A stretch of 64,000 nucleotides of DNA from Mogibacterium sp. (lineage in GTDB: Bacteria > Bacillota > Clostridia > Peptostreptococcales > Anaerovoracaceae): contig JAFRCS010000016.1 in NCBI GenBank assembly GCA_017404265.1, positions 124,001 through 188,000 on the forward strand, given 5' to 3'. Position numbers and translations under genes: made by a program. The notes beneath the pieces were generated by a model, which was given only the letters and a program-made list of their open reading frames with translations, made no database searches and was not told the origin of the DNA. Shown piece by piece: positions 1 to 64,000 of this stretch (the stretch's first letter is position 1; each line of letters opens with the position of its first letter).

Positions 1-744
1 AGTCCGAACGAGAAGTCCATGCAGATACTCCGCGAGACGGGAATGGTGCTTATCCGCGAGGGCGACGACTACTTCAGCGACGGCATATATCAGCCGATCG
101 TGAAATCCAAGTGCTGCAAGAGGTCGTACCTGAGGGGCATGTTCCTCAGCTGCGGCACCATGTCGGATCCGCGCAAGGGCTATCATCTGGAATTTGTGCT
201 CGACAAAGAGCAGACCGCGACAGACCTTAAAAGGCTGATCGGCTCATTCGATGATCTATCAGCATCGGTCGCCAAGCGAGGTGAAAACTACATCGTATAT
301 GTGAAAAAGGCCGCGTATATAAGCGACATGCTCGGAATAATCGGAGCGGCCAGCGCCATGCTTGAACTCGAAAGCATCAGGGTCAACAAGAGTATGCACG
401 GCGAGATAATGCGCATACTGAACTGCGACAACGCTAACGTGGACAGGACGCTGTCAGCGGCAGAGGAGCAGAAAGGCTGGCTGGCCGGGATAGCAGCTGC
501 TGAGACAGGCAGGATGCCTGAGGCCGGCGAACTGAATGACCCGGCTTCGGATTTTTGGGCAGAAGGGCTCAGGACTCTGCCGCCGCAGCTCAAGGAAGTA
601 GCGTACCTGCGGTTATATAAGCCGGAGGCAAGCCTCACCGAGATCGGAGAGGCGCTGTCGCCGCCGGTCGGGAAAGCGGCAATCAGCAAGCGCTTCGCGA
701 AACTGCGCGCGCTCGCCGAAGGGGAACAGAATGGAAAAGAATAA
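1..744 (+). CDS. whiA: WhiA family DNA-binding protein, 3' part
   Basis: The frame is open from the first base, so the true start lies before the window; about 247 residues are visible of a family that usually has a little over 300. WhiA joins a LAGLIDADG homing-endonuclease-like domain to a C-terminal helix-turn-helix. In Gram-positive bacteria it acts as a DNA-binding regulator linked to division, chromosome segregation or sporulation. The visible LAGLIDADG part contains RSYLRGMFLSCGTMSDP followed by GYHLEF. The C-terminus carries the family's typical ASLTEIGEALSPPVGKAAISK helix-turn-helix. Its 3' end overlaps the start of the next gene by 14 bases, so the two are probably cotranscribed. 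The family call is firm; the role in this organism is inferred. Confidence 0.93.
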   Translation, partial: SPNEKSMQILRETGMVLIREGDDYFSDGIYQPIVKSKCCKRSYLRGMFLSCGTMSDPRKGYHLEFVLDKEQTATDLKRLIGSFDDLSASVAKRGENYIVYVKKAAYISDMLGIIGAASAMLELESIRVNKSMHGEIMRILNCDNANVDRTLSAAEEQKGWLAGIAAAETGRMPEAGELNDPASDFWAEGLRTLPPQLKEVAYLRLYKPEASLTEIGEALSPPVGKAAISKRFAKLRALAEGEQNGKE

Positions 745-2158
745 GATCATAGAATTAGTGATAGAAGATATGCTCGATGACGGCAGGGCCTTTGGCAGAT
801 GCGAAGGCTGTGCCGTTTTTGTGAGCGGAGGAGCTGTCCCGGGCGATACTGTCAAAGCGAAAGTGACAAAAGTGAAAAAGTCATCGGCAGAGGCAGCACT
901 CACGGAAGTGACTGTCCGTTCAGATGACAGGATCACCGCGGAATGTCCGTACTTTGGGGAGTGCGGAGGCTGCGCGATGCAGCAGCTTTCCTATGAAGCT
1001 CAGAGAAGATTAAAAACAGAGCAGGTCAAGGCCAAGCTGAAGAGGCTGGGCGGTATAGAAGACCCAAAAATCGATGACTGCATAGGCGCGGAGACGCTGA
1101 AGTATTACCGCAATAAGGCAGTGTTTGCCATCGGACCGCACGGAGAGGTTGGCTTCATGAAAGGCAAGAGCCATTTCGTTCTTGATATAAGCGACTGCAT
1201 GCTGCAGTCGGATGCCGCCATGGTCTGCGCTGACGCGCTGAGAGCATTCCTGAAAGAGACAGGAGTCAGATGTATCACCCAGTTGACAGTAAAGACAGCG
1301 TTCGGCACCGGTGAAGTGATGGCTGTTCTTGATTCGGAAAGCAAGGAGATCCCGCAGATAGAAAAACTCATAGGCATGTTCGATGATGCCGTCTACAGCC
1401 TGAATGAAGATGAAGAGGGTGGTTACAGCCTTGAGTCTGTTGCCGTGATACACAAGGGCAAATGCAGAGTCGTCGCTGGCAAGCCGACTATCACAGACGA
1501 ATTCATCACGGATGGTGGCATCCTGCAATTTGAGATAAGCCCGCAGTCTTTTTTCCAGGTGAATCCTGAACAGATGGTGAAACTGTATGACAAGGCCGCG
1601 GAGTATGCTGGTCTGAAAGGCGGGGAAACCGTGCTCGATCTGTACTGCGGTGCAGGCACCATAGGCATATGGCTTCTTGAAAAACTCAGGAACAAAGACA
1701 TCGAAGCATTTGAGAGAACAAAAGTGATAGGCATAGAGTCGGTCAAACCGGCTGTGCTGGATGCCAATAGAAACTCGGTCATCAACGGACTCATCAACAC
1801 CCGCTATTTCCATGGAAAGGCGGAAGAAGAACTGCCGGGCATGATGGGTCTGGCAAAGCTATGTAAGTGGAACGAGGTCAATGAGCGTGTAGAACGTGAG
1901 CCGGAGATAAAGATAGAGCATGCGGACGTGGTGGTTCTTGATCCTCCTCGTGCCGGCTGCGACGAGGCGCTCCTCGCTGCGGTGGCTGCTGCGCAGCCCA
2001 GTCGCATCGTCTACGTCTCATGCGATCCCGGCACCCTGGCCCGTGACATTAAATACCTGAATGCAAACGGCTACGAATTCATCGAAGCCACACCGGTAGA
2101 CCAGTTTCCATGGACCACACACATCGAGGCGGTAGTATTGATGTCTAAAGACAGGTAG
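731..2158 (+). CDS. rlmD: 23S rRNA (uracil-5-)-methyltransferase, RlmD/RlmCD type
   Basis: A 475-residue SAM-dependent RNA methyltransferase of the RumA/TrmA family, expected to make 5-methyluridine in 23S rRNA. In order there is an N-terminal TRAM domain (about residues 1-65), then the 4Fe-4S cysteines C72, C78 and C81 in CPYFGECGGC, with a later cysteine as the likely fourth ligand. The SAM-binding motif VLDLYCGAGTIGIWL follows, then VVLDPPRAGCD. The catalytic cysteine lies in YVSCDPGTLARD, the usual nucleophile motif. The start overlaps whiA and has AAGGGG just upstream. Firmicutes enzymes of this family can modify one or two positions, so RlmD versus RlmCD cannot be decided from sequence alone. 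Confidence 0.93.
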   Translation: MEKNKIIELVIEDMLDDGRAFGRCEGCAVFVSGGAVPGDTVKAKVTKVKKSSAEAALTEVTVRSDDRITAECPYFGECGGCAMQQLSYEAQRRLKTEQVKAKLKRLGGIEDPKIDDCIGAETLKYYRNKAVFAIGPHGEVGFMKGKSHFVLDISDCMLQSDAAMVCADALRAFLKETGVRCITQLTVKTAFGTGEVMAVLDSESKEIPQIEKLIGMFDDAVYSLNEDEEGGYSLESVAVIHKGKCRVVAGKPTITDEFITDGGILQFEISPQSFFQVNPEQMVKLYDKAAEYAGLKGGETVLDLYCGAGTIGIWLLEKLRNKDIEAFERTKVIGIESVKPAVLDANRNSVINGLINTRYFHGKAEEELPGMMGLAKLCKWNEVNERVEREPEIKIEHADVVVLDPPRAGCDEALLAAVAAAQPSRIVYVSCDPGTLARDIKYLNANGYEFIEATPVDQFPWTTHIEAVVLMSKDR

Positions 2159-2211
2159 TGGCTGTATGGTCCCGGCAAGTACGAAAGAACCGGGGAGAGG
2201 AGCGGATAAAA

Positions 2212-3519
2212 GTGGAGAGGCCGTTGCCGGATAAGACGCTTTTACATATGATAAGTGAAGACAGATCGACCGGCTGTTTTACGGCGCCTGATAACGTGGC
2301 CGCCATTCCGGATAGAGCTTTCGCGGGAAACAAAAGCCTGATACATGCAGATCTCAGAAATGTCAGGTATATCGGGGCCCGGGCCTTTCAGGAATGTTCA
2401 AATCTGGAATCGGTTGAGATGAGCAATGCTGCTGTTATAGGCCCCAGAGCTTTCGAATTCTGCCGTTCTCTGCGCAGAATCTCTTTCGGGAACGTCACGG
2501 ATATCGGAGATGAGGCGTTTCTGAACTGCAGTATGCTGGATATCCCGGAACTCCCGCGTACGCTGATCTCGGTCGGCAATGCTGCATTTTCGCATACTGC
2601 CGTGCGCCGTATCGATCTGCATTGGATGGAAGAAATACCATCATCACTGTGCAGTTACTGCACAGCGCTTACACACGCGGATATCAGCCGCGCACGGGTG
2701 ATCGGTGAAGATGCTTTTGCGGGATGCAGCGCTTTATCGCGTGTGAAAATGGAATCTGCAGAAAGGATCGGTCACAGGGCATTTTATAAGTGCAGGTCAT
2801 TCACTCCCGGGACATTGCCCGGTACCCTGCTGTCTGTCGGCGATGACGCGTTCGATTGCGTCAGGGAAGGGACCGTTATACCTGAGAGAGTAAGGGAGAT
2901 TGGAAAGAACTGTTTTGGCCCGGTCGATAAAAAGAAAAGCATCAGACTTTATGAACCGTCACTTTACTGCTTCAGAAATTACTTTCCTGACGAATGCGTG
3001 AGAGAGGATGGAGAGGAAGTGCACTTTCACCTGTGGGAGAGTTCTATAGACGTTGCCGTTCTTGATCGAGATGGCAATATAAGCGGATTTTTGCCGCTGT
3101 ATTCCGATCTGGATCCGGAGTCGATCCGCGCTATGAAAAGTGCTTTCAGAGAGGACAATACTTTTGACTATTCATTCCTTGACACAATATTGTTCACGGG
3201 AATGAGATGGAACCAGAGAGCAAAAGACAGGCTTGCTGTCATGAGGCTGATATACCCGTTCGAACTGAGTGAGCCTGTCAAAACGGAATATGTCTCTTAT
3301 CTCAACAGGCATCTGGATCGCATCGCGCAGCATGCTGTCAGGGACAGAGATATCGGTATTCTCTCATTTCTCTGCGACAAGGGTCTGATTTTCAGCGGGA
3401 ATATTCTGGGAATACTGGACTACTCCATTTCACAGTCAGCATCTGAATGTACCGCTTTTCTTCTTAAGTGCCTGTCAGAGATGGATGGACACAAAAATAT
3501 GATCCCTGATGAACTATGA
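2212..3519 (+). CDS. BspA-type leucine-rich repeat protein
   Basis: I choose the GTG at 2212 because GGAGAGGAG lies nine bases upstream. A longer frame opens at a GTG at 2158, overlapping the previous stop, but has no clear ribosome binding site. The N-terminal 230 or so residues are BspA/TpLRR repeats with the recurring pattern IGxxAFxxCxxL (for example ARAFQECSNLESV and DEAFLNCSML). The remaining 200 residues are a helical region I do not recognise. No signal peptide, sortase motif or membrane segment is visible, so it is probably cytoplasmic, unlike many BspA proteins. The stop overlaps the next start as ATGA, so translation is probably coupled to the VWA gene. A scaffold or recognition role beside the VWA/MoxR pair is inference. 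Confidence 0.8.
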   Translation: MERPLPDKTLLHMISEDRSTGCFTAPDNVAAIPDRAFAGNKSLIHADLRNVRYIGARAFQECSNLESVEMSNAAVIGPRAFEFCRSLRRISFGNVTDIGDEAFLNCSMLDIPELPRTLISVGNAAFSHTAVRRIDLHWMEEIPSSLCSYCTALTHADISRARVIGEDAFAGCSALSRVKMESAERIGHRAFYKCRSFTPGTLPGTLLSVGDDAFDCVREGTVIPERVREIGKNCFGPVDKKKSIRLYEPSLYCFRNYFPDECVREDGEEVHFHLWESSIDVAVLDRDGNISGFLPLYSDLDPESIRAMKSAFREDNTFDYSFLDTILFTGMRWNQRAKDRLAVMRLIYPFELSEPVKTEYVSYLNRHLDRIAQHAVRDRDIGILSFLCDKGLIFSGNILGILDYSISQSASECTAFLLKCLSEMDGHKNMIPDEL

Positions 3520-4940
3520 GTACCGGTACAGATAAGGACATTTTAATTAAACAAGCTGCGCATGATGTGCTTTCACTGGCACGCAGCATCCTGATGGTAA
3601 GGCTTCGCTTCATGGACATCGCGCTTAACAGGCTTGAGATTCTCCCTGAGGATAATGCGACGCTGTCGACGGACGGAACAAGGCTCATTTACGGACCGGA
3701 ACATATTCTGCGGCTCTATAAAAGCGAGCGCGAAAGGCCGGTGAGGGATCATCTTCATGTGATCCTTCACTGCATATACAGTCATATGTTTGTCGGGAAC
3801 ATTGCCGACAGGAAGCTTTGGGATCTGGCCTGTGATATCGCTGTTGAAAGCACCATCAATGATCTCGGGGCCCGCGTGGCAGAGACATCAAGACAGGAGC
3901 TTCAAAGATCTGTGACGGAATGGCTGAGGTCTGAGGTAAAACTGCTTACCGCCGAGAAAATATATCATTATTTCAGGGAAACAGGTATAACTGATGCTGA
4001 GACCGAAAGGCTCAGAAGTCTGTTTGAGGCTGATGATCATTCCGGATGGTACGGACCGGAGACTGCAAACAGCAGATATGAAGAGAGAACGAACGGAAAA
4101 GATGAAGGCAGCCCCGTAGATGAAGGCATCGAACTCATCCCGGATGAACTCGACGATGGCATAAATCAGAAGAACAGATCCCTGCAGCGCAGGCCTCTTG
4201 AAGAAGCGGAGGAAGACTGGAAAAAAATAGCGGAGAAGATACAGGAGGATCTGGAGACCTTCTCGAGAGAGCAGGGGGATGTTTCAGGAGTACTGACTCA
4301 GAACCTCAGGGAGGTCAACCGCGAAAGATATGACTACGCATCATTTCTGAAGAAGTTTGCCGTATACGGGGAGACAGTGGCCGTAAATGATGAAGAGTTT
4401 GATTACATATATTACACATACGGACTGAAACTCTATGAGAACATGCCTCTGGTAGAGCCGCTGGAATACAAGGAACTCAGACGAATAAAAGAATTCGTGA
4501 TCGCAGTCGACACATCCGGCAGCACTTCGGGCGAGCTCGTTCAAAGATTTCTTCAGAAAACCTACAACATACTTAAAACGACTGAAAGCTATTTTTCGCG
4601 CGTCAATATACACATAATACAGTGCGACGCGGACATACAGGACCATGTAAAGATCTGCTGCGAAGAGGATTTTGATAACTACATCAGTACGATGCAGATC
4701 AAGGGACTCGGAGGAACAGACTTCAGACCTGTTTTCGATCTTGTTGACAGACTGATAAAGGCCGGGGAGTTTACTGACCTGAAAGGACTCTTATACTTTA
4801 CCGATGGGCGCGGCACCTATCCCGCCCGCAAGCCTGATTACGAGACGGCATTCATATTTCTTGACGATGAATACAACGAGCCGGATGTGCCGCCGTGGGC
4901 GATCAGGCTTGTGCTGCAGAACGAAGACGTATATCGCTAA
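3516..4940 (+). CDS. VWA-like protein with DUF2201-type N-terminal domain
   Basis: A 474-residue protein of the DUF2201 (putative metallopeptidase plus VWA-like) family. The N-terminal half contains HVILHCIYSH, the place where relatives have a zinc-protease-like helix, but the catalytic Glu of HExxH is absent, so peptidase activity is doubtful. A charged linker follows around residues 190-260. The C-terminal VWA-like domain has a MIDAS motif in AVDTSGSTSGE, the downstream Thr in GLGGTDFRP and an Asp in YFTDGRGTYP. It starts inside the stop codon of the LRR gene (ATGA) and is followed by a MoxR-like ATPase. In MoxR-VWA pairs the ATPase typically acts as a chaperone or metal-insertion machine with the VWA protein as adaptor. 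The target here is unknown. Confidence 0.85.
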   Translation: MSTGTDKDILIKQAAHDVLSLARSILMVRLRFMDIALNRLEILPEDNATLSTDGTRLIYGPEHILRLYKSERERPVRDHLHVILHCIYSHMFVGNIADRKLWDLACDIAVESTINDLGARVAETSRQELQRSVTEWLRSEVKLLTAEKIYHYFRETGITDAETERLRSLFEADDHSGWYGPETANSRYEERTNGKDEGSPVDEGIELIPDELDDGINQKNRSLQRRPLEEAEEDWKKIAEKIQEDLETFSREQGDVSGVLTQNLREVNRERYDYASFLKKFAVYGETVAVNDEEFDYIYYTYGLKLYENMPLVEPLEYKELRRIKEFVIAVDTSGSTSGELVQRFLQKTYNILKTTESYFSRVNIHIIQCDADIQDHVKICCEEDFDNYISTMQIKGLGGTDFRPVFDLVDRLIKAGEFTDLKGLLYFTDGRGTYPARKPDYETAFIFLDDEYNEPDVPPWAIRLVLQNEDVYR

Positions 4941-4969
4941 TTGAAAAACAGATCGAAGGAGATATCGCC

Positions 4970-6481
4970 GTGAATATCAAAGACGCAAAAGAACAGATAA
5001 GAAACGCGATCATCGCATACTTCACCAAGGATGAGTATGGAGAGTATCAGATAGCCATTGAAGATCAAAGGCCAGTTTTCCTTATGGGGCCTCCGGGAAT
5101 AGGCAAGACTGCCATAATGCAGCAGATCGCATCGGAACTGGGAATCGGACTGGTCTCATATTCAATGACACATCACACGCGCCAGTCTGCACTTGGGCTG
5201 CCGTATATAACACAGAAGACATACGGAGACATGGAATACAGTGTTTCCGAGTATACGATGTCCGAGATCATCGCATCTGTTTACGACCTGATGGAGGAAA
5301 CAGGGATCCGGGAGGGCATACTATTTCTGGATGAGATCAACTGTGTATCCGAGACTCTTGCTCCGTCGATGCTGCAGTTTCTTCAATACAAGATATTCGG
5401 CAGACACCGTGTTCCGGACGGATGGATAGTTGTGACCGCAGGCAATCCGCCTGAGTACAACAATTCCGTACGGGAATTCGATACAGTGACCTGGGACCGT
5501 CTAAAACGCATAGACATCGAACCGGATTATCAGATATGGAAGGAATATGCTCTTGACCGCGGAGTACATCCTTCGATCTCGACATATCTTGACATCAAGA
5601 ACAGCGATTTCTACAGAGTGGAAACAACGGTTGAAGGAAAGTCCATAGTGACCGCAAGGGCATGGCTGAATCTGTCGGACATGATCAGGCTTTATGAGCA
5701 GAATCATATTGATGTCGACGAGAAGATGATAGGCCAGTATCTGCAGGACAGGAGGGTAGCCGCTTCCTTTGCGAATTACTACGATCTGTTCAACAAATAC
5801 AAGTCCGACTATCAGATCGACGACATATTGAATGGCAAGGCCGGTGACGAAATAATAAAGCGTGCACATGAAGCCGGATATGATGAGAGATTATCGCTTC
5901 TTGGACTGATTCTGGACAGGGTCGGCAGAGATCTCAGGCAGGTGTATTACAGTGAACAGATCCTGACTGAAATGCGTGATATACTCAGCGGTCTCAAGGG
6001 AGATATCGAAACGTACACTAGATCGGCAGCCAAACTGATAGACGCCGCGACAGAGGTCAAAAGAAGCGAACTTGAAACAGGCAAGAGGTCAAATTCTCTT
6101 TCTGACGACAGGCGAAAGATACTGCACGGGACCATTGACTGTCTCGAGACAGAGATGAAAATGCTTGCCAAGGAAGGCGATCCGTCCGGAAAAGAAGCTT
6201 TTGAAATGATAAGAAAAGATTTCAACGCCAGCCGGGCAGAGCATAAGGATCGTGTTGAAGAGGCCGGCGTGGAACTTGATAATGTGTTCACTTTTGCAGA
6301 AGAGGCTTTTTCTGAAGGACAGGAGATGCTGATCATCCTAACTGAGCTGACAAAGGGGTTCTACTCTGCGTACTTTATAAGCAGGCATGGATGCAGCAAA
6401 TACTTCAAGCACAACAAAGAGCTTTTGTTCTATGAAAGACAGAACGATATACTCAGGGTAATAGAGGATATCGACTTGTAA
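4970..6481 (+). CDS. MoxR-like AAA+ ATPase
   Basis: The GTG at 4970 is preferred, giving 503 residues: GAAGGAGA sits eight bases upstream, and the longer frame from 4895 would overlap the VWA gene by 46 bases. Walker A is GPPGIGKT at residues 40-47 and Walker B is ILFLDEINCV near residue 120. A sensor-like segment VTAGNPPEYN follows, then a substrate-loop-rich AAA core. The C-terminal third is predicted helical and highly charged (roughly residues 330-480), longer than in a minimal MoxR. It is the third member of the LRR-VWA-ATPase set, 29 bases after the VWA stop. Expected activity is ATP-driven remodelling of a partner bound by the VWA protein. The family is well supported; the substrate is not known. 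Confidence 0.88.
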   Translation: MNIKDAKEQIRNAIIAYFTKDEYGEYQIAIEDQRPVFLMGPPGIGKTAIMQQIASELGIGLVSYSMTHHTRQSALGLPYITQKTYGDMEYSVSEYTMSEIIASVYDLMEETGIREGILFLDEINCVSETLAPSMLQFLQYKIFGRHRVPDGWIVVTAGNPPEYNNSVREFDTVTWDRLKRIDIEPDYQIWKEYALDRGVHPSISTYLDIKNSDFYRVETTVEGKSIVTARAWLNLSDMIRLYEQNHIDVDEKMIGQYLQDRRVAASFANYYDLFNKYKSDYQIDDILNGKAGDEIIKRAHEAGYDERLSLLGLILDRVGRDLRQVYYSEQILTEMRDILSGLKGDIETYTRSAAKLIDAATEVKRSELETGKRSNSLSDDRRKILHGTIDCLETEMKMLAKEGDPSGKEAFEMIRKDFNASRAEHKDRVEEAGVELDNVFTFAEEAFSEGQEMLIILTELTKGFYSAYFISRHGCSKYFKHNKELLFYERQNDILRVIEDIDL

Positions 6482-6515
6482 GTGCTGAAAAACAACTGAA
6501 AGTTAGACTCACATC

Positions 6516-7394
6516 ATGCATTTTGTTGACGCCAAAGGAATACTGACCGGAAACAGCGACTATTATGGAATGAATATATACCGTGGATGTTCCCATGGCT
6601 GTATTTATTGCGACAGCAGAAGCAAATGCTATCAGTTTACACATCCATTTGAAGACATCGAAGTTAAAAGGAATGCGCCGGAACTATTAGAAATAGCGCT
6701 TAGATCCAAGAGGAAAAGATGCATGATCGGGACCGGGGCGATGTCTGATCCTTACATGCATTGTGAAGAGGAATTACGCCTGACAAGAAAATGCCTTGAG
6801 ATCATTCGTAAATATGGATTCGGGGCAGCAATACAGACAAAGTCCGACCGCATACTTCAGGATATCGATCTTCTTGACGAGATAAACCGGTCCGCAAAAT
6901 GTGTGGTGCAGATCACGCTTACTACTTACGATGATGATCTGTGCAGCATACTGGAGCCTAACGTCTGTAATACAAAGCGCAGGATAGAAGTGCTTGAAAA
7001 GATGCAGGAAAGAGGTATCCCCACAATAGTCTGGCTGACTCCCATCCTCCCGTTCATAAATGATACTGAGGAGAACATCACATCCATAATGAACGAATGC
7101 GTCAGAACAGGAGTCAAAGGAATCATCGACTTCGGAATGGGACTGACTTTGAGAGAGGGGGATAGGGAATACTACTACTCTGCTTTGGATAAGCATTTCC
7201 CCGGCTTGAAGCAACGATACATACGTACATACGGCAATGCATATGAGCTGCCAAGCCCAAACGCAAAAGAACTGACTGCTGTTTATAAAAGGATATGCAG
7301 GGAAAACAGCATGATGTCTACTCCGGAAGAATGTTTCAGCTTTATGAGGGAGTTACCTGAGAAGAATTCACAGATCAGCCTATTCGATCTATGA
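6516..7394 (+). CDS. SplB-like radical SAM protein
   Basis: A 292-residue radical SAM protein of the COG1533 (spore photoproduct lyase-like) group. The 4Fe-4S/SAM motif is C25-x3-C29-x2-C32 within RGCSHGCIYCDSRSK. Further blocks typical of the group are GTGAMSDPYMH and IQTKSDRILQDIDLL. There is no SPASM or second cluster motif. The protein lacks the extra domains of a true spore photoproduct lyase, so the substrate is open; many members are annotated only as radical SAM or DNA-photolyase-like. The start is the first ATG after a 34-base gap and its ribosome binding site is weak. It lies between the MoxR-like ATPase and a DUF89 protein, all on the same strand. Confidence 0.85.
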   Translation: MHFVDAKGILTGNSDYYGMNIYRGCSHGCIYCDSRSKCYQFTHPFEDIEVKRNAPELLEIALRSKRKRCMIGTGAMSDPYMHCEEELRLTRKCLEIIRKYGFGAAIQTKSDRILQDIDLLDEINRSAKCVVQITLTTYDDDLCSILEPNVCNTKRRIEVLEKMQERGIPTIVWLTPILPFINDTEENITSIMNECVRTGVKGIIDFGMGLTLREGDREYYYSALDKHFPGLKQRYIRTYGNAYELPSPNAKELTAVYKRICRENSMMSTPEECFSFMRELPEKNSQISLFDL

Positions 7395-7415
7395 GCAATA
7401 TATAAGGAACAGATA

Positions 7416-8276
7416 ATGATAATCAATGAAACATGCAAGGCGTGCCAGCTGAATAAGAACATAAACTTATATCCTGCGGATGCGCCGGCGGAAAAGGTAA
7501 AGGTCTACCAGTCAAGAGTAAGAGACATCCTTGACATATGTGACGGGCTGACCACACCGCAGGTCGCAGAGCAAATGTATGACCTGAGGCGTGAGCTCTT
7601 TGGGGCAGATAAGGACTACACAGAGATAAAACGCTATTACAATAAGCTGATGCTTTCGCTTCTTCCACATATGGAACAACAGGTCTACGCTGCGGAGGAC
7701 CCGCTCAAAAGGGCTGTGCAGTATGCAATGGCCGGCAATTATATCGACTTTGGCGCCCTGAAGAGCGTGGATGAAAATGAGCTGCGCAATCAGCTGGATC
7801 AGGCAGCTGAGATCGCGATCGATGCAGCTGTGCTTGACAGTTTCCGCAAGGATATTCTGTCAGCGCGGCAAATGGTTTATTTTACAGATAACTGCGGCGA
7901 AGTAGTGGCTGACAAGCTGCTCATTTCCGTTATACGGAGCATCGCACCTGAAATAGAAGTAACTGTGGTGGTGCGGAGCAAACAGGCAGTTAATGACGCG
8001 ACAATAGAAGATGGCCGGCAGATCCGGATGGAGGAATCAGCGACTCGCGTGATCGGCAACGGAAACGGCATGCCGGGAAATGTGATAAGCGCAATGTCTC
8101 CTCAGGCCATGAAAGCGGTCGATAAAGCAGACCTTATGGTGTCAAAAGGCCAGGGCAATTTTGAGGGGCTCAGCGGATGCGGACTGAACATTTATTACCT
8201 GTTCCTGTGCAAATGCGAAACGTTCATGAAAAGATTTGAAGTGCCGCAGTTTACAGGAGTCATGGTGCGTGAATAG
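7416..8276 (+). CDS. DUF89/ARMT1-like damage-control phosphatase
   Basis: A 286-residue protein of the DUF89 family, metal-dependent phosphatases thought to remove damaged or over-reduced phosphometabolites. The signature metal-binding block is YFTDNCGEVVADK near residue 150, with Asp, Asn and Glu as likely ligands. The second family motif, MVSKGQGNFEGLSG, lies near residue 245. An N-terminal CKACQLNKN pair of cysteines is common in the prokaryotic subgroup. AAGGAAC upstream supports the ATG. It starts 21 bases after the radical SAM gene and is probably in the same transcript. The exact substrate cannot be read from the sequence. Confidence 0.85.
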   Translation: MIINETCKACQLNKNINLYPADAPAEKVKVYQSRVRDILDICDGLTTPQVAEQMYDLRRELFGADKDYTEIKRYYNKLMLSLLPHMEQQVYAAEDPLKRAVQYAMAGNYIDFGALKSVDENELRNQLDQAAEIAIDAAVLDSFRKDILSARQMVYFTDNCGEVVADKLLISVIRSIAPEIEVTVVVRSKQAVNDATIEDGRQIRMEESATRVIGNGNGMPGNVISAMSPQAMKAVDKADLMVSKGQGNFEGLSGCGLNIYYLFLCKCETFMKRFEVPQFTGVMVRE

Positions 8277-8329
8277 GACCTGGTATCCTGACAGCGCGAA
8301 ACACCTTTTATCACACTGGGATTATAACA

Positions 8330-9151
8330 ATGAAGAAAGAACTTGAGCATTTTTACATAGGCGACTCATATGGCGGCAACCAGGATTGGTTCGACACGTT
8401 CATGATGCGAAAAGGCGGCTGCGCTGTGGAAACAGCATGCGACATGAGCATTTATCTTGCGATGCATAAAGACGTCGAAAGAGTATATCCGTTTTCCTTC
8501 GGTAAGGTGACGACAGTCACAAAAGAAAACTATGTGGGATTCGCGTATCTGATGGAACCCTATCTGAAGCCAAGGCTGTCAGGCATATATTCTCCGGAAT
8601 TGTATATTGGCGGATATAACAGGTATCTGGAGATGCACAGCGTTGAGAATATAGACATGTATATCTTCAGAGGTGACGAGCCTTATGAGGAAGCGGTCAA
8701 TATTGTCAGAGAACAGATCGACGCAGGCTATCCGATCCCAACGCTCATACTGAATCATCGAAACAAGGCTCTTCGCGATTATGAATGGCACTGGTTTCTG
8801 ATCAACGGCTATGATGAAAGCGATGACGGCTTCATGGTCAAGGCCGTGACATACGGCAGTTGGAGATGGATCGACCTCAAAGATCTGTGGGACACGGGTT
8901 ACAGCCGCAAGGGCGGATTCGTGATATATGAGATCCTTAAAGATAAGAAAGAAGAGATAAGTGAAACGGTCCGTATAAGCGAGCTGGCAGAAAAAAACGG
9001 TTATGACAATAGGTTGAACACTATAAAGGACATTGTTGAACTAACCGGAGCTCAACTTTTAGACGCAAAAGAGATGGCCGATGAGTATTATGATAACGGC
9101 ACAGACCGTGAACTTAAGGTGAACCGTAGCAACAAAAAATTCGGCTTGTAG
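8330..9151 (+). CDS. Putative C39-like cysteine peptidase fold protein
   Basis: A 273-residue protein I can place only by pattern. KGGCAVETACD puts a Cys (C31) at the start of a helix, as in papain-like C39 folds. WHWFLINGYDE (H154) looks like the His strand, followed by a turn and KAVTYGSWRWIDL. No signal peptide or membrane segment is seen, so it would act in the cytosol. The C-terminal 70 residues are a charged helical tail. The start is the first ATG after a 53-base gap with only a weak ribosome binding site, so it may be off by a few codons. Its stop is immediately followed by the small gene at 9173. Peptidase activity is a guess; a non-catalytic family member is equally possible. Confidence 0.5.
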   Translation: MKKELEHFYIGDSYGGNQDWFDTFMMRKGGCAVETACDMSIYLAMHKDVERVYPFSFGKVTTVTKENYVGFAYLMEPYLKPRLSGIYSPELYIGGYNRYLEMHSVENIDMYIFRGDEPYEEAVNIVREQIDAGYPIPTLILNHRNKALRDYEWHWFLINGYDESDDGFMVKAVTYGSWRWIDLKDLWDTGYSRKGGFVIYEILKDKKEEISETVRISELAEKNGYDNRLNTIKDIVELTGAQLLDAKEMADEYYDNGTDRELKVNRSNKKFGL

Positions 9152-9172
9152 GTGAAAACCGGGGATGACAGT

Positions 9173-9418
9173 ATGGATTCGATTCTGATCAAAGATACGA
9201 CAAAAGAAGAACGCGAACGGATAGTCGCGGAATCCATAGGGAACATCAACGGCTCCTGTGACGGTTGCGCTGCCGGGCTTGCGGAGATGTATCAGGATTA
9301 CATCGATGGCAAGAAGGAGATCCGCGATATCAACATGGAGTTTAGTGCGCAGCACACGGCAGTAACCGATGACTTCGATGAAGACATCCATGATCCATGC
9401 CTGCGCTTTCAAAGATAA
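9173..9418 (+). CDS. Small conserved-looking protein with a CxxC motif
   Basis: An 81-residue acidic protein from the ATG at 9173, preferred over an in-frame GTG at 9152 because GGGGAT lies seven bases upstream of it. It contains GSCDGCAAG (a CxxC at about residues 29-32), an amphipathic MYQDYIDGKKEIRDINMEF segment and one more Cys near the end. I do not recognise a named domain; the central DYIDGKKEI stretch resembles short Clostridia proteins that occur widely without assigned function. It ends 13 bases before the glycosyltransferase, which has its own strong ribosome binding site. Metal or Fe-S binding by the cysteines is possible but unproven. Confidence 0.6.
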   Translation: MDSILIKDTTKEERERIVAESIGNINGSCDGCAAGLAEMYQDYIDGKKEIRDINMEFSAQHTAVTDDFDEDIHDPCLRFQR

Positions 9419-9431
9419 AGGAGAGAACTGA

Positions 9432-10592
9432 ATGAAAATAGCATGGTTCTGCATACCGGCACACGGACACACCAATCCGACTTTGAGACTTGTAAAGACC
9501 CTTACTGATGCCGGACATAAGGTCTGGTACTTTTCATTTGAGGAGTTCAGAGAAAAAATTGAGAAAGCCGGAGCGACTTTTATTGGCTGCGACGGTTATG
9601 ATTTTGAGATGGAAGACAAGGAGAATGCAGACCGTGTCGGCAAAGACAAGGTGTTTGCGACAGAACTCCTTGTTTCCTCGACACTGGCGCTCGATGAGAT
9701 GACAACGCGTGTAATAGGCGAGATCAAACCTGATGTCATCGTTTCGGATTCCGTAGCCTTCTGGGGCAAACTCGCGGCAATGAAGCATAGTCTGCCGTAT
9801 GTATCTTCGACAACTACATTTGCCTTCAACCGCTATTCGGCCAAATATATGCAGGAGAGCGCATGGGACATCGCCAGGATGCTGATTGCCATGCCCCGTA
9901 TAAATAAGCAGCTTGAGCGTCTCCGAAAAAAAGGATATCCGGTAAAAAGCCTTCTGGATATAGTCCAGAATGACAACGATACCAATACTATCGTGTATAC
10001 ATCGAAGTATTTCCAGCCTTGCTCGGATACGTTTTCTGACAGATATCACTTCATCGGTCCGTCCATAAGACCGGTCACTGCACCTGTGGAAAAAACTGCG
10101 GACAAGACCGTTTATATATCAATGGGAACAGTAAATCAGAACAGGCAGTTTTATCGCAACTGCATAAATGTGCTTGCGGCGACCGGCTGGCAGGTGATCA
10201 TCTCTATGGGGACAAATACCGATCATTTTGATGATCTGTCGGATAATATACAGGTTTATGAATCGGTGGATCAGATGGCAGTCCTGTCGATAGCAGATGC
10301 GTTCATCACTCACTGCGGCATGAACTCAGCTTCCGAAGGACTGTATTTCGGTGTTCCTCTCGTATTGTTCCCGCAGACACCGGAGCAGGATGCCGTGGCA
10401 AAGAGGACGGAAGAACTCGGCGCGGGAGTCAGGCTCAAATCGATATCCGAAGAGGATGTTTTAGACGCGCTGACCAAAGTCATCAGTGAGCCGCAGTACA
10501 AGGATGCTGCAATGCGTGTTTCCGAAAGCTTCAAGGCCTGCGGAGGAGCACAGGAAGCAAAAGAGTTTCTTGAACAGATCACAGGCCAATAA
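9432..10592 (+). CDS. GT1 family (macrolide-type) glycosyltransferase
   Basis: A 386-residue cytosolic GT-B glycosyltransferase of the MGT/YjiC type, which moves a sugar from UDP-sugar to a small hydrophobic acceptor. The N-terminal acceptor domain starts with KIAWFCIPAHGHTNPTL, including the His at the usual catalytic-base position. The C-terminal nucleotide-sugar domain has VYISMGTVNQN and the GT1 signature HCGMNSASEGLYFGVPLV, followed by FPQTPEQ. AAGGAGAG upstream fixes the start. No pathway genes for a natural product are adjacent, so detoxification of a xenobiotic or modification of a lipid-like acceptor is as likely as biosynthesis. Confidence 0.88.
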   Translation: MKIAWFCIPAHGHTNPTLRLVKTLTDAGHKVWYFSFEEFREKIEKAGATFIGCDGYDFEMEDKENADRVGKDKVFATELLVSSTLALDEMTTRVIGEIKPDVIVSDSVAFWGKLAAMKHSLPYVSSTTTFAFNRYSAKYMQESAWDIARMLIAMPRINKQLERLRKKGYPVKSLLDIVQNDNDTNTIVYTSKYFQPCSDTFSDRYHFIGPSIRPVTAPVEKTADKTVYISMGTVNQNRQFYRNCINVLAATGWQVIISMGTNTDHFDDLSDNIQVYESVDQMAVLSIADAFITHCGMNSASEGLYFGVPLVLFPQTPEQDAVAKRTEELGAGVRLKSISEEDVLDALTKVISEPQYKDAAMRVSESFKACGGAQEAKEFLEQITGQ

Positions 10593-10601
10593 AGAATCAT
10601 T

Positions 10602-11219
10602 ATGTGCTGCAGATACTATTACGCAGATCAGATCCGCGACATGCTGGATGACCTGATCGCCTCACAAACTATCAAGACTGCCGAACCACTGCAGGTGGAG
10701 CCGGGACGGGATATCCGCCCCTCGGATGCATCTGCGGTGATTTATCGTGATGGAGAGGATTTGTCAGTTTCCAACATGAAATGGGGCTTTGAAAACCCAT
10801 ATGCGAAGGGCCTTATCATCAACGCCCGATCTGAGACGGCAAGAGAAAAGAATCTGTTCAGCGACAGCATAATGAACCGCCGCTGTGTCATCCCTGCAAG
10901 CGGTTTCTATGAATGGGATGTGTATAAGGCAAGATTCAGATTCTTTTTACCGGGCGAGCTTCTTTTTATGGCAGGCTTCTACCGTGAAGAGCAGGGTGTG
11001 CCAAGATACACCATCCTGACAACAGAGGCTAACGGATCCATGAAGCCGGTCCATGACAGGATGCCTGTCATGATCGGCAAAGATGAGATCCGGACATGGA
11101 TATCAGATAACGAAAGGCTTTCTGAATTTCTTGAGAGGCCGCAAGTACGGCTGATCAGAGAACTGGACTCGGGACAGATAAGAATGGACTTCGGGATAGA
11201 CTCCACGATGCGTAGGTAG
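10602..11219 (+). CDS. SRAP (HMCES/YedK-type) abasic-site protein
   Basis: A 205-residue SOS response-associated peptidase family protein. The family forms a covalent thiazolidine crosslink with abasic sites in single-stranded DNA and so shields them. All key residues are present: Cys2 (exposed after Met removal, MCCRYYY), N74 in INARSET, E104 in GFYEWD and H151 in VHDRMPV. These match the YedK positions Cys2, Asn75, Glu105 and His160 as I recall them. It begins nine bases after the glycosyltransferase stop, with a poor ribosome binding site. It opens a run of DNA-damage genes that continues to 14.5 kb. Confidence 0.92.
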   Translation: MCCRYYYADQIRDMLDDLIASQTIKTAEPLQVEPGRDIRPSDASAVIYRDGEDLSVSNMKWGFENPYAKGLIINARSETAREKNLFSDSIMNRRCVIPASGFYEWDVYKARFRFFLPGELLFMAGFYREEQGVPRYTILTTEANGSMKPVHDRMPVMIGKDEIRTWISDNERLSEFLERPQVRLIRELDSGQIRMDFGIDSTMRR

Positions 11220-11268
11220 TGCCCCTTCGGCATATGTGATAATTTAGTGCCGCAAGGAGGTAAGAACC

Positions 11269-11847
11269 ATGGACAGATATGTTACCGGAGCTGTGATACG
11301 AAAGCTCCGTGAAAAGAAAAAGATAACACAGGAAGAGCTGGCGGGCTTGATACATGTCAGCGGCAAGGCCGTGAGCAAGTGGGAAACAGGACAGGGCTTC
11401 CCTGACATAAGCCTGCTTGAGCCGCTGGCAAAGGCACTCGACATATCCGTTATAGAATTGCTGTCCGGTGAGGATATCAGAAACACGAATCGCTCTTTCA
11501 AAATGGCGAGAGGAAAGTTCTATGTCTGCCCGGTCTGCGGAAATGTCATCATCGCAACAGGAGAGACGGTAGTGAGCTGCTGCGGTATAACGCTGCCGCC
11601 TCTTGAAGCAGAACCCGCGGATGAGGAACATGCTATCCGCAAGGAGGTTGCTGAAGACGAGTATTACGTTTCAGTCGGCCATCCGATGACAAAAGAGCAT
11701 TATATATCATTTCTGGCAGCGGTCTCCGATTTCGGAGTCCAGCTTGTAAAGCTCTATCCGGAAGGAAACGCGGAGGCAAGATTCAAGATCGACAGGGTCA
11801 GAACAGTCTACGCGTATTGCAACAGACACGGCTTGTTCTGCGTATAA
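11269..11847 (+). CDS. XRE-HTH regulator fused to a desulfoferrodoxin domain
   Basis: A 192-residue fusion. Residues 1-66 are an XRE/Cro helix-turn-helix (ITQEELAGLIHVSGKAVSKW). Residues 80-192 read as a complete desulfoferrodoxin. The rubredoxin-like centre I cysteines are C87, C90, C104 and C105 (CPVCGN, then SCCG). The superoxide-reductase centre II ligands are H121, H138, H144, C184 and H187 (EEHAI, GHPMTKEHYI, YCNRHG), so all five expected iron ligands are kept. AAGGAGG upstream fixes the start and a strong terminator follows. Desulfoferrodoxin reduces superoxide with a ferrous site that also reacts with NO. Coupling it to a DNA-binding domain suggests a redox-sensing repressor or activator, which is inference. 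It sits among DNA-repair genes. Confidence 0.88.
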   Translation: MDRYVTGAVIRKLREKKKITQEELAGLIHVSGKAVSKWETGQGFPDISLLEPLAKALDISVIELLSGEDIRNTNRSFKMARGKFYVCPVCGNVIIATGETVVSCCGITLPPLEAEPADEEHAIRKEVAEDEYYVSVGHPMTKEHYISFLAAVSDFGVQLVKLYPEGNAEARFKIDRVRTVYAYCNRHGLFCV

Positions 11848-11862
11848 AAAACATTTTTGATC

Positions 11863-11885
11863 GCCCCGGGAAACCGGGGCTTTTT
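11863..11885 (+). terminator. Rho-independent terminator after the HTH-Dfx gene
   Basis: A seven-base GC-only stem (GCCCCGG/CCGGGGC) with a GAAA tetraloop is followed by five T. It separates the regulator from the repair genes that follow, so those must start from their own promoter or by read-through. Confidence 0.93.
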
Positions 11886-11916
11886 CATTTAATACAATAG
11901 AAGGAAACAGTGTATA

Positions 11917-12417
11917 ATGGATTCAGAAACAATGAAAACGCGTTTGAATCACCCTTTCGGTCCTTTATATGATGAGAACAGCCGGGTACTTATACTCGGC
12001 TCTTTTCCGTCTGTGAAATCCAGAGAACAGAACTTCTTCTACGGGCATCCGCAGAACAGGTTCTGGAAGGTGGTTTCCATAATATTTGAACAGCCAGTGC
12101 CGCAGACAGTAGAAGAGAAGAAACAGCTGATACTCAGCAGTGGCCTGGCGCTTTGGGATTCAATAGCGAGCTGTGAGATCACGGGCTCATCCGACTCCAG
12201 TATCAGGAACGCGCGAGCCAATGATATCCGGATCATCCTGGATAGCTGCAATATTGAGAGAATTTATTGCAACGGTCGCAAGTCACATGAACTGTACAAA
12301 AAATATATAGAACCGCAGACCGGACGTGAGGCGGTATGCCTGCCTTCCACCAGCCCGGCCAATGCGCAGTGGACACTGGAGAAGCTGATCGAAGAGTGGT
12401 CAGTTATAAGGGGATAA
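11917..12417 (+). CDS. DNA-deoxyinosine (hypoxanthine) glycosylase, UDG superfamily
   Basis: A 166-residue member of the family 6 (HDG) uracil-DNA-glycosylase superfamily, expected to remove hypoxanthine formed by deamination of adenine. The motif 1 region reads RVLILGSFPSVKS, followed by NFFYGHPQNRFWKVV, which is characteristic of this family. The C-terminal LPSTSPANA is the DNA-minor-groove loop equivalent. Upstream is GAAGGAAA at good spacing. A TATAAT-like string overlaps the start codon but is unlikely to be functional there. It is followed after two bases by the AlkD fusion, so both are surely one operon. Confidence 0.9.
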   Translation: MDSETMKTRLNHPFGPLYDENSRVLILGSFPSVKSREQNFFYGHPQNRFWKVVSIIFEQPVPQTVEEKKQLILSSGLALWDSIASCEITGSSDSSIRNARANDIRIILDSCNIERIYCNGRKSHELYKKYIEPQTGREAVCLPSTSPANAQWTLEKLIEEWSVIRG

Positions 12418-12419
12418 AA

Positions 12420-13496
12420 ATGAAGGTCATGGTCAGCGCCTGCCTGCTTGGGCAGAAATGTAAATATAATGGCGGCGACAATTACAGCGACAGTGTGATC
12501 GCGTTCACTGAAGGCCACGAAGTGATACCTGTCTGTCCGGAGATGGAAGGAGGACTTCCTGCTCCGCGTATCCCGTGCGAGATCGTGAACGGCATTGTCA
12601 TGAACAGCGCGGGTGAGAACAAGGACCGTGAGTTCAGAGAAGGCGCGGAAAAGTGTCTGAAACTGGCAAAAGAAAAGGAAATCGACCTTGCCATACTGCA
12701 GCCCCGCAGTCCGACATGCGGCGTTGGGCACATCTATGACGGGTCTTTCTCGGGGAAGATCGTTGAGGGGAACGGGGTGTTTGCTTCTCTTCTGATAGAA
12801 AACGGCTTTAAAGTCATGAATGCCAATGACCTGAGATTTTTTGAACTTCAGGATGAGAAGTACAGAGACTTCCAGGCTAAACTGATCCCCAATATAGATC
12901 CGGAAACTATGATCGGCATACGCACGCCTGAGCTCAGGAAACTCGCAAAAGAGATGGCAAAAGAATCGGATACCTGCAAGTTTCTTGCAGCGCTGCCTCA
13001 CAGGTGGTTCGACGAGAATCAGCTGCACGCGTTCATTATCTCCCTGACAAAGGACTTTGACACATGCATAGCACAGGTCGAACGCTTTCTGCCGTATATA
13101 GACAACTGGGCAACATGCGACCAGCTGTCGCCTAAGGTGTTTGGAAAGAATAAAGAAGACCTGCTTAAGCATATAAGGGAGTGGCTGAAGTCGGATAAAA
13201 CATACATTATACGTTTTGCTGCCGGCATGCTGATGCAGCACTATCTGGATGATGATTTCGACCCTGAGTATCCTGAGATGGTGGCTGCGATCGAGTCGGA
13301 CGAGTACTATGTCAACATGATGCGGGCGTGGTACTTCGCGACGGCACTGGCAAAACAGTATGATGCGGTCATCCCATACATAGAGGAGAATCGCTTGGAT
13401 AAGTGGACTCATAATAAGACTATACAAAAGGCGGTCGAGAGCTACAGGATAACTCCGGAGCAGAAAGAGTATCTTAGGGGACTAAGGATCAAATAG
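12420..13496 (+). CDS. DUF523 domain fused to AlkD-like DNA alkylation repair domain
   Basis: A 358-residue two-domain protein; the ATG at 12420 follows AAGGGG and lies just after the previous stop. Residues 1-145 are DUF523: MVSACLLGQKCKYNG, CPEMEGGLPAPR and QPRSPTCGVG, with conserved cysteines. Residues 150-358 are an AlkD-type HEAT-repeat DNA glycosylase (IRTPELRKLAKEMAKE, then YIDNWATCDQLSPKVF, whose Asp matches the catalytic-site Asp of AlkD). AlkD enzymes excise N3- and N7-alkylpurines without base flipping. DUF523 has no firm function. The fusion places DUF523 in a DNA-repair setting, which is a clue to its role. The next gene starts six bases later. Confidence 0.88.
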   Translation: MKVMVSACLLGQKCKYNGGDNYSDSVIAFTEGHEVIPVCPEMEGGLPAPRIPCEIVNGIVMNSAGENKDREFREGAEKCLKLAKEKEIDLAILQPRSPTCGVGHIYDGSFSGKIVEGNGVFASLLIENGFKVMNANDLRFFELQDEKYRDFQAKLIPNIDPETMIGIRTPELRKLAKEMAKESDTCKFLAALPHRWFDENQLHAFIISLTKDFDTCIAQVERFLPYIDNWATCDQLSPKVFGKNKEDLLKHIREWLKSDKTYIIRFAAGMLMQHYLDDDFDPEYPEMVAAIESDEYYVNMMRAWYFATALAKQYDAVIPYIEENRLDKWTHNKTIQKAVESYRITPEQKEYLRGLRIK

Positions 13497-13501
13497 AACT
13501 G

Positions 13502-14485
13502 ATGACAATAGAACAGAAGGTGTTCAGCCGGAAGCGATTCAATATCAAGCGGTTGGCAGACTACGGATTCATTAATAACTATGCATGCTACTCACTGTCA
13601 AGGGACTTTCTGGACGGTGATTTTACTGCCGAGATAAGGGTTTATGAAAATGGCATGGTGAACGGCAGAGTAATGGATAACATGATCGGCGAGGAATATA
13701 CGCCTCTTCGCATGTCTAACTATGCCGGAGCATTTGTCGGTTCAGTCAGGGAGGCTTATGAAGAGCTTCTGCGCGACATTGCGGATAATTGCTGCACGGA
13801 TGTTACCTTTGCTTCGGACCAGAGCAACCGCATCGCTGCTTCCATACTCGACAGATACGGGGTGGAACCGGACTTCCCATGGGAGGATGAAAAACACGGA
13901 GCTTCCGGAGTGTTCAGACATGGCAGCAACAATAAATGGTTTGGGCTTATCATGAACATCGACAGGAGGCTTCTGGATAAGGGCACTGATGAAGAGGCCA
14001 TAGATGTACTCAACCTCAAGGCGGATGAGAACAAGACAGCCGCCCTGCATAAGATAAGAGGCATATATCCTGCGTATCACATGAACCATAAAAAATGGAT
14101 ATCTGTCACGCTGGATGACACTCTGGAGGACAGGGATGTCATGGATCTTGTTGATGAGAGCTTCAGGCTGACATCAGGTGCGGCAAGACCAATGAATGAG
14201 AAACTCATGCGCGAGGTATACGCGGTCGCAGACAGCATACCTCCGGGCAAGGTGATGTCGTACGGGCAGATCGCCGCGGTCCTGGGACGGCCAAAGAACT
14301 CAAGGCTCATCGGAAAGATAATGAGCCTGGCGGACAGATACGGCGACCACCCCTGCCACCGTGTCGTGAACAGCGCGGGACGTACTGTGCCTGGCTGGCC
14401 GGAGCAGCGGGAGCTCCTTGAGGCAGAGGGTGTGACTTTCAGAAAAAACGGTAATGTGGACATGGAGAAACACCGCGCAGAGTAA
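13502..14485 (+). CDS. MmcQ/YjbR domain fused to O6-alkylguanine-DNA alkyltransferase
   Basis: A 327-residue fusion. Residues 1-225 match the MmcQ/YjbR (DUF419) type, including FPWEDEKHGASGVFRH and KWFGLIMNI. Residues 235-327 are an MGMT/Ogt active domain with PPGKVMSYGQIAAVLGRP and the acceptor-cysteine motif DHPCHRVV (C285). Because the motif is PCHR and not PWHR, the protein should be a true suicide alkyltransferase and not an ATL. YjbR domains are DNA-binding-like folds, so the fusion could help lesion search; that is inference. It ends 11 bases before the GH31 gene, with no terminator or obvious promoter between the repair genes and the sulfoquinovose genes. Confidence 0.9.
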   Translation: MTIEQKVFSRKRFNIKRLADYGFINNYACYSLSRDFLDGDFTAEIRVYENGMVNGRVMDNMIGEEYTPLRMSNYAGAFVGSVREAYEELLRDIADNCCTDVTFASDQSNRIAASILDRYGVEPDFPWEDEKHGASGVFRHGSNNKWFGLIMNIDRRLLDKGTDEEAIDVLNLKADENKTAALHKIRGIYPAYHMNHKKWISVTLDDTLEDRDVMDLVDESFRLTSGAARPMNEKLMREVYAVADSIPPGKVMSYGQIAAVLGRPKNSRLIGKIMSLADRYGDHPCHRVVNSAGRTVPGWPEQRELLEAEGVTFRKNGNVDMEKHRAE

Positions 14486-14496
14486 GAGGAGAGATA

Positions 14497-16437
14497 ATGG
14501 AAGATTATTTAAAACAGATCAGGCTCTCAGCAGGCGTGGGAGAGAATCTCTTTTCCATGAAGAGGGGCAGCTTCAACTACCGGCAGAAGGTCCGCAATAA
14601 AAGGTCTTTCAGGCAGACCGCGATCAACACAACAAAGAACGGATATAACATCGAATATAAAAGAGCCGGTGATAAGATCGTTCTGGTCATTGAAAAACAG
14701 GACGGCTTCTGGCGCGCGCATCTGAAAGTCGAGGCGAAACACCCGTATAACCGTTTCAGCCTTTCGTTTCCGGCAGCGCAGGACGCTCACTTTTACGGCG
14801 GAGGCGAGGTGCATTCGACGCTGGACCTCAAGGGGCAGCGCATCCGCATATTCGTGGCGGAGCATCAGAACGCGAACCGCATCGGAAGGAAGATGCTGAG
14901 GGCCGGTCTGACCGCCGGCAGATCTGAAAAGACATATCCGGTCCACAAGTATGAATCATATTATGTACAGCCGACTTTTGTGACAAGCGGGAAATGGTTC
15001 TTCCACGCGGAGACTAATAGTTTCTGTGAGCTCGACTTTACCAAATCGGGTGAGGTGACTTTCCATGTTCAGGAAGCACCGGTAATGTGGATGGGACAGG
15101 CGGACAGTTTCGAAAGCGTGTCTGAAGATCTGACCTCCATACTGGGCAGACAGCACAGCCTTCCTGACTGGGTATACGACGGCGCGATCCTGGCTGTCCA
15201 GGAGGGGAGCGAGGCAGTAGATAAAAAGATAGATGCGGCTCTAAGCGCCGGAGCGAGGGTCTGCGGCGTATGGTGCCAGGACTGGTGCGGCTGCAGGCGG
15301 ACAGGCTTTGGCTACCAGGTCATGTGGAACTGGGAATGGGACAGAGAACTCTACAAAGATCCTGAAAAGAAGATAAAGGAATGGAAGACTAAAGGCGTCA
15401 GGTTCCTCGGTTATATAAATCCGTTCCTTGCTCTTGAAAAGGACCTGTATAAATATGCTGCGGAGCATGGATACTGCGTAAAGGACAAGGAAGGAAATGA
15501 CTATCTTGTTACCATCACAACATTCCCTGCAGCCATGATAGACTTCACCAATCCTGAAGCATACGACTGGTATAAGAAGATCATAAAAGAAAACATGATA
15601 GGCTCAGGCATGGGCGGATGGATGGCTGATTTCGGAGAGTATCTGCCGACTGACTGCGTGCTGTATTCCGGAGAGGACCCGGAGGTGCTGCACAACCAGT
15701 GGCCGGCCATCTGGGCAAAGCTCAACAGGGAAGCCGTGGAGGAAGCAGGCGCAGAGAACGAGGTATTCTTCTTCACCAGGGCAGGATACACGGAGACCCC
15801 TAAGTATTCGCCTATGATGTGGACAGGTGACCAGCACGTCGACTGGTCGACTGATGACGGTATAGCATCCGTTATACCGGCGACTCTGTCATTGGCCATG
15901 AGCGGCTTTGGGATGACCCATTCCGATGTAGGCGGATACACGACGGTAATGAAGATGACAAGAGGTAAGGAATTGCTGCTCCGTTGGGAAGAGATGAACG
16001 CGTTCTCGCCGCTTTATAGATTCCATGAAGGCAATCAGCCGTCAAGGAACGTGCAGTTTGACGCAGATGAAGAACTCCTGGCGCAGCTGGCAAAGTTCAG
16101 CCGCATACACGCTTCTCTCAAGCCGTACCTGAAAGCTCTTGAAGAAGAAAATTCCGCAAAGGGAATACCTGTAATGAGGCCTTTGTTCTACCACTACGAC
16201 GAGGAAAAGGCGTATACTATATCGGATGAGTATCTGCTGGGGCGCGACATCCTGGTGGCTCCTGTTCTGAAAAAAGGAGCTGTTTCAAGAAAGGTCTGGC
16301 TCCCTGACGATAAATGGACACATTACTTTACGGGAAAAGAGTATAAGGGCGGAGAGTTTGAAGTTGATGCCCCGATAGGGACACCACCTGTATTCATAAG
16401 AACAAACAGCAAACTAAAACCGGAGGTAAAAGAATGA
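14497..16437 (+). CDS. GH31 sulfoquinovosidase (YihQ/SftG-like)
   Basis: A 646-residue GH31 alpha-glycosidase without a signal peptide, so it acts inside the cell. The catalytic nucleophile is D378 in GWMADFGEYLPTD and the acid/base is D445 in MMWTGDQHVDW. The spacing of 67 equals that of E. coli YihQ (D405, D472 from memory). With the same offset of 27, the YihQ sulfonate pocket maps to Q235, Q261, W277 and Y481, all conserved; the position of Arg301 is Gln274. The expected reaction is release of sulfoquinovose from sulfoquinovosyl glycerol. AGAGGAGA fixes the start and the stop overlaps the next gene (ATGA). The operon context (transaldolase, reductase, isomerase) supports the sulfosugar assignment over an ordinary alpha-glucosidase. 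Confidence 0.85.
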   Translation: MEDYLKQIRLSAGVGENLFSMKRGSFNYRQKVRNKRSFRQTAINTTKNGYNIEYKRAGDKIVLVIEKQDGFWRAHLKVEAKHPYNRFSLSFPAAQDAHFYGGGEVHSTLDLKGQRIRIFVAEHQNANRIGRKMLRAGLTAGRSEKTYPVHKYESYYVQPTFVTSGKWFFHAETNSFCELDFTKSGEVTFHVQEAPVMWMGQADSFESVSEDLTSILGRQHSLPDWVYDGAILAVQEGSEAVDKKIDAALSAGARVCGVWCQDWCGCRRTGFGYQVMWNWEWDRELYKDPEKKIKEWKTKGVRFLGYINPFLALEKDLYKYAAEHGYCVKDKEGNDYLVTITTFPAAMIDFTNPEAYDWYKKIIKENMIGSGMGGWMADFGEYLPTDCVLYSGEDPEVLHNQWPAIWAKLNREAVEEAGAENEVFFFTRAGYTETPKYSPMMWTGDQHVDWSTDDGIASVIPATLSLAMSGFGMTHSDVGGYTTVMKMTRGKELLLRWEEMNAFSPLYRFHEGNQPSRNVQFDADEELLAQLAKFSRIHASLKPYLKALEEENSAKGIPVMRPLFYHYDEEKAYTISDEYLLGRDILVAPVLKKGAVSRKVWLPDDKWTHYFTGKEYKGGEFEVDAPIGTPPVFIRTNSKLKPEVKE

Positions 16438-17138
16438 AATACTTTTTAGACAGCGCAAAACTTGACGAAATCAAAGAGGCCTATAACACATTTGGCATCG
16501 ACGGTGTCACCACTAACCCGAAGCACATCATGAACTCGGGCAAGCCATTTCTCGAGGCCATCGGAGACATCGCAGCCTGGCTGAAAGAGGAAGGCCTTAC
16601 TGGCGATGAGGAGACTCCGGGCTGGGAGATTTTCCCGGTCTCTGTCGAGATCAATCCGCATATAGATGATGCTGATGAAATGGTAAAGGCCGCCAGAAAG
16701 ATATCTTCCATTTGCGGAAACTTCGTCATCAAGATCCCTTCGACCATAGAGGGCATCACTGCTGCGAGAAGGCTGGAGGCGGAGGGCATCAGGACTAACC
16801 TGACACTCGTATTCTCCGCTGCCCAGGCGATACTTCCGGGAAAGATCGGCTGCCTCTTCGTTTCGCCTTTTATCGGATGGAAGGAAGCAAACGGCGAGGA
16901 CTGCAAGAAGTACATCCGCGACATCGTAGAGATCTACGCTAATTACGGTTTCCTGGGCGAAACACAGATAATCTGTGCTGCTATCAGGACACCGAAGCAG
17001 TTTGTAGACTGCGCGGTAGCAGGCGCTGACATCGTCACGGCGGGGCTTGCGGTATACAAGGATTCCATCAAGCACCCGTATACACGTCAGGGCATCGAGA
17101 CATTCTGCGAGGCATGGGACAATACAGCCGGCAACTAA
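16434..17138 (+). CDS. Transaldolase-like sulfofructose transaldolase (SftT-like)
   Basis: A 234-residue TIM-barrel protein of the small transaldolase/fructose-6-phosphate aldolase family. The Schiff-base lysine is K100 in NFVIKIPST. GVTTNPKHIM at the N-terminus and TNLTLVFSAAQA are typical of the family. In the sulfo-TAL pathway this enzyme splits 6-deoxy-6-sulfofructose and passes the three-carbon unit to glyceraldehyde-3-phosphate, giving sulfolactaldehyde and fructose-6-phosphate. The ATG overlaps the GH31 stop and GGAGG lies at good distance, so expression is coupled. The family is certain. The sulfosugar substrate is inferred from the flanking sulfoquinovosidase, reductase and isomerase. 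Confidence 0.85.
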   Translation: MKYFLDSAKLDEIKEAYNTFGIDGVTTNPKHIMNSGKPFLEAIGDIAAWLKEEGLTGDEETPGWEIFPVSVEINPHIDDADEMVKAARKISSICGNFVIKIPSTIEGITAARRLEAEGIRTNLTLVFSAAQAILPGKIGCLFVSPFIGWKEANGEDCKKYIRDIVEIYANYGFLGETQIICAAIRTPKQFVDCAVAGADIVTAGLAVYKDSIKHPYTRQGIETFCEAWDNTAGN

Positions 17139-17160
17139 TATAGAAACTGAGGTCATAATA

Positions 17161-18021
17161 ATGAAGATTGGATTTGTAGGACTCGGCACCATGGGTGAGT
17201 CCATGTGCGAGAACATAATAAAGAAACATGATGATACGGTATACTGCTTTGATGTAGTGGCCGACAAGGTAGAGAAGCTGTCCAAACTCGGAGCGGTCGC
17301 ATGCGGCTCTTCAAGAGAGGTCGCGGAGAAGTCGGATATATTCATTTCGATGGTCCCAAGGTCAGAGCATTCAAGGGCAGTTTATGAGGAGATAATCCCT
17401 GTGCTCAGCGCCGGCAAGACATGTATCGACATGAGCACCATCGACCCGGGAGTCTCCGTGGAGATCTCAAAGGCAGTAAAGGCGACAGGCGCTGAGTTCA
17501 TAGACGCTCCTGTAGTCAAGAGCAAGCCTGCAGCCATAGCCGGCAAGCTCGGCATCTATGTAGGCGGAAGTCAGGAGGCTTACAAGGCGATGCGTCCGGT
17601 GCTGGCTTACATGGGCGAGAACATCATCCGCATGGGAGACAATGGCAAGGGCCTCGTCATGAAGATCTGTCACAACGCTCTCGTTTCACAGATACAGAAT
17701 GGAGTCAATGAGACTCTGACGCTGGCCGGACTCAACGGCATAGACATCCCGCTGTATGCAGAGGCCATTTCGTACGGCGGAGCCGGCAACTGGTATCTTG
17801 ACTCCAAGAAGGATGTGCTCGCCAAAGAGGATTACACCATGGCGTTCTCTATCGAGAACGAGCACAAGGACGTTCACATCTGCCTGAACCTCGCAGGGGA
17901 GTGCGGTTTTGACATGCCGGGCGAGAAGAACGCCGCGAGAGTGTACGACGAAGCAATGGAGAAGGGCCTCGGCAAGGAGGACTTTTGCGCGACTATAAAA
18001 GTGGTTCGTGGAGAGGTGTAA
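17161..18021 (+). CDS. 3-sulfolactaldehyde reductase (YihU-like beta-hydroxyacid dehydrogenase)
   Basis: A 286-residue NAD(P)-dependent beta-hydroxyacid dehydrogenase. The ATG at 17161 follows GAGGT and begins the Rossmann motif GFVGLGTMGESM; a longer frame reaching back into the transaldolase gene lacks support. The catalytic Lys is K168 in GLVMKICHN, with N172 beside it. The substrate loop reads DAPVVKSKPAAIAGKLG. The usual SGG of hydroxyisobutyrate dehydrogenases is missing and K120 falls where YihU has a sulfonate-binding Arg (R123, from memory), which fits a sulfonated substrate. It would reduce sulfolactaldehyde to dihydroxypropanesulfonate (DHPS), the normal end product in anaerobes. 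This reoxidises NADH from the fermentation branch. Confidence 0.82.
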   Translation: MKIGFVGLGTMGESMCENIIKKHDDTVYCFDVVADKVEKLSKLGAVACGSSREVAEKSDIFISMVPRSEHSRAVYEEIIPVLSAGKTCIDMSTIDPGVSVEISKAVKATGAEFIDAPVVKSKPAAIAGKLGIYVGGSQEAYKAMRPVLAYMGENIIRMGDNGKGLVMKICHNALVSQIQNGVNETLTLAGLNGIDIPLYAEAISYGGAGNWYLDSKKDVLAKEDYTMAFSIENEHKDVHICLNLAGECGFDMPGEKNAARVYDEAMEKGLGKEDFCATIKVVRGEV

Positions 18022-18030
18022 ACGTTCCCC

Positions 18031-18768
18031 ATGAATGAATTCTGGTTCTATGTAGTAATACTGTTTTCACATATCATACAGGGGATAACGGGCTTTGCCG
18101 GGACGCTTCTGGCAATGCCTTTTTCCCTGATGCTGGTGGGACCGGCTGTCGCAGTCCCCGTCCTTAACGGACTGGGGCTTTTCAGTGGAGTCTATGTATA
18201 TCTTGGAAACAGTAAGGACGTGGTCAGAAAAGAACTGCTTACAGTCCTTGAGGTCATGATACCCGGCATGATTCTGGGAGTATGGCTTAGAATGAAACTG
18301 ACGGCAAACGAAAGGCTGCTGTTCATCATTCTGGGAGTGATAGCTCTGCTCATCGCGGCAAGGGGTCTCTATGATCTGGTGATCAGAAGAGGCAACGGCA
18401 TGCCGAGCAGCAGATCCGCAGCCGTGCGTTGGACCATGCTCATACTGGCCGGGATCGTTCACGGGATGTTCGTCTGCGGAGGACCGCTGCTCATCGGCTA
18501 CCTTACAGACAGGTTCGACGACAAAGCTCAGTTCCGCGCTACGCTCGGCACCAGCTGGATGTTCCTTAACGGACTTCTGCTTATCGTTCAGATAATCGCC
18601 GGTGACTGGAATCGCTCGCTGCTGGTCACGATGCTGATAGCGCTCCCGGTACTGCTTGCCGCGATGTTCATAGGCGGACGCCTTTATAAACGCATGAGCC
18701 AGAGACTGTTCATGTTCATTACTTATATATTACTGGTCATTTCCGGAATATCACTGTTTCTGAAGTGA
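18031..18768 (+). CDS. TauE/SafE-family permease, likely DHPS exporter
   Basis: A 245-residue integral membrane protein with about eight hydrophobic segments. It has the two-fold TauE/SafE pattern: GITGFAGTLLAMPFSLMLVGP in the first half and VHGMFVCGGPLLIGYL in the second. The family moves sulfonates, sulfoacetate or sulfite across the membrane. Lying nine bases after the sulfolactaldehyde reductase, it is best read as exporter of DHPS, although import of a sulfonate cannot be excluded. The start is the first ATG after the short gap and has no strong ribosome binding site, so it may depend on coupling to the upstream gene. Confidence 0.8.
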   Translation: MNEFWFYVVILFSHIIQGITGFAGTLLAMPFSLMLVGPAVAVPVLNGLGLFSGVYVYLGNSKDVVRKELLTVLEVMIPGMILGVWLRMKLTANERLLFIILGVIALLIAARGLYDLVIRRGNGMPSSRSAAVRWTMLILAGIVHGMFVCGGPLLIGYLTDRFDDKAQFRATLGTSWMFLNGLLLIVQIIAGDWNRSLLVTMLIALPVLLAAMFIGGRLYKRMSQRLFMFITYILLVISGISLFLK

Positions 18769-18787
18769 TCAAATGAAGGAGCAACCA

Positions 18788-20131
18788 ATGAAAGAATTCG
18801 AAGTAATATATCTTCCTATAGGAGTCCCGACATTCCACCTGGAAAGCGCAAGGGAACAATTCAAAGCTTCTTGCGGGATGCTGAAGGGTCTTTGCGATAA
18901 CGTCAGGGTCCCTGATGATCTGCTTTTATCGCTGGACGCGCTTGATGCTTTCATGGAAGGCGCGGATCCGGACCTGATCATACTGCAGAACGCGACCTTC
19001 GCGAACGCGGCCTATGCAGAGACAGTCCTCAAAAGATTTCCGGATGTCCCTATATTGCTATGGGGCCTCAGGGAGCCGGTCATTGACGGCGGACGTCTCA
19101 GGCTTAACTCGCTTACCGGCTCTTACTCTGCCGCCAACATGATCAGGAAATACAGAAAAGAACCGCTGGAATACATTTTCGGTTCTCCGTCCGAGAAGGA
19201 AGTAAAGGATAAGGTGTCTGCTGTGATAAAAGCAGCCGGACTCAAACTTGCTTTGAGATCCCTGAATCTCGCACAGGTAGGCAATACCCCGCAGGGTTTC
19301 GGCTTCGGGAAAGCAGAAGAGCGGGATATGATGGATCCGTTTGGCGTTCACCTTGAAAACATCGCAGCCGAAGAACTGATGGAAAAGGCAAAAGGCTTTT
19401 CCGATGAGGAATGCGAGGAATTCTATGAGGACGCAGAGAAGAGGACCGTGGGCCTTAATGCTGTCCCTGAGCAGAACCGCAGGGACTTTGTGAAACTTTA
19501 CAAGGCATACGCAGACTATGTGAAGGAAAAGAATATAGGCGCGCTCGCATCAAGATGCTGGCCGGATTTCTTCACTGTATACGGAACGCCGGTCTGCACG
19601 GTGCTCAGCATACTTAACGATCTGGGTGTCGCCGCATCATGCGAGACCGATGCGTGGGGAGCGCTTTCCATGTACATGGGAATGCAGCTCACGGGACAGA
19701 GCGCTTTCTTTGGCGATCCTGTGTCACTTGATGAAAAAGAGAACACGATCACCTTCTGGCACTGCGGCATGGCTGCCTGCTCACTTGCGAGAGAAGACTC
19801 AGGCGCTGTCTGCGGAGAGCATTGCAACAGGCACATAGGCCCGACCATGGAGTTCGGATGCAAGGCCGCTGACAGGGTGACCATATTCAGAGTGGGAAAG
19901 GCTCCGGACGGACACTTCAGACTCATGATCGCTTCCGGACAGGCACTCGATAAAGAAAAGCAGTTCTACGGTACCAGTGTCGTGGTAAAGACAGATGTCT
20001 GTGCGAGGGAACTGGTACAGTCAACCATAGAGGCGGGCTTTGAGCCTCACTTCGCGGTCATATACGGAGATGCAGCTGACGCTCTTGAGGCTCTTGGACA
20101 CATGCTGAATACAGAAGTAGTCAGATTTTAA
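18788..20131 (+). CDS. L-fucose/arabinose isomerase-fold protein, likely sulfoquinovose isomerase
   Basis: A 447-residue protein of the L-fucose isomerase-like superfamily. I choose the ATG at 18788, which has AAGGAG six bases upstream, over the ATG at 18773, which lacks one. Conserved blocks include TPQGFGFGKAEERD, CWPDFFTVYGTPVCTVLS and HCGMAACSLAR. Together these hold acidic and His residues that could bind the divalent metal. The family interconverts aldoses and ketoses. In sulfo-TAL operons such a protein converts sulfoquinovose to 6-deoxy-6-sulfofructose. It closes the operon. If the sulfosugar reading is wrong, it would be an isomerase for another hexose. Confidence 0.78.
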   Translation: MKEFEVIYLPIGVPTFHLESAREQFKASCGMLKGLCDNVRVPDDLLLSLDALDAFMEGADPDLIILQNATFANAAYAETVLKRFPDVPILLWGLREPVIDGGRLRLNSLTGSYSAANMIRKYRKEPLEYIFGSPSEKEVKDKVSAVIKAAGLKLALRSLNLAQVGNTPQGFGFGKAEERDMMDPFGVHLENIAAEELMEKAKGFSDEECEEFYEDAEKRTVGLNAVPEQNRRDFVKLYKAYADYVKEKNIGALASRCWPDFFTVYGTPVCTVLSILNDLGVAASCETDAWGALSMYMGMQLTGQSAFFGDPVSLDEKENTITFWHCGMAACSLAREDSGAVCGEHCNRHIGPTMEFGCKAADRVTIFRVGKAPDGHFRLMIASGQALDKEKQFYGTSVVVKTDVCARELVQSTIEAGFEPHFAVIYGDAADALEALGHMLNTEVVRF

Positions 20132-20138
20132 CTGAAAG

Positions 20139-20199
20139 GGCGGTTTTTCAACACTTTGCAACCGCCGGTTGACAGATTGAAAAGCACAGTTGGTAGTGT
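20139..20199 (+). promoter_or_regulatory. Inverted repeat and possible promoter upstream of the XRE gene
   Basis: GGCGGTT at 20139-20145 pairs with AACCGCC at 20160-20166 across a 14-base loop. It is not followed by a T-run, so it is a poor terminator. It is joined to a short palindrome AACCGCCGGTT (20160-20170), whose end overlaps TTGACA (20169-20174). TGGTAGT lies 16-22 bases further on as a weak -10. An operator for the downstream regulator is possible, but the signal is weak. Confidence 0.35.
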
Positions 20200-20282
20200 G
20201 CAACCGCGCGAGAGAGTACTTTTGCATCAGAAAGCAAAAGCAAAACAGCGAGGAAAGCGCATTATCAACAGGAGGCATAAAA

Positions 20283-21275
20283 ATGATATTAGCAGACAAA
20301 ATAATTGAGAACAGAAAGAAAAACGGATGGTCGCAGGAAGAGCTCGCAGACAAGCTTGGTGTATCGAGACAGTCTGTATCCAAGTGGGAAGGCGCGCAGG
20401 CGATTCCTGACATGAAGAAGATAATCCAGATGGCTGAAGTCTTCGGGGTCAGCACTGATTACCTGCTGCGCGATGATATAGAAGCGGCGGCTAATCCGGA
20501 TGTTCCGCCGGTCGATAACGGCCTCGCAGATGAGGTCAGATCCGTAAGCATGGAGGAGGCAAGCGCTTTCCTAGCGCATAATATGAAAGCATCATCGACA
20601 GTATCCACCGGAGTCATGATCTGCATCCTTTCCCCTATAGTACTGCTGATACTCGGAGGTCTTTCAAACAGCGGCATCCTGTCCGCGAGCGAAGAAGTCA
20701 CAGGTATGGCAGGTGTGGTCGTGCTTCTGATGATGGTAGCCGCTGCAGTAGGGATGTTCATTGTTACGGGCCTGCGCGGCAAGGAGTACGAATACCTTGA
20801 GAACATAAACATCGACACTGAATACGGAGTCAGCGGCATGGCTAAGGAGCGCCGTGACGCATACGCACAGGCACACAGCCGCCGTCTTGTTCTCGGTATC
20901 ATGCTCTGTGTGATGGCGGCAGTCCCGCTTCTGATCCTTCTGATGATGGGCTACAGCAACAATTCCGATCTGCTCCCGGCCATAGGGGTATCAGCGCTGC
21001 TGGCAATGGTAGCTGCCGGAGTCAAGCTGATAGTCATGACATGCATCAGGCAGGGAGGCTATGACAAGCTTCTTGAGGAAGGCGATTATACAAGACTGGG
21101 AAAGAAAGCCGGAAAGTTCGACGGTATATACTGGGCTATCGCCTTAGCGATATACCTCGGCTGGAGCTTCTATAACATGCAGTGGCAGACGACCTGGATC
21201 GTATGGCCGATAGCGGGAGTCCTCTACGTGGCATACCATGAGATCATGAAGGCAATCTTCCGCTCACGTGTTTAA
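20283..21275 (+). CDS. XRE family regulator with membrane domain
   Basis: A 330-residue protein; AGGAGG nine bases before the ATG at 20283 rules out the longer upstream frame. Residues 1-66 are an XRE helix-turn-helix (WSQEELADKLGVSRQSVSKWE). About residues 105-325 contain four to six hydrophobic segments, for example ICILSPIVLLILGGL and VVVLLMMVAAAVGMFIV. Such membrane-tethered XRE proteins are common in Clostridia and usually control a neighbouring gene or themselves. It lies between the sulfosugar operon and pfkA, so it could regulate either; nothing in the sequence decides this. Confidence 0.85.
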   Translation: MILADKIIENRKKNGWSQEELADKLGVSRQSVSKWEGAQAIPDMKKIIQMAEVFGVSTDYLLRDDIEAAANPDVPPVDNGLADEVRSVSMEEASAFLAHNMKASSTVSTGVMICILSPIVLLILGGLSNSGILSASEEVTGMAGVVVLLMMVAAAVGMFIVTGLRGKEYEYLENINIDTEYGVSGMAKERRDAYAQAHSRRLVLGIMLCVMAAVPLLILLMMGYSNNSDLLPAIGVSALLAMVAAGVKLIVMTCIRQGGYDKLLEEGDYTRLGKKAGKFDGIYWAIALAIYLGWSFYNMQWQTTWIVWPIAGVLYVAYHEIMKAIFRSRV

Positions 21276-21349
21276 TGGGGTATAATTAACAGACAAACCG
21301 CAGTCCGCATGGACTGATGACATTATGTAAGAAAGACAGGACGGGAGAT

Positions 21350-22315
21350 ATGAAGAAGATAGGAGTCCTTACAAGCGGCGGAGACTCGCCGGGAATGAAC
21401 GCGGCCATCAGAGCTGTCGTCAGATATGCCATCTACTATGATATGGAAGTCTATGGTATCAAAAAAGGTTATGAGGGGCTCATCGAAGGAGAAGTAGAAC
21501 GGCTATATAAACGTTCTGTAGGGGATATCCTGCAGCGCGGAGGCACCATCCTCAAGACTGCCAGAAGCAAAGAATTCGAGACAGAAGAGGGTATGGCAAA
21601 GGCTTACGAGACCCTGAAGAAATACAAGATAGAAGATCTGATAGTCATAGGCGGCAATGGATCTCTCACCGGAGCTAAAGAGCTTTCAGAAAGATTTGGC
21701 GTCAATGTGTACGGCCTGCCGGGAACCATCGACAACGACCTGTCATATACCGATAACACGATAGGCTTCGACACCGCTATAAATACCGTTCTGGAAGCTA
21801 TCACCCGTGTAAGGGACACCAGCTCGGCGCATGAGAGGACATGCATCATAGAAGTTATGGGACGCCACTGCGGGGACATCGCTCTTTATTCAGGCATTAC
21901 CGGAGGAGCAGAAGCTGTGATGATTCCGGAGATAGACTGTGACCTCGACGAGATCTGCAGAAAAGTCAATGAAGGCATTACATCCGGCAAACTCCATAAC
22001 ACCATCATCAGGGCTGAAGGGGTTTCTGTGAAAACTGATGAGCTGGTAGCGAAACTTAAGGAAAACACCAGCAGAGATGTAAAGGTCATAGTGCTCTCAT
22101 ATCTGCAGCGCGGCGGTTCTCCGACATTCCGAGACAGGATGCTCGCGACTCAGTGCGGAATGCGCGCCATAGAGCTCATCCGCGCCGGCGTTAAGAACAG
22201 AGCGATAGGCGAAAGAGACGGGCATATCGTAGACTTCGACATTGCTGAAGCTCTGAAAATGCCAAGAGGCATCGACTATGATCTCTACAAGGGCATCGAT
22301 GTGCTGAGCAGATAG
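21350..22315 (+). CDS. pfkA: 6-phosphofructokinase
   Basis: A 321-residue group I phosphofructokinase converting fructose-6-phosphate to fructose-1,6-bisphosphate. GGGAGAT precedes the ATG at 21350. Key motifs: TSGGDSPGMNAA at the N-terminus, GTIDNDL with the catalytic base Asp, VMGRHCGD, and PEIDCDLDEI. In the nucleotide loop it reads IGGNGSLTGA, so the Asp of the usual GGDGS (D103 in E. coli, from memory) is Asn. TATAAT at 21281-21286 is a candidate -10, but no good -35 is seen. Fructose-6-phosphate from the sulfo-TAL transaldolase would feed this step. A strong hairpin follows the stop. Confidence 0.93.
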   Translation: MKKIGVLTSGGDSPGMNAAIRAVVRYAIYYDMEVYGIKKGYEGLIEGEVERLYKRSVGDILQRGGTILKTARSKEFETEEGMAKAYETLKKYKIEDLIVIGGNGSLTGAKELSERFGVNVYGLPGTIDNDLSYTDNTIGFDTAINTVLEAITRVRDTSSAHERTCIIEVMGRHCGDIALYSGITGGAEAVMIPEIDCDLDEICRKVNEGITSGKLHNTIIRAEGVSVKTDELVAKLKENTSRDVKVIVLSYLQRGGSPTFRDRMLATQCGMRAIELIRAGVKNRAIGERDGHIVDFDIAEALKMPRGIDYDLYKGIDVLSR

Positions 22316-22328
22316 AACCAGCTACAGT

Positions 22329-22357
22329 CCGGCCTGCGAAAGCAGGCCGGTTATTAT
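22329..22357 (+). terminator. Terminator after pfkA
   Basis: A nine-base GC-rich stem (CCGGCCTGC/GCAGGCCGG) with a GAAA loop ends in an interrupted TTATTATTT tract. Confidence 0.8.
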
Positions 22358-22390
22358 TTGCAAAATTCCTATTAATACCGTGGGAAAAAC

Positions 22391-22441
22391 TTGACAAGCT
22401 GTAGGTAATTAGATTTAACTAACATAGTTAGATAATACTAA
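22391..22441 (+). promoter_or_regulatory. feo promoter with tandem DtxR/IdeR-like operator
   Basis: TTGACA at 22391-22396 is followed after 17 bases by TTTAAC as -10. The -10 lies inside a tandem pair of identical-pattern palindromes, TTAG-N6-CTAA, at 22409-22422 and 22428-22441. A third palindrome, CTAAC-ATA-GTTAG, bridges them (22419-22431). The half-sites resemble the TTAGG/CCTAA arms of DtxR/IdeR/MntR boxes. Because feoA starts 24 bases downstream, iron-dependent repression by a DtxR-family protein is the natural reading. The protein itself is not encoded in this window. Confidence 0.7.
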
Positions 22442-22464
22442 TTATATACAAAGGAGCCAGAAAT

Positions 22465-22761
22465 ATGTTTGCGCAGATCACCCTGAACAACAGAACAAAG
22501 GCATCCGTACCGGCCGCCAAGGCTGAAGCGGCTGGGACGGAGAAAAAACGCACATTGATCAACGCAGAGCCGGGACAGACATACATCATCAAAGAGATCA
22601 ATACGGAAGATGATGAAATGAATTCATTCCTGTTCAGGCTTGGCTGTTATCCGGGAGAGCCTATCACTCTTATCTCCAAAAAGAGAAAGAGCTGTATTGT
22701 CGTGATCAAAGACGGCAGATACAACCTCGATCAGATGCTCTCCGAAGCGATCATCATATAG
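22465..22761 (+). CDS. feoA: FeoA-family protein with N-terminal extension
   Basis: A 98-residue protein. Residues 30-98 are a FeoA SH3-like domain (LINAEPGQTYIIKEI, FRLGCYPGEPITLISKKRK). FeoA is a small cytosolic partner of the ferrous iron transporter FeoB. About 28 polar, Ala/Lys-rich residues precede the domain, which most FeoA proteins lack. AAGGAG upstream fixes the start. Forty bases after the stop comes a 24-codon remnant of a feoB gene, suggesting this was once a normal feoA-feoB operon. Confidence 0.85.
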   Translation: MFAQITLNNRTKASVPAAKAEAAGTEKKRTLINAEPGQTYIIKEINTEDDEMNSFLFRLGCYPGEPITLISKKRKSCIVVIKDGRYNLDQMLSEAIII

Positions 22762-22800
22762 ATCATAAAAAGGAAATGTATATATAAAGGAGGTACTTCT

Positions 22801-22875
22801 ATGAGAATTGCTTTTGCCGGTAATCCAAACAGCGGCAAAACAACAGCTGCGGCTAAAGACACGCAGTTGCAGTAA
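22801..22875 (+). pseudogene. feoB: 24-codon remnant of a feoB gene
   Basis: A perfect ribosome binding site (AAAGGAGGT, 22786-22794) leads an ATG whose first 15 codons read MRIAFAGNPNSGKTT, the N-terminus and G1/P-loop of FeoB. After nine more codons the frame ends at TAA, and a 12-base-pair terminator begins on that codon. The rest of the GTPase and the membrane domain are gone. The simplest explanation is an internal deletion that joined the start of feoB to its terminator. A short translated leader is the alternative. Confidence 0.7.
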
Positions 22876-22911
22876 GAGCCCGGGCAGGGTGATATGCCCG
22901 GGCTCTTTTTC
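22875..22911 (+). terminator. Strong terminator after the feoB remnant
   Basis: A 12-base-pair stem (AGAGCCCGGGCA/TGCCCGGGCTCT) with an eight-base loop is followed by six T. It should end the feoA transcript before the downstream feoA-feoB fusion. Confidence 0.95.
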
Positions 22912-22985
22912 TGTTGCAGGATTGAAAGAAAGATGGATTTGTGAGATTATTCGTGTGTAGATATATTTAACTGATTTTTAGAGAT

Positions 22986-25334
22986 ATGAAACTAAGCGAT
23001 CTAAAACAGGAACAATCAGCGATAATAGAATCGGTCGGAGGCGAGGGCGCCCTTCGTCAGCATCTGCTGGACATGGGAGTCATACCGGGAGCGCAGGTAA
23101 AGCTCATAAAGTTTGCTCCCATGGGAGATCCGATCGAAGTACGTATACATGGGTACGAACTGACCCTTCGTATTTCGGATGCAAAACAGATAGAGATAAC
23201 ACCGGTCCATGAAGGCCCGGGCGTGAAGAGTGATCCGGCTGACCGCAAAGGCGAGGCGGAGCATCCGGGTCTCGGTGAAGAAGGAAGATACCACGAGAAA
23301 GAAGGAGAGGATCCTCTCCCTGACGGAACAAAGCTCACCTTTGCGCTGGTAGGCAACCAGAACAGCGGCAAGACGACGCTTTTCAATCAGCTGACGGGAT
23401 CGAATCAGCACGTAGGCAACTTCCCGGGAGTCACGGTCGACCGCAAGGACGGCGTGATAAAAGGATACCCTAACACCCTTATCACAGACCTTCCGGGCAT
23501 ATACTCGATGTCGCCGTATTCGGGCGAGGAGATAGTATCAAGGGACTTTGTCCTGAAAGAGAAACCTAAGGCGATAATCAATATACTCGATGTCACCAGC
23601 ATAGACAGAAGTCTGTACCTGACAATGCAGCTTCTCGAAATGGGACTGCCGATGGTCGTGGCTCTCAACATGATGGACGAGATGACGGGAAATGGAGGCT
23701 CTGTAGACATCAACCGCATGGAGCAGATGCTGGGCGTACCGGTAGTACCTATCTCGGCGGCACAGAATCAGGGTGTCGATGAGCTTGTAAGCCACGCGGT
23801 ACACGTTGCAAAGTACCAGGAGGGCCCGCTCAGGCAAGACTTCTGCGACAGCACCGACAATGGAGGAGCCGTGCACCGCTGCATTCATGCAGTCATCCAT
23901 CTCATTGAGGACCATGCGCAAAGAGCCGGCATACCTCTTCGATTTGCAGCGGCAAAGTTGATCGAAGGCGATGAGCTCATACTTGAGCAACTGGGTCTCG
24001 ATCAGAACGAGAAGGAGATGCTGGAACACATCGTTCTTCAGATGGAAAACGAACGCGGACTCGACAGAAGCGCGGCGATGGCTGACATGCGCTATTCTTT
24101 CATATATAAAGTCTGCGACGGATGCATCACAAGACCTAAAGAGAGTAAGGAGCATATAAGAAGCAGTAACGCCGACAATATTCTGACTGGCAAATATACG
24201 GCAATACCGGTATTCATAGCGGTTATGGCAGCCGTATTCTTCCTGACATTCGCTGTGATAGGGCCGTTCCTGCAGGGACTGCTCGAGAGCGGCATAGATG
24301 CCCTTGGCTCAGGTGTCGAGAGAGCAATGACCGCAGCCAATGTGAACCCGGCTATCAGCAGCCTTGTGATGGACGGCATCTTTGAAGGCGTCGGAAGCGT
24401 GCTCAGCTTCCTGCCGATAATCGTGACGATGTTCTTTTTCCTGTCGCTTCTCGAAGACAGCGGCTACATCGCCAGAGTAGCATTCGTGATGGACAAGCCT
24501 CTGCGTAAGATAGGACTTTCAGGTCGAAGCATAGTGCCTATGCTGATCGGTTTCGGCTGCACGGTGCCTGCCGTCATGGCGACACGCACTCTGCCTAGCT
24601 CGAGAGACAGGCGCATGACCATACTGCTGACGCCATTCATGACATGCACGGCGAAGCTTCCGATCTACGGCTTCTTCGTTAACGCGTTTTTCCCGGGCAG
24701 AGGCTGGTGGATAATAACAGCTCTCTATCTGCTGGGCATCGTATCCGGCATACTTTCGGCCCTATTCCTCAAGAACACTCTGTTCAAAGGTGAGGCCGTA
24801 CCGCTGGTCATGGAGCTTCCTAATTACAGGCTGCCTTCTGCAAAGAATGTCGGACATTTGATATGGGACAAGTCCAAGGACTTCCTCCAGAGAGCGTTTT
24901 CGGTGATCCTCATCGCGACAATAGTCGTGTGGTTCCTGCAAAGCTTCAGTTTCAGCTTCAATATGGTGGCTGACGCGCAGGATTCGATGCTGGCGGCCAT
25001 AGCGGGCGTTCTGGCCCCTGTATTCAGGCCTGTAGGTCTTGGGGACTGGCGCATAGTTACAGCCCTTATAAGCGGATTTATGGCCAAGGAGAGCGTTGTA
25101 GCAACCATGAACGTGCTCTTTGCCGGCGGAGTAGCTGCTGCTCTTACATCCCTTACAGCGGCTTCCATGCTGGTATTCAGCCTGCTGTATACACCTTGTG
25201 TTGCAGCAGTGGCAGCCATCAAAAGAGAACTCGGAGGAGGATGGGCACTTTACGTTGTGCTTTGTCAATGCGCCATTGCCTGGGTCGCCGCACTGATAAT
25301 ACGCCTTATAGGGTTATCGATCGGCCTGGGATAG
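22986..25334 (+). CDS. feoB: FeoA-FeoB fusion, ferrous iron transporter
   Basis: A 782-residue inner-membrane Fe2+ transporter. Residues 1-75 are a FeoA domain (LRQHLLDMGVIPGAQVKLI). A charged linker of about 35 residues follows. The G-protein domain starts with GNQNSGKTTLFNQLTG and continues with NFPGVTVDRK (switch I) and DLPGIYSMSPYSGEE (G3). The membrane part has two Gate motifs, visible around PMLIGFGCTVPAVMATRTL and the later LLYTPCVAAVAAIKREL. The length fits FeoA plus a full FeoB. The ribosome binding site is weak; the upstream 70 bases are AT-rich and may hold a promoter I cannot define. Convergent terminators lie between it and the LysR gene. Confidence 0.95.
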   Translation: MKLSDLKQEQSAIIESVGGEGALRQHLLDMGVIPGAQVKLIKFAPMGDPIEVRIHGYELTLRISDAKQIEITPVHEGPGVKSDPADRKGEAEHPGLGEEGRYHEKEGEDPLPDGTKLTFALVGNQNSGKTTLFNQLTGSNQHVGNFPGVTVDRKDGVIKGYPNTLITDLPGIYSMSPYSGEEIVSRDFVLKEKPKAIINILDVTSIDRSLYLTMQLLEMGLPMVVALNMMDEMTGNGGSVDINRMEQMLGVPVVPISAAQNQGVDELVSHAVHVAKYQEGPLRQDFCDSTDNGGAVHRCIHAVIHLIEDHAQRAGIPLRFAAAKLIEGDELILEQLGLDQNEKEMLEHIVLQMENERGLDRSAAMADMRYSFIYKVCDGCITRPKESKEHIRSSNADNILTGKYTAIPVFIAVMAAVFFLTFAVIGPFLQGLLESGIDALGSGVERAMTAANVNPAISSLVMDGIFEGVGSVLSFLPIIVTMFFFLSLLEDSGYIARVAFVMDKPLRKIGLSGRSIVPMLIGFGCTVPAVMATRTLPSSRDRRMTILLTPFMTCTAKLPIYGFFVNAFFPGRGWWIITALYLLGIVSGILSALFLKNTLFKGEAVPLVMELPNYRLPSAKNVGHLIWDKSKDFLQRAFSVILIATIVVWFLQSFSFSFNMVADAQDSMLAAIAGVLAPVFRPVGLGDWRIVTALISGFMAKESVVATMNVLFAGGVAAALTSLTAASMLVFSLLYTPCVAAVAAIKRELGGGWALYVVLCQCAIAWVAALIIRLIGLSIGLG

Positions 25335-25346
25335 TATCCGAAGCAT

Positions 25347-25373
25347 AAAAATACCGGGCAACCTATTGCCCGG
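25347..25373 (-). terminator. Terminator of the LysR gene
   Basis: An eight-base-pair stem (CCGGGCAA/TTGCCCGG at 25354-25373) is followed, on the minus strand, by TATTTTTA. It lies just beyond the lysR stop. Confidence 0.8.
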
Positions 25374-25391
25374 ATGAACATTCTTTGACAG

Positions 25392-25420
25392 AATACCTGG
25401 GTTATTACTCAGGTATTTTT
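25392..25420 (+). terminator. Terminator of the feoA-feoB fusion, overlapping the LysR 3' end
   Basis: The stem AATACCTG/CAGGTATT (25392-25417) runs into a T-tract on the plus strand. Its right arm covers the stop codon and last codons of the convergent lysR gene. Confidence 0.75.
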
Positions 25421-26286
25421 GCATTCAGTTTGTCTGCGGCAAAGAGGACAAATTCTCTGACAGCAGGCGCAGCGTCCTCAAGCGATGGCAGGCAGATGCC
25501 TATCTCTATGCTGCTCGGAGGATCAACGGGTATGATGACTGTGCCGGTCTTCCAGTTCCTGGTGATGCCTTCGTTCATTATGCCTATGCCGAGTCCCTTC
25601 TCGACCATGTTTATGGCTGTATAGTTTTCGAGAGTGGTTAGACGCACATTAGGGACGATCCCGTGACGTTTGAATAGTTCTCTTACATCTGCGTCATCGC
25701 CCTCGCTTGGCATGATGAGGTTTTCTTTTTTGCACTTTTCAATAGGGTATGTTTGTGCACCTGCATCGCGATGATCCCTCGGAAGAACGGCTACCATGCG
25801 GTCTTCGGCAAAAGGTATCCAGACGAAGGAGTTGTTTGAAAGCCGAGATGAGAACGAAAGATCGGCCTTGCCGGAGGTGACCATCTTGTCGATCTTATTC
25901 TTGGTGGCCTCCTCTATCTGAATATTGATGGAAGGGTGCAGATCGGTGAAATCCTTGATGATCTGAGGAAGTACCTGCGCGGCGATACTGGAATATGAGG
26001 CGATCATTACATTGCCCTTGTACATCCCTGAAAGTTCGGTAGCAGCCTTGTATATATCGGCCTCTTTCTCGATGTATTCCATGATGATCGGATACATATA
26101 TTCGCCTTCACGGGTCAGTACCACTCCGTTGCTCTTGCGCATCAGAAGGGAGAAGCCGAATTCCTTTTCCGCAGCGGAAACAAGCTGACTGATGCCTGAA
26201 GGAGTATAGCCCATTATCCTTCCGGCTGCTGTGAAACTGCCTTCATCAGCAGCGGTTACAAATGCTTTGCATTTTAAGATATCCAT
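25405..26286 (-). CDS. LysR family transcriptional regulator
   Basis: A 293-residue LysR-type regulator. The N-terminal winged helix-turn-helix reads CKAFVTAADEGSFTAAGRIM and TPSGISQLVSAAEKEFGF. The effector domain follows, with a typical GKADLSFSS segment and a C-terminal GIGIMNEGITRNW. Its promoter (26337-26366) is nearly identical to that of the TauE/SafE gene 1.9 kb away on the same strand. It therefore probably regulates itself and that transporter, perhaps in response to a sulfonate or related anion. The effector cannot be told from sequence. Confidence 0.92.
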   Translation of the reverse strand: MDILKCKAFVTAADEGSFTAAGRIMGYTPSGISQLVSAAEKEFGFSLLMRKSNGVVLTREGEYMYPIIMEYIEKEADIYKAATELSGMYKGNVMIASYSSIAAQVLPQIIKDFTDLHPSINIQIEEATKNKIDKMVTSGKADLSFSSRLSNNSFVWIPFAEDRMVAVLPRDHRDAGAQTYPIEKCKKENLIMPSEGDDADVRELFKRHGIVPNVRLTTLENYTAINMVEKGLGIGIMNEGITRNWKTGTVIIPVDPPSSIEIGICLPSLEDAAPAVREFVLFAADKLNAKIPE

Positions 26287-26336
26287 TTACAAAATACTCA
26301 CAAAAAAATTTAAAGATAAAACAATTTCTTAATACG

Positions 26337-26366
26337 GATTATACCATTTCTTAAAACCAAGTCAAC
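26337..26366 (-). promoter_or_regulatory. lysR promoter sharing a 30-bp block with the TauE promoter
   Basis: On the minus strand TTGACT (26360-26365) and TATAAT (26338-26343) are separated by 16 bases containing TAAGAAAT. The 30-base block matches 28204-28233 at 26 of 30 positions. A second copy of the ATTTCTTAA element (plus strand) occurs 21 bases away at 26323-26331. Confidence 0.8.
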
Positions 26367-26522
26367 AGAATATAGATAGTAAATATAGATATCGTGGTAA
26401 AGAAGACAAGAGAAAAGCTATCATTGCTGCGCAGATTCCGTCACATGGCGGAAATTTACTTTTAAGTACAGATAATGTACAATGTATGAGATATTTACTA
26501 AACGGAAAGAGGAGAGAATCAT

Positions 26523-27116
26523 ATGAGATTAGATCCTAATAATGATGTATACCCTGGAGATCTCGGTATACTTAATGCAAGAAAGCATAAGTGGGCCAAG
26601 GGCACGAATAAAGGCTCAGGATTCAGGATCGCTTCATACGCGGTCCTCGCAGCGGGCTTGGCTGTCATAATAAACGTAGCGCTCAGGACGCAGGGCGCTG
26701 AGTCGAGTCAGCTCCCGGTACATTTAACGATCTGGACAGTAGCAGCTCTAACGTTTATTTTTGCCCGACGCGGTAAGCGGCTGTCACAGGATCCGTTCAA
26801 CGGATTTCACAACGCGAGGTTCGAGGTCAGCGACGATACTGTGTATTATGTATATCAGCAGGGAATGAAGCTCAAGACCTATTACATACGTGACGCGCAG
26901 ATCAAAAAAATCAGACGCGATGACGAGGCAGGAGTGCTTTGTATAGAAGGCAAGGCAACTCTGAACATACAGACCAGAGATTCTGAAACGGAAGAAAACC
27001 TTGATAAGTTCTACGCCTTGGTGCCATTCGACAAATATGAACTCGATGACCTGCTTGCTCCATATAAAAGGAAGGTTGTCAAGTCTGATGGAAAGCTGAG
27101 AGAGGATTACAATTAG
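26523..27116 (+). CDS. Membrane protein of unknown function, YcxB-like layout
   Basis: A 197-residue protein led by GAGGAGAG. It has two hydrophobic segments (about residues 38-57, YAVLAAGLAVIINVAL, and 67-82, LTIWTVAALTFIFA). A C-terminal soluble beta-rich domain follows (FEVSDDTVYYVYQQGMK to YALVPFDKYELDDLLAPY). The order of two helices then a beta domain that reads like a stress- or pH-insensitive YcxB domain resembles the gene at 29021-29734, but sequence identity is low. A candidate promoter is TTTACT/TACAAT at 26456-26483. Function is unknown. Confidence 0.7.
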   Translation: MRLDPNNDVYPGDLGILNARKHKWAKGTNKGSGFRIASYAVLAAGLAVIINVALRTQGAESSQLPVHLTIWTVAALTFIFARRGKRLSQDPFNGFHNARFEVSDDTVYYVYQQGMKLKTYYIRDAQIKKIRRDDEAGVLCIEGKATLNIQTRDSETEENLDKFYALVPFDKYELDDLLAPYKRKVVKSDGKLREDYN

Positions 27117-27141
27117 AGGCTTAAGAACAAATCGTGATAAT

Positions 27142-27171
27142 AAAAGAGCCGGTCATTTGACCGGCTCTTTT
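27142..27171. terminator. Bidirectional terminator between convergent genes
   Basis: A perfect 14-base-pair stem (AAAAGAGCCGGTCA/TGACCGGCTCTTTT) with a two-base spacer gives a T-run in both directions. It serves the membrane protein gene on the plus strand and the TauE gene on the minus strand. Confidence 0.95.
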
Positions 27172-27203
27172 GTAGTTCATTATATCCGAATCGCTGATAG
27201 TAA

Positions 27204-28130
27204 TTAGATAGCAGATCCCTTCTGAATAGCGTCCTTCAGGTAGAGGAGCGAAGTCAGGAAGCAGACAATTACAACCAGGAGAGTCAGCCAGTAAAGTGGC
27301 AGGCTTCCAACGATCCATGCTGCGATAGGAACTCCGATCAGGCCGCCGCCGAGAGCCATAGCCCAGCAAGCGTTCATGTCATAACGACCTTCCTTGATGA
27401 ACTTAGGACCATTGCCGTATGCCATCAGGAATGCGCAGGAACCCATCATAGCAGGGAATGCGCAGCCGACATCGAGTCCGAGGAGTGCGCAGAGAGCCAT
27501 GCAAGGAGCATAGAGACCTACGCCGATGGACATCAGTCCGCCGAGGATGAAGTTAACAACGATAGCAATGATCAGCTTGATTCCGCGGAGACCCATAGCT
27601 GTTCCGACTTCTCCGAACGGGCCAACGCCTCTCCACTTCATGAACATAATGATGGAGAGCAGGAACAGTCCTACGAACAGAGCGTAACGTACATGCTTAC
27701 GGTCGAACTTGGAAACGATACCAGCCATGAGGTATGAACCGAGAACGGATGAAACGATCATGGTAACGAGCGTGAGAACATCCATATCAACGAGACCGAA
27801 GAATGCAGCTGCCTCTACGCATACAGGAACCGTGTCGCCTACGTTCAGTGTACCAGGTACAAGAACGTCGTCTACCGACTTACCAACTTTGAAGTATGTC
27901 GAAGTAGGAGCGAATGATCCAATGCCCAGTGTGTCGAAGAAGTTAGCAATGATTCCGGCAAGAATGAAGTTATACCAGAAGTGCTTCTTCTGTGACTGCC
28001 AAAGTTCCTCACCGCTGCAACCGAATTCTGTTTCAGACATTGCGCGGATCTCTTTCATCTTCTTCCACATCAGAATGACGTTGTAAACAAGACCTAAAAG
28101 AGCGATAGCAATAAGAATCCATTTAGACAT
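27204..28130 (-). CDS. TauE/SafE-family anion or sulfonate permease
   Basis: A 308-residue membrane protein with about eight to nine hydrophobic segments. It starts with a membrane helix, then a 40-residue cytosolic loop with CSGEELWQSQKKH. The family core follows: GIIANFFDTLGIGSFAPTS in the first half and SIGVGLYAPCMALCALLG in the second. It is longer than, and only distantly similar to, the TauE of the sulfoquinovose operon. AGGAGG precedes the ATG. It shares its promoter block with lysR, which lies downstream in the same orientation across one intervening plus-strand gene. Transport of sulfite, sulfonate or another oxyanion is possible. Confidence 0.8.
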   Translation of the reverse strand: MSKWILIAIALLGLVYNVILMWKKMKEIRAMSETEFGCSGEELWQSQKKHFWYNFILAGIIANFFDTLGIGSFAPTSTYFKVGKSVDDVLVPGTLNVGDTVPVCVEAAAFFGLVDMDVLTLVTMIVSSVLGSYLMAGIVSKFDRKHVRYALFVGLFLLSIIMFMKWRGVGPFGEVGTAMGLRGIKLIIAIVVNFILGGLMSIGVGLYAPCMALCALLGLDVGCAFPAMMGSCAFLMAYGNGPKFIKEGRYDMNACWAMALGGGLIGVPIAAWIVGSLPLYWLTLLVVIVCFLTSLLYLKDAIQKGSAI

Positions 28131-28203
28131 AAAAAACCTCCTATAAAAAATATAAATCTTAGCTAAGAATTGTCGATGGTTGATTCAACACTTCTTCAAG
28201 GCT

Positions 28204-28233
28204 GATTATAGCATTTCTTAAACCTAAGTCAAT
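28204..28233 (-). promoter_or_regulatory. TauE promoter, twin of the lysR promoter
   Basis: On the minus strand TTGACT (28227-28232) and TATAAT (28205-28210) have the same 16-base spacer length and the same TAAGAAAT core as the lysR promoter. The rest of the 28131-28408 gap is AT-rich, with one small hairpin (TAGCGC/GCGCTA, about 28355-28375). Confidence 0.8.
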
Positions 28234-28408
28234 ACTAATGTGAAGATATTGTGAAAACAAGCAATGAAATTTAACGGATTTTAATCCCTTGAAAGTCGCT
28301 GAAAAGCATTCAGTCAATGTTTGATTTGTGTATCGGTATTATAGTAATATTTTATAGCGCAGTTTCAAGGCGCTACAATCCTCAGAGTAAGACGAAAGGA
28401 TGAAACAG

Positions 28409-28999
28409 ATGAAGAATCCTAACAGGACAGCAAGAGAGACCAGGAGAGCAGAAAACGGTGATTCAACAGACACGATCGTTGTATGCGCAGGCAAGCACGG
28501 CACCGCTCTGCAGTACGGAAAATGGCTGATAGAGGAACTTGGATGTGATGGCATGGGATTCGACAAAAGAAAACTGGGATATGTCAGCATGTATAGGAAT
28601 GTCGTATACATTGGCGCCGTGCGTAACGGTGATATCCACATGCTGAACATACTGTGGCAGAATTATAATAATTTCGGGCTTGAGGGAAGGAATCTCTACA
28701 TATGCGGTGTAGGCCTCGGTGACCCGGACAGCCGGTCCTATGTAGATCTGCTTCGCCGCAGGAACGGGTGTGAAGGACAAAACAATATAAGCTTCTTCAT
28801 GCTTCCGGGAGCGGTCCGGAAGAACAAACTGATAATGCTGGACAAAACACTGTTTAAGAATTTTATCGAGGTCGGAGCTTACGGACTGTATGAAAAAGAG
28901 GATGCAGATCTCATCATTGAAAGAGCAAAAAACGATTATGACGGTATGAGCAGAGACGCTCTTGAACCAATTATAAAAAAAATAATAGAGCTGAACTGA
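28409..28999 (+). CDS. Flavodoxin domain protein
   Basis: A 196-residue flavodoxin-like protein. The ATG at 28409 is chosen because AAAGGA lies eight bases upstream; the ATG at 28400 would be directly on it. After a 20-residue basic N-terminus comes DTIVVCAGKHGTALQYGKW, the phosphate-binding loop position of FMN flavodoxins. NVVYIGAVRNGDIHMLN and NLYICGVGLGDPDS follow as further FMN-loop blocks. The loop lacks the usual Ser/Thr-rich TGNT pattern, so FMN binding is likely but not certain. It resembles flavodoxin domains of menaquinone-independent protoporphyrinogen oxidase type. It is a single gene with its own terminator. Confidence 0.75.
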   Translation: MKNPNRTARETRRAENGDSTDTIVVCAGKHGTALQYGKWLIEELGCDGMGFDKRKLGYVSMYRNVVYIGAVRNGDIHMLNILWQNYNNFGLEGRNLYICGVGLGDPDSRSYVDLLRRRNGCEGQNNISFFMLPGAVRKNKLIMLDKTLFKNFIEVGAYGLYEKEDADLIIERAKNDYDGMSRDALEPIIKKIIELN

Positions 29000-29022
29000 T
29001 ATCAGTTCAGCTCATTTTTTTT
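28988..29022 (+). terminator. Terminator after the flavodoxin gene
   Basis: A perfect 26-base palindrome (28988-29013) spans the stop codon and is followed by eight T. It is a very strong rho-independent terminator for the plus strand, close to the convergent gene end at 29021. Confidence 0.93.
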
Positions 29023-29734
29023 ATCTGTTTTTTGCAATGGTGCGCTGCGCTTGCCTCTTCCTGAGCTTGTTGCTGTACTTCTGAGGGATCCAGCGGCATA
29101 CTTTCTTACATCTGCTGTACATGAAATCGCCAAATGTGGACTGATCTCCTATAGTAAACCTGTCTTTAGGGATAACAAAGAATTCCCTGCTTGTAAGACT
29201 GAGATAATAGTAATCCTCGTCGTGGAAGACAGCGTCTATGTCTTTGTATTTGCTGCTGTATACAGACAACTCCCCATCGCGATAAAATGACGCGTCATTC
29301 TGCGTGAATTCATATACGAATTCCGTACCGTTGCGGTAATCCGCATCAGATCTTTTTGTAAGCGCAAGCGAAATATACTGACGGAACAGTCCGAGAAGAA
29401 CTACCAGTGCTCCTACTGCCCACAGAACGATCTTAAGAGTCTGAGCCTTAACGAAGAAGCCCGGCACGAATATCAAAAGTCCATAGAGAACCATCCTCGC
29501 GGTTACTTTAGGATGGAACACGCGGTATGTAAAAGTGATATATGCTTTCAGAACGCCCGAATCACGCTTGGTCTTTATCTGATAAAGCACTTCCTTTGGC
29601 TTATCCGGAGCCTTATCGGCGTTCTTGCTTCCGGCACTCTGGACTTTGTTATTTTGCGGTTTGTTGTTCTGAGTTTTTTTCTGCTGCCCTGACTTAGAGG
29701 CAGAACTGTTGCTTCTTGCTTTGTTTTTTGCCAT
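29021..29734 (-). CDS. YcxB-like membrane protein with Lys/Asn/Gln-rich N-terminus
   Basis: A 237-residue protein; GGAGAT precedes the ATG. The first 48 residues are a low-complexity basic tail rich in K, N, Q and S. Two hydrophobic segments follow (ARMVLYGLLIFVPGFFVKA and ALVVLLGLFRQYISLALT). A YcxB-like C-terminal domain comes next (VYEFTQNDASFYRDGELSVYSS, ending REFFVIPKDRFT). The end is basic (KLRKRQAQRTIAKNR). YcxB-domain proteins have no assigned function. The positive N- and C-termini suggest both ends face the cytosol, possibly near nucleic acid or phospholipid. Confidence 0.75.
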   Translation of the reverse strand: MAKNKARSNSSASKSGQQKKTQNNKPQNNKVQSAGSKNADKAPDKPKEVLYQIKTKRDSGVLKAYITFTYRVFHPKVTARMVLYGLLIFVPGFFVKAQTLKIVLWAVGALVVLLGLFRQYISLALTKRSDADYRNGTEFVYEFTQNDASFYRDGELSVYSSKYKDIDAVFHDEDYYYLSLTSREFFVIPKDRFTIGDQSTFGDFMYSRCKKVCRWIPQKYSNKLRKRQAQRTIAKNR

Positions 29735-29972
29735 GGATATGATCTCCGTTGATGATCATTAAGCTAAGTCGATGATTGTCTAAGTCTGATTACAGACAAA
29801 GTATAATAGGAAGACAGTTTTTTGTAAACCGCAGCTCCGGGTGAAAACTCTGACTCAAAAGACAGTTTCCAAAGTGCTTTTTTACCATGCTTGTCTGTTG
29901 TATAATACAATCATAGATATTATTTGTTGACGCGAAGGCGGGGAACTTTCGCAATTAAAGAGGAGAAGAACG

Positions 29973-30752
29973 ATGAAAGAGAATGTTATATTCTGCTATT
30001 CGGGCACGGGCAACTGCCTCGATATGGCAAAGAACATCGCCAAAAGTCTGGGCGACACAGACATCATCATGATGCGTAAGTATCCGGCTGTAACCGACGT
30101 CAGAGAAGCCAAGAGGGTAGGATTCATCTTCCCTTGCTACGGTGGCGGACTTCCGGGACATGTAGAGAGATACCTCTATGATATCAAAGTCGATCCTGAT
30201 GCTTACACGTTCGCGATCAACCAGAGCGCGGCCTACAAGGGTGAAGGCCTCAGAAAGCTCAATGAGATAATCCCTCTCGATTACTGGGCAGCCGTTACGC
30301 ATCAGTGCACATGCATCTGGCTCTTCCCTCACGACCTCATGATGCCTAAGATGGGAGCCGTTGAGGCACAGGCAAGGTCTGAACACTTCGCGGAGAAATT
30401 CGCGAATGATATCAAAAACAATGTGAAGTCCAAGAGGAGAGTACCTAAGGCTTACTGGAACAAGGCTGAGCACGCGGGATGGCCTATGATCGCCCGCATG
30501 CAGGGCGAGAGCCTGAAAGCGAACGACAACTGCGTGATGTGCGGCACCTGCGCAAAGGTATGCCCGACCGGCAATATCAGATACGCAGGCAAGGCTGTCG
30601 TATTTGGCGACAAGTGCATATCCTGCTGCGCGTGCGTACAGTACTGCCCGCAGGAAGCGATCAACTTCGGAAAGATCACGGAGAAGAGAGAGCGCTACCA
30701 CAACCCTAACATCACTGTGGAAGACTTGAACCAGGAGATCATCTCGTTCTAA
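29973..30752 (+). CDS. EFR1-type flavodoxin/ferredoxin protein
   Basis: A 259-residue cytosolic electron carrier. The N-terminal flavodoxin part starts FCYSGTGNCLDMAKNIAK, a clear FMN phosphate loop. The C-terminal part carries two 4Fe-4S clusters: CVMCGTCAKVCPTGNI and CISCCACVQYCPQEAI. This matches the EFR1 family common in anaerobic Clostridia. AGAGGAG fixes the start. TATAAT at 29901-29906 is a candidate -10 without a clear -35. It converges with the TagD-like gene, sharing a bidirectional terminator. Confidence 0.93.
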   Translation: MKENVIFCYSGTGNCLDMAKNIAKSLGDTDIIMMRKYPAVTDVREAKRVGFIFPCYGGGLPGHVERYLYDIKVDPDAYTFAINQSAAYKGEGLRKLNEIIPLDYWAAVTHQCTCIWLFPHDLMMPKMGAVEAQARSEHFAEKFANDIKNNVKSKRRVPKAYWNKAEHAGWPMIARMQGESLKANDNCVMCGTCAKVCPTGNIRYAGKAVVFGDKCISCCACVQYCPQEAINFGKITEKRERYHNPNITVEDLNQEIISF

Positions 30753-30763
30753 AAAGACACTAA

Positions 30764-30790
30764 AAAACGCCGGCATTCCGCCGGCGTTTT
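30764..30790. terminator. Bidirectional terminator between EFR1 and TagD-like genes
   Basis: An 11-base-pair stem (AAAACGCCGGC/GCCGGCGTTTT) with a five-base loop and T-runs on both strands. Confidence 0.95.
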
Positions 30791-30798
30791 GTGTTGCC

Positions 30799-31254
30799 TT
30801 ATTTTGTAGGATTGGTATCGATCTCATCATGTGAGGTCTTGCTTTCGCCATCGACCGCGTTAGCATCGTAGAGATCCTTCTTGATCTGGCTGCTGCTGAT
30901 CTCAGGAGTGCGCGGCAGATACACTACCTCGACACCCTCTTCCCTCAGGAAGTCGAATTTGCCTTTCCAGTCATCACCGATAACAAAAGTATCGATGTGA
31001 TACTCATGCATGTCGCTCTTCTTTTGCTCCCAGTTCTCTTCAGGGATAACAAGATCCACATACCTGACAGCTTCAACGAGCGCCTTGCGCTGCTCATATG
31101 TGAAATAGCATTTCTTCTGCTTCGAATTCCAGTTGAACTCATCGGTAGAGATGGCAACGATGAGATAGTCGCCCAGAGCCTTCGCTCTCTTGAGCAGATT
31201 GATGTGACCGTAGTGAAGAAGGTCATATGTGCCGTATGTAATTACTCTCTTCAT
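30799..31254 (-). CDS. tagD: Glycerol-3-phosphate cytidylyltransferase (TagD-like)
   Basis: A 151-residue nucleotidyltransferase; the ATG at 31254 with GGAG upstream is preferred over a longer frame with no homology. Motifs are GTYDLLHYGHINLLKRAK (the HxGH signature) and, near the end, TPEISSSQIKKDLY (the ISSS-K motif). TagD makes CDP-glycerol from CTP and glycerol-3-phosphate for teichoic acids. Related enzymes make CDP-ribitol precursors or CDP-ethanolamine, so the substrate is probable but not certain. About 20 acidic/polar residues after the catalytic core are extra. No other teichoic acid genes are adjacent. Confidence 0.88.
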   Translation of the reverse strand: MKRVITYGTYDLLHYGHINLLKRAKALGDYLIVAISTDEFNWNSKQKKCYFTYEQRKALVEAVRYVDLVIPEENWEQKKSDMHEYHIDTFVIGDDWKGKFDFLREEGVEVVYLPRTPEISSSQIKKDLYDANAVDGESKTSHDEIDTNPTK

Positions 31255-31402
31255 ATTTATATACTCCGTTTGGATGATTTCTGCTTTATGAGGGTATTGT
31301 ATCATCGAAGCCCGCGAATGGCAATTCAAAGGCGTCTGTCTCAATGGACACGGTGCTGTTTGCGTGTTAAGATTGGTACGGAAACAGAAAGGGGCATAAA
31401 AA

Positions 31403-32221
31403 ATGGATATAAATATCAGTAACTGGGAAAAACTGCTGGGCAAGATCAGCGATGGCGCGATAGACATCGGTCTGAAACTGCTGCTGGCGGTAGTTGTTTA
31501 TCTGGTCGGAAGCTTTCTGATCAAAAGACTTATCAAGGCGCTTGGAAAACTCCGCTCATTCAAATCGATAGATCCGACTGCTGAAAGCTACATCATCACT
31601 TTCATCAAGGCGGCCCTGTATGTGGTCCTCCTTGTGTCGATAGTAGCTCTTCTGGGAGTACCGATGTCATCGGTGATCGCAGCGATCGCATCAGTGGGAG
31701 TGGCGATAGGACTGGCTCTGCAGGGAGCGCTCAGCAACATTGCAGGCGGCATCATGCTTCTGATATTCCGTCCTTTCAGCGTAGGCGACTACATTGTTGC
31801 CGGCGGTGAAGAGGGCACGGTCAGGAGCATCTCACTCGTATATACTGTACTGACCACGATCGACAACCGCAGGGTATCCATCCCTAACGGAAGCCTTATG
31901 AATTCGACCATATCGAACTCGAGCGCGGAGGCTCTGAGAAGAGTAGACCTCAACTTCGATATAGCGGGCTCGGAAGACGCGGACAAAGTCGAGAAGATAC
32001 TCAAAGACGTTATCTTGAAGTCCGACAAGGCGCTCAATGAGCCGGCTCCGCAGGTGCTGATCACGGCCGGAGTACCGGGAGGTCTCACATACACTGTCAG
32101 GGTATGGGTAAAGACTTCTGACTACTGGGATGAGTTCGGCTATCTTATGAAGGAGATCCCGTCGGCGCTCAATGTGGCTAAGATCGCCAGACCTTCGACG
32201 CCGATAAGCGTTAATAATTAG
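31403..32221 (+). CDS. Small-conductance mechanosensitive channel (MscS family)
   Basis: A 272-residue channel. Three hydrophobic segments occupy about residues 20-110. The pore helix TM3 is Gly/Ala-patterned (ASVGVAIGLALQGALSNIAGG), the hallmark of MscS. The beta domain follows (PFSVGDYIVAGGEEGTVRSI and IPNGSLMNSTISNSS). It would release solutes on hypo-osmotic shock. AGGGGCAT precedes the ATG. The PAP2 phosphatase gene follows 28 bases later. Confidence 0.93.
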   Translation: MDINISNWEKLLGKISDGAIDIGLKLLLAVVVYLVGSFLIKRLIKALGKLRSFKSIDPTAESYIITFIKAALYVVLLVSIVALLGVPMSSVIAAIASVGVAIGLALQGALSNIAGGIMLLIFRPFSVGDYIVAGGEEGTVRSISLVYTVLTTIDNRRVSIPNGSLMNSTISNSSAEALRRVDLNFDIAGSEDADKVEKILKDVILKSDKALNEPAPQVLITAGVPGGLTYTVRVWVKTSDYWDEFGYLMKEIPSALNVAKIARPSTPISVNN

Positions 32222-32249
32222 CAAGAAGATAATTAGGAGATGAATTCTG

Positions 32250-32987
32250 ATGAAAAAAGTAATTGGAGCGGTCATTACCGGAGCGCTGTTTGCGGCTCTG
32301 ATCGTATTGCTGAAGATCTACGATGTTGCAGCGATAGGGCCAATGGGTACTGAGATAGGGTTTTCGCATTTCAATCAATTCATTCATGAACTTACAGGCG
32401 TCAACATGCTGTGGTACGACATCACCGATTACATAGGCTATGCAGCTATAGGTGTCTGTGCACTGTTCGCTTGTGTGGGATTCGTGCAGATGGTAAAACG
32501 CAGAAGCCTGATCAAGGTCGACAAGGAGATACTGGCGCTCGGAGGTCTCTTCGTGGTAGTGATAGGCTGCTATGTTTTCTTTGAGAAATACATCATCAAC
32601 TACAGACCTATAATCATGCCGGGTGAGGACATGCCTGAAGCATCGTTCCCTTCATCGCACACAATGCTCATCATGACAGTATTCATCGCTGTTATGATCA
32701 TCTCTGACAGATATGTGAACAAGGGGCTGGGTGCTCTGGTAAGGCTGGCATGCTTCCTGATCGTTCTGGTCACGATAGGTGGGAGACTGTATTGCGGAGT
32801 GCACTGGTGCACGGATATTATAGGCGGCGTACTGCTGAGTGCGACATTGCTGCTGCTTTTCTCAGCCGTTGTATCATCAGGAAGCAAAAAACAGCGCGAG
32901 GCTGACCTGGCGTTTGAAACTGAAAGCAGGACGGATCATCCGAAAAAGATGGGCGGATCCATGAACGGATACAAGCCGAAACACTGA
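32250..32987 (+). CDS. PAP2 superfamily membrane phosphatase
   Basis: A 245-residue membrane protein with about five or six hydrophobic segments. The PAP2 motifs are YRPIIMPGEDMPEASFPSSHTM (C1 end and PSxH C2) and GGRLYCGVHWCTDIIGG (C3 with the nucleophile-partner His and Asp). Typical substrates are phosphatidic acid, phosphatidylglycerol phosphate or undecaprenyl diphosphate. AGGAGAT fixes the start. The C-terminal 35 residues are polar and basic. It may be in one transcript with mscS, ending at the hairpin at 33108. Confidence 0.88.
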   Translation: MKKVIGAVITGALFAALIVLLKIYDVAAIGPMGTEIGFSHFNQFIHELTGVNMLWYDITDYIGYAAIGVCALFACVGFVQMVKRRSLIKVDKEILALGGLFVVVIGCYVFFEKYIINYRPIIMPGEDMPEASFPSSHTMLIMTVFIAVMIISDRYVNKGLGALVRLACFLIVLVTIGGRLYCGVHWCTDIIGGVLLSATLLLLFSAVVSSGSKKQREADLAFETESRTDHPKKMGGSMNGYKPKH

Positions 32988-33107
32988 GGCGGGTATTATT
33001 TGTGAAACGAAAATAACAGGAGGGGTATTATAGAATTTGTCTATAGCGCGCGGTTTTACAATCAGTTTAGACAATTAGTTTAAACAATAGGATAGATATA
33101 TAATTTT

Positions 33108-33141
33108 ACGAGGTGTAAAAGCACCTCGTTCGTTATTTTTT
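33108..33141 (+). terminator. Terminator before the yedE-like gene
   Basis: ACGAGGTG/CACCTCGT with a six-base loop, then a T-rich tract TTATTTTTTG. A TATAAT at 33099-33104 immediately precedes it, so it may end the mscS-pap2 transcript or cap a very short leader. Upstream, TTGTCTA (33037-33043) and TAGACAA (33068-33074) form an inverted repeat of unknown meaning. Confidence 0.7.
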
Positions 33142-33176
33142 GAGACTTTTCAATATGGATTATATGGAGGATCAAT

Positions 33177-34256
33177 ATGGAAAAGAAAAATGATAAGCTG
33201 TTTATCATCATCGCCGGTCTCATTATCGGTATCATCGCCGCGGGCCTTGCGTTCCTCGGAAACCCAAAGAACATGGGATTCTGCATCGCATGCTTCCTGC
33301 GTGACACGGCAGGCGGTCTTGGACTTCACAAGGCACCTCCGGTACAGTATATCAGACCTGAGATCATCGGAATCGTTATCGGAGCTTTCGTAGCTGCATT
33401 CGCTAAGAAGGAGTTCGGCTCCAAGGGCGGAAGCGCTCCTATGACAAGATTCGTACTTGGATTCTTCGCGATGGTAGGCTGCCTTATGTTCCTCGGCTGT
33501 CCGTTCAGAATGATCCTGAGACTTGCCGGCGGAGACCTGAACGCAGTTCTCGGACTCGTCGGATTCGTTATCGGTATCTTCTGCGGAATCTTCTTCCTCA
33601 AGAACGGATACTCGCTCAAGAGAACTTACAGCCTGACAGCCGGTGAAGGTTACTGGATGCCTATCCTCGAGGTAGTTATATTCGTACTTCTCATCGCTAG
33701 ACCTGCATTCATCGCTTTCTCAGAAGAAGGCCCTGGATCGATGCACGCTGCAGTCATCGTTTCACTCATCGCCGGACTCGTTGTCGGCGTACTGGCTCAG
33801 AGAACAAGACTGTGCATGGTAGGTGGAATGAGAGACCTCGTTCTCTTCAAAGAGACAAGACTCCTTTGGGGATTCATCGCTATCCTTGTTGCCGCACTGG
33901 TTACTAACCTTGTGCTCGGCGGATTCAAGCTTGGATTCACAGAGCAGCCGATCGCACATACCGACGGACTCTGGAACTGCCTCGGCATGCTCCTCGTCGG
34001 ATTCGCATGTGTACTGCTCGGCGGATGCCCGCTCAGACAGCTCGTTATGTCCGGCGAAGGCAATGCTGACAGCGCAGTAACAGTACTCGGCCTCATGGTA
34101 GGCGCGGCATTCTGCCACAACTTCGGACTCGCTTCGAGCGGCGAAGGCCCTACACCTGCAGGCAAGATCGCTGTTATCATCGGTATCGTTGTTGTCTGCT
34201 GCATCGGCGTAGTCAACACTTACGTCAAGGCAGGCGCAGCTGAAGAAGCCGCGTAG
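33177..34256 (+). CDS. yedE: YedE family putative selenium transporter
   Basis: A 359-residue membrane protein with about ten hydrophobic segments in two related halves. Conserved Cys/Gly motifs are MGFCIACFLRDTAGG, FLGCPFRMILRLAGGD and LLGGCPLRQLVMSGEGN. This is the YedE/YeeE fold that takes up thiosulfate or a selenium species. Members coupled to a YedF/TusA protein are linked to selenium use. GGAGGATC fixes the start. The next gene, a TusA/YedF-like carrier, follows after 18 bases. Confidence 0.87.
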   Translation: MEKKNDKLFIIIAGLIIGIIAAGLAFLGNPKNMGFCIACFLRDTAGGLGLHKAPPVQYIRPEIIGIVIGAFVAAFAKKEFGSKGGSAPMTRFVLGFFAMVGCLMFLGCPFRMILRLAGGDLNAVLGLVGFVIGIFCGIFFLKNGYSLKRTYSLTAGEGYWMPILEVVIFVLLIARPAFIAFSEEGPGSMHAAVIVSLIAGLVVGVLAQRTRLCMVGGMRDLVLFKETRLLWGFIAILVAALVTNLVLGGFKLGFTEQPIAHTDGLWNCLGMLLVGFACVLLGGCPLRQLVMSGEGNADSAVTVLGLMVGAAFCHNFGLASSGEGPTPAGKIAVIIGIVVVCCIGVVNTYVKAGAAEEAA

Positions 34257-34274
34257 TTAATCCGGAGGTGCAAT

Positions 34275-34475
34275 ATGGTAGATGCAAGAGGACTGTCCTG
34301 CCCTATGCCTGTGATCATGACTCAGAAGGCAATGAAGAGCAAAGAGGACTACTATGAAGTAATGGTAGACGCAAAGGCTCCTCTCGAAAACGTGACACGT
34401 TATGCCCAGAGCCAGGGTTACAAAGTTGAGGTAGAGGACAAAGGCGGAGAGTATCTGCTGAAGATCTCCAGATAG
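34275..34475 (+). CDS. TusA/YedF-like sulfur/selenium carrier protein
   Basis: A 66-residue SirA/TusA-fold protein with the defining CPxP motif (DARGLSCPMPVIMTQKA, Cys at about residue 9) that carries a persulfide or perselenide. GGAGG precedes the ATG. It forms an operon with the YedE-like transporter, whose cytosolic partner it would be. It is shorter than full YedF (about 200 residues), so it represents only the TusA half. Confidence 0.88.
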   Translation: MVDARGLSCPMPVIMTQKAMKSKEDYYEVMVDAKAPLENVTRYAQSQGYKVEVEDKGGEYLLKISR

Positions 34476-34490
34476 TGCTAGCACAGCTGA

Positions 34491-34517
34491 AAAGCGGGGG
34501 AGCAATTCCCCCGCTTT
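34491..34517 (+). terminator. Terminator after the yedE-tusA pair
   Basis: An 11-base-pair stem (AAAGCGGGGGA/TCCCCCGCTTT) with a four-base loop. The T-run is short and immediately followed by the extended -10 of the next gene. Confidence 0.8.
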
Positions 34518-34518
34518 G

Positions 34519-34527
34519 TGTTATAAT
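34519..34527 (+). promoter_or_regulatory. Extended -10 promoter for a possibly leaderless gene
   Basis: TGTTATAAT is a perfect extended -10 (TGnTATAAT). The ATG of the DUF3343 gene begins seven bases after it, which is where transcription should start. No -35 and no ribosome binding site are visible. Confidence 0.55.
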
Positions 34528-34533
34528 GTCGAC

Positions 34534-34782
34534 ATGAATACTTATATCGCTACATTTTTTATGCATTTCGGATCGATCAGGTTTGAGCGCCTCTGCAAGT
34601 CCAAGGGGCTCGAGGCGCGGACCATGCCTGTCCCGAGAAGTCTCAGCAGCAGCTGCGGCACCTGTGTCAAGTACAGGGCGGCAGAGCCGCTCTTTGACCC
34701 TGCCCATGATGAGATGGAGCAGATGGTGATCTGCAACGACGACGGGAGTTATACGCAGATCTACAAAGCAAAAAACCTGTAA
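34534..34782 (+). CDS. DUF3343 (selenium-associated) small protein
   Basis: An 82-residue DUF3343 protein: TYIATFFMHFGSIRFERLCK, then PVPRSLSSSCGTCVKY with a CxxC. Proteins of this family co-occur with selenium and sulfur-transfer genes, often as putative Se-carrier partners of YedE/YedF. The function is not established. The ATG at 34534 has no ribosome binding site and lies at the expected transcription start of an extended -10, so it may be translated from a leaderless mRNA. A strong bidirectional terminator follows. Confidence 0.85.
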   Translation: MNTYIATFFMHFGSIRFERLCKSKGLEARTMPVPRSLSSSCGTCVKYRAAEPLFDPAHDEMEQMVICNDDGSYTQIYKAKNL

Positions 34783-34785
34783 ATC

Positions 34786-34812
34786 AAAACAGGGGCATCG
34801 CCCCTGTTTTTT
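34786..34812. terminator. Bidirectional terminator
   Basis: AAAACAGGGGC/GCCCCTGTTTT with a three-base loop and T-runs on both strands, between the convergent DUF3343 and M16C protease genes. Confidence 0.95.
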
Positions 34813-34822
34813 ATTGCCTTAT

Positions 34823-37723
34823 TTATAGTGATACTATTTCCAGATCTTCACAGGCTTCGAGTGCCGATCTCGGACCGGCCACACAAACTGTACCTTTCTC
34901 AGCCAGGTCTTTCAGTACCGCGCTCATGCCGGCAAAGTCGGATGATTTGGTCTCAAGCATCTCACGGCGGATCCTTATCCTGTCCTCATCGGTGAATCCC
35001 GAGAAGAAGAAGTCATCGGCCATCCTGCCCTTTGAGGAAGGAGACATAAGAGGCTCAGCGTTTGCTATCGTGGATATGATGAACCCGTCGAGTCCTGCGT
35101 CTTCCGATGACGCGAATCCGTCGAGGAACTCCTGAAGCGACTTGAAGATACCGAGTGAACGCGCGGGGGTAGGATCTCTGAACGAGAGAGCGTGGACACT
35201 GCCCGTGCGGCCCGCATTCATGGATGTCCCGTAAGCACCGCCCTGTACTCTGACTGTGTTCCAGAGGTACGACAGGGAGATGATGTTGGAAGCGACCTGC
35301 ATGCTGCCGTTCATCCTGTGCCCGTCTTCGTTCATGTCATACGCGGTGACAGCAAATGAGACAGCGGCAGGGAGGTCGATGCCCATCCTGCGCGGAAGCG
35401 TAGATTCATAATGAGCCTTTTCAGGCATCTTCTCACCCTCAGGCAGCATCTCTGCAAAACGCGAGACATCGGCGTATTCCGTGGCCGTTACGCTTATGAT
35501 CGCATTCTGCCTGTTGATACTCTTTTTGATCACATCCTTCGCGAAAGAGGTGAAGGCTTCAAGGTCTTCATCCGACGCTCCGCTCATGCCATGCATGTAC
35601 TGCATGAAACTGCAGCCGTTAACTGCCTCGGCGGCAGCGTCTCTTGCCGACCAGTGCGATCTGGCCTCGGCCATGGCAAGCTTATGACCCTGTCCGACAG
35701 CGGATCTCTTGGAATCTTCATCTATCTGAGTGATGAGCTCGCGCATCATGGTTTTGTCATCAAACTTTGTGCGGGTCAATATCTCGATCATGAGGTCTTC
35801 CGCATACGGAAGCTTGTCCTCAAGCACGGAAGCCCGGACTCTTATGCAAGGAGTGCACGATTCCCTGTCGTCATCCTTCGCGAGTATATCGAGTCCGAAT
35901 GACATCGCTCCGACATACATGCGTATCTCATTCTGAAGAGCGAGCACGCTGAAGTTTTCAGTCGGCAGATCCTTATAGAATTCCGTGATCAGCGCAGCAG
36001 CCGGCAGATCTTTCTGCGGAAGCTGCGTGATAGGGAAGTACGCGTTTATATACACTATGCCGTTTGAGGCGACAGGGTGGAAAACGACCTTTGTGCCGCA
36101 TGCGTCTTTTATTTCAGTCGTGATCAGTTTTGGCAGCGGATCGATGTCCGCGAGATCAAGCTGAGGTATGGTCGCGAGAGCTTCCTCGCTGTCTTCACTC
36201 TGCTGCCATTTGAGCAGTTTGCTGTTTAGACTTTCCAGATCTTCTTTTTCCGCGTCACTCATCGCGTCGACGGCCGCCTTGACTCTTGCTGCTTCTTCTG
36301 CAGCTTCTTTAGCGCCGTATTCACTGCTTGGGACAAGTATGAGTCTGGACAGACCGGATGTGCTGCCAAGGACTTCCATGGCAAGAGTTTCCATACTGTC
36401 GTTATCGATCATGGCGCGCACGTTTGCGATCGCTTCATCCGTAGTCAGGTACATCGCCGGGTCGCCGTCGTAGAGCCATGAGGAGAACAAAGCCATCGCT
36501 CTGTAGAGCGCCTGAGGCTCCGGGTACTGTCTGAACCTGAAGTCCGTCTGGTTTACGGACGCCTCCAGGTCTCTCTTAGGGAAACCCTCGCCGGTAATTT
36601 TCTTTATGGTCTCCTCAACTATGGCGAGCAGCCTGTCCGCTATGCCGTCAAGCAAGGCCGTATCCGCCTTGCTTCCGTCCTCCGCAGTGATGCCGCGGAA
36701 TATCATTACCAGATACGGCTGCGCTATACCGTCGGAAATATAGATCTCCATGTCCTCAGCGAGGCCGGATGAAAGGACCGCGCGCTTAAGAGGCGACTCG
36801 TTGGAATCTGCAATCTGTTCGAGTATCACGCTGAGAGCCAGCATCTTGTCTCTGTCTTCCCAGCTGCCTATTATCTTGCCGAAGCATATCATAGGCTTGT
36901 CATCCTCGCTGCTCACGGCATAGTCTATGGTGCGCTCGGACCTGACAGGGATCTGCGGGACAAACTCCGGCAGATCTTCGCGCCTGCCGTAGCCCGCGAG
37001 ATAAGATTCGATCATCTCAAGCGTCTTATCGATAGGCACGTCACCGTCCAGATAGAAGTAAGAATTGGACGGGTGATAAAACCTCTTATATCTCTCTATG
37101 AATGACTCATAGCTCAGCTCCGGGATCTCATCCGGATCTCCGCCGGAATTGTATCCATAGCAGTATTCAGGGAAGAGCAGTTTGCTTATGTGGCGATCCG
37201 CGATCGAATCCACTTCAGACATGGAACCCTTCATCTCGTTGAAGACTACGCCTTTGAATACAGGCTCGCCCTCGGTCGTATCGATATGCCAGCCCTCCTG
37301 ATAGAATATGTTCGGATCATGCAGGATGTTTGGTCTGAACACAGCATCGAGATAGACCCCCATCAGATTGAGGTAGTCCTGCTCTATGCGGCTGGATACC
37401 GGATAAAGTGTTTTGTCAGGAAAAGTCATGGCGTTCAGGAATGTGTTCATCGAGGTCTTCAGGAGCTCGACGAAAGGCTCCTTGACCGGATAGTTCTCGG
37501 AGCCGCAAAGGACGGAGTGCTCAAGTATATGGAACACGCCGGTGCTGTCCTCCGGGATGGTCCTGAAGCCAACGGAGAAGAGCTTGTTTTCATCGCCGTT
37601 GTCGGTCCACGCGAGCTTCGCGCCGGTCACGTCGTGCTCCATCTCGACCAGCCTGCCGCCGATATCTTTTATTTCACGTATATTGGTCACGGTAAAGCCG
37701 TGAAGATTGTCGTTGATGTTCAT
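34823..37723 (-). CDS. M16C family zinc metalloprotease (PreP-like)
   Basis: A 966-residue insulinase-type protease. The inverted zinc motif is H65-x2-E68-H69 (GVFHILEHSVLCGS), with the third ligand in the following helix. Two M16 repeats and an M16C linker domain fill the rest, as in presequence protease PreP and the Clostridia homologues. The start is the ATG at 37723 with AGAAAGG upstream; the longer frame is unsupported. There is no signal peptide, so it degrades oligopeptides in the cytosol. Its length matches the family (about 970). Confidence 0.93.
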   Translation of the reverse strand: MNINDNLHGFTVTNIREIKDIGGRLVEMEHDVTGAKLAWTDNGDENKLFSVGFRTIPEDSTGVFHILEHSVLCGSENYPVKEPFVELLKTSMNTFLNAMTFPDKTLYPVSSRIEQDYLNLMGVYLDAVFRPNILHDPNIFYQEGWHIDTTEGEPVFKGVVFNEMKGSMSEVDSIADRHISKLLFPEYCYGYNSGGDPDEIPELSYESFIERYKRFYHPSNSYFYLDGDVPIDKTLEMIESYLAGYGRREDLPEFVPQIPVRSERTIDYAVSSEDDKPMICFGKIIGSWEDRDKMLALSVILEQIADSNESPLKRAVLSSGLAEDMEIYISDGIAQPYLVMIFRGITAEDGSKADTALLDGIADRLLAIVEETIKKITGEGFPKRDLEASVNQTDFRFRQYPEPQALYRAMALFSSWLYDGDPAMYLTTDEAIANVRAMIDNDSMETLAMEVLGSTSGLSRLILVPSSEYGAKEAAEEAARVKAAVDAMSDAEKEDLESLNSKLLKWQQSEDSEEALATIPQLDLADIDPLPKLITTEIKDACGTKVVFHPVASNGIVYINAYFPITQLPQKDLPAAALITEFYKDLPTENFSVLALQNEIRMYVGAMSFGLDILAKDDDRESCTPCIRVRASVLEDKLPYAEDLMIEILTRTKFDDKTMMRELITQIDEDSKRSAVGQGHKLAMAEARSHWSARDAAAEAVNGCSFMQYMHGMSGASDEDLEAFTSFAKDVIKKSINRQNAIISVTATEYADVSRFAEMLPEGEKMPEKAHYESTLPRRMGIDLPAAVSFAVTAYDMNEDGHRMNGSMQVASNIISLSYLWNTVRVQGGAYGTSMNAGRTGSVHALSFRDPTPARSLGIFKSLQEFLDGFASSEDAGLDGFIISTIANAEPLMSPSSKGRMADDFFFSGFTDEDRIRIRREMLETKSSDFAGMSAVLKDLAEKGTVCVAGPRSALEACEDLEIVSL

Positions 37724-37873
37724 GTGATAGCCTTTCTGTGTGCAAAGGTTGACCACACAATAATATAACAATGCTGCAAACAATGAAAGACTGAAAGGGC
37801 GCGCATATGGTATACTTTACGGGTAAAAGAATTTGGGATGATGCCTTAATTTGAAAGACAAGGAGATGTTCAA

Positions 37874-39559
37874 ATGGTAGATAACGGAATGATCTATTTT
37901 GCCAGGAAAGGCAACGGAGAAACGCTGAGCGACAAGATATGCATGCGTCCTGACAAGGCCAACAGACACGGCTTCATCTGCGGCGCCACGGGTACAGGAA
38001 AATCCGTGACTTTGAAGGTGCTGGCTGAGAGTTTTTCGCAGATAGGAGTACCTGTATTCATGTCCGACGTCAAGGGCGACATGGCGGGCATAGCAGTGCC
38101 GGGGGATGATAACGAAGGCATGCAGAAGAGACTCGACCGCTTCGAGATCCGCGACAGCTTCCGGTTCCGCGGATTCCCGGTCTCTATATTCGATATTTAT
38201 TCGGAAAAGGGAACGCCACTCCGTACGACAGTATCGGAGATGGGACCGTTGCTCTTCAGCCAGGTGCTTGATTTAAATGATACACAGACAGAACTGATGC
38301 AGGTCATCTTCAAGATCGCGGACGACCTCGGACTGGTCCTGACCGACACAAAGGATATGAAGGCTACGCTGCAGTACTGCGCAGACCATTCTGATGATTT
38401 CAAGATGGATTACGGCCTGATCCCTCAGCAGTCGACTTCAGCCATCATCAGAGCCATCGTAGCGCTTGAGTCGGAGGGCGCGGATACGTTCTTCGGCGAG
38501 CCGGCGATAGATATCAGGGACTTCTTCCTGACTGCTCCTGACGGACGCGGCATCATCAATATACTCGACGCTGAGACTCTGATCAACAAGCCGAGGCTGT
38601 ATTCGGCATTCATGCTCTACCTTCTGTCAGAACTCTTCGAGGTTCTGCCAGAGGTGGGCGATCCTGAGAAGCCAAAGATGGTGTTCTTCTTTGATGAAGC
38701 GCATCTGCTTTTCAAGAACGCGTCAAAAAGCCTGCTTGAGAAGATAGAACAGGTAGTGAAACTCATCAGATCAAAGGGCGTCTCGATATTCTTCGTGACC
38801 CAGAGTCCGGGAGACATTCCGGGCGCTGTGATGTCCCAGCTCGGCAACAAGATAGAGCACGGACTGCACGCTTACACGCCGGCTGAGCAGAAGGCCCTGC
38901 AGGCTGCGTCTGACGCTTTCAGGGAAAATCCGGCATTCAATACAAAAGAACTGATGCAGAATCTGGGCACGGGCGAAGCCGTGGTATCGACGCTTGATGA
39001 GAACGGCGCGCCGTCAATGGCGGAGTACGCGTTTGTTCTTCCGCCTGAAAGCCGCATGGGAGCTCTTACAGATGAGGAGAGAAGGAACGCTGTAGATTAT
39101 TCGCCGCTAAACAATAAATATCTCAACATGGTGGACAACGTTTCAGCCTATGAAGTCATCACGGGCCGGGTACCGGGAACTGCCGCCGCGGCCGAGTCCA
39201 CCGTTACCGCGCCGGACGGCCAGGTATACGGCAACACTTCCGGTATCCCTGAACCGGAACCGGCAGTACAGCCGGAGATCAGCTATGATGTGGAAACACA
39301 GCCGGCAGTACAGCCTAAGGTGAAACCTGCGGCCAAAGCTGAGGATGATGGAAAATCGACCATAGGAGAGATCGCAGACAACTATCTGGGCAAGTCCGGT
39401 ACAAAGCAGGTCATAAGATCGACCGGCAGCACCATAGGCAGAGAGATAGGAAAGACCATAGGCGAGGCAGTGCTTGGCAAGAAGGGCAGAACCATAGGCG
39501 GCAATATAGGATCGGCCATCGGCCGCAACCTGCTGGGTACGCTTACCGGCAAGAAGTAA
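37874..39559 (+). CDS. HerA-like ATPase (DUF853) with Gly-zipper C-terminus
   Basis: A 561-residue helicase HerA-like (DUF853) ATPase. Walker A is GATGTGKS near residue 38; MVFFFDEAHLLFKNA carries Walker B; VSIFFVTQSPGDIP is a sensor-like strand. After residue 430 comes a Pro/Glu/Ala/Val-rich linker. The last 75 residues repeat TIGxxIGxxI (for example TIGREIGKTIGEAVLGKKGRTIGGNIG), a glycine-zipper-like amphipathic tail that may bind membrane or oligomerise. AAGGAGATG precedes the ATG. DUF853 proteins are widespread but their DNA or protein target is not known. No NurA partner is nearby. Confidence 0.88.
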   Translation: MVDNGMIYFARKGNGETLSDKICMRPDKANRHGFICGATGTGKSVTLKVLAESFSQIGVPVFMSDVKGDMAGIAVPGDDNEGMQKRLDRFEIRDSFRFRGFPVSIFDIYSEKGTPLRTTVSEMGPLLFSQVLDLNDTQTELMQVIFKIADDLGLVLTDTKDMKATLQYCADHSDDFKMDYGLIPQQSTSAIIRAIVALESEGADTFFGEPAIDIRDFFLTAPDGRGIINILDAETLINKPRLYSAFMLYLLSELFEVLPEVGDPEKPKMVFFFDEAHLLFKNASKSLLEKIEQVVKLIRSKGVSIFFVTQSPGDIPGAVMSQLGNKIEHGLHAYTPAEQKALQAASDAFRENPAFNTKELMQNLGTGEAVVSTLDENGAPSMAEYAFVLPPESRMGALTDEERRNAVDYSPLNNKYLNMVDNVSAYEVITGRVPGTAAAAESTVTAPDGQVYGNTSGIPEPEPAVQPEISYDVETQPAVQPKVKPAAKAEDDGKSTIGEIADNYLGKSGTKQVIRSTGSTIGREIGKTIGEAVLGKKGRTIGGNIGSAIGRNLLGTLTGKK

Positions 39560-39611
39560 AGTTGCGTACGGAACGGACTGTTACCGAAAGCAGAAAAAGA
39601 AAGGGTATGAT

Positions 39612-40100
39612 ATGGCACTTACAAAAGAAGAAGTGGTAAAGATCCTTGATGACAGCAAGATCAAATATGAGATAGTGGAGCACAAGCCTGTCTACACAAT
39701 AGACGAGATGCTCGAGTGCGGACTGCCGCATCCGGAGCAGATAGCCAAAAACCTCTTCGTGCGTGATGACAAAAAGCGCAAGTACTATCTCATCACATGC
39801 CTTGAAGACAAGAAGGTGAACCTTAAGGAGTTCCGCAAGGAGCACGAAACGCGACCGTTGACGTTTGCCTCTGAAGAAGATCTCCTGGACAAGATGGGTC
39901 TCACACGAGGAGCGGTCACTCCTCTTGGCATACTCGCAAACGAGGACAGGGACGTCATTGTCTATATCGACAAGGACTTCGAGAACAAGCTGATGGGCAT
40001 ACATCCTTGTGACAACACCGCAACGGTGTACATAAACACGCGCGATGTCGTAAAGCTGATAAAAAGGCACGGGAACGAGCTTCATTTCGTGAAAATGTAA
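39612..40100 (+). CDS. YbaK/ProX-type aminoacyl-tRNA editing protein
   Basis: A 162-residue YbaK/EbsC fold. Free-standing relatives (ProX, PrdX) hydrolyse Ala-tRNA(Pro) or Cys-tRNA(Pro) as trans-editing deacylases. Typical blocks are KYEIVEHKPVYTIDE, AKNLFVRDDKKRKYYLI and the substrate pocket LGLTRGAVTPLGILAN (near residues 96-111). The final GMGNNTAT-type block appears as HPCDNTATVYI, with Asp in place of the usual Asn. Assignment to Ala-tRNA(Pro) is the best guess. Confidence 0.87.
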   Translation: MALTKEEVVKILDDSKIKYEIVEHKPVYTIDEMLECGLPHPEQIAKNLFVRDDKKRKYYLITCLEDKKVNLKEFRKEHETRPLTFASEEDLLDKMGLTRGAVTPLGILANEDRDVIVYIDKDFENKLMGIHPCDNTATVYINTRDVVKLIKRHGNELHFVKM

Positions 40101-40134
40101 GTTTGTATACAATTATACAAATCGTTCAGAATTG

Positions 40135-40164
40135 TGGACAACCCTTCGGAGCTTTTGGTAAAAT
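40135..40164 (+). promoter_or_regulatory. Likely promoter before the alanine symporter
   Basis: TGGACA (40135-40140) and TAAAAT (40159-40164) with an 18-base spacer. The predicted start lies about 15 bases before a terminator-like hairpin. Confidence 0.5.
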
Positions 40165-40184
40165 ACACCCAACCAATCAAGCCG

Positions 40185-40213
40185 GGCTGCCGGTAAAACG
40201 GCAGCCTGCTTTT
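40185..40213 (+). terminator. Terminator-like hairpin in the symporter leader
   Basis: GGCTGCCG/CGGCAGCC with a GTAAAA loop, then TGCTTTTA. It may end the tRNA-editing gene or act as an attenuator before the symporter. No glycine riboswitch consensus is present. Confidence 0.7.
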
Positions 40214-40262
40214 ATTCAACCATTGTCAAAGGTAAAAAGGGAATAATCAAAAGGAGATTCAT

Positions 40263-41687
40263 ATGAGTGGTTTTGTTAGTTTCATGAACAACATCCTGTA
40301 TCAGCCTTACATTGTCCCGCTGTTCCTGATCGCGGTAGGCATCTACTTCACGATCAGAACAAAGGGCGTACAGATCCGCATGTTCGGAGAGATGTTCAGA
40401 GTTGTAACCGAGAAGCCGTCTGATGACAAGAGTATCTCGTCATTCGGAGCTCTGATGGTTTCGACAGCATCCCGTGTAGGTACAGGAAACATCATCGGCG
40501 TTTGTACGGCGATCGTCCTTGGAGGCCCGGGAGCCATTTTCTGGATGTGGATCACGGCCATCTTCGGAGGCGCCAACGCATTCATCGAGTCCACGCTGGC
40601 TCAGATCTATAAGAAGAAAGCTGACGACGGCACATACTACGGCGGGCCATCGTACTACATGCAGAACGCTCTCGGCCAGAGGTGGCTCGGCGTACTGTTC
40701 TCGGTCCTCATTATTTTCACATATGCTGTAGGATACAACATGCTTGCGGCATTCAACCTTCAGTCGACATTCGCAGCGTTCAGTTTCTATGACGTAAATA
40801 CGTCACCTAAGGTGATCGGACTCATCCTTGCGGTTCTGTTCGCGATCATCATCCTGGGCGGCGCCAAGAAACTGACAAAGGTAACGGGATTCCTCGTACC
40901 TATAATGGGAATCATCTACGTTCTGATGTCGCTGGTCGTTCTCGTAATGAACGCGAAGAACATCGGCACCATGTTCGGAATGATCTTCAGCAGCGCATTT
41001 GATTTCGAGGCTATTTTCGGAGGATTCGTGGGATCCTGCATCATGTGGGGACTCAAGAGAGGACTCTACTCCAATGAGGCAGGTATGGGTTCTGCTCCGA
41101 ACGCCGCCGCGAAGGCTGACGTTGCTCACCCTGTTAAGCAGGGACTCGTTCAGACACTGTCCGTATTCATCGATACACTGCTGATCTGCTCTGCCACAGC
41201 GTTCATGTGCCTGTCCACAGTCGGCGTCAACCCAATAGATTTCCAGACTGAAAGCGGCGCTGACGCTGCCGGATATGTACAGACATGCCTGCACACAACA
41301 CTTGGCAGCTTCGGACCTATCTTCATCGCGATATCGATGTCACTGTTTGCGTTTACAACACTTATTGGTAACTACTCATACTGCGAAGGATGCTTTGCAT
41401 TCATCCTCAAGAGAGATATGACCAAGACAGAGGTCACTATCTTCAGAGTGATCGCGATAGTCCTCGTATTCGTAGGCGCAACGCTCAGCGCAGGCCTCGT
41501 ATGGGATACAGCCGACATGTTCCAGGGACTCATGGTAGTCTGCAACATCCCTACGATAGCTATCCTCGGCGGTGTTGCCGTCAAGGCTCTCGACGACTAT
41601 ACAAAGCAGAAGAAACAGGGACTTGCCCCGCACTTCAAGGCTGCTGATATCGGTCTGTCGGAAGACAAGGTGGACTGCTGGAAGTAA
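40263..41687 (+). CDS. Sodium:alanine symporter (AGCS family)
   Basis: A 474-residue transporter with about ten to eleven membrane segments. AGCS motifs include IRTKGVQIRMFGEMFRV, the GTGNIIGVCTAIVLGGPGAIFW block that binds the amino acid and sodium, and GGLKRGLYSNEAGMGSAPNAA-like MWGLKRGLYSNEAGMGSAPN. It imports alanine or glycine with sodium. AAAAGGAG fixes the start. A symmetric terminator follows. Confidence 0.93.
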   Translation: MSGFVSFMNNILYQPYIVPLFLIAVGIYFTIRTKGVQIRMFGEMFRVVTEKPSDDKSISSFGALMVSTASRVGTGNIIGVCTAIVLGGPGAIFWMWITAIFGGANAFIESTLAQIYKKKADDGTYYGGPSYYMQNALGQRWLGVLFSVLIIFTYAVGYNMLAAFNLQSTFAAFSFYDVNTSPKVIGLILAVLFAIIILGGAKKLTKVTGFLVPIMGIIYVLMSLVVLVMNAKNIGTMFGMIFSSAFDFEAIFGGFVGSCIMWGLKRGLYSNEAGMGSAPNAAAKADVAHPVKQGLVQTLSVFIDTLLICSATAFMCLSTVGVNPIDFQTESGADAAGYVQTCLHTTLGSFGPIFIAISMSLFAFTTLIGNYSYCEGCFAFILKRDMTKTEVTIFRVIAIVLVFVGATLSAGLVWDTADMFQGLMVVCNIPTIAILGGVAVKALDDYTKQKKQGLAPHFKAADIGLSEDKVDCWK

Positions 41688-41714
41688 AGCGGATAATCAA
41701 TTCATGAACAACTT

Positions 41715-41745
41715 AAAGAGGCTGCCCATATGGGCGGCCTCTTTT
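41715..41745 (+). terminator. Terminator after the symporter
   Basis: AAAGAGGC and GCCTCTTT enclose an inner GCCC/GGGC stem; one single-base bulge lies on each side. A T-run follows. Confidence 0.9.
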
Positions 41746-41848
41746 ACATTGTCAACATATATAGGATCTGTGTTTTGTGGTAATATTATTATGTATTACT
41801 ATGACCGCTTAAGGTCGTGAAAAGGCAAACGGACGGGAGGGATATGAA

Positions 41849-43726
41849 ATGACGTATTCCATCATCGGGATACTTGCAGCGATCATCCTGCTTATCATAA
41901 ACAGGGATGTCCTTTGGGCCTCTGACGGCAAGACCCTTTCAAAAACTGAAAAGAATTACCGCCGTTTTCTCCGGGGAATAATGGCGTATCTTATAACGGA
42001 TATGCTCTGGGGCATACTGGATGCGAATCACCTTATCACAGCCAATATCATTAATACCTCTATACACTTCATTGCGATGGCAGCGGCTGTCATGCTATGG
42101 ACACGTTATGTGATCTCATATCTGGAAAAGAAGAATCTCTTTGGCAGCATTCTTTACTATTCAGGGAGTATCTTTCTTGGACTGGTAATACTGGCAGTGA
42201 TTGTGAACATCTTCAGGCCTGTGATCTTCAGCTTTGACGAGAATGGTACATATTCAGCAGGCATAGCGAGATATCTGATACTGGCTGTACAAATAGTGTT
42301 GTTCTTGCTGACTTCCGTTTATACCCTCAACATAACCACGAAGACAGAAGGCAAGGAAAAACGCAGGCATATGACCATAGGCCTGTTTGGTGTCGCTATG
42401 ACTGCCTTCATACTGGTGCAGGTATTCTATCCGCTGCTTCCTTTCTATGCCATGGGCTACATGCTTGGCACCTGTGTACTGCACAGCTTTGTAGTAGAGG
42501 ATGAAAAAGACGAATATCAAAAGGCGCTTGCAGAGGCGCTGGAAGAAGCGGAGCGTGCCAACATGGCCAAGACTGCGTTCCTCTCAAACATGAGCCACGA
42601 AATACGTACACCGATGAATGCCATAATCGGTCTGAACAAGATAGCGATGGAGGATCCGACGGTAAGTGGAACTGTCAGGGAGCATCTTAAAAAGGTGGAT
42701 GGCTCTGCGCAGCACCTGCTGAATATCATAAACGACATACTTGACATGAGCCGCATCGAATCCGGGCGTATCGCGATCAAAAACGAAGAGTTCCCGTTCG
42801 CGAGAGAGATCGAACAGGTGAATTCCATGATCGGCAGCCAGTGCAAAGAAAAGGGGCTGGATTACGAGTTCCGCGTCATCGGCAAAACGGATGACTACTA
42901 TGTAGGCGACGGCATGAGGATCAGGCAGATCGTTATAAATCTGCTTGGAAACGCCGTTAAGTTTACCCCTAAGGGAGGGAAGGTAAGCTTTGTGATAGAA
43001 GAGGGACCACGTTCTGACGAAGAGGCGGAACTCAGGTTTGTTGTCAGCGATACGGGCATAGGCATGAGCGAAGAATTCCTGCCGCAGCTGTTTGACGCGT
43101 TCAGCCAGGAAGACTCCTCATCAACTAATATCTACGGAAGCAGCGGCCTGGGGATGGCGATCACCAAAAGGATGGTCGAACTCATGGGCGGCAGCATAGA
43201 GGTCGAAAGCGTTAAAGGCGAAGGGAGCACATTTACCGTAACACTCACTCTCGGTTTGTCGGACAGGAGAGACAACGCGGCAGATCGTTCCGCAGAAGCC
43301 TCTGAAGAGAATACAGCCGGTCTCGGCGGCCGCCGCATACTGCTTGCTGAAGACGTTGTTATAAACGCTGAGATCATAAAAATGGTACTGACACAGGCGG
43401 AGATAAAGGTAGACCACGCTGAAAACGGCAGGATCGCCACAGAGATGTTCAGAGACCACGATGAGTGGTATTACGACGCGATACTCATGGACATGAGGAT
43501 GCCTGAAATGGACGGCCTTGAAGCTACGAGGACGATAAGGGCGATGGACCGTGCGGATGCCGCAAAGATCCCAATAATCGCCCTGACCGCAAACGCATTC
43601 GAAGAAGACGTGCAGCGCAGCATGGAGGCAGGTCTCAACGCTCATCTGTCAAAGCCGGTAGAACCGGAGACACTGTTCAGGACGCTTGGGGATCTCATTG
43701 AAAAATGTCAGGATCCGGAGATATAA
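41849..43726 (+). CDS. Hybrid sensor histidine kinase/response regulator
   Basis: A 625-residue membrane hybrid kinase. About six or seven hydrophobic segments (residues 1-215) form an N-terminal sensor with no recognisable extracellular domain. HisKA follows with the phospho-acceptor in NMSHEIRTPMNAI. HATPase_c follows (NLLGNAVKFTPKGGKV, DTGIGM, GSSGLGMAIT). A C-terminal receiver has the Asp in ILMDMRMPEMDG, the Thr in IALTANA and the Lys in HLSKPVE. GGGAGG precedes the ATG. The ligand is unknown and no output regulator lies next to it. Confidence 0.93.
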   Translation: MTYSIIGILAAIILLIINRDVLWASDGKTLSKTEKNYRRFLRGIMAYLITDMLWGILDANHLITANIINTSIHFIAMAAAVMLWTRYVISYLEKKNLFGSILYYSGSIFLGLVILAVIVNIFRPVIFSFDENGTYSAGIARYLILAVQIVLFLLTSVYTLNITTKTEGKEKRRHMTIGLFGVAMTAFILVQVFYPLLPFYAMGYMLGTCVLHSFVVEDEKDEYQKALAEALEEAERANMAKTAFLSNMSHEIRTPMNAIIGLNKIAMEDPTVSGTVREHLKKVDGSAQHLLNIINDILDMSRIESGRIAIKNEEFPFAREIEQVNSMIGSQCKEKGLDYEFRVIGKTDDYYVGDGMRIRQIVINLLGNAVKFTPKGGKVSFVIEEGPRSDEEAELRFVVSDTGIGMSEEFLPQLFDAFSQEDSSSTNIYGSSGLGMAITKRMVELMGGSIEVESVKGEGSTFTVTLTLGLSDRRDNAADRSAEASEENTAGLGGRRILLAEDVVINAEIIKMVLTQAEIKVDHAENGRIATEMFRDHDEWYYDAILMDMRMPEMDGLEATRTIRAMDRADAAKIPIIALTANAFEEDVQRSMEAGLNAHLSKPVEPETLFRTLGDLIEKCQDPEI

Positions 43727-43731
43727 AGACC

Positions 43732-44283
43732 ATGACCAAAACGATCTACATAGACGGGCTTGAAGTGGAATTGACCAGAAAGCGCGTCAAGAAAATGAAT
43801 ATGCGTGTGAAGGCGCCGGACGGCAGGATAGTCATCAGCGCCCCGTATATAGTGCCTGACAAAACTGTCATAGCTTTTGTCAGGAGCAAGAGGGAATGGA
43901 TCGACAAGGCCGTTTACCGGACGCGCGCAAAGGCAGCAGCTCATCCGGAACCTGCTGACAGAAAAGAAAAAGAGGTCAGAAGGCGCGAACTCAAACGCCG
44001 TATAGAAGAAAGGCTGCCTGTAATCGAAGAAGCGACCGGGCTTTACTGCAATGGCTGGACTGTCCGCGACATGCATACCCGCTGGGGAAGCTGCAACACT
44101 AACACGCATCACATCAACCTCAGCCTCATGCTGGCAACCAGAACGGATGCGGAGCTTGACTATGTCATACTCCACGAGCTGGTGCACACCGCGGTACCGA
44201 ATCACGGACCGGATTTCTATGCCTTGATGGACAGATTCATGCCGGGGTGGAAGAAGATACGTAAGGCCCTCAATTACGGTTAA
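43732..44283 (+). CDS. YgjP-like (SprT-type) metallopeptidase-fold protein
   Basis: A 183-residue protein of the YgjP/DUF45 family. The zinc motif is H148-E149-x2-H152 in VILHELVHTAVPNHGPDF, with H158 as the third ligand. RWGSCNTNTHHINLSLML is the other family block. The ATG at 43732 with GGAGATA upstream is preferred to a longer frame overlapping the kinase. Related proteins bind zinc and may be DNA-repair-linked peptidases (SprT-like), but the substrate is unknown. It lies 14 bases before the antiporter gene. Confidence 0.9.
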   Translation: MTKTIYIDGLEVELTRKRVKKMNMRVKAPDGRIVISAPYIVPDKTVIAFVRSKREWIDKAVYRTRAKAAAHPEPADRKEKEVRRRELKRRIEERLPVIEEATGLYCNGWTVRDMHTRWGSCNTNTHHINLSLMLATRTDAELDYVILHELVHTAVPNHGPDFYALMDRFMPGWKKIRKALNYG

Positions 44284-44297
44284 TGGGAAAGGAATAA

Positions 44298-46625
44298 ATG
44301 GAAGTCCCTCAGCTCATAGTCGATTTGGCGATAATGCTGACTACCGCGGCGGCGGTCACGATAGTTTTCAAAAAACTCAGGATCCCTACGATACTGGGAT
44401 ACATTGTCGCGGGATTTCTTATCGGGCCGAATTTTCCGCTCTTCATGAATATTGAGAGCGCAGCGTCTGTAGAGACCTGGAGTGAGATTGGCGTCATTAT
44501 AATACTGTTTCACATAGGCCTTGAGTTCGACTTTCACAAGCTGTCCGAAATAGGAAGCACAGCTATAGTATCGGCTGCCGTAAAGATGGGCGGGGTCATG
44601 CTTGTGGGATATGGATTCGGCATTCTTGCCGGTATGAGCACTATGAACTCAGTATTCCTCGGAGCCATGCTTTCGATCAGCTCTACGGTCGTAATTCAGA
44701 AGTGCTTCAGCGAGATGGGACTTGAGGGCGAAAAATATACAGGCCTGGTAATGGGGTCGCTCGTTATGGAAGACGTGATCGCCGTGTTCATGATGGTAGT
44801 ACTGACCACGATATCCGCGAGCCAGGCTTCGGACGGAAGCAGTATGGCACTGCGCATGTTCCTGATGATAACCTACCTAGTGCTCTGGCTGATCCTAGGC
44901 ATTTTCTTCCTGCCGACCATCCTTGACAGAACGATGGAATTGATGAGTGATGAGACGCTTACTCTTTTGAGCCTTGGTTTCTGCTTTCTCATGGGAATGC
45001 TGGCACACTGGCTTGGGTTCTCAATGGAGCTTGGGGCGTTCATATCGGGTTCGCTCTTTGCAGGGACCCGGCATGTACATAAAGTTGAAAGGGTGACAGC
45101 CGGCATCAAGGACATGTTCGGAGCGGTATTCTTCCTGTCTGTAGGTATGATGGTAGACCCGGGCATCATCGCCGGCCGCTGGACTTCCATAGTCCCGATT
45201 GCGATACTTGCCGTGGTGGCTAAGCTCATATTCGCTACCATTGGAATGATACTTTCGGGACAGGACCCGGAGACTGCTTTAAGAGGCGGCATTTCACTCG
45301 CGCCTATAGGTGAATTCTCATTTATTATCGCGAGCCTCGGCATCTCACTTGGTGTCATGGACAGCTATCTTTATCCCGTTATAGTTGCCGCGTCCATATT
45401 GACTATCACCGCTACTCCGGTACTGATACGGAACCAGGATAAGATAATAAAAATGATATCCGGGCTGATCCCCGCGAAGATCAAAAAACTGATCCGCAAT
45501 TACACTTCTGAAAACCGAAGCGATGAGGAACACGTTTCTGAGTGGAGGATCGTGCTCAAGGACTACTTTATTAAGGTCGCTGTATATGGAAGCATCATGC
45601 TGGTCCTGACGCTTGCGTGCTGCAAAGCTCTGTATCCTGCTATGGCAGCTATTACCGGTGATAAGGCTGCCAAGATAATAGTCATCATTGTGAACTATCT
45701 GGCATTGGCGGTCTTTGCGGTACCTTTCATGGGCAACCGCAATGTCGCGTTCACCCAGCTTTGGATGGACAGGCTGGCAAACAGACCCCCGCTTGCCGTG
45801 ATGATACTTATAAAAATAGTCATTCTGGAACTCATAGCACTGATGCCGGTGGAGACGCTTCTTAATATAAATAACCTGATAATAGTACTTCTTATTCCAT
45901 TGAGTGTTTTCCTGATAGCAAGGTCGGAATTCATAGCAACATATTATCTGCAGCTGGAAACAAGGTTCTTCGCAAACCTGAATCAGAAGACGATGGAGGA
46001 ACGCGGAGGAGCAAGGCAAAGACAGCACTGGCTCAACGAGGATTACAGCATCTTTGGCTGGGACGTTCCGGCAGGCGCGTCATATGAGGGGAAAACGATA
46101 CAGGAGCTAGACTGGGGCAGAAAAGACGCCGTCTATGTGGTCAAGGTGAGGCATGGAGATAAAAGAATGCCTATGCCTCCGGCAAGGACGGTCCTGCATG
46201 CAGGTGATCATGTTCATGTAATTGGGGATAAATCATCGCTTGAGACGTTCTATAAAACGCTTGGTATAGATCAGGATGTACACATGCGTACGCTAAGGGA
46301 ATTCCTCGATGAAGATTATACCGGCGGCAATGCTCTTTCCTGCGCGGCCATCCCGGTCAGAGGAACAGAACCGTATGTAGGTAAACCAATCAAAAAAAGC
46401 AGGATAACTGCACGAAATCACTGCATGATACTCGGCCTCGAACGCGATGGATATGCGACAACGATGCCGGATTCAAATATGCTCATAGAAAAGGGAGACA
46501 TACTTTGGATCATTGGTACGGGAACGAACCTGAGCAGTATAGCAGCTCATTCGGTCGGAGATACCGGTACTCATTCATCTGCCCTGACAGACGACGGGCT
46601 TCCTGAGGGAGGTGAACTCAAGTGA
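44298..46625 (+). CDS. Kef/CPA2 cation:proton antiporter with C-terminal TrkA_C domains
   Basis: A 775-residue antiporter. About 12-13 membrane segments cover residues 1-390 and include PTILGYIVAGFLIGPNFP and AMLSISSTVVIQKCF (the CPA2 core). Another three to four helices lie at roughly 425-560, an unusual second hydrophobic block. The C-terminal cytosolic part holds two TrkA_C-like domains (SYEGKTIQELDWG and EPYVGKPIKKSRI), each ending in a GDHVHVIG- or GDILWIIG-type strand. A complete RCK_N Rossmann domain is not seen. It exchanges K+ or Na+ for protons, regulated by a ligand on TrkA_C. Its stop overlaps the GTG of the next gene. Confidence 0.88.
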   Translation: MEVPQLIVDLAIMLTTAAAVTIVFKKLRIPTILGYIVAGFLIGPNFPLFMNIESAASVETWSEIGVIIILFHIGLEFDFHKLSEIGSTAIVSAAVKMGGVMLVGYGFGILAGMSTMNSVFLGAMLSISSTVVIQKCFSEMGLEGEKYTGLVMGSLVMEDVIAVFMMVVLTTISASQASDGSSMALRMFLMITYLVLWLILGIFFLPTILDRTMELMSDETLTLLSLGFCFLMGMLAHWLGFSMELGAFISGSLFAGTRHVHKVERVTAGIKDMFGAVFFLSVGMMVDPGIIAGRWTSIVPIAILAVVAKLIFATIGMILSGQDPETALRGGISLAPIGEFSFIIASLGISLGVMDSYLYPVIVAASILTITATPVLIRNQDKIIKMISGLIPAKIKKLIRNYTSENRSDEEHVSEWRIVLKDYFIKVAVYGSIMLVLTLACCKALYPAMAAITGDKAAKIIVIIVNYLALAVFAVPFMGNRNVAFTQLWMDRLANRPPLAVMILIKIVILELIALMPVETLLNINNLIIVLLIPLSVFLIARSEFIATYYLQLETRFFANLNQKTMEERGGARQRQHWLNEDYSIFGWDVPAGASYEGKTIQELDWGRKDAVYVVKVRHGDKRMPMPPARTVLHAGDHVHVIGDKSSLETFYKTLGIDQDVHMRTLREFLDEDYTGGNALSCAAIPVRGTEPYVGKPIKKSRITARNHCMILGLERDGYATTMPDSNMLIEKGDILWIIGTGTNLSSIAAHSVGDTGTHSSALTDDGLPEGGELK

Positions 46626-47518
46626 ATTGGAGCATAATAACGGCATATCTTCTCCCTCCGCTTATCGGAGCGGTGATAGGGTATTTTACGAATCTCATCG
46701 CGGTAAAGATGCTGTTCTATCCGCAAAAGGCAGTTTACGTGTTCGGATACAGGCTGCCGTTTACACCGGGAGCTATACCTAAGGGCAAGGCGAGGCTCGC
46801 AAAGTCCGCGGGCAAGATAGTCCAGAACGAACTCTTCACACGCGAGGACATCTCCGGCAGACTTCTGACGGAGGAGGTAGAAAAGCCGCTTATCGATAAA
46901 GTGATGAGCATACTCGATGAAGATATAAAGGATACAGGCGCAATAATGACAGGCAGCGAAGAAAAGTTTGACAGGATCGAAAACAACTTCATAGAGCTGC
47001 TGTCATTCAAGATAACAGATGCCATCAAAAGAATGGATATATCCGGGACGGTGAAGCAGGAAGGCAAGGCGATGCTGCTTGACCATGTACTGGAGTCCAG
47101 AGTCCTTTCCTTACTGGTCTCTGACAAGATGATCGACAAGGTGATGAACACGGTCGGAGAGAAGATGGAAGAATACATCGACGCCAGAGGCCCGGAGATG
47201 GTGCGCGAGATCACAAATTCCAGGATCCATGACCTGGGAGAGAGGACGCCGCTCTATGTGCTTGAACTTGCTGGATATGACCCGGATTATGTGAGAAAGA
47301 AGATCACGGAAGCATACAGAGAGTCTGTGATGAACGCGGTCAATTCCGCCCTTCGCAGGATAGATGTCGCGAAGGTAGTCGAAGACAAGATAAACTCGAT
47401 GTCGGTGGAAGAACTCGAGAGAGGCGTGCTGACTGTCATGAAGACAGAACTCAACATGATAGTAAGTCTCGGCGCGCTCATCGGACTTGTAATCGGCAGC
47501 ATAAACATATTCATTTGA
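46622..47518 (+). CDS. DUF445 family membrane protein
   Basis: A 298-residue DUF445 protein that starts at a GTG overlapping the antiporter stop, with GGGAGG upstream. The N-terminal hydrophobic hairpin contains LLPPLIGAVIGYFTNLIAVKML, then the conserved FTPGAIPKGKARLAKSAGKIV. A long helical cytosolic middle follows, and a C-terminal membrane helix (LGALIGLVIGSINIFI). Relatives (YheB) are membrane-remodelling or envelope proteins of unknown biochemistry. It is in one operon with the antiporter. Confidence 0.9.
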   Translation: MNWSIITAYLLPPLIGAVIGYFTNLIAVKMLFYPQKAVYVFGYRLPFTPGAIPKGKARLAKSAGKIVQNELFTREDISGRLLTEEVEKPLIDKVMSILDEDIKDTGAIMTGSEEKFDRIENNFIELLSFKITDAIKRMDISGTVKQEGKAMLLDHVLESRVLSLLVSDKMIDKVMNTVGEKMEEYIDARGPEMVREITNSRIHDLGERTPLYVLELAGYDPDYVRKKITEAYRESVMNAVNSALRRIDVAKVVEDKINSMSVEELERGVLTVMKTELNMIVSLGALIGLVIGSINIFI

Positions 47519-47531
47519 CGGAGAACGGGAA

Positions 47532-48359
47532 ATGTACGAAAAGAACGATCCTGAACTGAAAGAAAAATATGAGGCGCTGAAAGAAGCGGGTCTGCTGGAT
47601 GAGATCCTTGGAAAAGCGGATGTCCCTGAAGAGACAGAGACGCCGGCGGCTGATCCGAATGACTATGTGGTGTTTGAACATGTCCGCAAAGTCTATCACG
47701 TTGGCGAGGTCGATATTGAGGCGCTTGCTGACGCGACATTCAGCGTGTCAAAGGGAGAACTTGCCATAGTAGTAGGTGAATCCGGCGCGGGCAAGACGAC
47801 ACTTCTCAACATCCTTGGCGGAATGGATACGCTGACCAGCGGCAAAGTGCTTCTCGATGGCCGTGAGATAAGCAAACTCAATATGCGTGAGCTGACAAAG
47901 TACCGCAGATACGACATAGGCTTTGTTTTCCAGTTCTACAATCTTGTACAGAACCTCACAGCGCTTGAGAACGTATCGCTCGCGACACAGATATGCAGCG
48001 ATCCGCTCGATCCGGCGGAGACTCTGAAGGCTGTCGGCCTGGGCGACAGGATGTACAATTTCCCGGGACAACTGTCGGGCGGCGAGCAGCAGAGAGTGGC
48101 CATAGCCAGGGCACTCGCCAAGAACCCAAAACTGCTGCTCTGCGACGAGCCTACCGGCGCTCTTGACTACAATACGGGCAAGCAGATCCTTCAGCTGCTG
48201 CAGGATCAGGCCCACAAGTCCGGCGCGACAGTAATAATCATCACACACAACAAGGCGATCACTCCGATGGGCGACCGCGTCATCAGCGTAAGGAGCGGAA
48301 GAGTACAGGATGTGAAGATCAATCCGCATCCGGTACCTGTGTCCGAAATAGAGTGGTAG
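47532..48359 (+). CDS. ABC transporter ATP-binding protein (MacB/LolD type)
   Basis: A 275-residue ABC ATPase. Walker A is GESGAGKTT near residue 86, the signature is [15 protein letters not shown], and Walker B is [11 protein letters not shown]. The subfamily partners FtsX-like permeases for extracytoplasmic substrates. An N-terminal 40-residue acidic extension precedes the conserved fold. It starts 13 bases after the DUF445 gene and is followed directly by its permease. Confidence 0.93.
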
Positions 48360-48370
48360 CGGTTTAGAAC

Positions 48371-51300
48371 ATGCTCAGGAAGTCGACTTTCAGGGAAATA
48401 CGGACCTCACTTGCAAGATACCTTGCGATCTTCGCGATCGTGGCGCTTGGAGTGGGGTTTTTCAGTGGTCTGAAAGACTGCAAGGAGTCGATGGTGAGCA
48501 CAGCCAGGAAATACCTTGACCGGACCAATTTCTATGACTATCAGATACTGTCTTCATACGGCGCAGACGATGACAGCGTTGCTCTTGCTGAATCATGGGA
48601 CGAAGTAAAAGCTGCCGAAGGCTCCATACAGATAGACGTGATGGCGAGATCCGGCGACGGTGATTCAAGAGCGCTCAAGTGCATTTCATTGCCTGATAAA
48701 ATAAACACGCTGAATGTAGTAGAGGGAAGGCTGCCTGAAGCCTCGAATGAGTGCGTGGTTGACTCCTACAGTATCACGGACGCGGGGTTCAGAGTTGGAG
48801 ACTTCATAGAGATCACGGATGAGAATGACAAGGACAAACTTGATGAATTCAGGGAAACGAGATTTGAGATAGTAGGCCTTGTCAATACGCCTATATACCT
48901 TGACTACCAGAGGGGTTCCACCGATATAGGAAACGGCAGCCTTGACACATTCTTCTTTATTGATAAGGATGCCTTTGATGTCGATTATTATACAAACCTG
49001 TACATCAAACTGGATGGGGATCAGCAGGCTCTGAGTGAAGAACATGAAGACTACCTGAAGGCGAAAGAGGACAGCATGAAAGATCTGGCGGAAGCAGTTA
49101 CAGCCGGACGCCGTGAGACAGCACAGGAGGAAGCTCAGAAAGAGCTGGATGAGAAAAAACAGGAATACGAAGACAATCTCGCTAAGTACAAAAGAGAGAA
49201 GGCGAATGCCGAGAATAAACTCAACAAGGCTGAGAATAAGATAAATGCCGGTGAGAAAAAGATTAATAAAACAAGGAAGCAGCTCAACGCAGCAGTAAAG
49301 GAAGCGAACGCGGGCATAGAGAAGGCCAACTCCACGATCGCGGATCTGAAGGCAAAGAAGACTCAGGCTGAGACCGGCCTGGAACAGGCAAGGTCCGGAA
49401 AGACTCAGCTTGAGGGACAGCTTGAGCAAATGCAGGCTGCAGGAGCAAGTGAAGAAGAAATTGCCGGTGTGCAGGCCGCGATCGCCGAGGCCGATGCCAC
49501 CATCAGCGGCCTTGAAGGAAATCTTAACGATATCAATAACGGTATCACCCAGGCTGAAGCGGGGCTCAAGCAGGCGCAGGAAGGTCTGGCTCAGGCCCAG
49601 GCCGGGCTCAAGGAACTGGACAAACAGGAAAACAAGCTGGATAGCAGCGAGAAAAAGCTCAAAAAAGAAGAGCGTAAAGCTGATAATGAATTCGACAAAG
49701 CAAAACGGGAGCTCGATGACGCCAAGGACAAGCTGGACGAGGCGCAGGAAAAGATCGACGACATGGAGATAGGCAACTCCTATGCTCTCTCACGCAAGGA
49801 GAACATGGGTTATTCTTCGTTCGACAGCAACTCCAGCATTGTCAGTAACATATCCAAGATATTCCCGCTATTCTTCTTCCTGATAGCGGCTCTCGTGTGC
49901 ATGACTACGATGACCAGGATGGTGGATGAGCAGCGCACACAGATAGGCGTGCTGAAAGCGCTGGGCTACAGCAACAGCCAGATAGTGGGCAAGTACATGT
50001 TCTACTCCGGCAGCGCGTCATTCCTTGGTGCTATTCTCGGCTTCTTCGCCGGATGCAAGGTCTTCCCGACGGTTATCTGGAACGCGTATACCATGATGTA
50101 TGACTTCAGCGATACGGTCGATTACATCATAAACTGGAAGCTCGGACTTATCGTACTGGCGGTATCACTGCTCTGTTCAATGGGAGCGACATGGGTATCC
50201 ATCGCTGCGGACTTCAAGGTCCCTCCGGCAGAACTCATAAGACCTAAGACACCTCCTGCGGGCAAGCGTATACTCCTCGAGAGGATCAGACCGCTGTGGA
50301 ACCGGATCAGCTTCCTGTACAAGGTGTCGATCCGCAACATTTTCAGGGACAAGAAGAGGTTCCTGATGATGGTCATCGGAGTAAGCGGCTGTACGGCTCT
50401 CCTGATCGCCGGTATAGGCATCAGGGCCACCATATCAAAGATCGCGGACTACCAGTTTGATGAGATCTCCCTGTATGATATCACCGTGATGTTCAGCAAA
50501 AACATGACTGAGGACAGGCAGAAGGATTTCATGGAGGAGATGAAGGATGCGGGCGTAACCGGTGATAGTGTCAGGTTCCTGCAACGGGGCGAAGTGACGG
50601 TGATCATTGGTGACAAAACAACTGACATTACATGTGTAGCCACCGAAGCAGAGGGCTTTGATCAGTTTATTGATCTGCATACCGGTGATCAGCATTTAGA
50701 CTACCCGGGTCCGGGAGAGGCGATTATTGTCAAGAAGACCAACCACGACTTCGGCATAGGGGTAGGCGATGAGATAACGCTGCGCGACGATTACCGCGAG
50801 ATGAAGGTGAAGATAGTGGGCGTTGCTGACAACTACGTATACGACAGCATTTACATATCGTCCGATACTTACCGCGAGGGCTTCGGCAAGGAGCCGGATA
50901 TAAAAGCGGCATACATCGATTTCGAAGAAGGTACTGCAGAAGACGTTATCAGAAATGCTTCGGCTGACGCGGCCGGCTATGAATATACGGCGGCGGCGCA
51001 GACCAACATCGATGTCAGAGAGAACGTCAACAAGATGATGAAGAGCCTTAACTCCATCGTTTATGTAGTCATACTCAGCGCCGCGCTCCTGGCGTTCATA
51101 GTGCTCTACAACCTGACCAATATCAATATCACAGAACGCATACGCGAGATCGCCACTATCAAGGTGCTTGGTTTCTACCAGCTTGAGGTATCGCAGTACG
51201 TGTTCCGCGAGAACCTCTTCCTGACGGCTGTGGCTGCAATAGTCGGAATACCGATGGGAGACTGGCTGCTTAAGTTTGTAATAGACAACATAGTTCTGAG

Positions 51301-51448
51301 CATGATCTACTTCGAGCCAAGACACGGGCCGTATGACATACCTATATCGGTCGCCCTGACGTTCGTCTTTGCGTTCTTTGTAAATATCGCCATGCAAAAG
51401 AGACTGCGCAACGTATCGATGACAGAGTCTCTCAAGTCTGTAGAATAG
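48371..51448 (+). CDS. FtsX-like ABC permease with long coiled coil
   Basis: A 1025-residue permease. The N-terminal membrane helix (YLAIFAIVALGVGFFSGLK) leads to an extracytoplasmic MacB-like region. From about residue 235 to 470 runs a long Ala/Glu/Lys-rich coiled coil (for example NAENKLNKAENKINAGEKKI) inserted before the first FtsX domain. Two FtsX blocks follow, at about 500-625 (FLIAALVCMTTMTRMVDE) and 890-1020 (VVILSAALLAFIVLYNLTN). Another extracytoplasmic domain lies between them. Such coiled-coil permeases are typical mechanotransmission exporters. It pairs with the ATPase just upstream, and the stop opens a structured intergenic segment. Confidence 0.92.
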   Translation: MLRKSTFREIRTSLARYLAIFAIVALGVGFFSGLKDCKESMVSTARKYLDRTNFYDYQILSSYGADDDSVALAESWDEVKAAEGSIQIDVMARSGDGDSRALKCISLPDKINTLNVVEGRLPEASNECVVDSYSITDAGFRVGDFIEITDENDKDKLDEFRETRFEIVGLVNTPIYLDYQRGSTDIGNGSLDTFFFIDKDAFDVDYYTNLYIKLDGDQQALSEEHEDYLKAKEDSMKDLAEAVTAGRRETAQEEAQKELDEKKQEYEDNLAKYKREKANAENKLNKAENKINAGEKKINKTRKQLNAAVKEANAGIEKANSTIADLKAKKTQAETGLEQARSGKTQLEGQLEQMQAAGASEEEIAGVQAAIAEADATISGLEGNLNDINNGITQAEAGLKQAQEGLAQAQAGLKELDKQENKLDSSEKKLKKEERKADNEFDKAKRELDDAKDKLDEAQEKIDDMEIGNSYALSRKENMGYSSFDSNSSIVSNISKIFPLFFFLIAALVCMTTMTRMVDEQRTQIGVLKALGYSNSQIVGKYMFYSGSASFLGAILGFFAGCKVFPTVIWNAYTMMYDFSDTVDYIINWKLGLIVLAVSLLCSMGATWVSIAADFKVPPAELIRPKTPPAGKRILLERIRPLWNRISFLYKVSIRNIFRDKKRFLMMVIGVSGCTALLIAGIGIRATISKIADYQFDEISLYDITVMFSKNMTEDRQKDFMEEMKDAGVTGDSVRFLQRGEVTVIIGDKTTDITCVATEAEGFDQFIDLHTGDQHLDYPGPGEAIIVKKTNHDFGIGVGDEITLRDDYREMKVKIVGVADNYVYDSIYISSDTYREGFGKEPDIKAAYIDFEEGTAEDVIRNASADAAGYEYTAAAQTNIDVRENVNKMMKSLNSIVYVVILSAALLAFIVLYNLTNINITERIREIATIKVLGFYQLEVSQYVFRENLFLTAVAAIVGIPMGDWLLKFVIDNIVLSMIYFEPRHGPYDIPISVALTFVFAFFVNIAMQKRLRNVSMTESLKSVE

Positions 51449-51667
51449 AGCGCTGTGAATGATGCGAAGACCACACTCCGCAGAAAGTGCAGAAGCACAC
51501 CGCAGCAGCGCTCCGACAGCGAAACGAACAGCGGAAACTAGAGCACGTGAAGCGGGCTCATTTCCGCTGGCGCCCGGAGGAGCGATGAAGCGGCTTGTGC
51601 TTCGTGCTTTCGAGGACGTGGCCGAGCTCCATTCACAGCTGCACTTATGCCGATAGACTAAGTGCAG
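51448..51667 (+). other. GC-rich intergenic segment with nested inverted repeats
   Basis: About 220 bases with no convincing gene. Visible helices are GAGCGCTG/CAGCGCTC (51448-51455 with 51506-51513) and, inside it, GTGC-AGAA-GCAC (51488-51499). CAGCGGAAA/TTTCCGCTG (51529-51537 with 51561-51569) encloses GAGC/GCTC. CTGCACTTA/TAAGTGCAG (51639-51647 with 51659-51667) has an 11-base loop. No terminator T-run is present. It could be a structured RNA or the 3' untranslated region of the permease transcript. It matches no RNA class I can recall. Confidence 0.5.
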
Positions 51668-51682
51668 GTTACAATGTATAAT
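51654..51682 (+). promoter_or_regulatory. Promoter of the cyclophilin gene
   Basis: TAGACT (51654-51659) and TATAAT (51677-51682) with a 17-base spacer. The -35 overlaps the last stem-loop of the structured segment. Confidence 0.55.
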
Positions 51683-51717
51683 AATTTTTAGACCATTTAA
51701 GCGGAGGTATATATAGC

Positions 51718-52197
51718 ATGAAGAAATTTACTATAGAAATGGAAGACGGCGGCATCATGAAGGGCGAGCTCTATGAAGACATCGCTCCTGAAACGGTCGC
51801 AAACTTTGAGAAACTCGCGAACTCTGAGTTCTATGACGGACTTATTTTCCACAGAGTCATTCCGGGATTCATGATCCAGGGCGGATGCCCTAACGGAAAC
51901 GGCATGGGCGGTCCGGGATACACCATAAAGGGCGAGTTCAGCGCCAACGGATTCAAAAACGATCTGAAGCATGAGAGGGGAGTCCTCTCGATGGCAAGAG
52001 CAATGGATCCAAATTCGGCAGGTTCGCAGTTCTTCATCATGACAACGACATCGCCGCATCTGGACGGGCAGTACGCCGCATTCGGAAAGGTGACTGACGG
52101 CATGGCGGTGGCAGACAAGATCGTAAACGTAAGACGCGACTTCAGAGACAAACCGCTTATGCCGCAGAAGATAAAGTGCATCAGAGTAGAAGGATAA
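51718..52197 (+). CDS. Cyclophilin-type peptidyl-prolyl isomerase
   Basis: A 159-residue cytosolic cyclophilin. The catalytic-site block [13 protein letters not shown] contains the conserved Arg; [24 protein letters not shown] completes the pocket. It catalyses cis-trans isomerisation of X-Pro bonds. GCGGAGGTA fixes the start. Its stop abuts the start of the potassium channel gene with no gap, so translation of the two is probably coupled. Confidence 0.95.
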
Positions 52198-53412
52198 ATG
52201 GAAAACAACAGTAACTGGGAAATAACTCAACAGAAGCTGTTCGCGATGGTCTCGACCGGCGTGACAGACAGTCCGCTGAATCAGTTTTACGACATACTCA
52301 GCACCGTGGCGCTGATCGCAAATCTGGTATGCGCCTTCGCGTCGACCTTTGAATCCGCGAGGGCAACGTACGGGACTCTGTTTCACTGGGTCGATGAGAT
52401 CACGGTCCTTTTCTTCGCCATTGACTATGTGCTGAGGATACTTACCGCAAGACAGCAGTACAAAGGGTGTTCGGCAGGCGCCGCCGTAGGCAGGTATGTT
52501 ACATCGGGCTACGGCATAATAGACCTTCTGTCGTTCCTGCCTCACTATCTGCCTACATTCTTCCCGGCAGGAGCAGCGGTATTCCGCATGTTCAGAGTGG
52601 TCAGGATCTTCAGACTGTTCAGGATCAACGCGTACTCCGATTCCCTCACGCTCATCGGGAATGTACTTTCAAAGAAGAGGACTCAAATACTCGCTTCGAT
52701 CTTTGTCATAGCGCTCCTTATTCTGGCCTCGAGCCTTTGCATGTACAGTGTAGAGCATGACGCGCAGCCTGATGTTTTCGAGAACGCGTTCTCGGCAATA
52801 TGGTGGGCGACCTCGACCCTGCTGACAGTAGGTTATGGCGACATATATCCGATCACGGTCATGGGGCAGATACTCGGCATAGTGATAACCTTCCTCGGAG
52901 TGCTTCTGGTAGCCATCCCAACGGGTATCATTTCTGCAGGATTCGTTGAAGAGTATCAGCTGGCAACAAGGCTTGCGGATATTGAGCAGCAGCAGAACGT
53001 CAGGTTCATCAAGGCCTCGATCGATCCGGGCGACGCGTGGATAGGCAAGTCTATAAGTGAAATAGCGATGCCGAGCGGTTCCATCATAGCACTGATCATC
53101 AGAGACGGGGAAACGATGGTGCCGAGGGGAGACGTAGAGATACTGCTTGGCGACAAGCTGATAATCTGCGCAGAGTCGGCTACTGAAGGCATGCTTGAGG
53201 ATGTGAAAGAGATCATACTCGGAAAGAACCATCCGTGGAATGACCACAGAATAAGAGACCTGGATATTTCGCGCCAGACCTTTATAGTGCTGGTGGAGCG
53301 CGACGGAAAGACCGTAAAACCGGACGGAGATCTGGTCTTACTTGAGGGCGACAGAGTGCTCGTCTATACAAAGGAAAGTATAAGGAAGTACACACAGGAG
53401 CCGCTGTTCTAG
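52198..53412 (+). CDS. Voltage-gated-like K+ channel with TrkA_C domains
   Basis: A 404-residue six-helix channel. The S4-like helix is FRMFRVVRIFRLFRINAY, with regularly spaced Arg. The selectivity filter is TVGYGDIYPIT. After S6 the cytosolic tail carries two TrkA_C-like modules (WIGKSISEIAMPSGSIIALI and the DLDISRQTFIVLVERDG region) ending LLEGDRVLVYT. It should conduct K+, gated by voltage and a bound ligand. The start follows the cyclophilin stop directly; AGAAGGAT is the ribosome binding site. A hairpin covers its stop codon. Confidence 0.92.
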   Translation: MENNSNWEITQQKLFAMVSTGVTDSPLNQFYDILSTVALIANLVCAFASTFESARATYGTLFHWVDEITVLFFAIDYVLRILTARQQYKGCSAGAAVGRYVTSGYGIIDLLSFLPHYLPTFFPAGAAVFRMFRVVRIFRLFRINAYSDSLTLIGNVLSKKRTQILASIFVIALLILASSLCMYSVEHDAQPDVFENAFSAIWWATSTLLTVGYGDIYPITVMGQILGIVITFLGVLLVAIPTGIISAGFVEEYQLATRLADIEQQQNVRFIKASIDPGDAWIGKSISEIAMPSGSIIALIIRDGETMVPRGDVEILLGDKLIICAESATEGMLEDVKEIILGKNHPWNDHRIRDLDISRQTFIVLVERDGKTVKPDGDLVLLEGDRVLVYTKESIRKYTQEPLF

Positions 53413-53425
53413 GCGGCTCGCCTTT
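53398..53425 (+). terminator. Hairpin spanning the channel stop codon
   Basis: GAGCCGC (53398-53404) pairs with GCGGCTC (53413-53419) around the stop codon, followed by a weak CCTTTATT tract. It ends ten bases before the Nudix start, so it could act as a weak terminator or limit Nudix translation. Confidence 0.5.
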
Positions 53426-53428
53426 ATT

Positions 53429-53932
53429 ATGATCAAATCGACTATTTGCTATCTCGAGAATAACGGAAGCTGGCTGATGCTGTACCGCGATAAAAAGCCC
53501 GGGGACATGAACGAGGGCAAGTGGATAAGCGTGGGCGGTAAACTGGAGAAGGGCGAGACGCCGGATGAATGTGCAGTCCGTGAGGTTCTTGAAGAGACCG
53601 GACTCAGACTGAAGTCGTGGACCTTCCACGGCGTTATAGAGTTCCGCTCGGATCAGTATGAAGATGAGGACATGTATCTGTATTCGTCTTCTGACTTTGA
53701 ACCCGCGGATGAAGAGGCTGCCCGCGTCTTTGCTGAGACCGGTAAGTACGAGCCGCCGGAGTGCAGGGAAGGAGAACTTGCCTGGGTGCCCCATGATAAG
53801 ATGCTGGATCTTCCGACATGGGAGGGAGACAGAGCCTTCCTGACGGAGCTGCTCGCAGGCACTCAGGAAATAAACATGACATTACAGTACGAAGGAGAAA
53901 AATGTACTGTCATAAAAAACGGCCGGGCATAG
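53429..53932 (+). CDS. Nudix hydrolase, 8-oxo-dGTP diphosphatase-like
   Basis: A 167-residue Nudix protein with a complete Nudix box, GGKLEKGETPDECAVREVLEETG (catalytic REVLEE). The N-terminal strand order and the aromatic CYLENNGSWLMLYRD match the MutT/YtkD-like 8-oxo-(d)GTP group. It would clean the nucleotide pool of oxidised GTP. The ATG has no clear ribosome binding site and lies just after a hairpin. The final 14 residues overlap the bidirectional terminator. Confidence 0.9.
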   Translation: MIKSTICYLENNGSWLMLYRDKKPGDMNEGKWISVGGKLEKGETPDECAVREVLEETGLRLKSWTFHGVIEFRSDQYEDEDMYLYSSSDFEPADEEAARVFAETGKYEPPECREGELAWVPHDKMLDLPTWEGDRAFLTELLAGTQEINMTLQYEGEKCTVIKNGRA

Positions 53933-53946
53933 ACCCGACCGTTTTT
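53915..53946. terminator. Bidirectional terminator overlapping the Nudix stop
   Basis: AAAAACGG/CCGTTTTT encloses a CGGG/CCCG inner stem and has T-runs on both strands. It separates the convergent Nudix and mltG genes. Confidence 0.9.
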
Positions 53947-53961
53947 CAATTGTGTTGTTTT

Positions 53962-55104
53962 TTAGTTTCCTTCCGTCTCAGCGTCATCGTCCTGGAGCAG
54001 TCCGTGCTCATCGATGTTGCTTTCGTGACCGGCTTCATCCGTACTGTAGCGTACGACTCCGTTTTCATCAGCAATGAAGAACAGGTAATCGTGGTGTTCG
54101 TAGTTGAGAGTAGCGTCTATCGCGCTTCCTACTACCTGACAGATAGGCCCAGGAGGGAGACCTGCGTACTTACGTGTGTTGTAAGGGCTTGTGCTCTCAA
54201 GCTGGCTCACCTTGAGGTCGACTCTGTCTTCCTGGAATATGTAGCAGACCGTTACGTCGGAACCAAGCGACATGTCCTTGTCGAGTCTGTTCATGAATAC
54301 TCCCGCTACACCTGCCTGATCATCGGCTGTCGCTTCCTTAGTGACGATAGAGGTCAGAGTCAGGAGCTGGTGAACAGTGAATCCCGAGCCCTCGATTTCG
54401 CCTCTGCGCTCGGACAGTTCTTCATCCATCCTGTCAAGACACATCTCCGTGAAGCTCTCAAGAGTCATGTTGTCGGTCACGATGTATGTATCTGCGTAAA
54501 GGTATCCCTCGAGCGGATACATCACGTCTTTGTTGAGTATTTCATCTGTCAGGAACCAATATCTGTCGATCAGCTCGTTCAGATAATCCGTATCAGCCCA
54601 TTTCTCAAGGATCTCATCAGGCGAATACGGAAGCTTTTCTGAAACAGCTTCGGCTACCTGCTGCAGCCTTGCCCCGTCCTTGACCTCTATGCTCTCCTTG
54701 GAGAGATAATCGAAGTCGCCCGTATTGATGGCGGTCATTATCTCCTGGAAGGACATCGAAGGACTGAAGATGTATGTGTTTGCCTGAAGGCTGTTGTAGT
54801 GGCCTATCCTGCTGTTTACCTTGGCGCAGAACTTGTTCTTTACCAGCCCTGCCTCATCGAGTATCTCCACGATAGTCGACGCTCCGCTGCCGTTCGGGAT
54901 ATCTACAACGATCTGTTCTTCGCTCTTTGGATCGACCGGCCTTAGACCCATTGTGTAATAGCCTCCGCCTGCCACGAGTATGGCCAGGATCAGCACCAGT
55001 ATCCACAGGCAACCGCCTTTTTTCTTCTTTTTCCTTTTCCTAACAGAAGCAGCCTGTCTTTCCTGTGCTGCCTGGCTTGCCTCTGCCCGTTCTACACGAC
55101 TCAT
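53962..55104 (-). CDS. mltG: Endolytic transglycosylase MltG
   Basis: A 380-residue membrane-anchored lytic transglycosylase that cuts nascent glycan strands. The ATG at 55104 begins a basic cytosolic tail (VRKRKKKKKGG) followed by one membrane helix (CLWILVLILAILVAGGGYY), so the catalytic domain faces outside. A LysM-like region precedes the YceG core. The active-site helix reads LTSIVTKEATADDQAGVAGVFMNRL. Most relatives have two Glu here (VEKE); the first is Thr and the second is kept. Downstream SPYNTRKYAGLPPGPICQVG-like PYNTRKYAGLPPGPI is typical. The divergent PTS gene starts 79 bases away. Confidence 0.92.
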   Translation of the reverse strand: MSRVERAEASQAAQERQAASVRKRKKKKKGGCLWILVLILAILVAGGGYYTMGLRPVDPKSEEQIVVDIPNGSGASTIVEILDEAGLVKNKFCAKVNSRIGHYNSLQANTYIFSPSMSFQEIMTAINTGDFDYLSKESIEVKDGARLQQVAEAVSEKLPYSPDEILEKWADTDYLNELIDRYWFLTDEILNKDVMYPLEGYLYADTYIVTDNMTLESFTEMCLDRMDEELSERRGEIEGSGFTVHQLLTLTSIVTKEATADDQAGVAGVFMNRLDKDMSLGSDVTVCYIFQEDRVDLKVSQLESTSPYNTRKYAGLPPGPICQVVGSAIDATLNYEHHDYLFFIADENGVVRYSTDEAGHESNIDEHGLLQDDDAETEGN

Positions 55105-55183
55105 TAAAGACCCCTTTCGCTCGAATAATGTGATATAATCTTCCAGATAGTTATTGCTTAAATTATAAAGGATAGAGACGAAA

Positions 55184-56278
55184 ATGACAAAGAATTCCTT
55201 TAAAGCGTTCCTTGAACGCAAGAATATAGAGATAAGCGCGAGGCGCTATGGAATAGACGCGCTGTCAGCGATGGCGCAGGGTCTCTTCTGCTCGCTGCTT
55301 ATCGGTACGATCATCAACACGATAGGTACGCAGTTCCATATCGGATTCCTGACAAATTCGGTCTGCACCATAGGCGGTGCCGACTACACGGTAGGCGGAC
55401 TTGCCGTGGCGATGACCGGACCTGCAATGGCGATAGCGATAGGCTACGCACTCAAGAGCCCTAACCTGGTACTGTTTTCGCTGGCGACCGTGGGTTTTGC
55501 GGCCAACGGACTCGGCGGAGCGGGCGGGCCTCTTGCCGTCCTCATAGTCGCCATTATCGCCGCGGAATGCGGCAAGGCAGTCGCCGGAGAGACAAGAGTG
55601 GATATACTCGTAGTTCCGCTGGTGACCATAGGCGTCGGCGTGGCTTTGGCCGCATGGTGGGCGCCGGGACTCGGAGCCGCAGCCATGAAGATAGGCAATC
55701 TTATAATGTGGGCGACAGAGCTGAGACCGTTCATGATGGGCATCATCGTATCGGTGATAGTAGGCATGGCTCTGACTCTTCCTATCTCATCGGCAGCGAT
55801 CTGTGCCGCGTTCGGCCTTGTGGGACTCGCGGGCGGCGCTGCTGTTGCAGGCTGCTGCGCTCAGATGGTTGGCTTTGCCGTTATGTCTTTCCCTGAAAAT
55901 AAGTGGGGCGGACTCATCTCGCAGGGCATCGGAACTTCGATGCTGCAGATGGGCAATATCGTAAAGAACCCGCGCATATGGATAGCTCCTACGCTTACTT
56001 CCGCGATAACAGGTCCTATAGCTACGTGCCTGTTCAAGCTGCAGATGAACGGAGCTCCTGTATCCAGCGGAATGGGAACATGCGGATTCGTGGGACAGAT
56101 AGGCGTTTACTCGGGCTGGGTAGCCGATGTCGCGTCCGGAGCCAAGGCATCCATCACGGGCATGGACTGGCTTGGACTGATCCTCATATGCTTCGTGCTG
56201 CCGGCAGTGCTGGCTCCGCTGATCAACGCAGGATGTCGCAAGCTCGGATGGGTCAGGGACGGAGATCTGAAACTGTAG
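55184..56278 (+). CDS. PfoR-like PTS EIIC family membrane protein
   Basis: A 364-residue integral membrane protein of the PTS_EIIC_2 (PfoR) type. It has about nine or ten Gly/Ala-rich hydrophobic segments. Conserved blocks are GFAANGLGGAGGPLAVLIVA, ISSAAICAAFGLVGLAGG and PVSSGMGTCGFVGQIGVY. AAAGGAT precedes the ATG. No EIIA or EIIB domain is fused or adjacent, so it is probably not a working sugar PTS alone. PfoR of clostridia is linked to regulation of perfringolysin, but a transport role for another ligand is possible. Confidence 0.8.
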   Translation: MTKNSFKAFLERKNIEISARRYGIDALSAMAQGLFCSLLIGTIINTIGTQFHIGFLTNSVCTIGGADYTVGGLAVAMTGPAMAIAIGYALKSPNLVLFSLATVGFAANGLGGAGGPLAVLIVAIIAAECGKAVAGETRVDILVVPLVTIGVGVALAAWWAPGLGAAAMKIGNLIMWATELRPFMMGIIVSVIVGMALTLPISSAAICAAFGLVGLAGGAAVAGCCAQMVGFAVMSFPENKWGGLISQGIGTSMLQMGNIVKNPRIWIAPTLTSAITGPIATCLFKLQMNGAPVSSGMGTCGFVGQIGVYSGWVADVASGAKASITGMDWLGLILICFVLPAVLAPLINAGCRKLGWVRDGDLKL

Positions 56279-56299
56279 GACATCAAAACTAAAGAAAAC

Positions 56300-56331
56300 A
56301 AACCGGACTTCTTCTGACGGAGTCCGGTTTT
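56300..56331 (+). terminator. Terminator after the PfoR-like gene
   Basis: AAACCGGACT/AGTCCGGTTT with an 11-base loop and a short T-run. Confidence 0.85.
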
Positions 56332-56376
56332 GTAAATAGTATGAAGCCGGATGATTTAAGGTGATATTATCGATAT

Positions 56377-57573
56377 ATGAGTAAAGCAAAGTATAACGTA
56401 GTAATAATAGGCGGAGGAGCATCAGGCCTGATGCTCGCTTCTCAGCTGGATCTTAACGGCGCGCCCGGCCTGATACTCGAAGGAGGCAGTTCCCTGGGGA
56501 CCAAGCTTCTGATGAGCGGAGGTGGAAGATGCAACATAACGCACGGAGGGCCGATCAAAGACTTTGTTTATGCCTACGGAGATGAAGGGCAAGCACTTCG
56601 CAGATGCCTGTACAGGCATAGCAACCTGGATCTCGCGAAATGGTTTTCCGGAATGGGAGTAGATCTTGCGGATGAGAGCGGAGATCCCGTGGATGCTTCT
56701 TACGGGGCGAACGGCATGGATAATGCGGGCCGCATATTCCCGGCATCAGGAAAAGCGAGGGATGTGCTGGATACTCTGATTGGCGAGGCTGCTTCCAATC
56801 TCTGGCAAATAGAGGGGGATGCGAAGGTTACGGGGCTTCGCATGGATGAAGGCCTCTGGGAGATCACGCTTGAGAGCGGGTATGTTTTAAATGCGGAGAA
56901 TGTAGTGATAGCAACAGGAGGCATCACTTATCCTGAGACAGGATCGGACGGATCCATGCTTGGGATACTGGAGGATCTGGGGCTTGATATCAACGAGCCA
57001 AGGCCTGCGCTGGCGCCTGTATATGTTGAGGATTATCCTTACGCTGAATTATCAGGCGTCTCAGTTCCTGATATGACGGTGATTGCTTTCAGCAGCGATG
57101 CTGCCAATACATGCAAAGGCAAAGCTGCAAAAATGAAGGGAGACCTTCTGTTCACTCATGAAGGACTGTCAGGCCCTGTGATCCTCAACATTTCAAAGTA
57201 TGTCCGCCCCGGTGAGCTGATAAGGCTGTGCTATAATAAGGAGCTGCATGAACTGCCGAAGCGCATGCAGGGTATAATGCGCGAGCGATCAAGGGGACTG
57301 CTGGGCGATGTCAGGACGAATGTGCTGGCATCTTTCCTGGACCATGATGACTTTACTGTCAGTGGAGTTGAAGAACGCGGCATGGTGACAGCGGGCGGAG
57401 TATCTCTCGATGAGATAGACAGCGCGACCATGCAGGCAAAGCGCTTTGAAGGCCTGTACATCATAGGCGAAGCGCTGGATGCTGATGGCATAACAGGGGG
57501 ATACAATCTGCAGCTGTGCTGGTCGACAGCCTGCGCATGCGCTGATGATCTGAGAGGCAAACTTGAGATATAA
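56377..57573 (+). CDS. BaiN/HI0933-like flavoprotein
   Basis: A 398-residue FAD-binding oxidoreductase. The dinucleotide-binding motif is VVIIGGGASGLMLASQL at the N-terminus. LLMSGGGRCNIT is the HI0933 block, and the C-terminal FAD segment contains GLYIIGEALDADGITGGYNLQ. The family includes BaiN, implicated in bile-acid dehydroxylation, but most members have no known substrate. AAGGTG precedes the ATG. It lies 12 bases before a threonine aldolase gene that has its own strong ribosome binding site. Confidence 0.9.
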   Translation: MSKAKYNVVIIGGGASGLMLASQLDLNGAPGLILEGGSSLGTKLLMSGGGRCNITHGGPIKDFVYAYGDEGQALRRCLYRHSNLDLAKWFSGMGVDLADESGDPVDASYGANGMDNAGRIFPASGKARDVLDTLIGEAASNLWQIEGDAKVTGLRMDEGLWEITLESGYVLNAENVVIATGGITYPETGSDGSMLGILEDLGLDINEPRPALAPVYVEDYPYAELSGVSVPDMTVIAFSSDAANTCKGKAAKMKGDLLFTHEGLSGPVILNISKYVRPGELIRLCYNKELHELPKRMQGIMRERSRGLLGDVRTNVLASFLDHDDFTVSGVEERGMVTAGGVSLDEIDSATMQAKRFEGLYIIGEALDADGITGGYNLQLCWSTACACADDLRGKLEI

Positions 57574-57585
57574 AGGAGAAACGAA

Positions 57586-58608
57586 ATGGTTTCATTTGAA
57601 TGCGACTACATAGCGGGAGCGCATCCGGAGATACTGAATAGGCTGGCTGAGACCAACATGGAGAGCCTGCCGGGCTACGGCATGGATCACTACACAGAAA
57701 GCGCAAAGGAAAAGATAAAAGCGGCGTGCGGAATGCCGGATGCTCAGGTAGAGCTTCTGGTAGGCGGAACGCAGACAAATTCAGTGGTGATATCTACGAT
57801 GCTCCGTGACTGGGAGGGCGTGATCGCCGCGGACAGCGGTCATGTGAGCGTGCATGAGTCAGGGGCTATCGAGTTCACAGGCCACAAGGTTATCGAGCTG
57901 CCGTCGGTGGACGGGAAGCTCGAGGCGGACATGGTCAGGGCTTATCTTGAGAAGTTCCACAGCGATGTAACAAATGACCACATGGTGTTCCCGGGCATGG
58001 TCTACATTTCGTTTCCGACCGAGCCGGGTACTCTTTACAGCAAGGCCGAACTTGAGGCGCTGTCAGATCTATGCCGCGAATATGAGATACCTCTGTATCT
58101 GGACGGAGCGAGGCTGGGCTACGGACTGATGAGCAATGCCTGCGATCTGACTCTGCAGGATATAGCAAGGCTGACCGATGTGTTCTACATCGGAGGCACC
58201 AAGGTGGGAGCGCTTTGCGGCGAGGCGGTCGTTTTCACTAAGGGCAACAGACCGGAGCATTTCATGACATCCGTAAAGAAAAGGGGAGCGCTGCTCGCCA
58301 AAGGCAGGCTGCTGGGAATACAATTCGACACGTTATTCACTGACGATCTGTATTTCAGGATCAGCCGGCACGCGATCGAGATGGCGCTGAAGATAAAAGA
58401 GATAATCAAAGAAAAAGGCTGGAAGGTCTATATGGATTCGCCTACCAACCAGCAGCTCATCCTTATGACTAAAGAGGAGATGGAGGAGCTTGGAAAGACA
58501 GTCGTATTTGACCGCTGGGGCATATACGATGACATGCATACGATAGTCAGACTGGCATCCAGCTGGTCCACGACTGAAGAAGATATAAAAGCGCTCGCAG
58601 AGGCGTGA
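57586..58608 (+). CDS. Low-specificity L-threonine aldolase
   Basis: A 340-residue PLP enzyme of the aspartate aminotransferase fold (beta-eliminating lyase family). The Schiff-base lysine is in YIGGTKVGALCGEAVV, the PLP-binding Asp and Arg in LYLDGARLGYGL. GYGMDHYTESAKE near the N-terminus is the aldolase active-site loop. It cleaves L-threonine or L-allo-threonine to glycine and acetaldehyde. AAAGGAG fixes the start. A bidirectional terminator follows. Confidence 0.9.
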   Translation: MVSFECDYIAGAHPEILNRLAETNMESLPGYGMDHYTESAKEKIKAACGMPDAQVELLVGGTQTNSVVISTMLRDWEGVIAADSGHVSVHESGAIEFTGHKVIELPSVDGKLEADMVRAYLEKFHSDVTNDHMVFPGMVYISFPTEPGTLYSKAELEALSDLCREYEIPLYLDGARLGYGLMSNACDLTLQDIARLTDVFYIGGTKVGALCGEAVVFTKGNRPEHFMTSVKKRGALLAKGRLLGIQFDTLFTDDLYFRISRHAIEMALKIKEIIKEKGWKVYMDSPTNQQLILMTKEEMEELGKTVVFDRWGIYDDMHTIVRLASSWSTTEEDIKALAEA

Positions 58609-58620
58609 TCCTTCCGAATT

Positions 58621-58657
58621 AAAAAGGCGCGTCCGTTTATAACGGAAGCGCCTTTTT
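58621..58657. terminator. Bidirectional terminator
   Basis: AAAAAGGCGC/GCGCCTTTTT encloses an inner TCCGT/ACGGA stem; T-runs occur on both strands. It separates the convergent threonine aldolase and copA. Confidence 0.95.
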
Positions 58658-58678
58658 GGATGCCTTTATAAGGCGTTA

Positions 58679-58888
58679 TCATTCTATTCCGGCAACTTTA
58701 TACTCTATGGCTTCTACTGCTTCCTTGAGCGCAGCATCAGCTACCTCTGGCGACATCGTTACTACTGCGGTGCCTGCCTCATGGCTGACTTCGGCTGCCT
58801 CTACGCCATCAAGCGCTTCAAGAGCCTTCTTGACTGCGGCCTCACAGTGAGGGCACATCATTCCTTCGATCTTCATTGTTTTCTGCAT
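58679..58888 (-). CDS. copZ: Possible internal start: free CopZ-like HMA protein
   Basis: Within copA, in frame, the codon for Met at 58888-58886 is preceded on the minus strand by GAGG at 58900-58897, an eight-base spacing ideal for initiation. From it a 69-residue HMA protein with MMCPHCEAA would be made, identical to the copA C-terminus. Independent translation would give the copper chaperone CopZ from the same message. This is inference from the sequence alone. Confidence 0.4.
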   Translation of the reverse strand: MQKTMKIEGMMCPHCEAAVKKALEALDGVEAAEVSHEAGTAVVTMSPEVADAALKEAVEAIEYKVAGIE

Positions 58889-61267
58889 CAGTTTTTCCTC
58901 GCTTTCATTTTTACTATTGTTGACAGGCACGTCAGTATCAGCAGAGGCGGCCTGTGATGAACTTATTGCGGTTTCCGCACCGGAGCCTTGACCGGCGCCG
59001 GCATCGAACAGATTGAGTCTGAGGGCATTGGTGACCACGCAGAAGCTTGAAAGGCTCATTGCGGCTGCTCCAAGCATTGGATTAAGCGCCCAGCCGAAAA
59101 GTTTTATGAATGCTCCGGCTGCCACAGGTATGCATATCGCATTATAGAAGAATGCCCAGAACAGATTCTCATGTATGTTTTTAAGCGTCTTGCGGCCAAG
59201 CCTTACGGCCTTCACCGCGTCCGAAAGGCTGCTGTTGACAAGTACGACATCCGCTGCATCAAGCGCCACATCCGTACCCGCGCCTATGGCTATGCCGACG
59301 TTTGCTCTTGTAAGAGCAGGAGCATCATTTATGCCGTCTCCTATCATCGCGGTGCGGCCCTGCTCCATGAGACCCCGAATCACTTCTTCCTTGCCGTCAG
59401 GCAGGACTTCCGCGATCACCTCATCGACACCCACCTCAGCTGCAATGGCGTCCGCAGTCTTTTTTCTGTCGCCTGTCAGCATGACGGTCCTGATACCCAT
59501 CTCTTTGAACTGCCTGATGGCATCAACACTGTCTTCTCTGACGGAGTCTGCCAGAGCGATAAGACCCAGCAGCCTGCCGCCTTTTTCAAAGAGCACGGAC
59601 GTCTTTCCGGCGTTGGCAAACTCTGCCGTCTCTCTCAGAAGGCGGTCAACATCCTCAGCCGCTGCTCCGTTTGCGGTCATGAATGCAGCGTTGCCTCCGG
59701 CTATGCTGACTGCCCTGGAGCCGTCCCAGGTGAACGCCTTGACGCCTCCGCCCGGCACTTCGGTATAGTCGCTGATCCTGAGGGTGGTGCCTCCGACATA
59801 TTCAGAGACTGCTTTCGCAAGAGGGTGAGTGGATCTTGATTCTACAGCGGCTGCGACGGTTAGCAGCTCATCCTGCGGCACTCCGCGGCAGGTAAATACA
59901 TCTGTTACCTTAGGGTCTCCGCCTGTGATGGTGCCGGTCTTGTCGAGCGCCACTATCTCTATGCGGCCTGTTTCCTCAAGCGCCGCAGCGGTCTTGAAGA
60001 GTATGCCGTTCCTTGCTCCAACTCCGCTTCCGACCATAATGGCAACGGGCGTTGCCAGGCCCAGCGCACACGGGCAGCTTATGACAAGCACCGATATTGC
60101 TCTTGCAAGGGCGAATCCGGCATCCTTACCGACAGCCAGCCAGATCACGAGTGTAACGAGCGCTATGCCTATTACAGCAGGGACGAACACTCCCGCAACA
60201 CGGTCGGCGATCTTGGCGATAGGAGCCTTTGTGGCTGCTGCGTCGCTCACCATGCGTATGATCTGAGCGAGGGTGGTATCTTCGCCGACTCTTGTAGCTC
60301 TGCATCGAACGAATCCGGACTGATTGGTCGTGGCCGCGGATACGTTGTCGCCGGCTTTCTTATCGACCGGTATTGATTCGCCTGTAAGAGCAGCTTCATT
60401 GACCGCCGAGTTTCCTTCCAGGATCACTCCGTCGACCGGGATGTTTTCTCCCGGATTGACCAGGAACACATCACCGACACGCACCTGCGATACGGGGATC
60501 TCCGTTTCGATCCCGCCCCGTTCTACGACTGCCGTCTGCGGTGCGAGCTTCATCAGGCTTTTAAGCGCGTCTGTTGTCTTTCCCTTGGAGCGCGCTTCAA
60601 GCATCTTGCCCACTGTGATAAGAGTCAGTATCATGGCTGCTGACTCAAAGTAAAAGTCATGCATGTAAGCCATTACAGCTTCACTGTCGCCTGAAAGCTG
60701 CGCGCCTGTCATAGCGAAGAGCACGTATGTGCTCCAGCAGAATGAAGCGGCGCTGCCCATGGCGACCAGCGTATCCATGTTTGGAGCGCCATGTATGAGT
60801 CCCTTGAATCCGTTGATAAAGAACTTCTGGTTTATTACCATCACTATTGCCGCGAGTATCATCTGTATGAGCCCCATCGCGACGTGATTTCCTTCGAAGA
60901 AAGAAGGGAGAGGCCAGTCCCACATCATATGACCCATCGAGAAGTACATGAGTACCAGCAAAAATCCGATGGATGCGATAAGGCGCTTTTTAAGGACCGG
61001 AGTCTCTCTGTCCTCGAGAGCAGCTTCATCAGCGGCAAAACTACTCCGCTCATTTTGAACGGGATCAGCGGACTTTAAGCTGGCACCGTAGCCTGCTTCG
61101 GTAACGGCGCGTATGATATCTTCAGGAGCGGCGCTACCCTCGACTCCCATTGAGTTTGTAAGGAGACTGACCGAACACGAGTCGACACCCTCCACTTTGG
61201 ACACAGCCTTTTCGACCCGCGCCTGACATGCGGCGCAGCTCATTCCCGTGACTATGTATTGCTCCAT
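58679..61267 (-). CDS. copA: Cu+-exporting P1B-type ATPase with N- and C-terminal HMA domains
   Basis: An 862-residue copper exporter. The N-terminal HMA domain has MSCAACQARVEKA. Eight membrane segments surround the CPC metal site (VISCPCALGLATPVAIMVG). The catalytic loop has the phosphorylated Asp in VALDKTGTITGG and the hinge MIGDGINDAPALTRA. After the last helix and a 40-residue polar linker comes a second HMA domain (IEGMMCPHCEAAVKKAL) that reads like a CopZ chaperone. An ATG with a ribosome binding site lies at the start of this domain (58888). Copper export and control by the CsoR gene 17 bases upstream are well supported. Confidence 0.95.
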   Translation of the reverse strand: MEQYIVTGMSCAACQARVEKAVSKVEGVDSCSVSLLTNSMGVEGSAAPEDIIRAVTEAGYGASLKSADPVQNERSSFAADEAALEDRETPVLKKRLIASIGFLLVLMYFSMGHMMWDWPLPSFFEGNHVAMGLIQMILAAIVMVINQKFFINGFKGLIHGAPNMDTLVAMGSAASFCWSTYVLFAMTGAQLSGDSEAVMAYMHDFYFESAAMILTLITVGKMLEARSKGKTTDALKSLMKLAPQTAVVERGGIETEIPVSQVRVGDVFLVNPGENIPVDGVILEGNSAVNEAALTGESIPVDKKAGDNVSAATTNQSGFVRCRATRVGEDTTLAQIIRMVSDAAATKAPIAKIADRVAGVFVPAVIGIALVTLVIWLAVGKDAGFALARAISVLVISCPCALGLATPVAIMVGSGVGARNGILFKTAAALEETGRIEIVALDKTGTITGGDPKVTDVFTCRGVPQDELLTVAAAVESRSTHPLAKAVSEYVGGTTLRISDYTEVPGGGVKAFTWDGSRAVSIAGGNAAFMTANGAAAEDVDRLLRETAEFANAGKTSVLFEKGGRLLGLIALADSVREDSVDAIRQFKEMGIRTVMLTGDRKKTADAIAAEVGVDEVIAEVLPDGKEEVIRGLMEQGRTAMIGDGINDAPALTRANVGIAIGAGTDVALDAADVVLVNSSLSDAVKAVRLGRKTLKNIHENLFWAFFYNAICIPVAAGAFIKLFGWALNPMLGAAAMSLSSFCVVTNALRLNLFDAGAGQGSGAETAISSSQAASADTDVPVNNSKNESEEKLMQKTMKIEGMMCPHCEAAVKKALEALDGVEAAEVSHEAGTAVVTMSPEVADAALKEAVEAIEYKVAGIE

Positions 61268-61284
61268 TTTCCGGCGCCCTCCGT

Positions 61285-61623
61285 TTACTTCATCATTTTC
61301 TGAAGAGTGGTGACAAGTTCTTCAACGACCTCATCATTGCCGTCCCGTATATCGTTCCTGACGCAGGTGCGGATATGGTTTGACAGCAGCACCTTGCTGA
61401 AACTGTTCAGAGCTGAGTTGACGGCTGATGTCTGGATCAGGATATCAGGACAGTATGCTCCGCGTTCTACCATCGCCTTGATGCCGCGCACCTGGCCCTC
61501 GATACGGCTGAGCCTGTTTATCAGATCCTTGTATTCTTCAGGACTGCGCTCCTTATGTTTTTCGCTGCACGCACAACAGTCTTTTACCGTGCCGTCTTTG
61601 CGAACATCGTTTTTATTTGTCAT
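61285..61623 (-). CDS. csoR: CsoR family copper-sensing repressor
   Basis: A 112-residue DUF156 repressor with all three Cu+ ligands: C58 (GAYCPDI), H83 and C87 (SNHIRTC). The usual helix 1 block RLSRIEGQVRGIKAMVE is present. An N-terminal 30-residue tail with CCAC precedes the conserved core and could add metal-binding cysteines. It represses copA and itself. Two CsoR boxes lie upstream, one placed exactly between -35 and -10. It is followed 17 bases later by copA. Confidence 0.95.
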   Translation of the reverse strand: MTNKNDVRKDGTVKDCCACSEKHKERSPEEYKDLINRLSRIEGQVRGIKAMVERGAYCPDILIQTSAVNSALNSFSKVLLSNHIRTCVRNDIRDGNDEVVEELVTTLQKMMK

Positions 61624-61665
61624 ATAAAACCCCGTTCATGAAAATATCTGTAACAATGATCAATC

Positions 61666-61682
61666 ATACCCCTTAGGGGTAT
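61666..61682. promoter_or_regulatory. CsoR operator 1 (downstream of the -10)
   Basis: A perfect palindrome ATACCCCTTAGGGGTAT of the known CsoR type. It lies between the csoR promoter and the csoR start. Confidence 0.9.
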
Positions 61683-61692
61683 CTGCAACCCT

Positions 61693-61721
61693 AATATATA
61701 CCCCATATGGGTATAAGTCAA
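61693..61721 (-). promoter_or_regulatory. csoR-copA promoter with CsoR operator 2 in the spacer
   Basis: On the minus strand TTGACT (61716-61721) and TATATT (61693-61698) are 17 bases apart. The palindrome ATACCCCATATGGGTAT (61698-61714) fills the spacer, so CsoR binding would block polymerase directly. Confidence 0.88.
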
Positions 61722-61952
61722 GTGCGGGATCTGTTGCTTTGACCCATGCAGGGAAAGCCGTAAAACACCGATGCCGCGATATCCCCTGCAGAGGGATGCT
61801 TTTTTTGTATCAGATTTTGCGTAATATAGATGAAACTAATTGTCTGAAAACAGTTTCGCATGCTAAAATGTTACCAATAGTGTGGGCATCGTCATTCCCC
61901 GGTGCCCGGCGGCCGGCAGGCGGCCGTATATGTTAACCAAAGAGAGGGAGAG
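61722..61952 (+). other. Intergenic region upstream of the dehydratase genes
   Basis: Part of a 329-base gene-free stretch (61624-61952). Besides the csoR control sites it holds a two-state element. TGCAGGG (61747-61753) can pair with CCCTGCA (61784-61790). Alternatively the hairpin ATCCC/GGGAT (61781-61797) forms, followed by seven T (61800-61806). No match to a riboswitch I know. The final 80 bases carry a promoter (61840-61869) and an untranslated leader with GGCGGCCGGCAGGCGGCC. A short open frame running into the dehydratase gene has no ribosome binding site. Confidence 0.5.
61840..61869 (+). promoter_or_regulatory. Extended -10 promoter of the dehydratase operon
   Basis: TTGTCT (61840-61845), an 18-base spacer and TAAAAT (61864-61869), preceded by TGC as an extended -10. 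Confidence 0.6.
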
Positions 61953-63146
61953 ATGAAAGACTTAAAGCACCTGATTTACTTCGAGGACCTGCTGCAGGAA
62001 GCAAACAATGATCTTGTTGCGCAGGCCCAGAAAGAGGGCATGAAGTGCATAGGCTATATGTGCGAGAACGTGCCTGAGCCTCTTCTCAATCTGCCCGGCT
62101 GCTTCTCCAGCAGACTCCGCGCTCCGCGCACGGGTTCGATCGATGTAGGCACCTACTATCTGACCAGCTTCCTTTGTGAATATTCAAGAGCCATTCTTGA
62201 GAGAGCTCTTGAGGGAGGCTACAACTTCCTGGACGCTGTCATCACGCCTGACGGCTGCACCATGCTGAACCGCTGCGTAGAGAACATGGATGTTCTGCAG
62301 GCGATCGGCAAGGACAAAAAAGGATTCTTCTTCGACTACATGGAGATACCTATGAAGGCTGACTACAACGGCCTCAACCTCTATGTCGTTCAGTGCAGGA
62401 ATCACATCCTCAAGCCTCTGGCTGAGAACTACGGCATCGACATTTCGGACGCTGCCATCCGCAAGGCTGTCGACCAGCACAACAAGGTATGCGAACTCAT
62501 CAGAGCTATCGGAGACTTCCGCAAGCTTGACGAGCCGACCATCACCGGATACGAGTTCTGCGTGTTCTGCCTTGCATCATATGTTGCTCCTAAGCACCTC
62601 ATCATTGACAAACTCGAAGAGACACTCGAAGAACTCAAGAAGAGAAAACCTGATCCAAAGCCTTGGTTCAAGGCAAGGGTAGAGGTCGTCGGTTCCGAGG
62701 TCGATGATACCGACTTCATCAAACTGGTAGAGGAAAGCGGCGCGTTTGTCTGTGCCGACAGATTCTGCTACGGCTCGCTCCCTGGCAGAGATCCTATCTA
62801 TCTCAACGATGAAGAGGATGCTCTTACACAGCTCTGCAGCGCTTACATGTACAGAGGCGAGTGCCCTCGCTACATGGATACCGTGACGATGGACGGACGC
62901 CGTTCATACGTAGACGAGCTTGCTAAAGAGTACAAGGCTGACGGCATCATCTATCAGCAGATGAAGTTCTGCGACCCATGGGCTTATGAAAGAATGATGG
63001 GTTCACACATCCTCAGAAACAGGTATGATTGGCCGGTGCTCGCGGTAGACAGACCGTACACGATCGGTTCGTCGGGACAGATGCGCACACGTGTGCAGGC
63101 TTTCCTTGAGAGCATCGATATCAAGAAGATACAGAAGGAGGGTTAG
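61953..63146 (+). CDS. 2-hydroxyacyl-CoA dehydratase family subunit (first)
   Basis: A 397-residue protein of the HgdB/FldC/BcrC type. The ATG at 61953 follows AGAGAGGGAG. A conserved N-terminal block (GMKCIGYMCENVPEPLLNLPGC) and PDGCTMLNRCVENMD provide the Cys ligands of a 4Fe-4S cluster. Later blocks are VEVVGSEVDDTDFIKLVEESGA and DGIIYQQMKFCDPWAYER. These enzymes, with an ATP-dependent activator, remove water from 2-hydroxyacyl-CoA (amino-acid fermentation) or reduce benzoyl-CoA. The substrate is not decided. It is two bases before the second subunit. Confidence 0.9.
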   Translation: MKDLKHLIYFEDLLQEANNDLVAQAQKEGMKCIGYMCENVPEPLLNLPGCFSSRLRAPRTGSIDVGTYYLTSFLCEYSRAILERALEGGYNFLDAVITPDGCTMLNRCVENMDVLQAIGKDKKGFFFDYMEIPMKADYNGLNLYVVQCRNHILKPLAENYGIDISDAAIRKAVDQHNKVCELIRAIGDFRKLDEPTITGYEFCVFCLASYVAPKHLIIDKLEETLEELKKRKPDPKPWFKARVEVVGSEVDDTDFIKLVEESGAFVCADRFCYGSLPGRDPIYLNDEEDALTQLCSAYMYRGECPRYMDTVTMDGRRSYVDELAKEYKADGIIYQQMKFCDPWAYERMMGSHILRNRYDWPVLAVDRPYTIGSSGQMRTRVQAFLESIDIKKIQKEG

Positions 63147-63148
63147 TG

Positions 63149-64000
63149 ATGGCAGTCAGAAAATTCAAGACCATGGTAAACCCTGAAAAGATAAAGGGCG
63201 ATACAAGATACGGCGACCTTTACAAGCCGCATGGCAAGGTCAGAAAACGCCGTGAGTGGCGCGGAGTGGGAGACACTCTCTACGATTATTCGAGATGGCT
63301 GGGCATCATGCTCACACTCGGAAAATTCATGGCAAAACCGCGCAATATAAAGTTCTTCTTCAGATACCGCTGGATGGCAAACTATCTGGCAGTACCTATG
63401 ATGGTAGACAGATTCACCCAGGGTCTCAGAGGCGAATACCTCAGAATGGCTCATGAGGAACAGGACCTTATCATCATCGACGTAGCCAAGCTGCTCAACA
63501 CACTGGCCCGCGGCGACCGCAGGACCGGCAACGATGAGGAGTTTTCAAAGATCAACGTACTCGTTGACGAAAACGAGATGACTGCAGTCATGATGGGATT
63601 CCCTAACCTGAAGTGCACATCCCGTGAGACTCCTTCGACATACGTATCCGTGCTGCTCAACCAGCACGCGATGGAGCACTACATCGACGTAGCTCAGGAA
63701 TACGGACTCCCTGGCGATGTTTGCCCGATGCCTGAGGCTGAGGCCGGCGTATCCATCGACGATGACGCTCCTATACTCGGCGCCTGCGCTGTACAGTGCA
63801 ACACCACATGCGACGGCTCGCTGCTCGGAAACGGCGTCATCTCCGAAAGACTCGAGAAGGAAGACGGCATTCCTGTATTCCAGCTGCCGGCTCCGCTCCG
63901 TCACAAGGAAGACGACGTTCAGGAATACGCCGCTGAAGAAGTCAGAAGAGCCATCAAGTTCATCGAAGAGCACACAGGCCACAAATGGGACTGGGATTAC
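63149..64000 (+). CDS. 2-hydroxyacyl-CoA dehydratase family subunit (second), 5' part
   Basis: The frame is open to the window end (284 codons seen), so the gene continues beyond. AAGGAGG precedes the ATG; it starts two bases after the first subunit's stop. The sequence is basic at the N-terminus (MAVRKFKTMVNPEK, VRKRREWRGVGDT). It then reads AVMMGFPNLKCTSRETPSTYVS, and GACAVQCNTTCDGSLLG supplies cysteines for a cluster. This pattern is typical of the companion subunit (HgdA/FldB-like). An activator gene (HgdC-like) would be expected nearby but is not seen in the window. Confidence 0.88.
   Translation, partial: MAVRKFKTMVNPEKIKGDTRYGDLYKPHGKVRKRREWRGVGDTLYDYSRWLGIMLTLGKFMAKPRNIKFFFRYRWMANYLAVPMMVDRFTQGLRGEYLRMAHEEQDLIIIDVAKLLNTLARGDRRTGNDEEFSKINVLVDENEMTAVMMGFPNLKCTSRETPSTYVSVLLNQHAMEHYIDVAQEYGLPGDVCPMPEAEAGVSIDDDAPILGACAVQCNTTCDGSLLGNGVISERLEKEDGIPVFQLPAPLRHKEDDVQEYAAEEVRRAIKFIEEHTGHKWDWDY

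Follow-up and report, generated by a model that had tools for sequence, protein, structure and literature searches.

A desulfoferrodoxin domain fused to a helix-turn-helix in Mogibacterium sp., with a conserved operator at its own promoter: a candidate self-targeting regulator

A gene in the 64,000 nt window analyzed here (the whole stretch of Mogibacterium sp. DNA taken from contig JAFRCS010000016.1) encodes an XRE-type helix-turn-helix (HTH) domain joined to a desulfoferrodoxin (Dfx) domain, and a conserved inverted repeat is found at its promoter. Self-targeting of the encoded protein is strongly supported by the distribution of this repeat in genome sequences. The explanation we favor, and hold to be somewhat probable as a whole, is that a protein whose Dfx domain is noncanonical governs its own synthesis alone, as a dimer at the operator, with the state of the Dfx centre tuning DNA binding. 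The confidences given to this explanation and to its rivals overlap and do not total one; autoactivation, or enzyme activity that persists, would each replace only a single step of it. If a superoxide-reductase centre does the sensing, strict anaerobes would own a superoxide/iron-redox sensor distinct from SoxR, OxyR and PerR. Given an operator of 19 bp, one predicted target and a difference in a catalytic residue, the question of whether such a centre can be a sensor becomes directly testable.

The fusion gene and its operator

The features of the gene and its promoter are as follows.

11200..11218, + strand: operator ACTCCACG-ATG-CGTAGGTA, an imperfect inverted repeat and predicted HTH site, overlapping the 3′ end of the upstream SRAP gene (exact core of the operator, 11202-11217)
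11217..11222, + strand: weak -35, TAGTGC, with two bases shared with the operator and 17-bp spacing to the -10
11237..11245, + strand: extended -10, TGA-TAATTT, conserved as TGN-TANNNT
11254..11260, + strand: ribosome-binding site AAGGAGG, read from the sequence
11269..11847, + strand: HTH-Dfx fusion gene, ATG start, 192 aa, identified by profile, sequence-search and fold matches
11296..11460, + strand: XRE/Cro-type HTH, residues 10-64, with matches to Pfam HTH_3 and to the fold of the P22 c2 repressor
11863..11880, + strand: intrinsic terminator GCCCCGGGAAACCGGGGC, followed by a T-rich tail

The fusion of an XRE-type HTH to a Dfx domain, described in an earlier note on this DNA, is borne out by several kinds of match. 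Residues 10-64 correspond to Pfam HTH_3 (E=1e-12), the Dfx domain corresponds to Pfam PF01880 (E=1.4e-6, which exceeds the curated cut-off), and residues 83-190 align to the dfx_rbo equivalog TIGR00320 of NCBIfam (E=5.5e-13), with a score that misses the cut-off of that family (49.2 bits vs 146.9). In phmmer searches, solved Dfx structures are matched at E ~1e-8 and the P22 c2 repressor at 1e-5. The Dfx fold, which the earlier note proposed to look for in a structure prediction, is present in an AlphaFold2 model (pLDDT 84, from a 40-sequence alignment). The top Foldseek matches of this model are the superoxide reductases 1y07 (E=6e-10), 2ji1/2ji2 and 1dfx, and P22 c2 is among the matches for the HTH part.

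A contig scan gave at least 395 places that encode relatives of the query, some of which may match by the HTH alone. The 80 relatives retained are 74-92% identical to the query and include Treponema bryantii; it should be noted that these 80 loci are the nearest relatives, stem mostly from metagenomes assembled from the gut, and are not independent of one another. The inverted repeat TCYACG-N3-CGTRGGT, or a sequence close to it, is found upstream of all 80, at an operator-to-ATG distance of 47-59 bp in most of the loci. A TANNNT motif, usually with TGN before it, begins 22 nt past the operator in 75 of the 80; the -35 is of the TAG or TTG type in 47/80, and an upstream AAGGAGG is present in 54/80. 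Loci L113-L125, from a second genome set that lay outside the training of the weight matrix described below, carry the site in most cases. In a distant sister clade a variant site of the ACTCTACGGAGCGTTTATT type occupies the same place in 12 of 16 loci, each followed by a -10 at the 22-nt distance.

It is very likely, as judged from the co-occurrence and co-variation of HTH and site, that the HTH acts on the operator at 11200-11218. The conserved operator at the gene's own promoter thus lends real support to the link with transcriptional control that the earlier note had put forward. The operator was also considered as an RNA element, and this was rejected: the predicted -10 is downstream of the repeat, the RNA fold does not stand out (z -1.05) and there is no Rfam match in the window.

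The HTH pair of a dimer would bind one TCYACG-N3-CGTRGGT repeat overlapping the gene's own -35, most likely with autorepression as the result, relieved by oxidation or metal loss. A possible alternative, to which we give less credence, is an autoactivator: a dimer at about -43 that contacts sigma and turns on its own weak promoter in one redox state of the Dfx domain. Class II activation, with the geometry of lambda CI at PRM, would also suit the placement of the operator, in that the site spans approximately -52 to -34, the -35 of the close group is weak (TAG/TAA/TGG) and the 22-nt spacing is fixed in the 75 loci noted above. However, the promoters under the sister-clade operator are of a good sigma-A type (TTGAAA/TATAAT, with a mean of 8.75 of 12 matches) and need no activator, and the 17-bp rule for -35/-10 spacing alone accounts for the fixed distance. 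An argument for activation from helical phase was set aside as not decisive, because the same 17-bp spacing explains the phase. Because the operator of the distant clade overlaps near-consensus promoters, repression is somewhat preferred over activation.

Exclusivity of the site

Whole-genome searches yielded 32 exact sites, 31 of which precede HTH-Dfx genes. The genome of this Mogibacterium (1.83 Mb) has a single exact match. Another 45 genomes with matches to the fusion profile contain 16 exact sites; 14 are directly before HTH-Dfx, one heads an operon of a flavoprotein gene and the fusion, and one is inside a transketolase gene. A further 16 genomes, of which three are Spirochaetaceae, have 15 exact sites, all before HTH-Dfx. 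A weight matrix, trained on the same sites from the 80 loci as those scored, finds 75 self sites and no others in 1.09 Mb at a score of 18 or more.

These counts bear on the reading of the protein as a global oxidative-stress regulator with a wider regulon reached via degenerate sites, which we regard as very improbable. Autoregulation is common among stress regulators, and AhpC/TSA proteins are encoded by three upstream neighbours. Against this, no second site above background was detected in the Mogibacterium genome or in the other genomes searched, and one-mismatch matches fall in total below a reversed-pattern control, all five examined being in coding sequence. Nor was the operator found at the canonical dfx locus of the same genome; canonical-dfx loci are without a comparable site, bar one score of 16.1. 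Apparently no other target carries the TCYACG-N3-CGTRGGT site, and it is likely, on these searches, that through this site the HTH acts on no other target. Secondary sites that are weaker or of another shape may be present.

Some loci with unusual arrangements were observed. Genome G492 has a second HTH-Dfx copy with its own operator, about 15 kb away from the other (L200 1116-1706). At L191 163-1445 (genome G306) the operator precedes two genes that form one unit, for an NAD(P)H:FMN-reductase-like flavoprotein and for HTH-Dfx; the latter has His in place of C105 and Asp in place of H187, and may be a variant with altered metal binding, paired with an electron donor. Both of these substitutions recur in an HTH-less relative that has an AlkD-like gene upstream (L140 1468-1896). 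The operator is absent at this locus, and the HTH and its site have apparently been lost together.

Metal centres and the altered desulfoferrodoxin domain

The Dfx domain has the following features.

11527..11583, + strand: Center I, C87, C90, C104 and C105, a predicted desulforedoxin-like Fe(Cys)4 site with the spacing CX2CX13CC
11623..11631, + strand: lid loop E119-E120-H121, Glu-Glu-His, where canonical Dfx has Glu-Lys-His
11680..11829, + strand: Center II ligands H138, H144, C184 and H187, with H121 completing the His4Cys set

All nine ligand positions named in the earlier note are correct, i.e., Cys at 87, 90, 104 and 105, His at 121, 138 and 144, C184 and H187. The nine are invariant or nearly so across 93 close fusions, the exceptions being H187, which is Asp in four, and C105, which is His in one. 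Since the ligands are so well kept in relatives, the domain match is not a chance one. Each Center I Cys is kept in at least 92 of the 93 close relatives and in 16/16 distant ones. In the sister clade, the first His ligand is gone from nine of 16 fusions (L126, L127, L128, L129, L133-L136 and L141), which keep the other Center II ligands; the exception is L134, the one distant-clade fusion in 16 that is also without the last His, H187. The fusions missing the first His are predicted to be natural four-ligand Dfx centres.

The description of the domain as a complete desulfoferrodoxin holds for the metal ligands, all of which are present, but the catalytic Lys48 is missing, as are parts of the lid loop. 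The Glu47-Lys48 pair is replaced by E119-E120. The Lys48 position has Lys in 54/54 canonical Dfx proteins, vs 1/93 fusions of the close group and 0/16 of the distant clade. The Pro after the EKH motif and the Trp aligned with F190 are gone in the fusions, loops are shortened, and the Cys spacing is CX2CX13CC vs CX2CX15CC in canonical Dfx. K142, K161 and Y163 are fusion-specific residues, the K142 position being basic in 109/109 fusions and acidic in most canonical proteins. Lys48 is said, after work by Lombard et al. in 2001, to have a role in catalysis of the canonical enzyme. The Ignicoccus hospitalis enzyme is active although it is without Lys48. Loss of this residue need not end activity, and the nearby K142 could substitute for it. 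Because Lys48 is lost and the lid loop shortened, the fusion is probably no standard superoxide reductase; retention of the ligands together with loss of Lys48 favors a sensor or a changed chemistry.

The Mogibacterium genome encodes a separate canonical Dfx that bears the EKH motif, and its gene adjoins an FprA-type flavoprotein gene (named from sequence). A canonical Dfx is also present in 17 of 18 HTH-Dfx genomes of the same family; across the phylum approximately 20 of 33 fusion genomes hold one, and approximately 13 have no other Dfx. Therefore the fusion is neither a simple replacement of Dfx nor dependent on it.

That the protein is a working superoxide reductase with autoregulation, with full Dfx activity and an HTH that only sets its dose, is unlikely on these data, because canonical Dfx is usually present alongside, Lys48 is gone almost throughout with the lid loop shortened, and the first His is missing in 9/16 of the sister clade. 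However, all metal ligands are retained, K142 could stand in for Lys48, and there are the roughly 13/33 genomes without another Dfx; a regulator of itself alone would also be easiest to understand if the protein had a further role. The sole close fusion that retains Glu-Lys-His (L067 8001-8594) is in genome G480, where no canonical Dfx was found, and this too would suit an enzyme. A structural zinc/metal domain only, a Dfx relic kept for dimerisation with neither sensing nor catalysis, is improbable. It would account for the missing Lys48 and, in some sister-clade fusions, the missing His ligand, but within the close group the two ligand sets are nearly invariant, which points to a function of the metal centres.

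In the self-regulation explanation favored here, iron would be held at the Cys4 and His4Cys centres, and the redox or metal state of these centres would most likely change DNA binding, by which the protein adjusts its own level. The superoxide reductase job would be done by the cell's canonical Dfx and probably not by the fusion. The Dfx domain may nonetheless have an activity of its own; a protein that regulates itself alone presumably acts further through this domain, or is a buffered sensor.

Relatives, known class and neighbourhood

The search for other HTH-Dfx fusions suggested in the earlier note finds many relatives in Clostridia and Treponema. The fusion profile is matched in 37 of 398 phylum-level genomes, a few of them via one domain only. 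In a tree of Dfx domains, those of every fusion lie together on the same side of a branch with 100/100 support, and the distant clade is a supported group among them. Tentatively, the superoxide-reductase fold may have been recruited a single time, in the distant past, as the metal/superoxide-sensing domain of a self-only regulator, giving a sensor class of Clostridia and Treponema in which the Lys has been lost and the active-site loop is decaying.

The architecture is not novel, contrary to what the earlier note had supposed. SORGOdb (2011) sets apart 19 proteins as the class HTH-Dx-SOR, with an HTH before a Dx-SOR module (PMC3116461), and the fusion shares this order of an N-terminal HTH (residues 10-64) ahead of a desulforedoxin plus superoxide-reductase module (residues 83-190). 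In its main text that paper classifies only, and no mention of an operator, autoregulation or loss of Lys48 was found there. New here, beyond the 2011 class listing, are the loss of Lys48, the separate canonical Dfx, the operator and the exclusivity of the site. No functional study of HTH-Dx-SOR proteins was found in the literature searched. TrtA of Treponema denticola was considered as a characterized relative and rejected, as it is 104 aa long and HTH only.

Desulfoferrodoxin, the 2Fe-superoxide reductase (1dfx, 2ji1), has the same fold, Cys4 centre I and His4Cys centre II as the fusion, which differs in the absence of Lys48, shorter loops, the CX2CX13CC spacing, the fused HTH and its separate clade. 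With the lambda/P22-type repressors of the XRE family, such as P22 c2, it shares the HTH fold and a dyad at its own promoter beside the -35. In those repressors, however, the C-terminal part is a self-cleaving peptidase-like dimerisation domain in place of Dfx, and unlike them the fusion has one operator only.

Genes of DNA-repair type surround the fusion gene (window 10602-14485). They include SRAP/HMCES, a uracil-DNA-glycosylase superfamily protein, a 2-thiouracil desulfurase domain fused to an AlkD-like domain, and a YjbR domain fused to an O6-methylguanine methyltransferase domain. No neighbour is common to more than about one in eight of the HTH-Dfx relatives. A functional tie to the SRAP, UDG, AlkD and MGMT neighbours was thus rejected, as they are not conserved at other HTH-Dfx genes. 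The terminator at 11863-11880 suggests a single-gene unit and, since the neighbours are not conserved either, there is no co-transcribed effector.

Elsewhere in the same genome, a 325-aa frame (G000:C4:56634-56858) aligns with the fusion profile over the HTH and has no Dfx match, which suggests domain shuffling.
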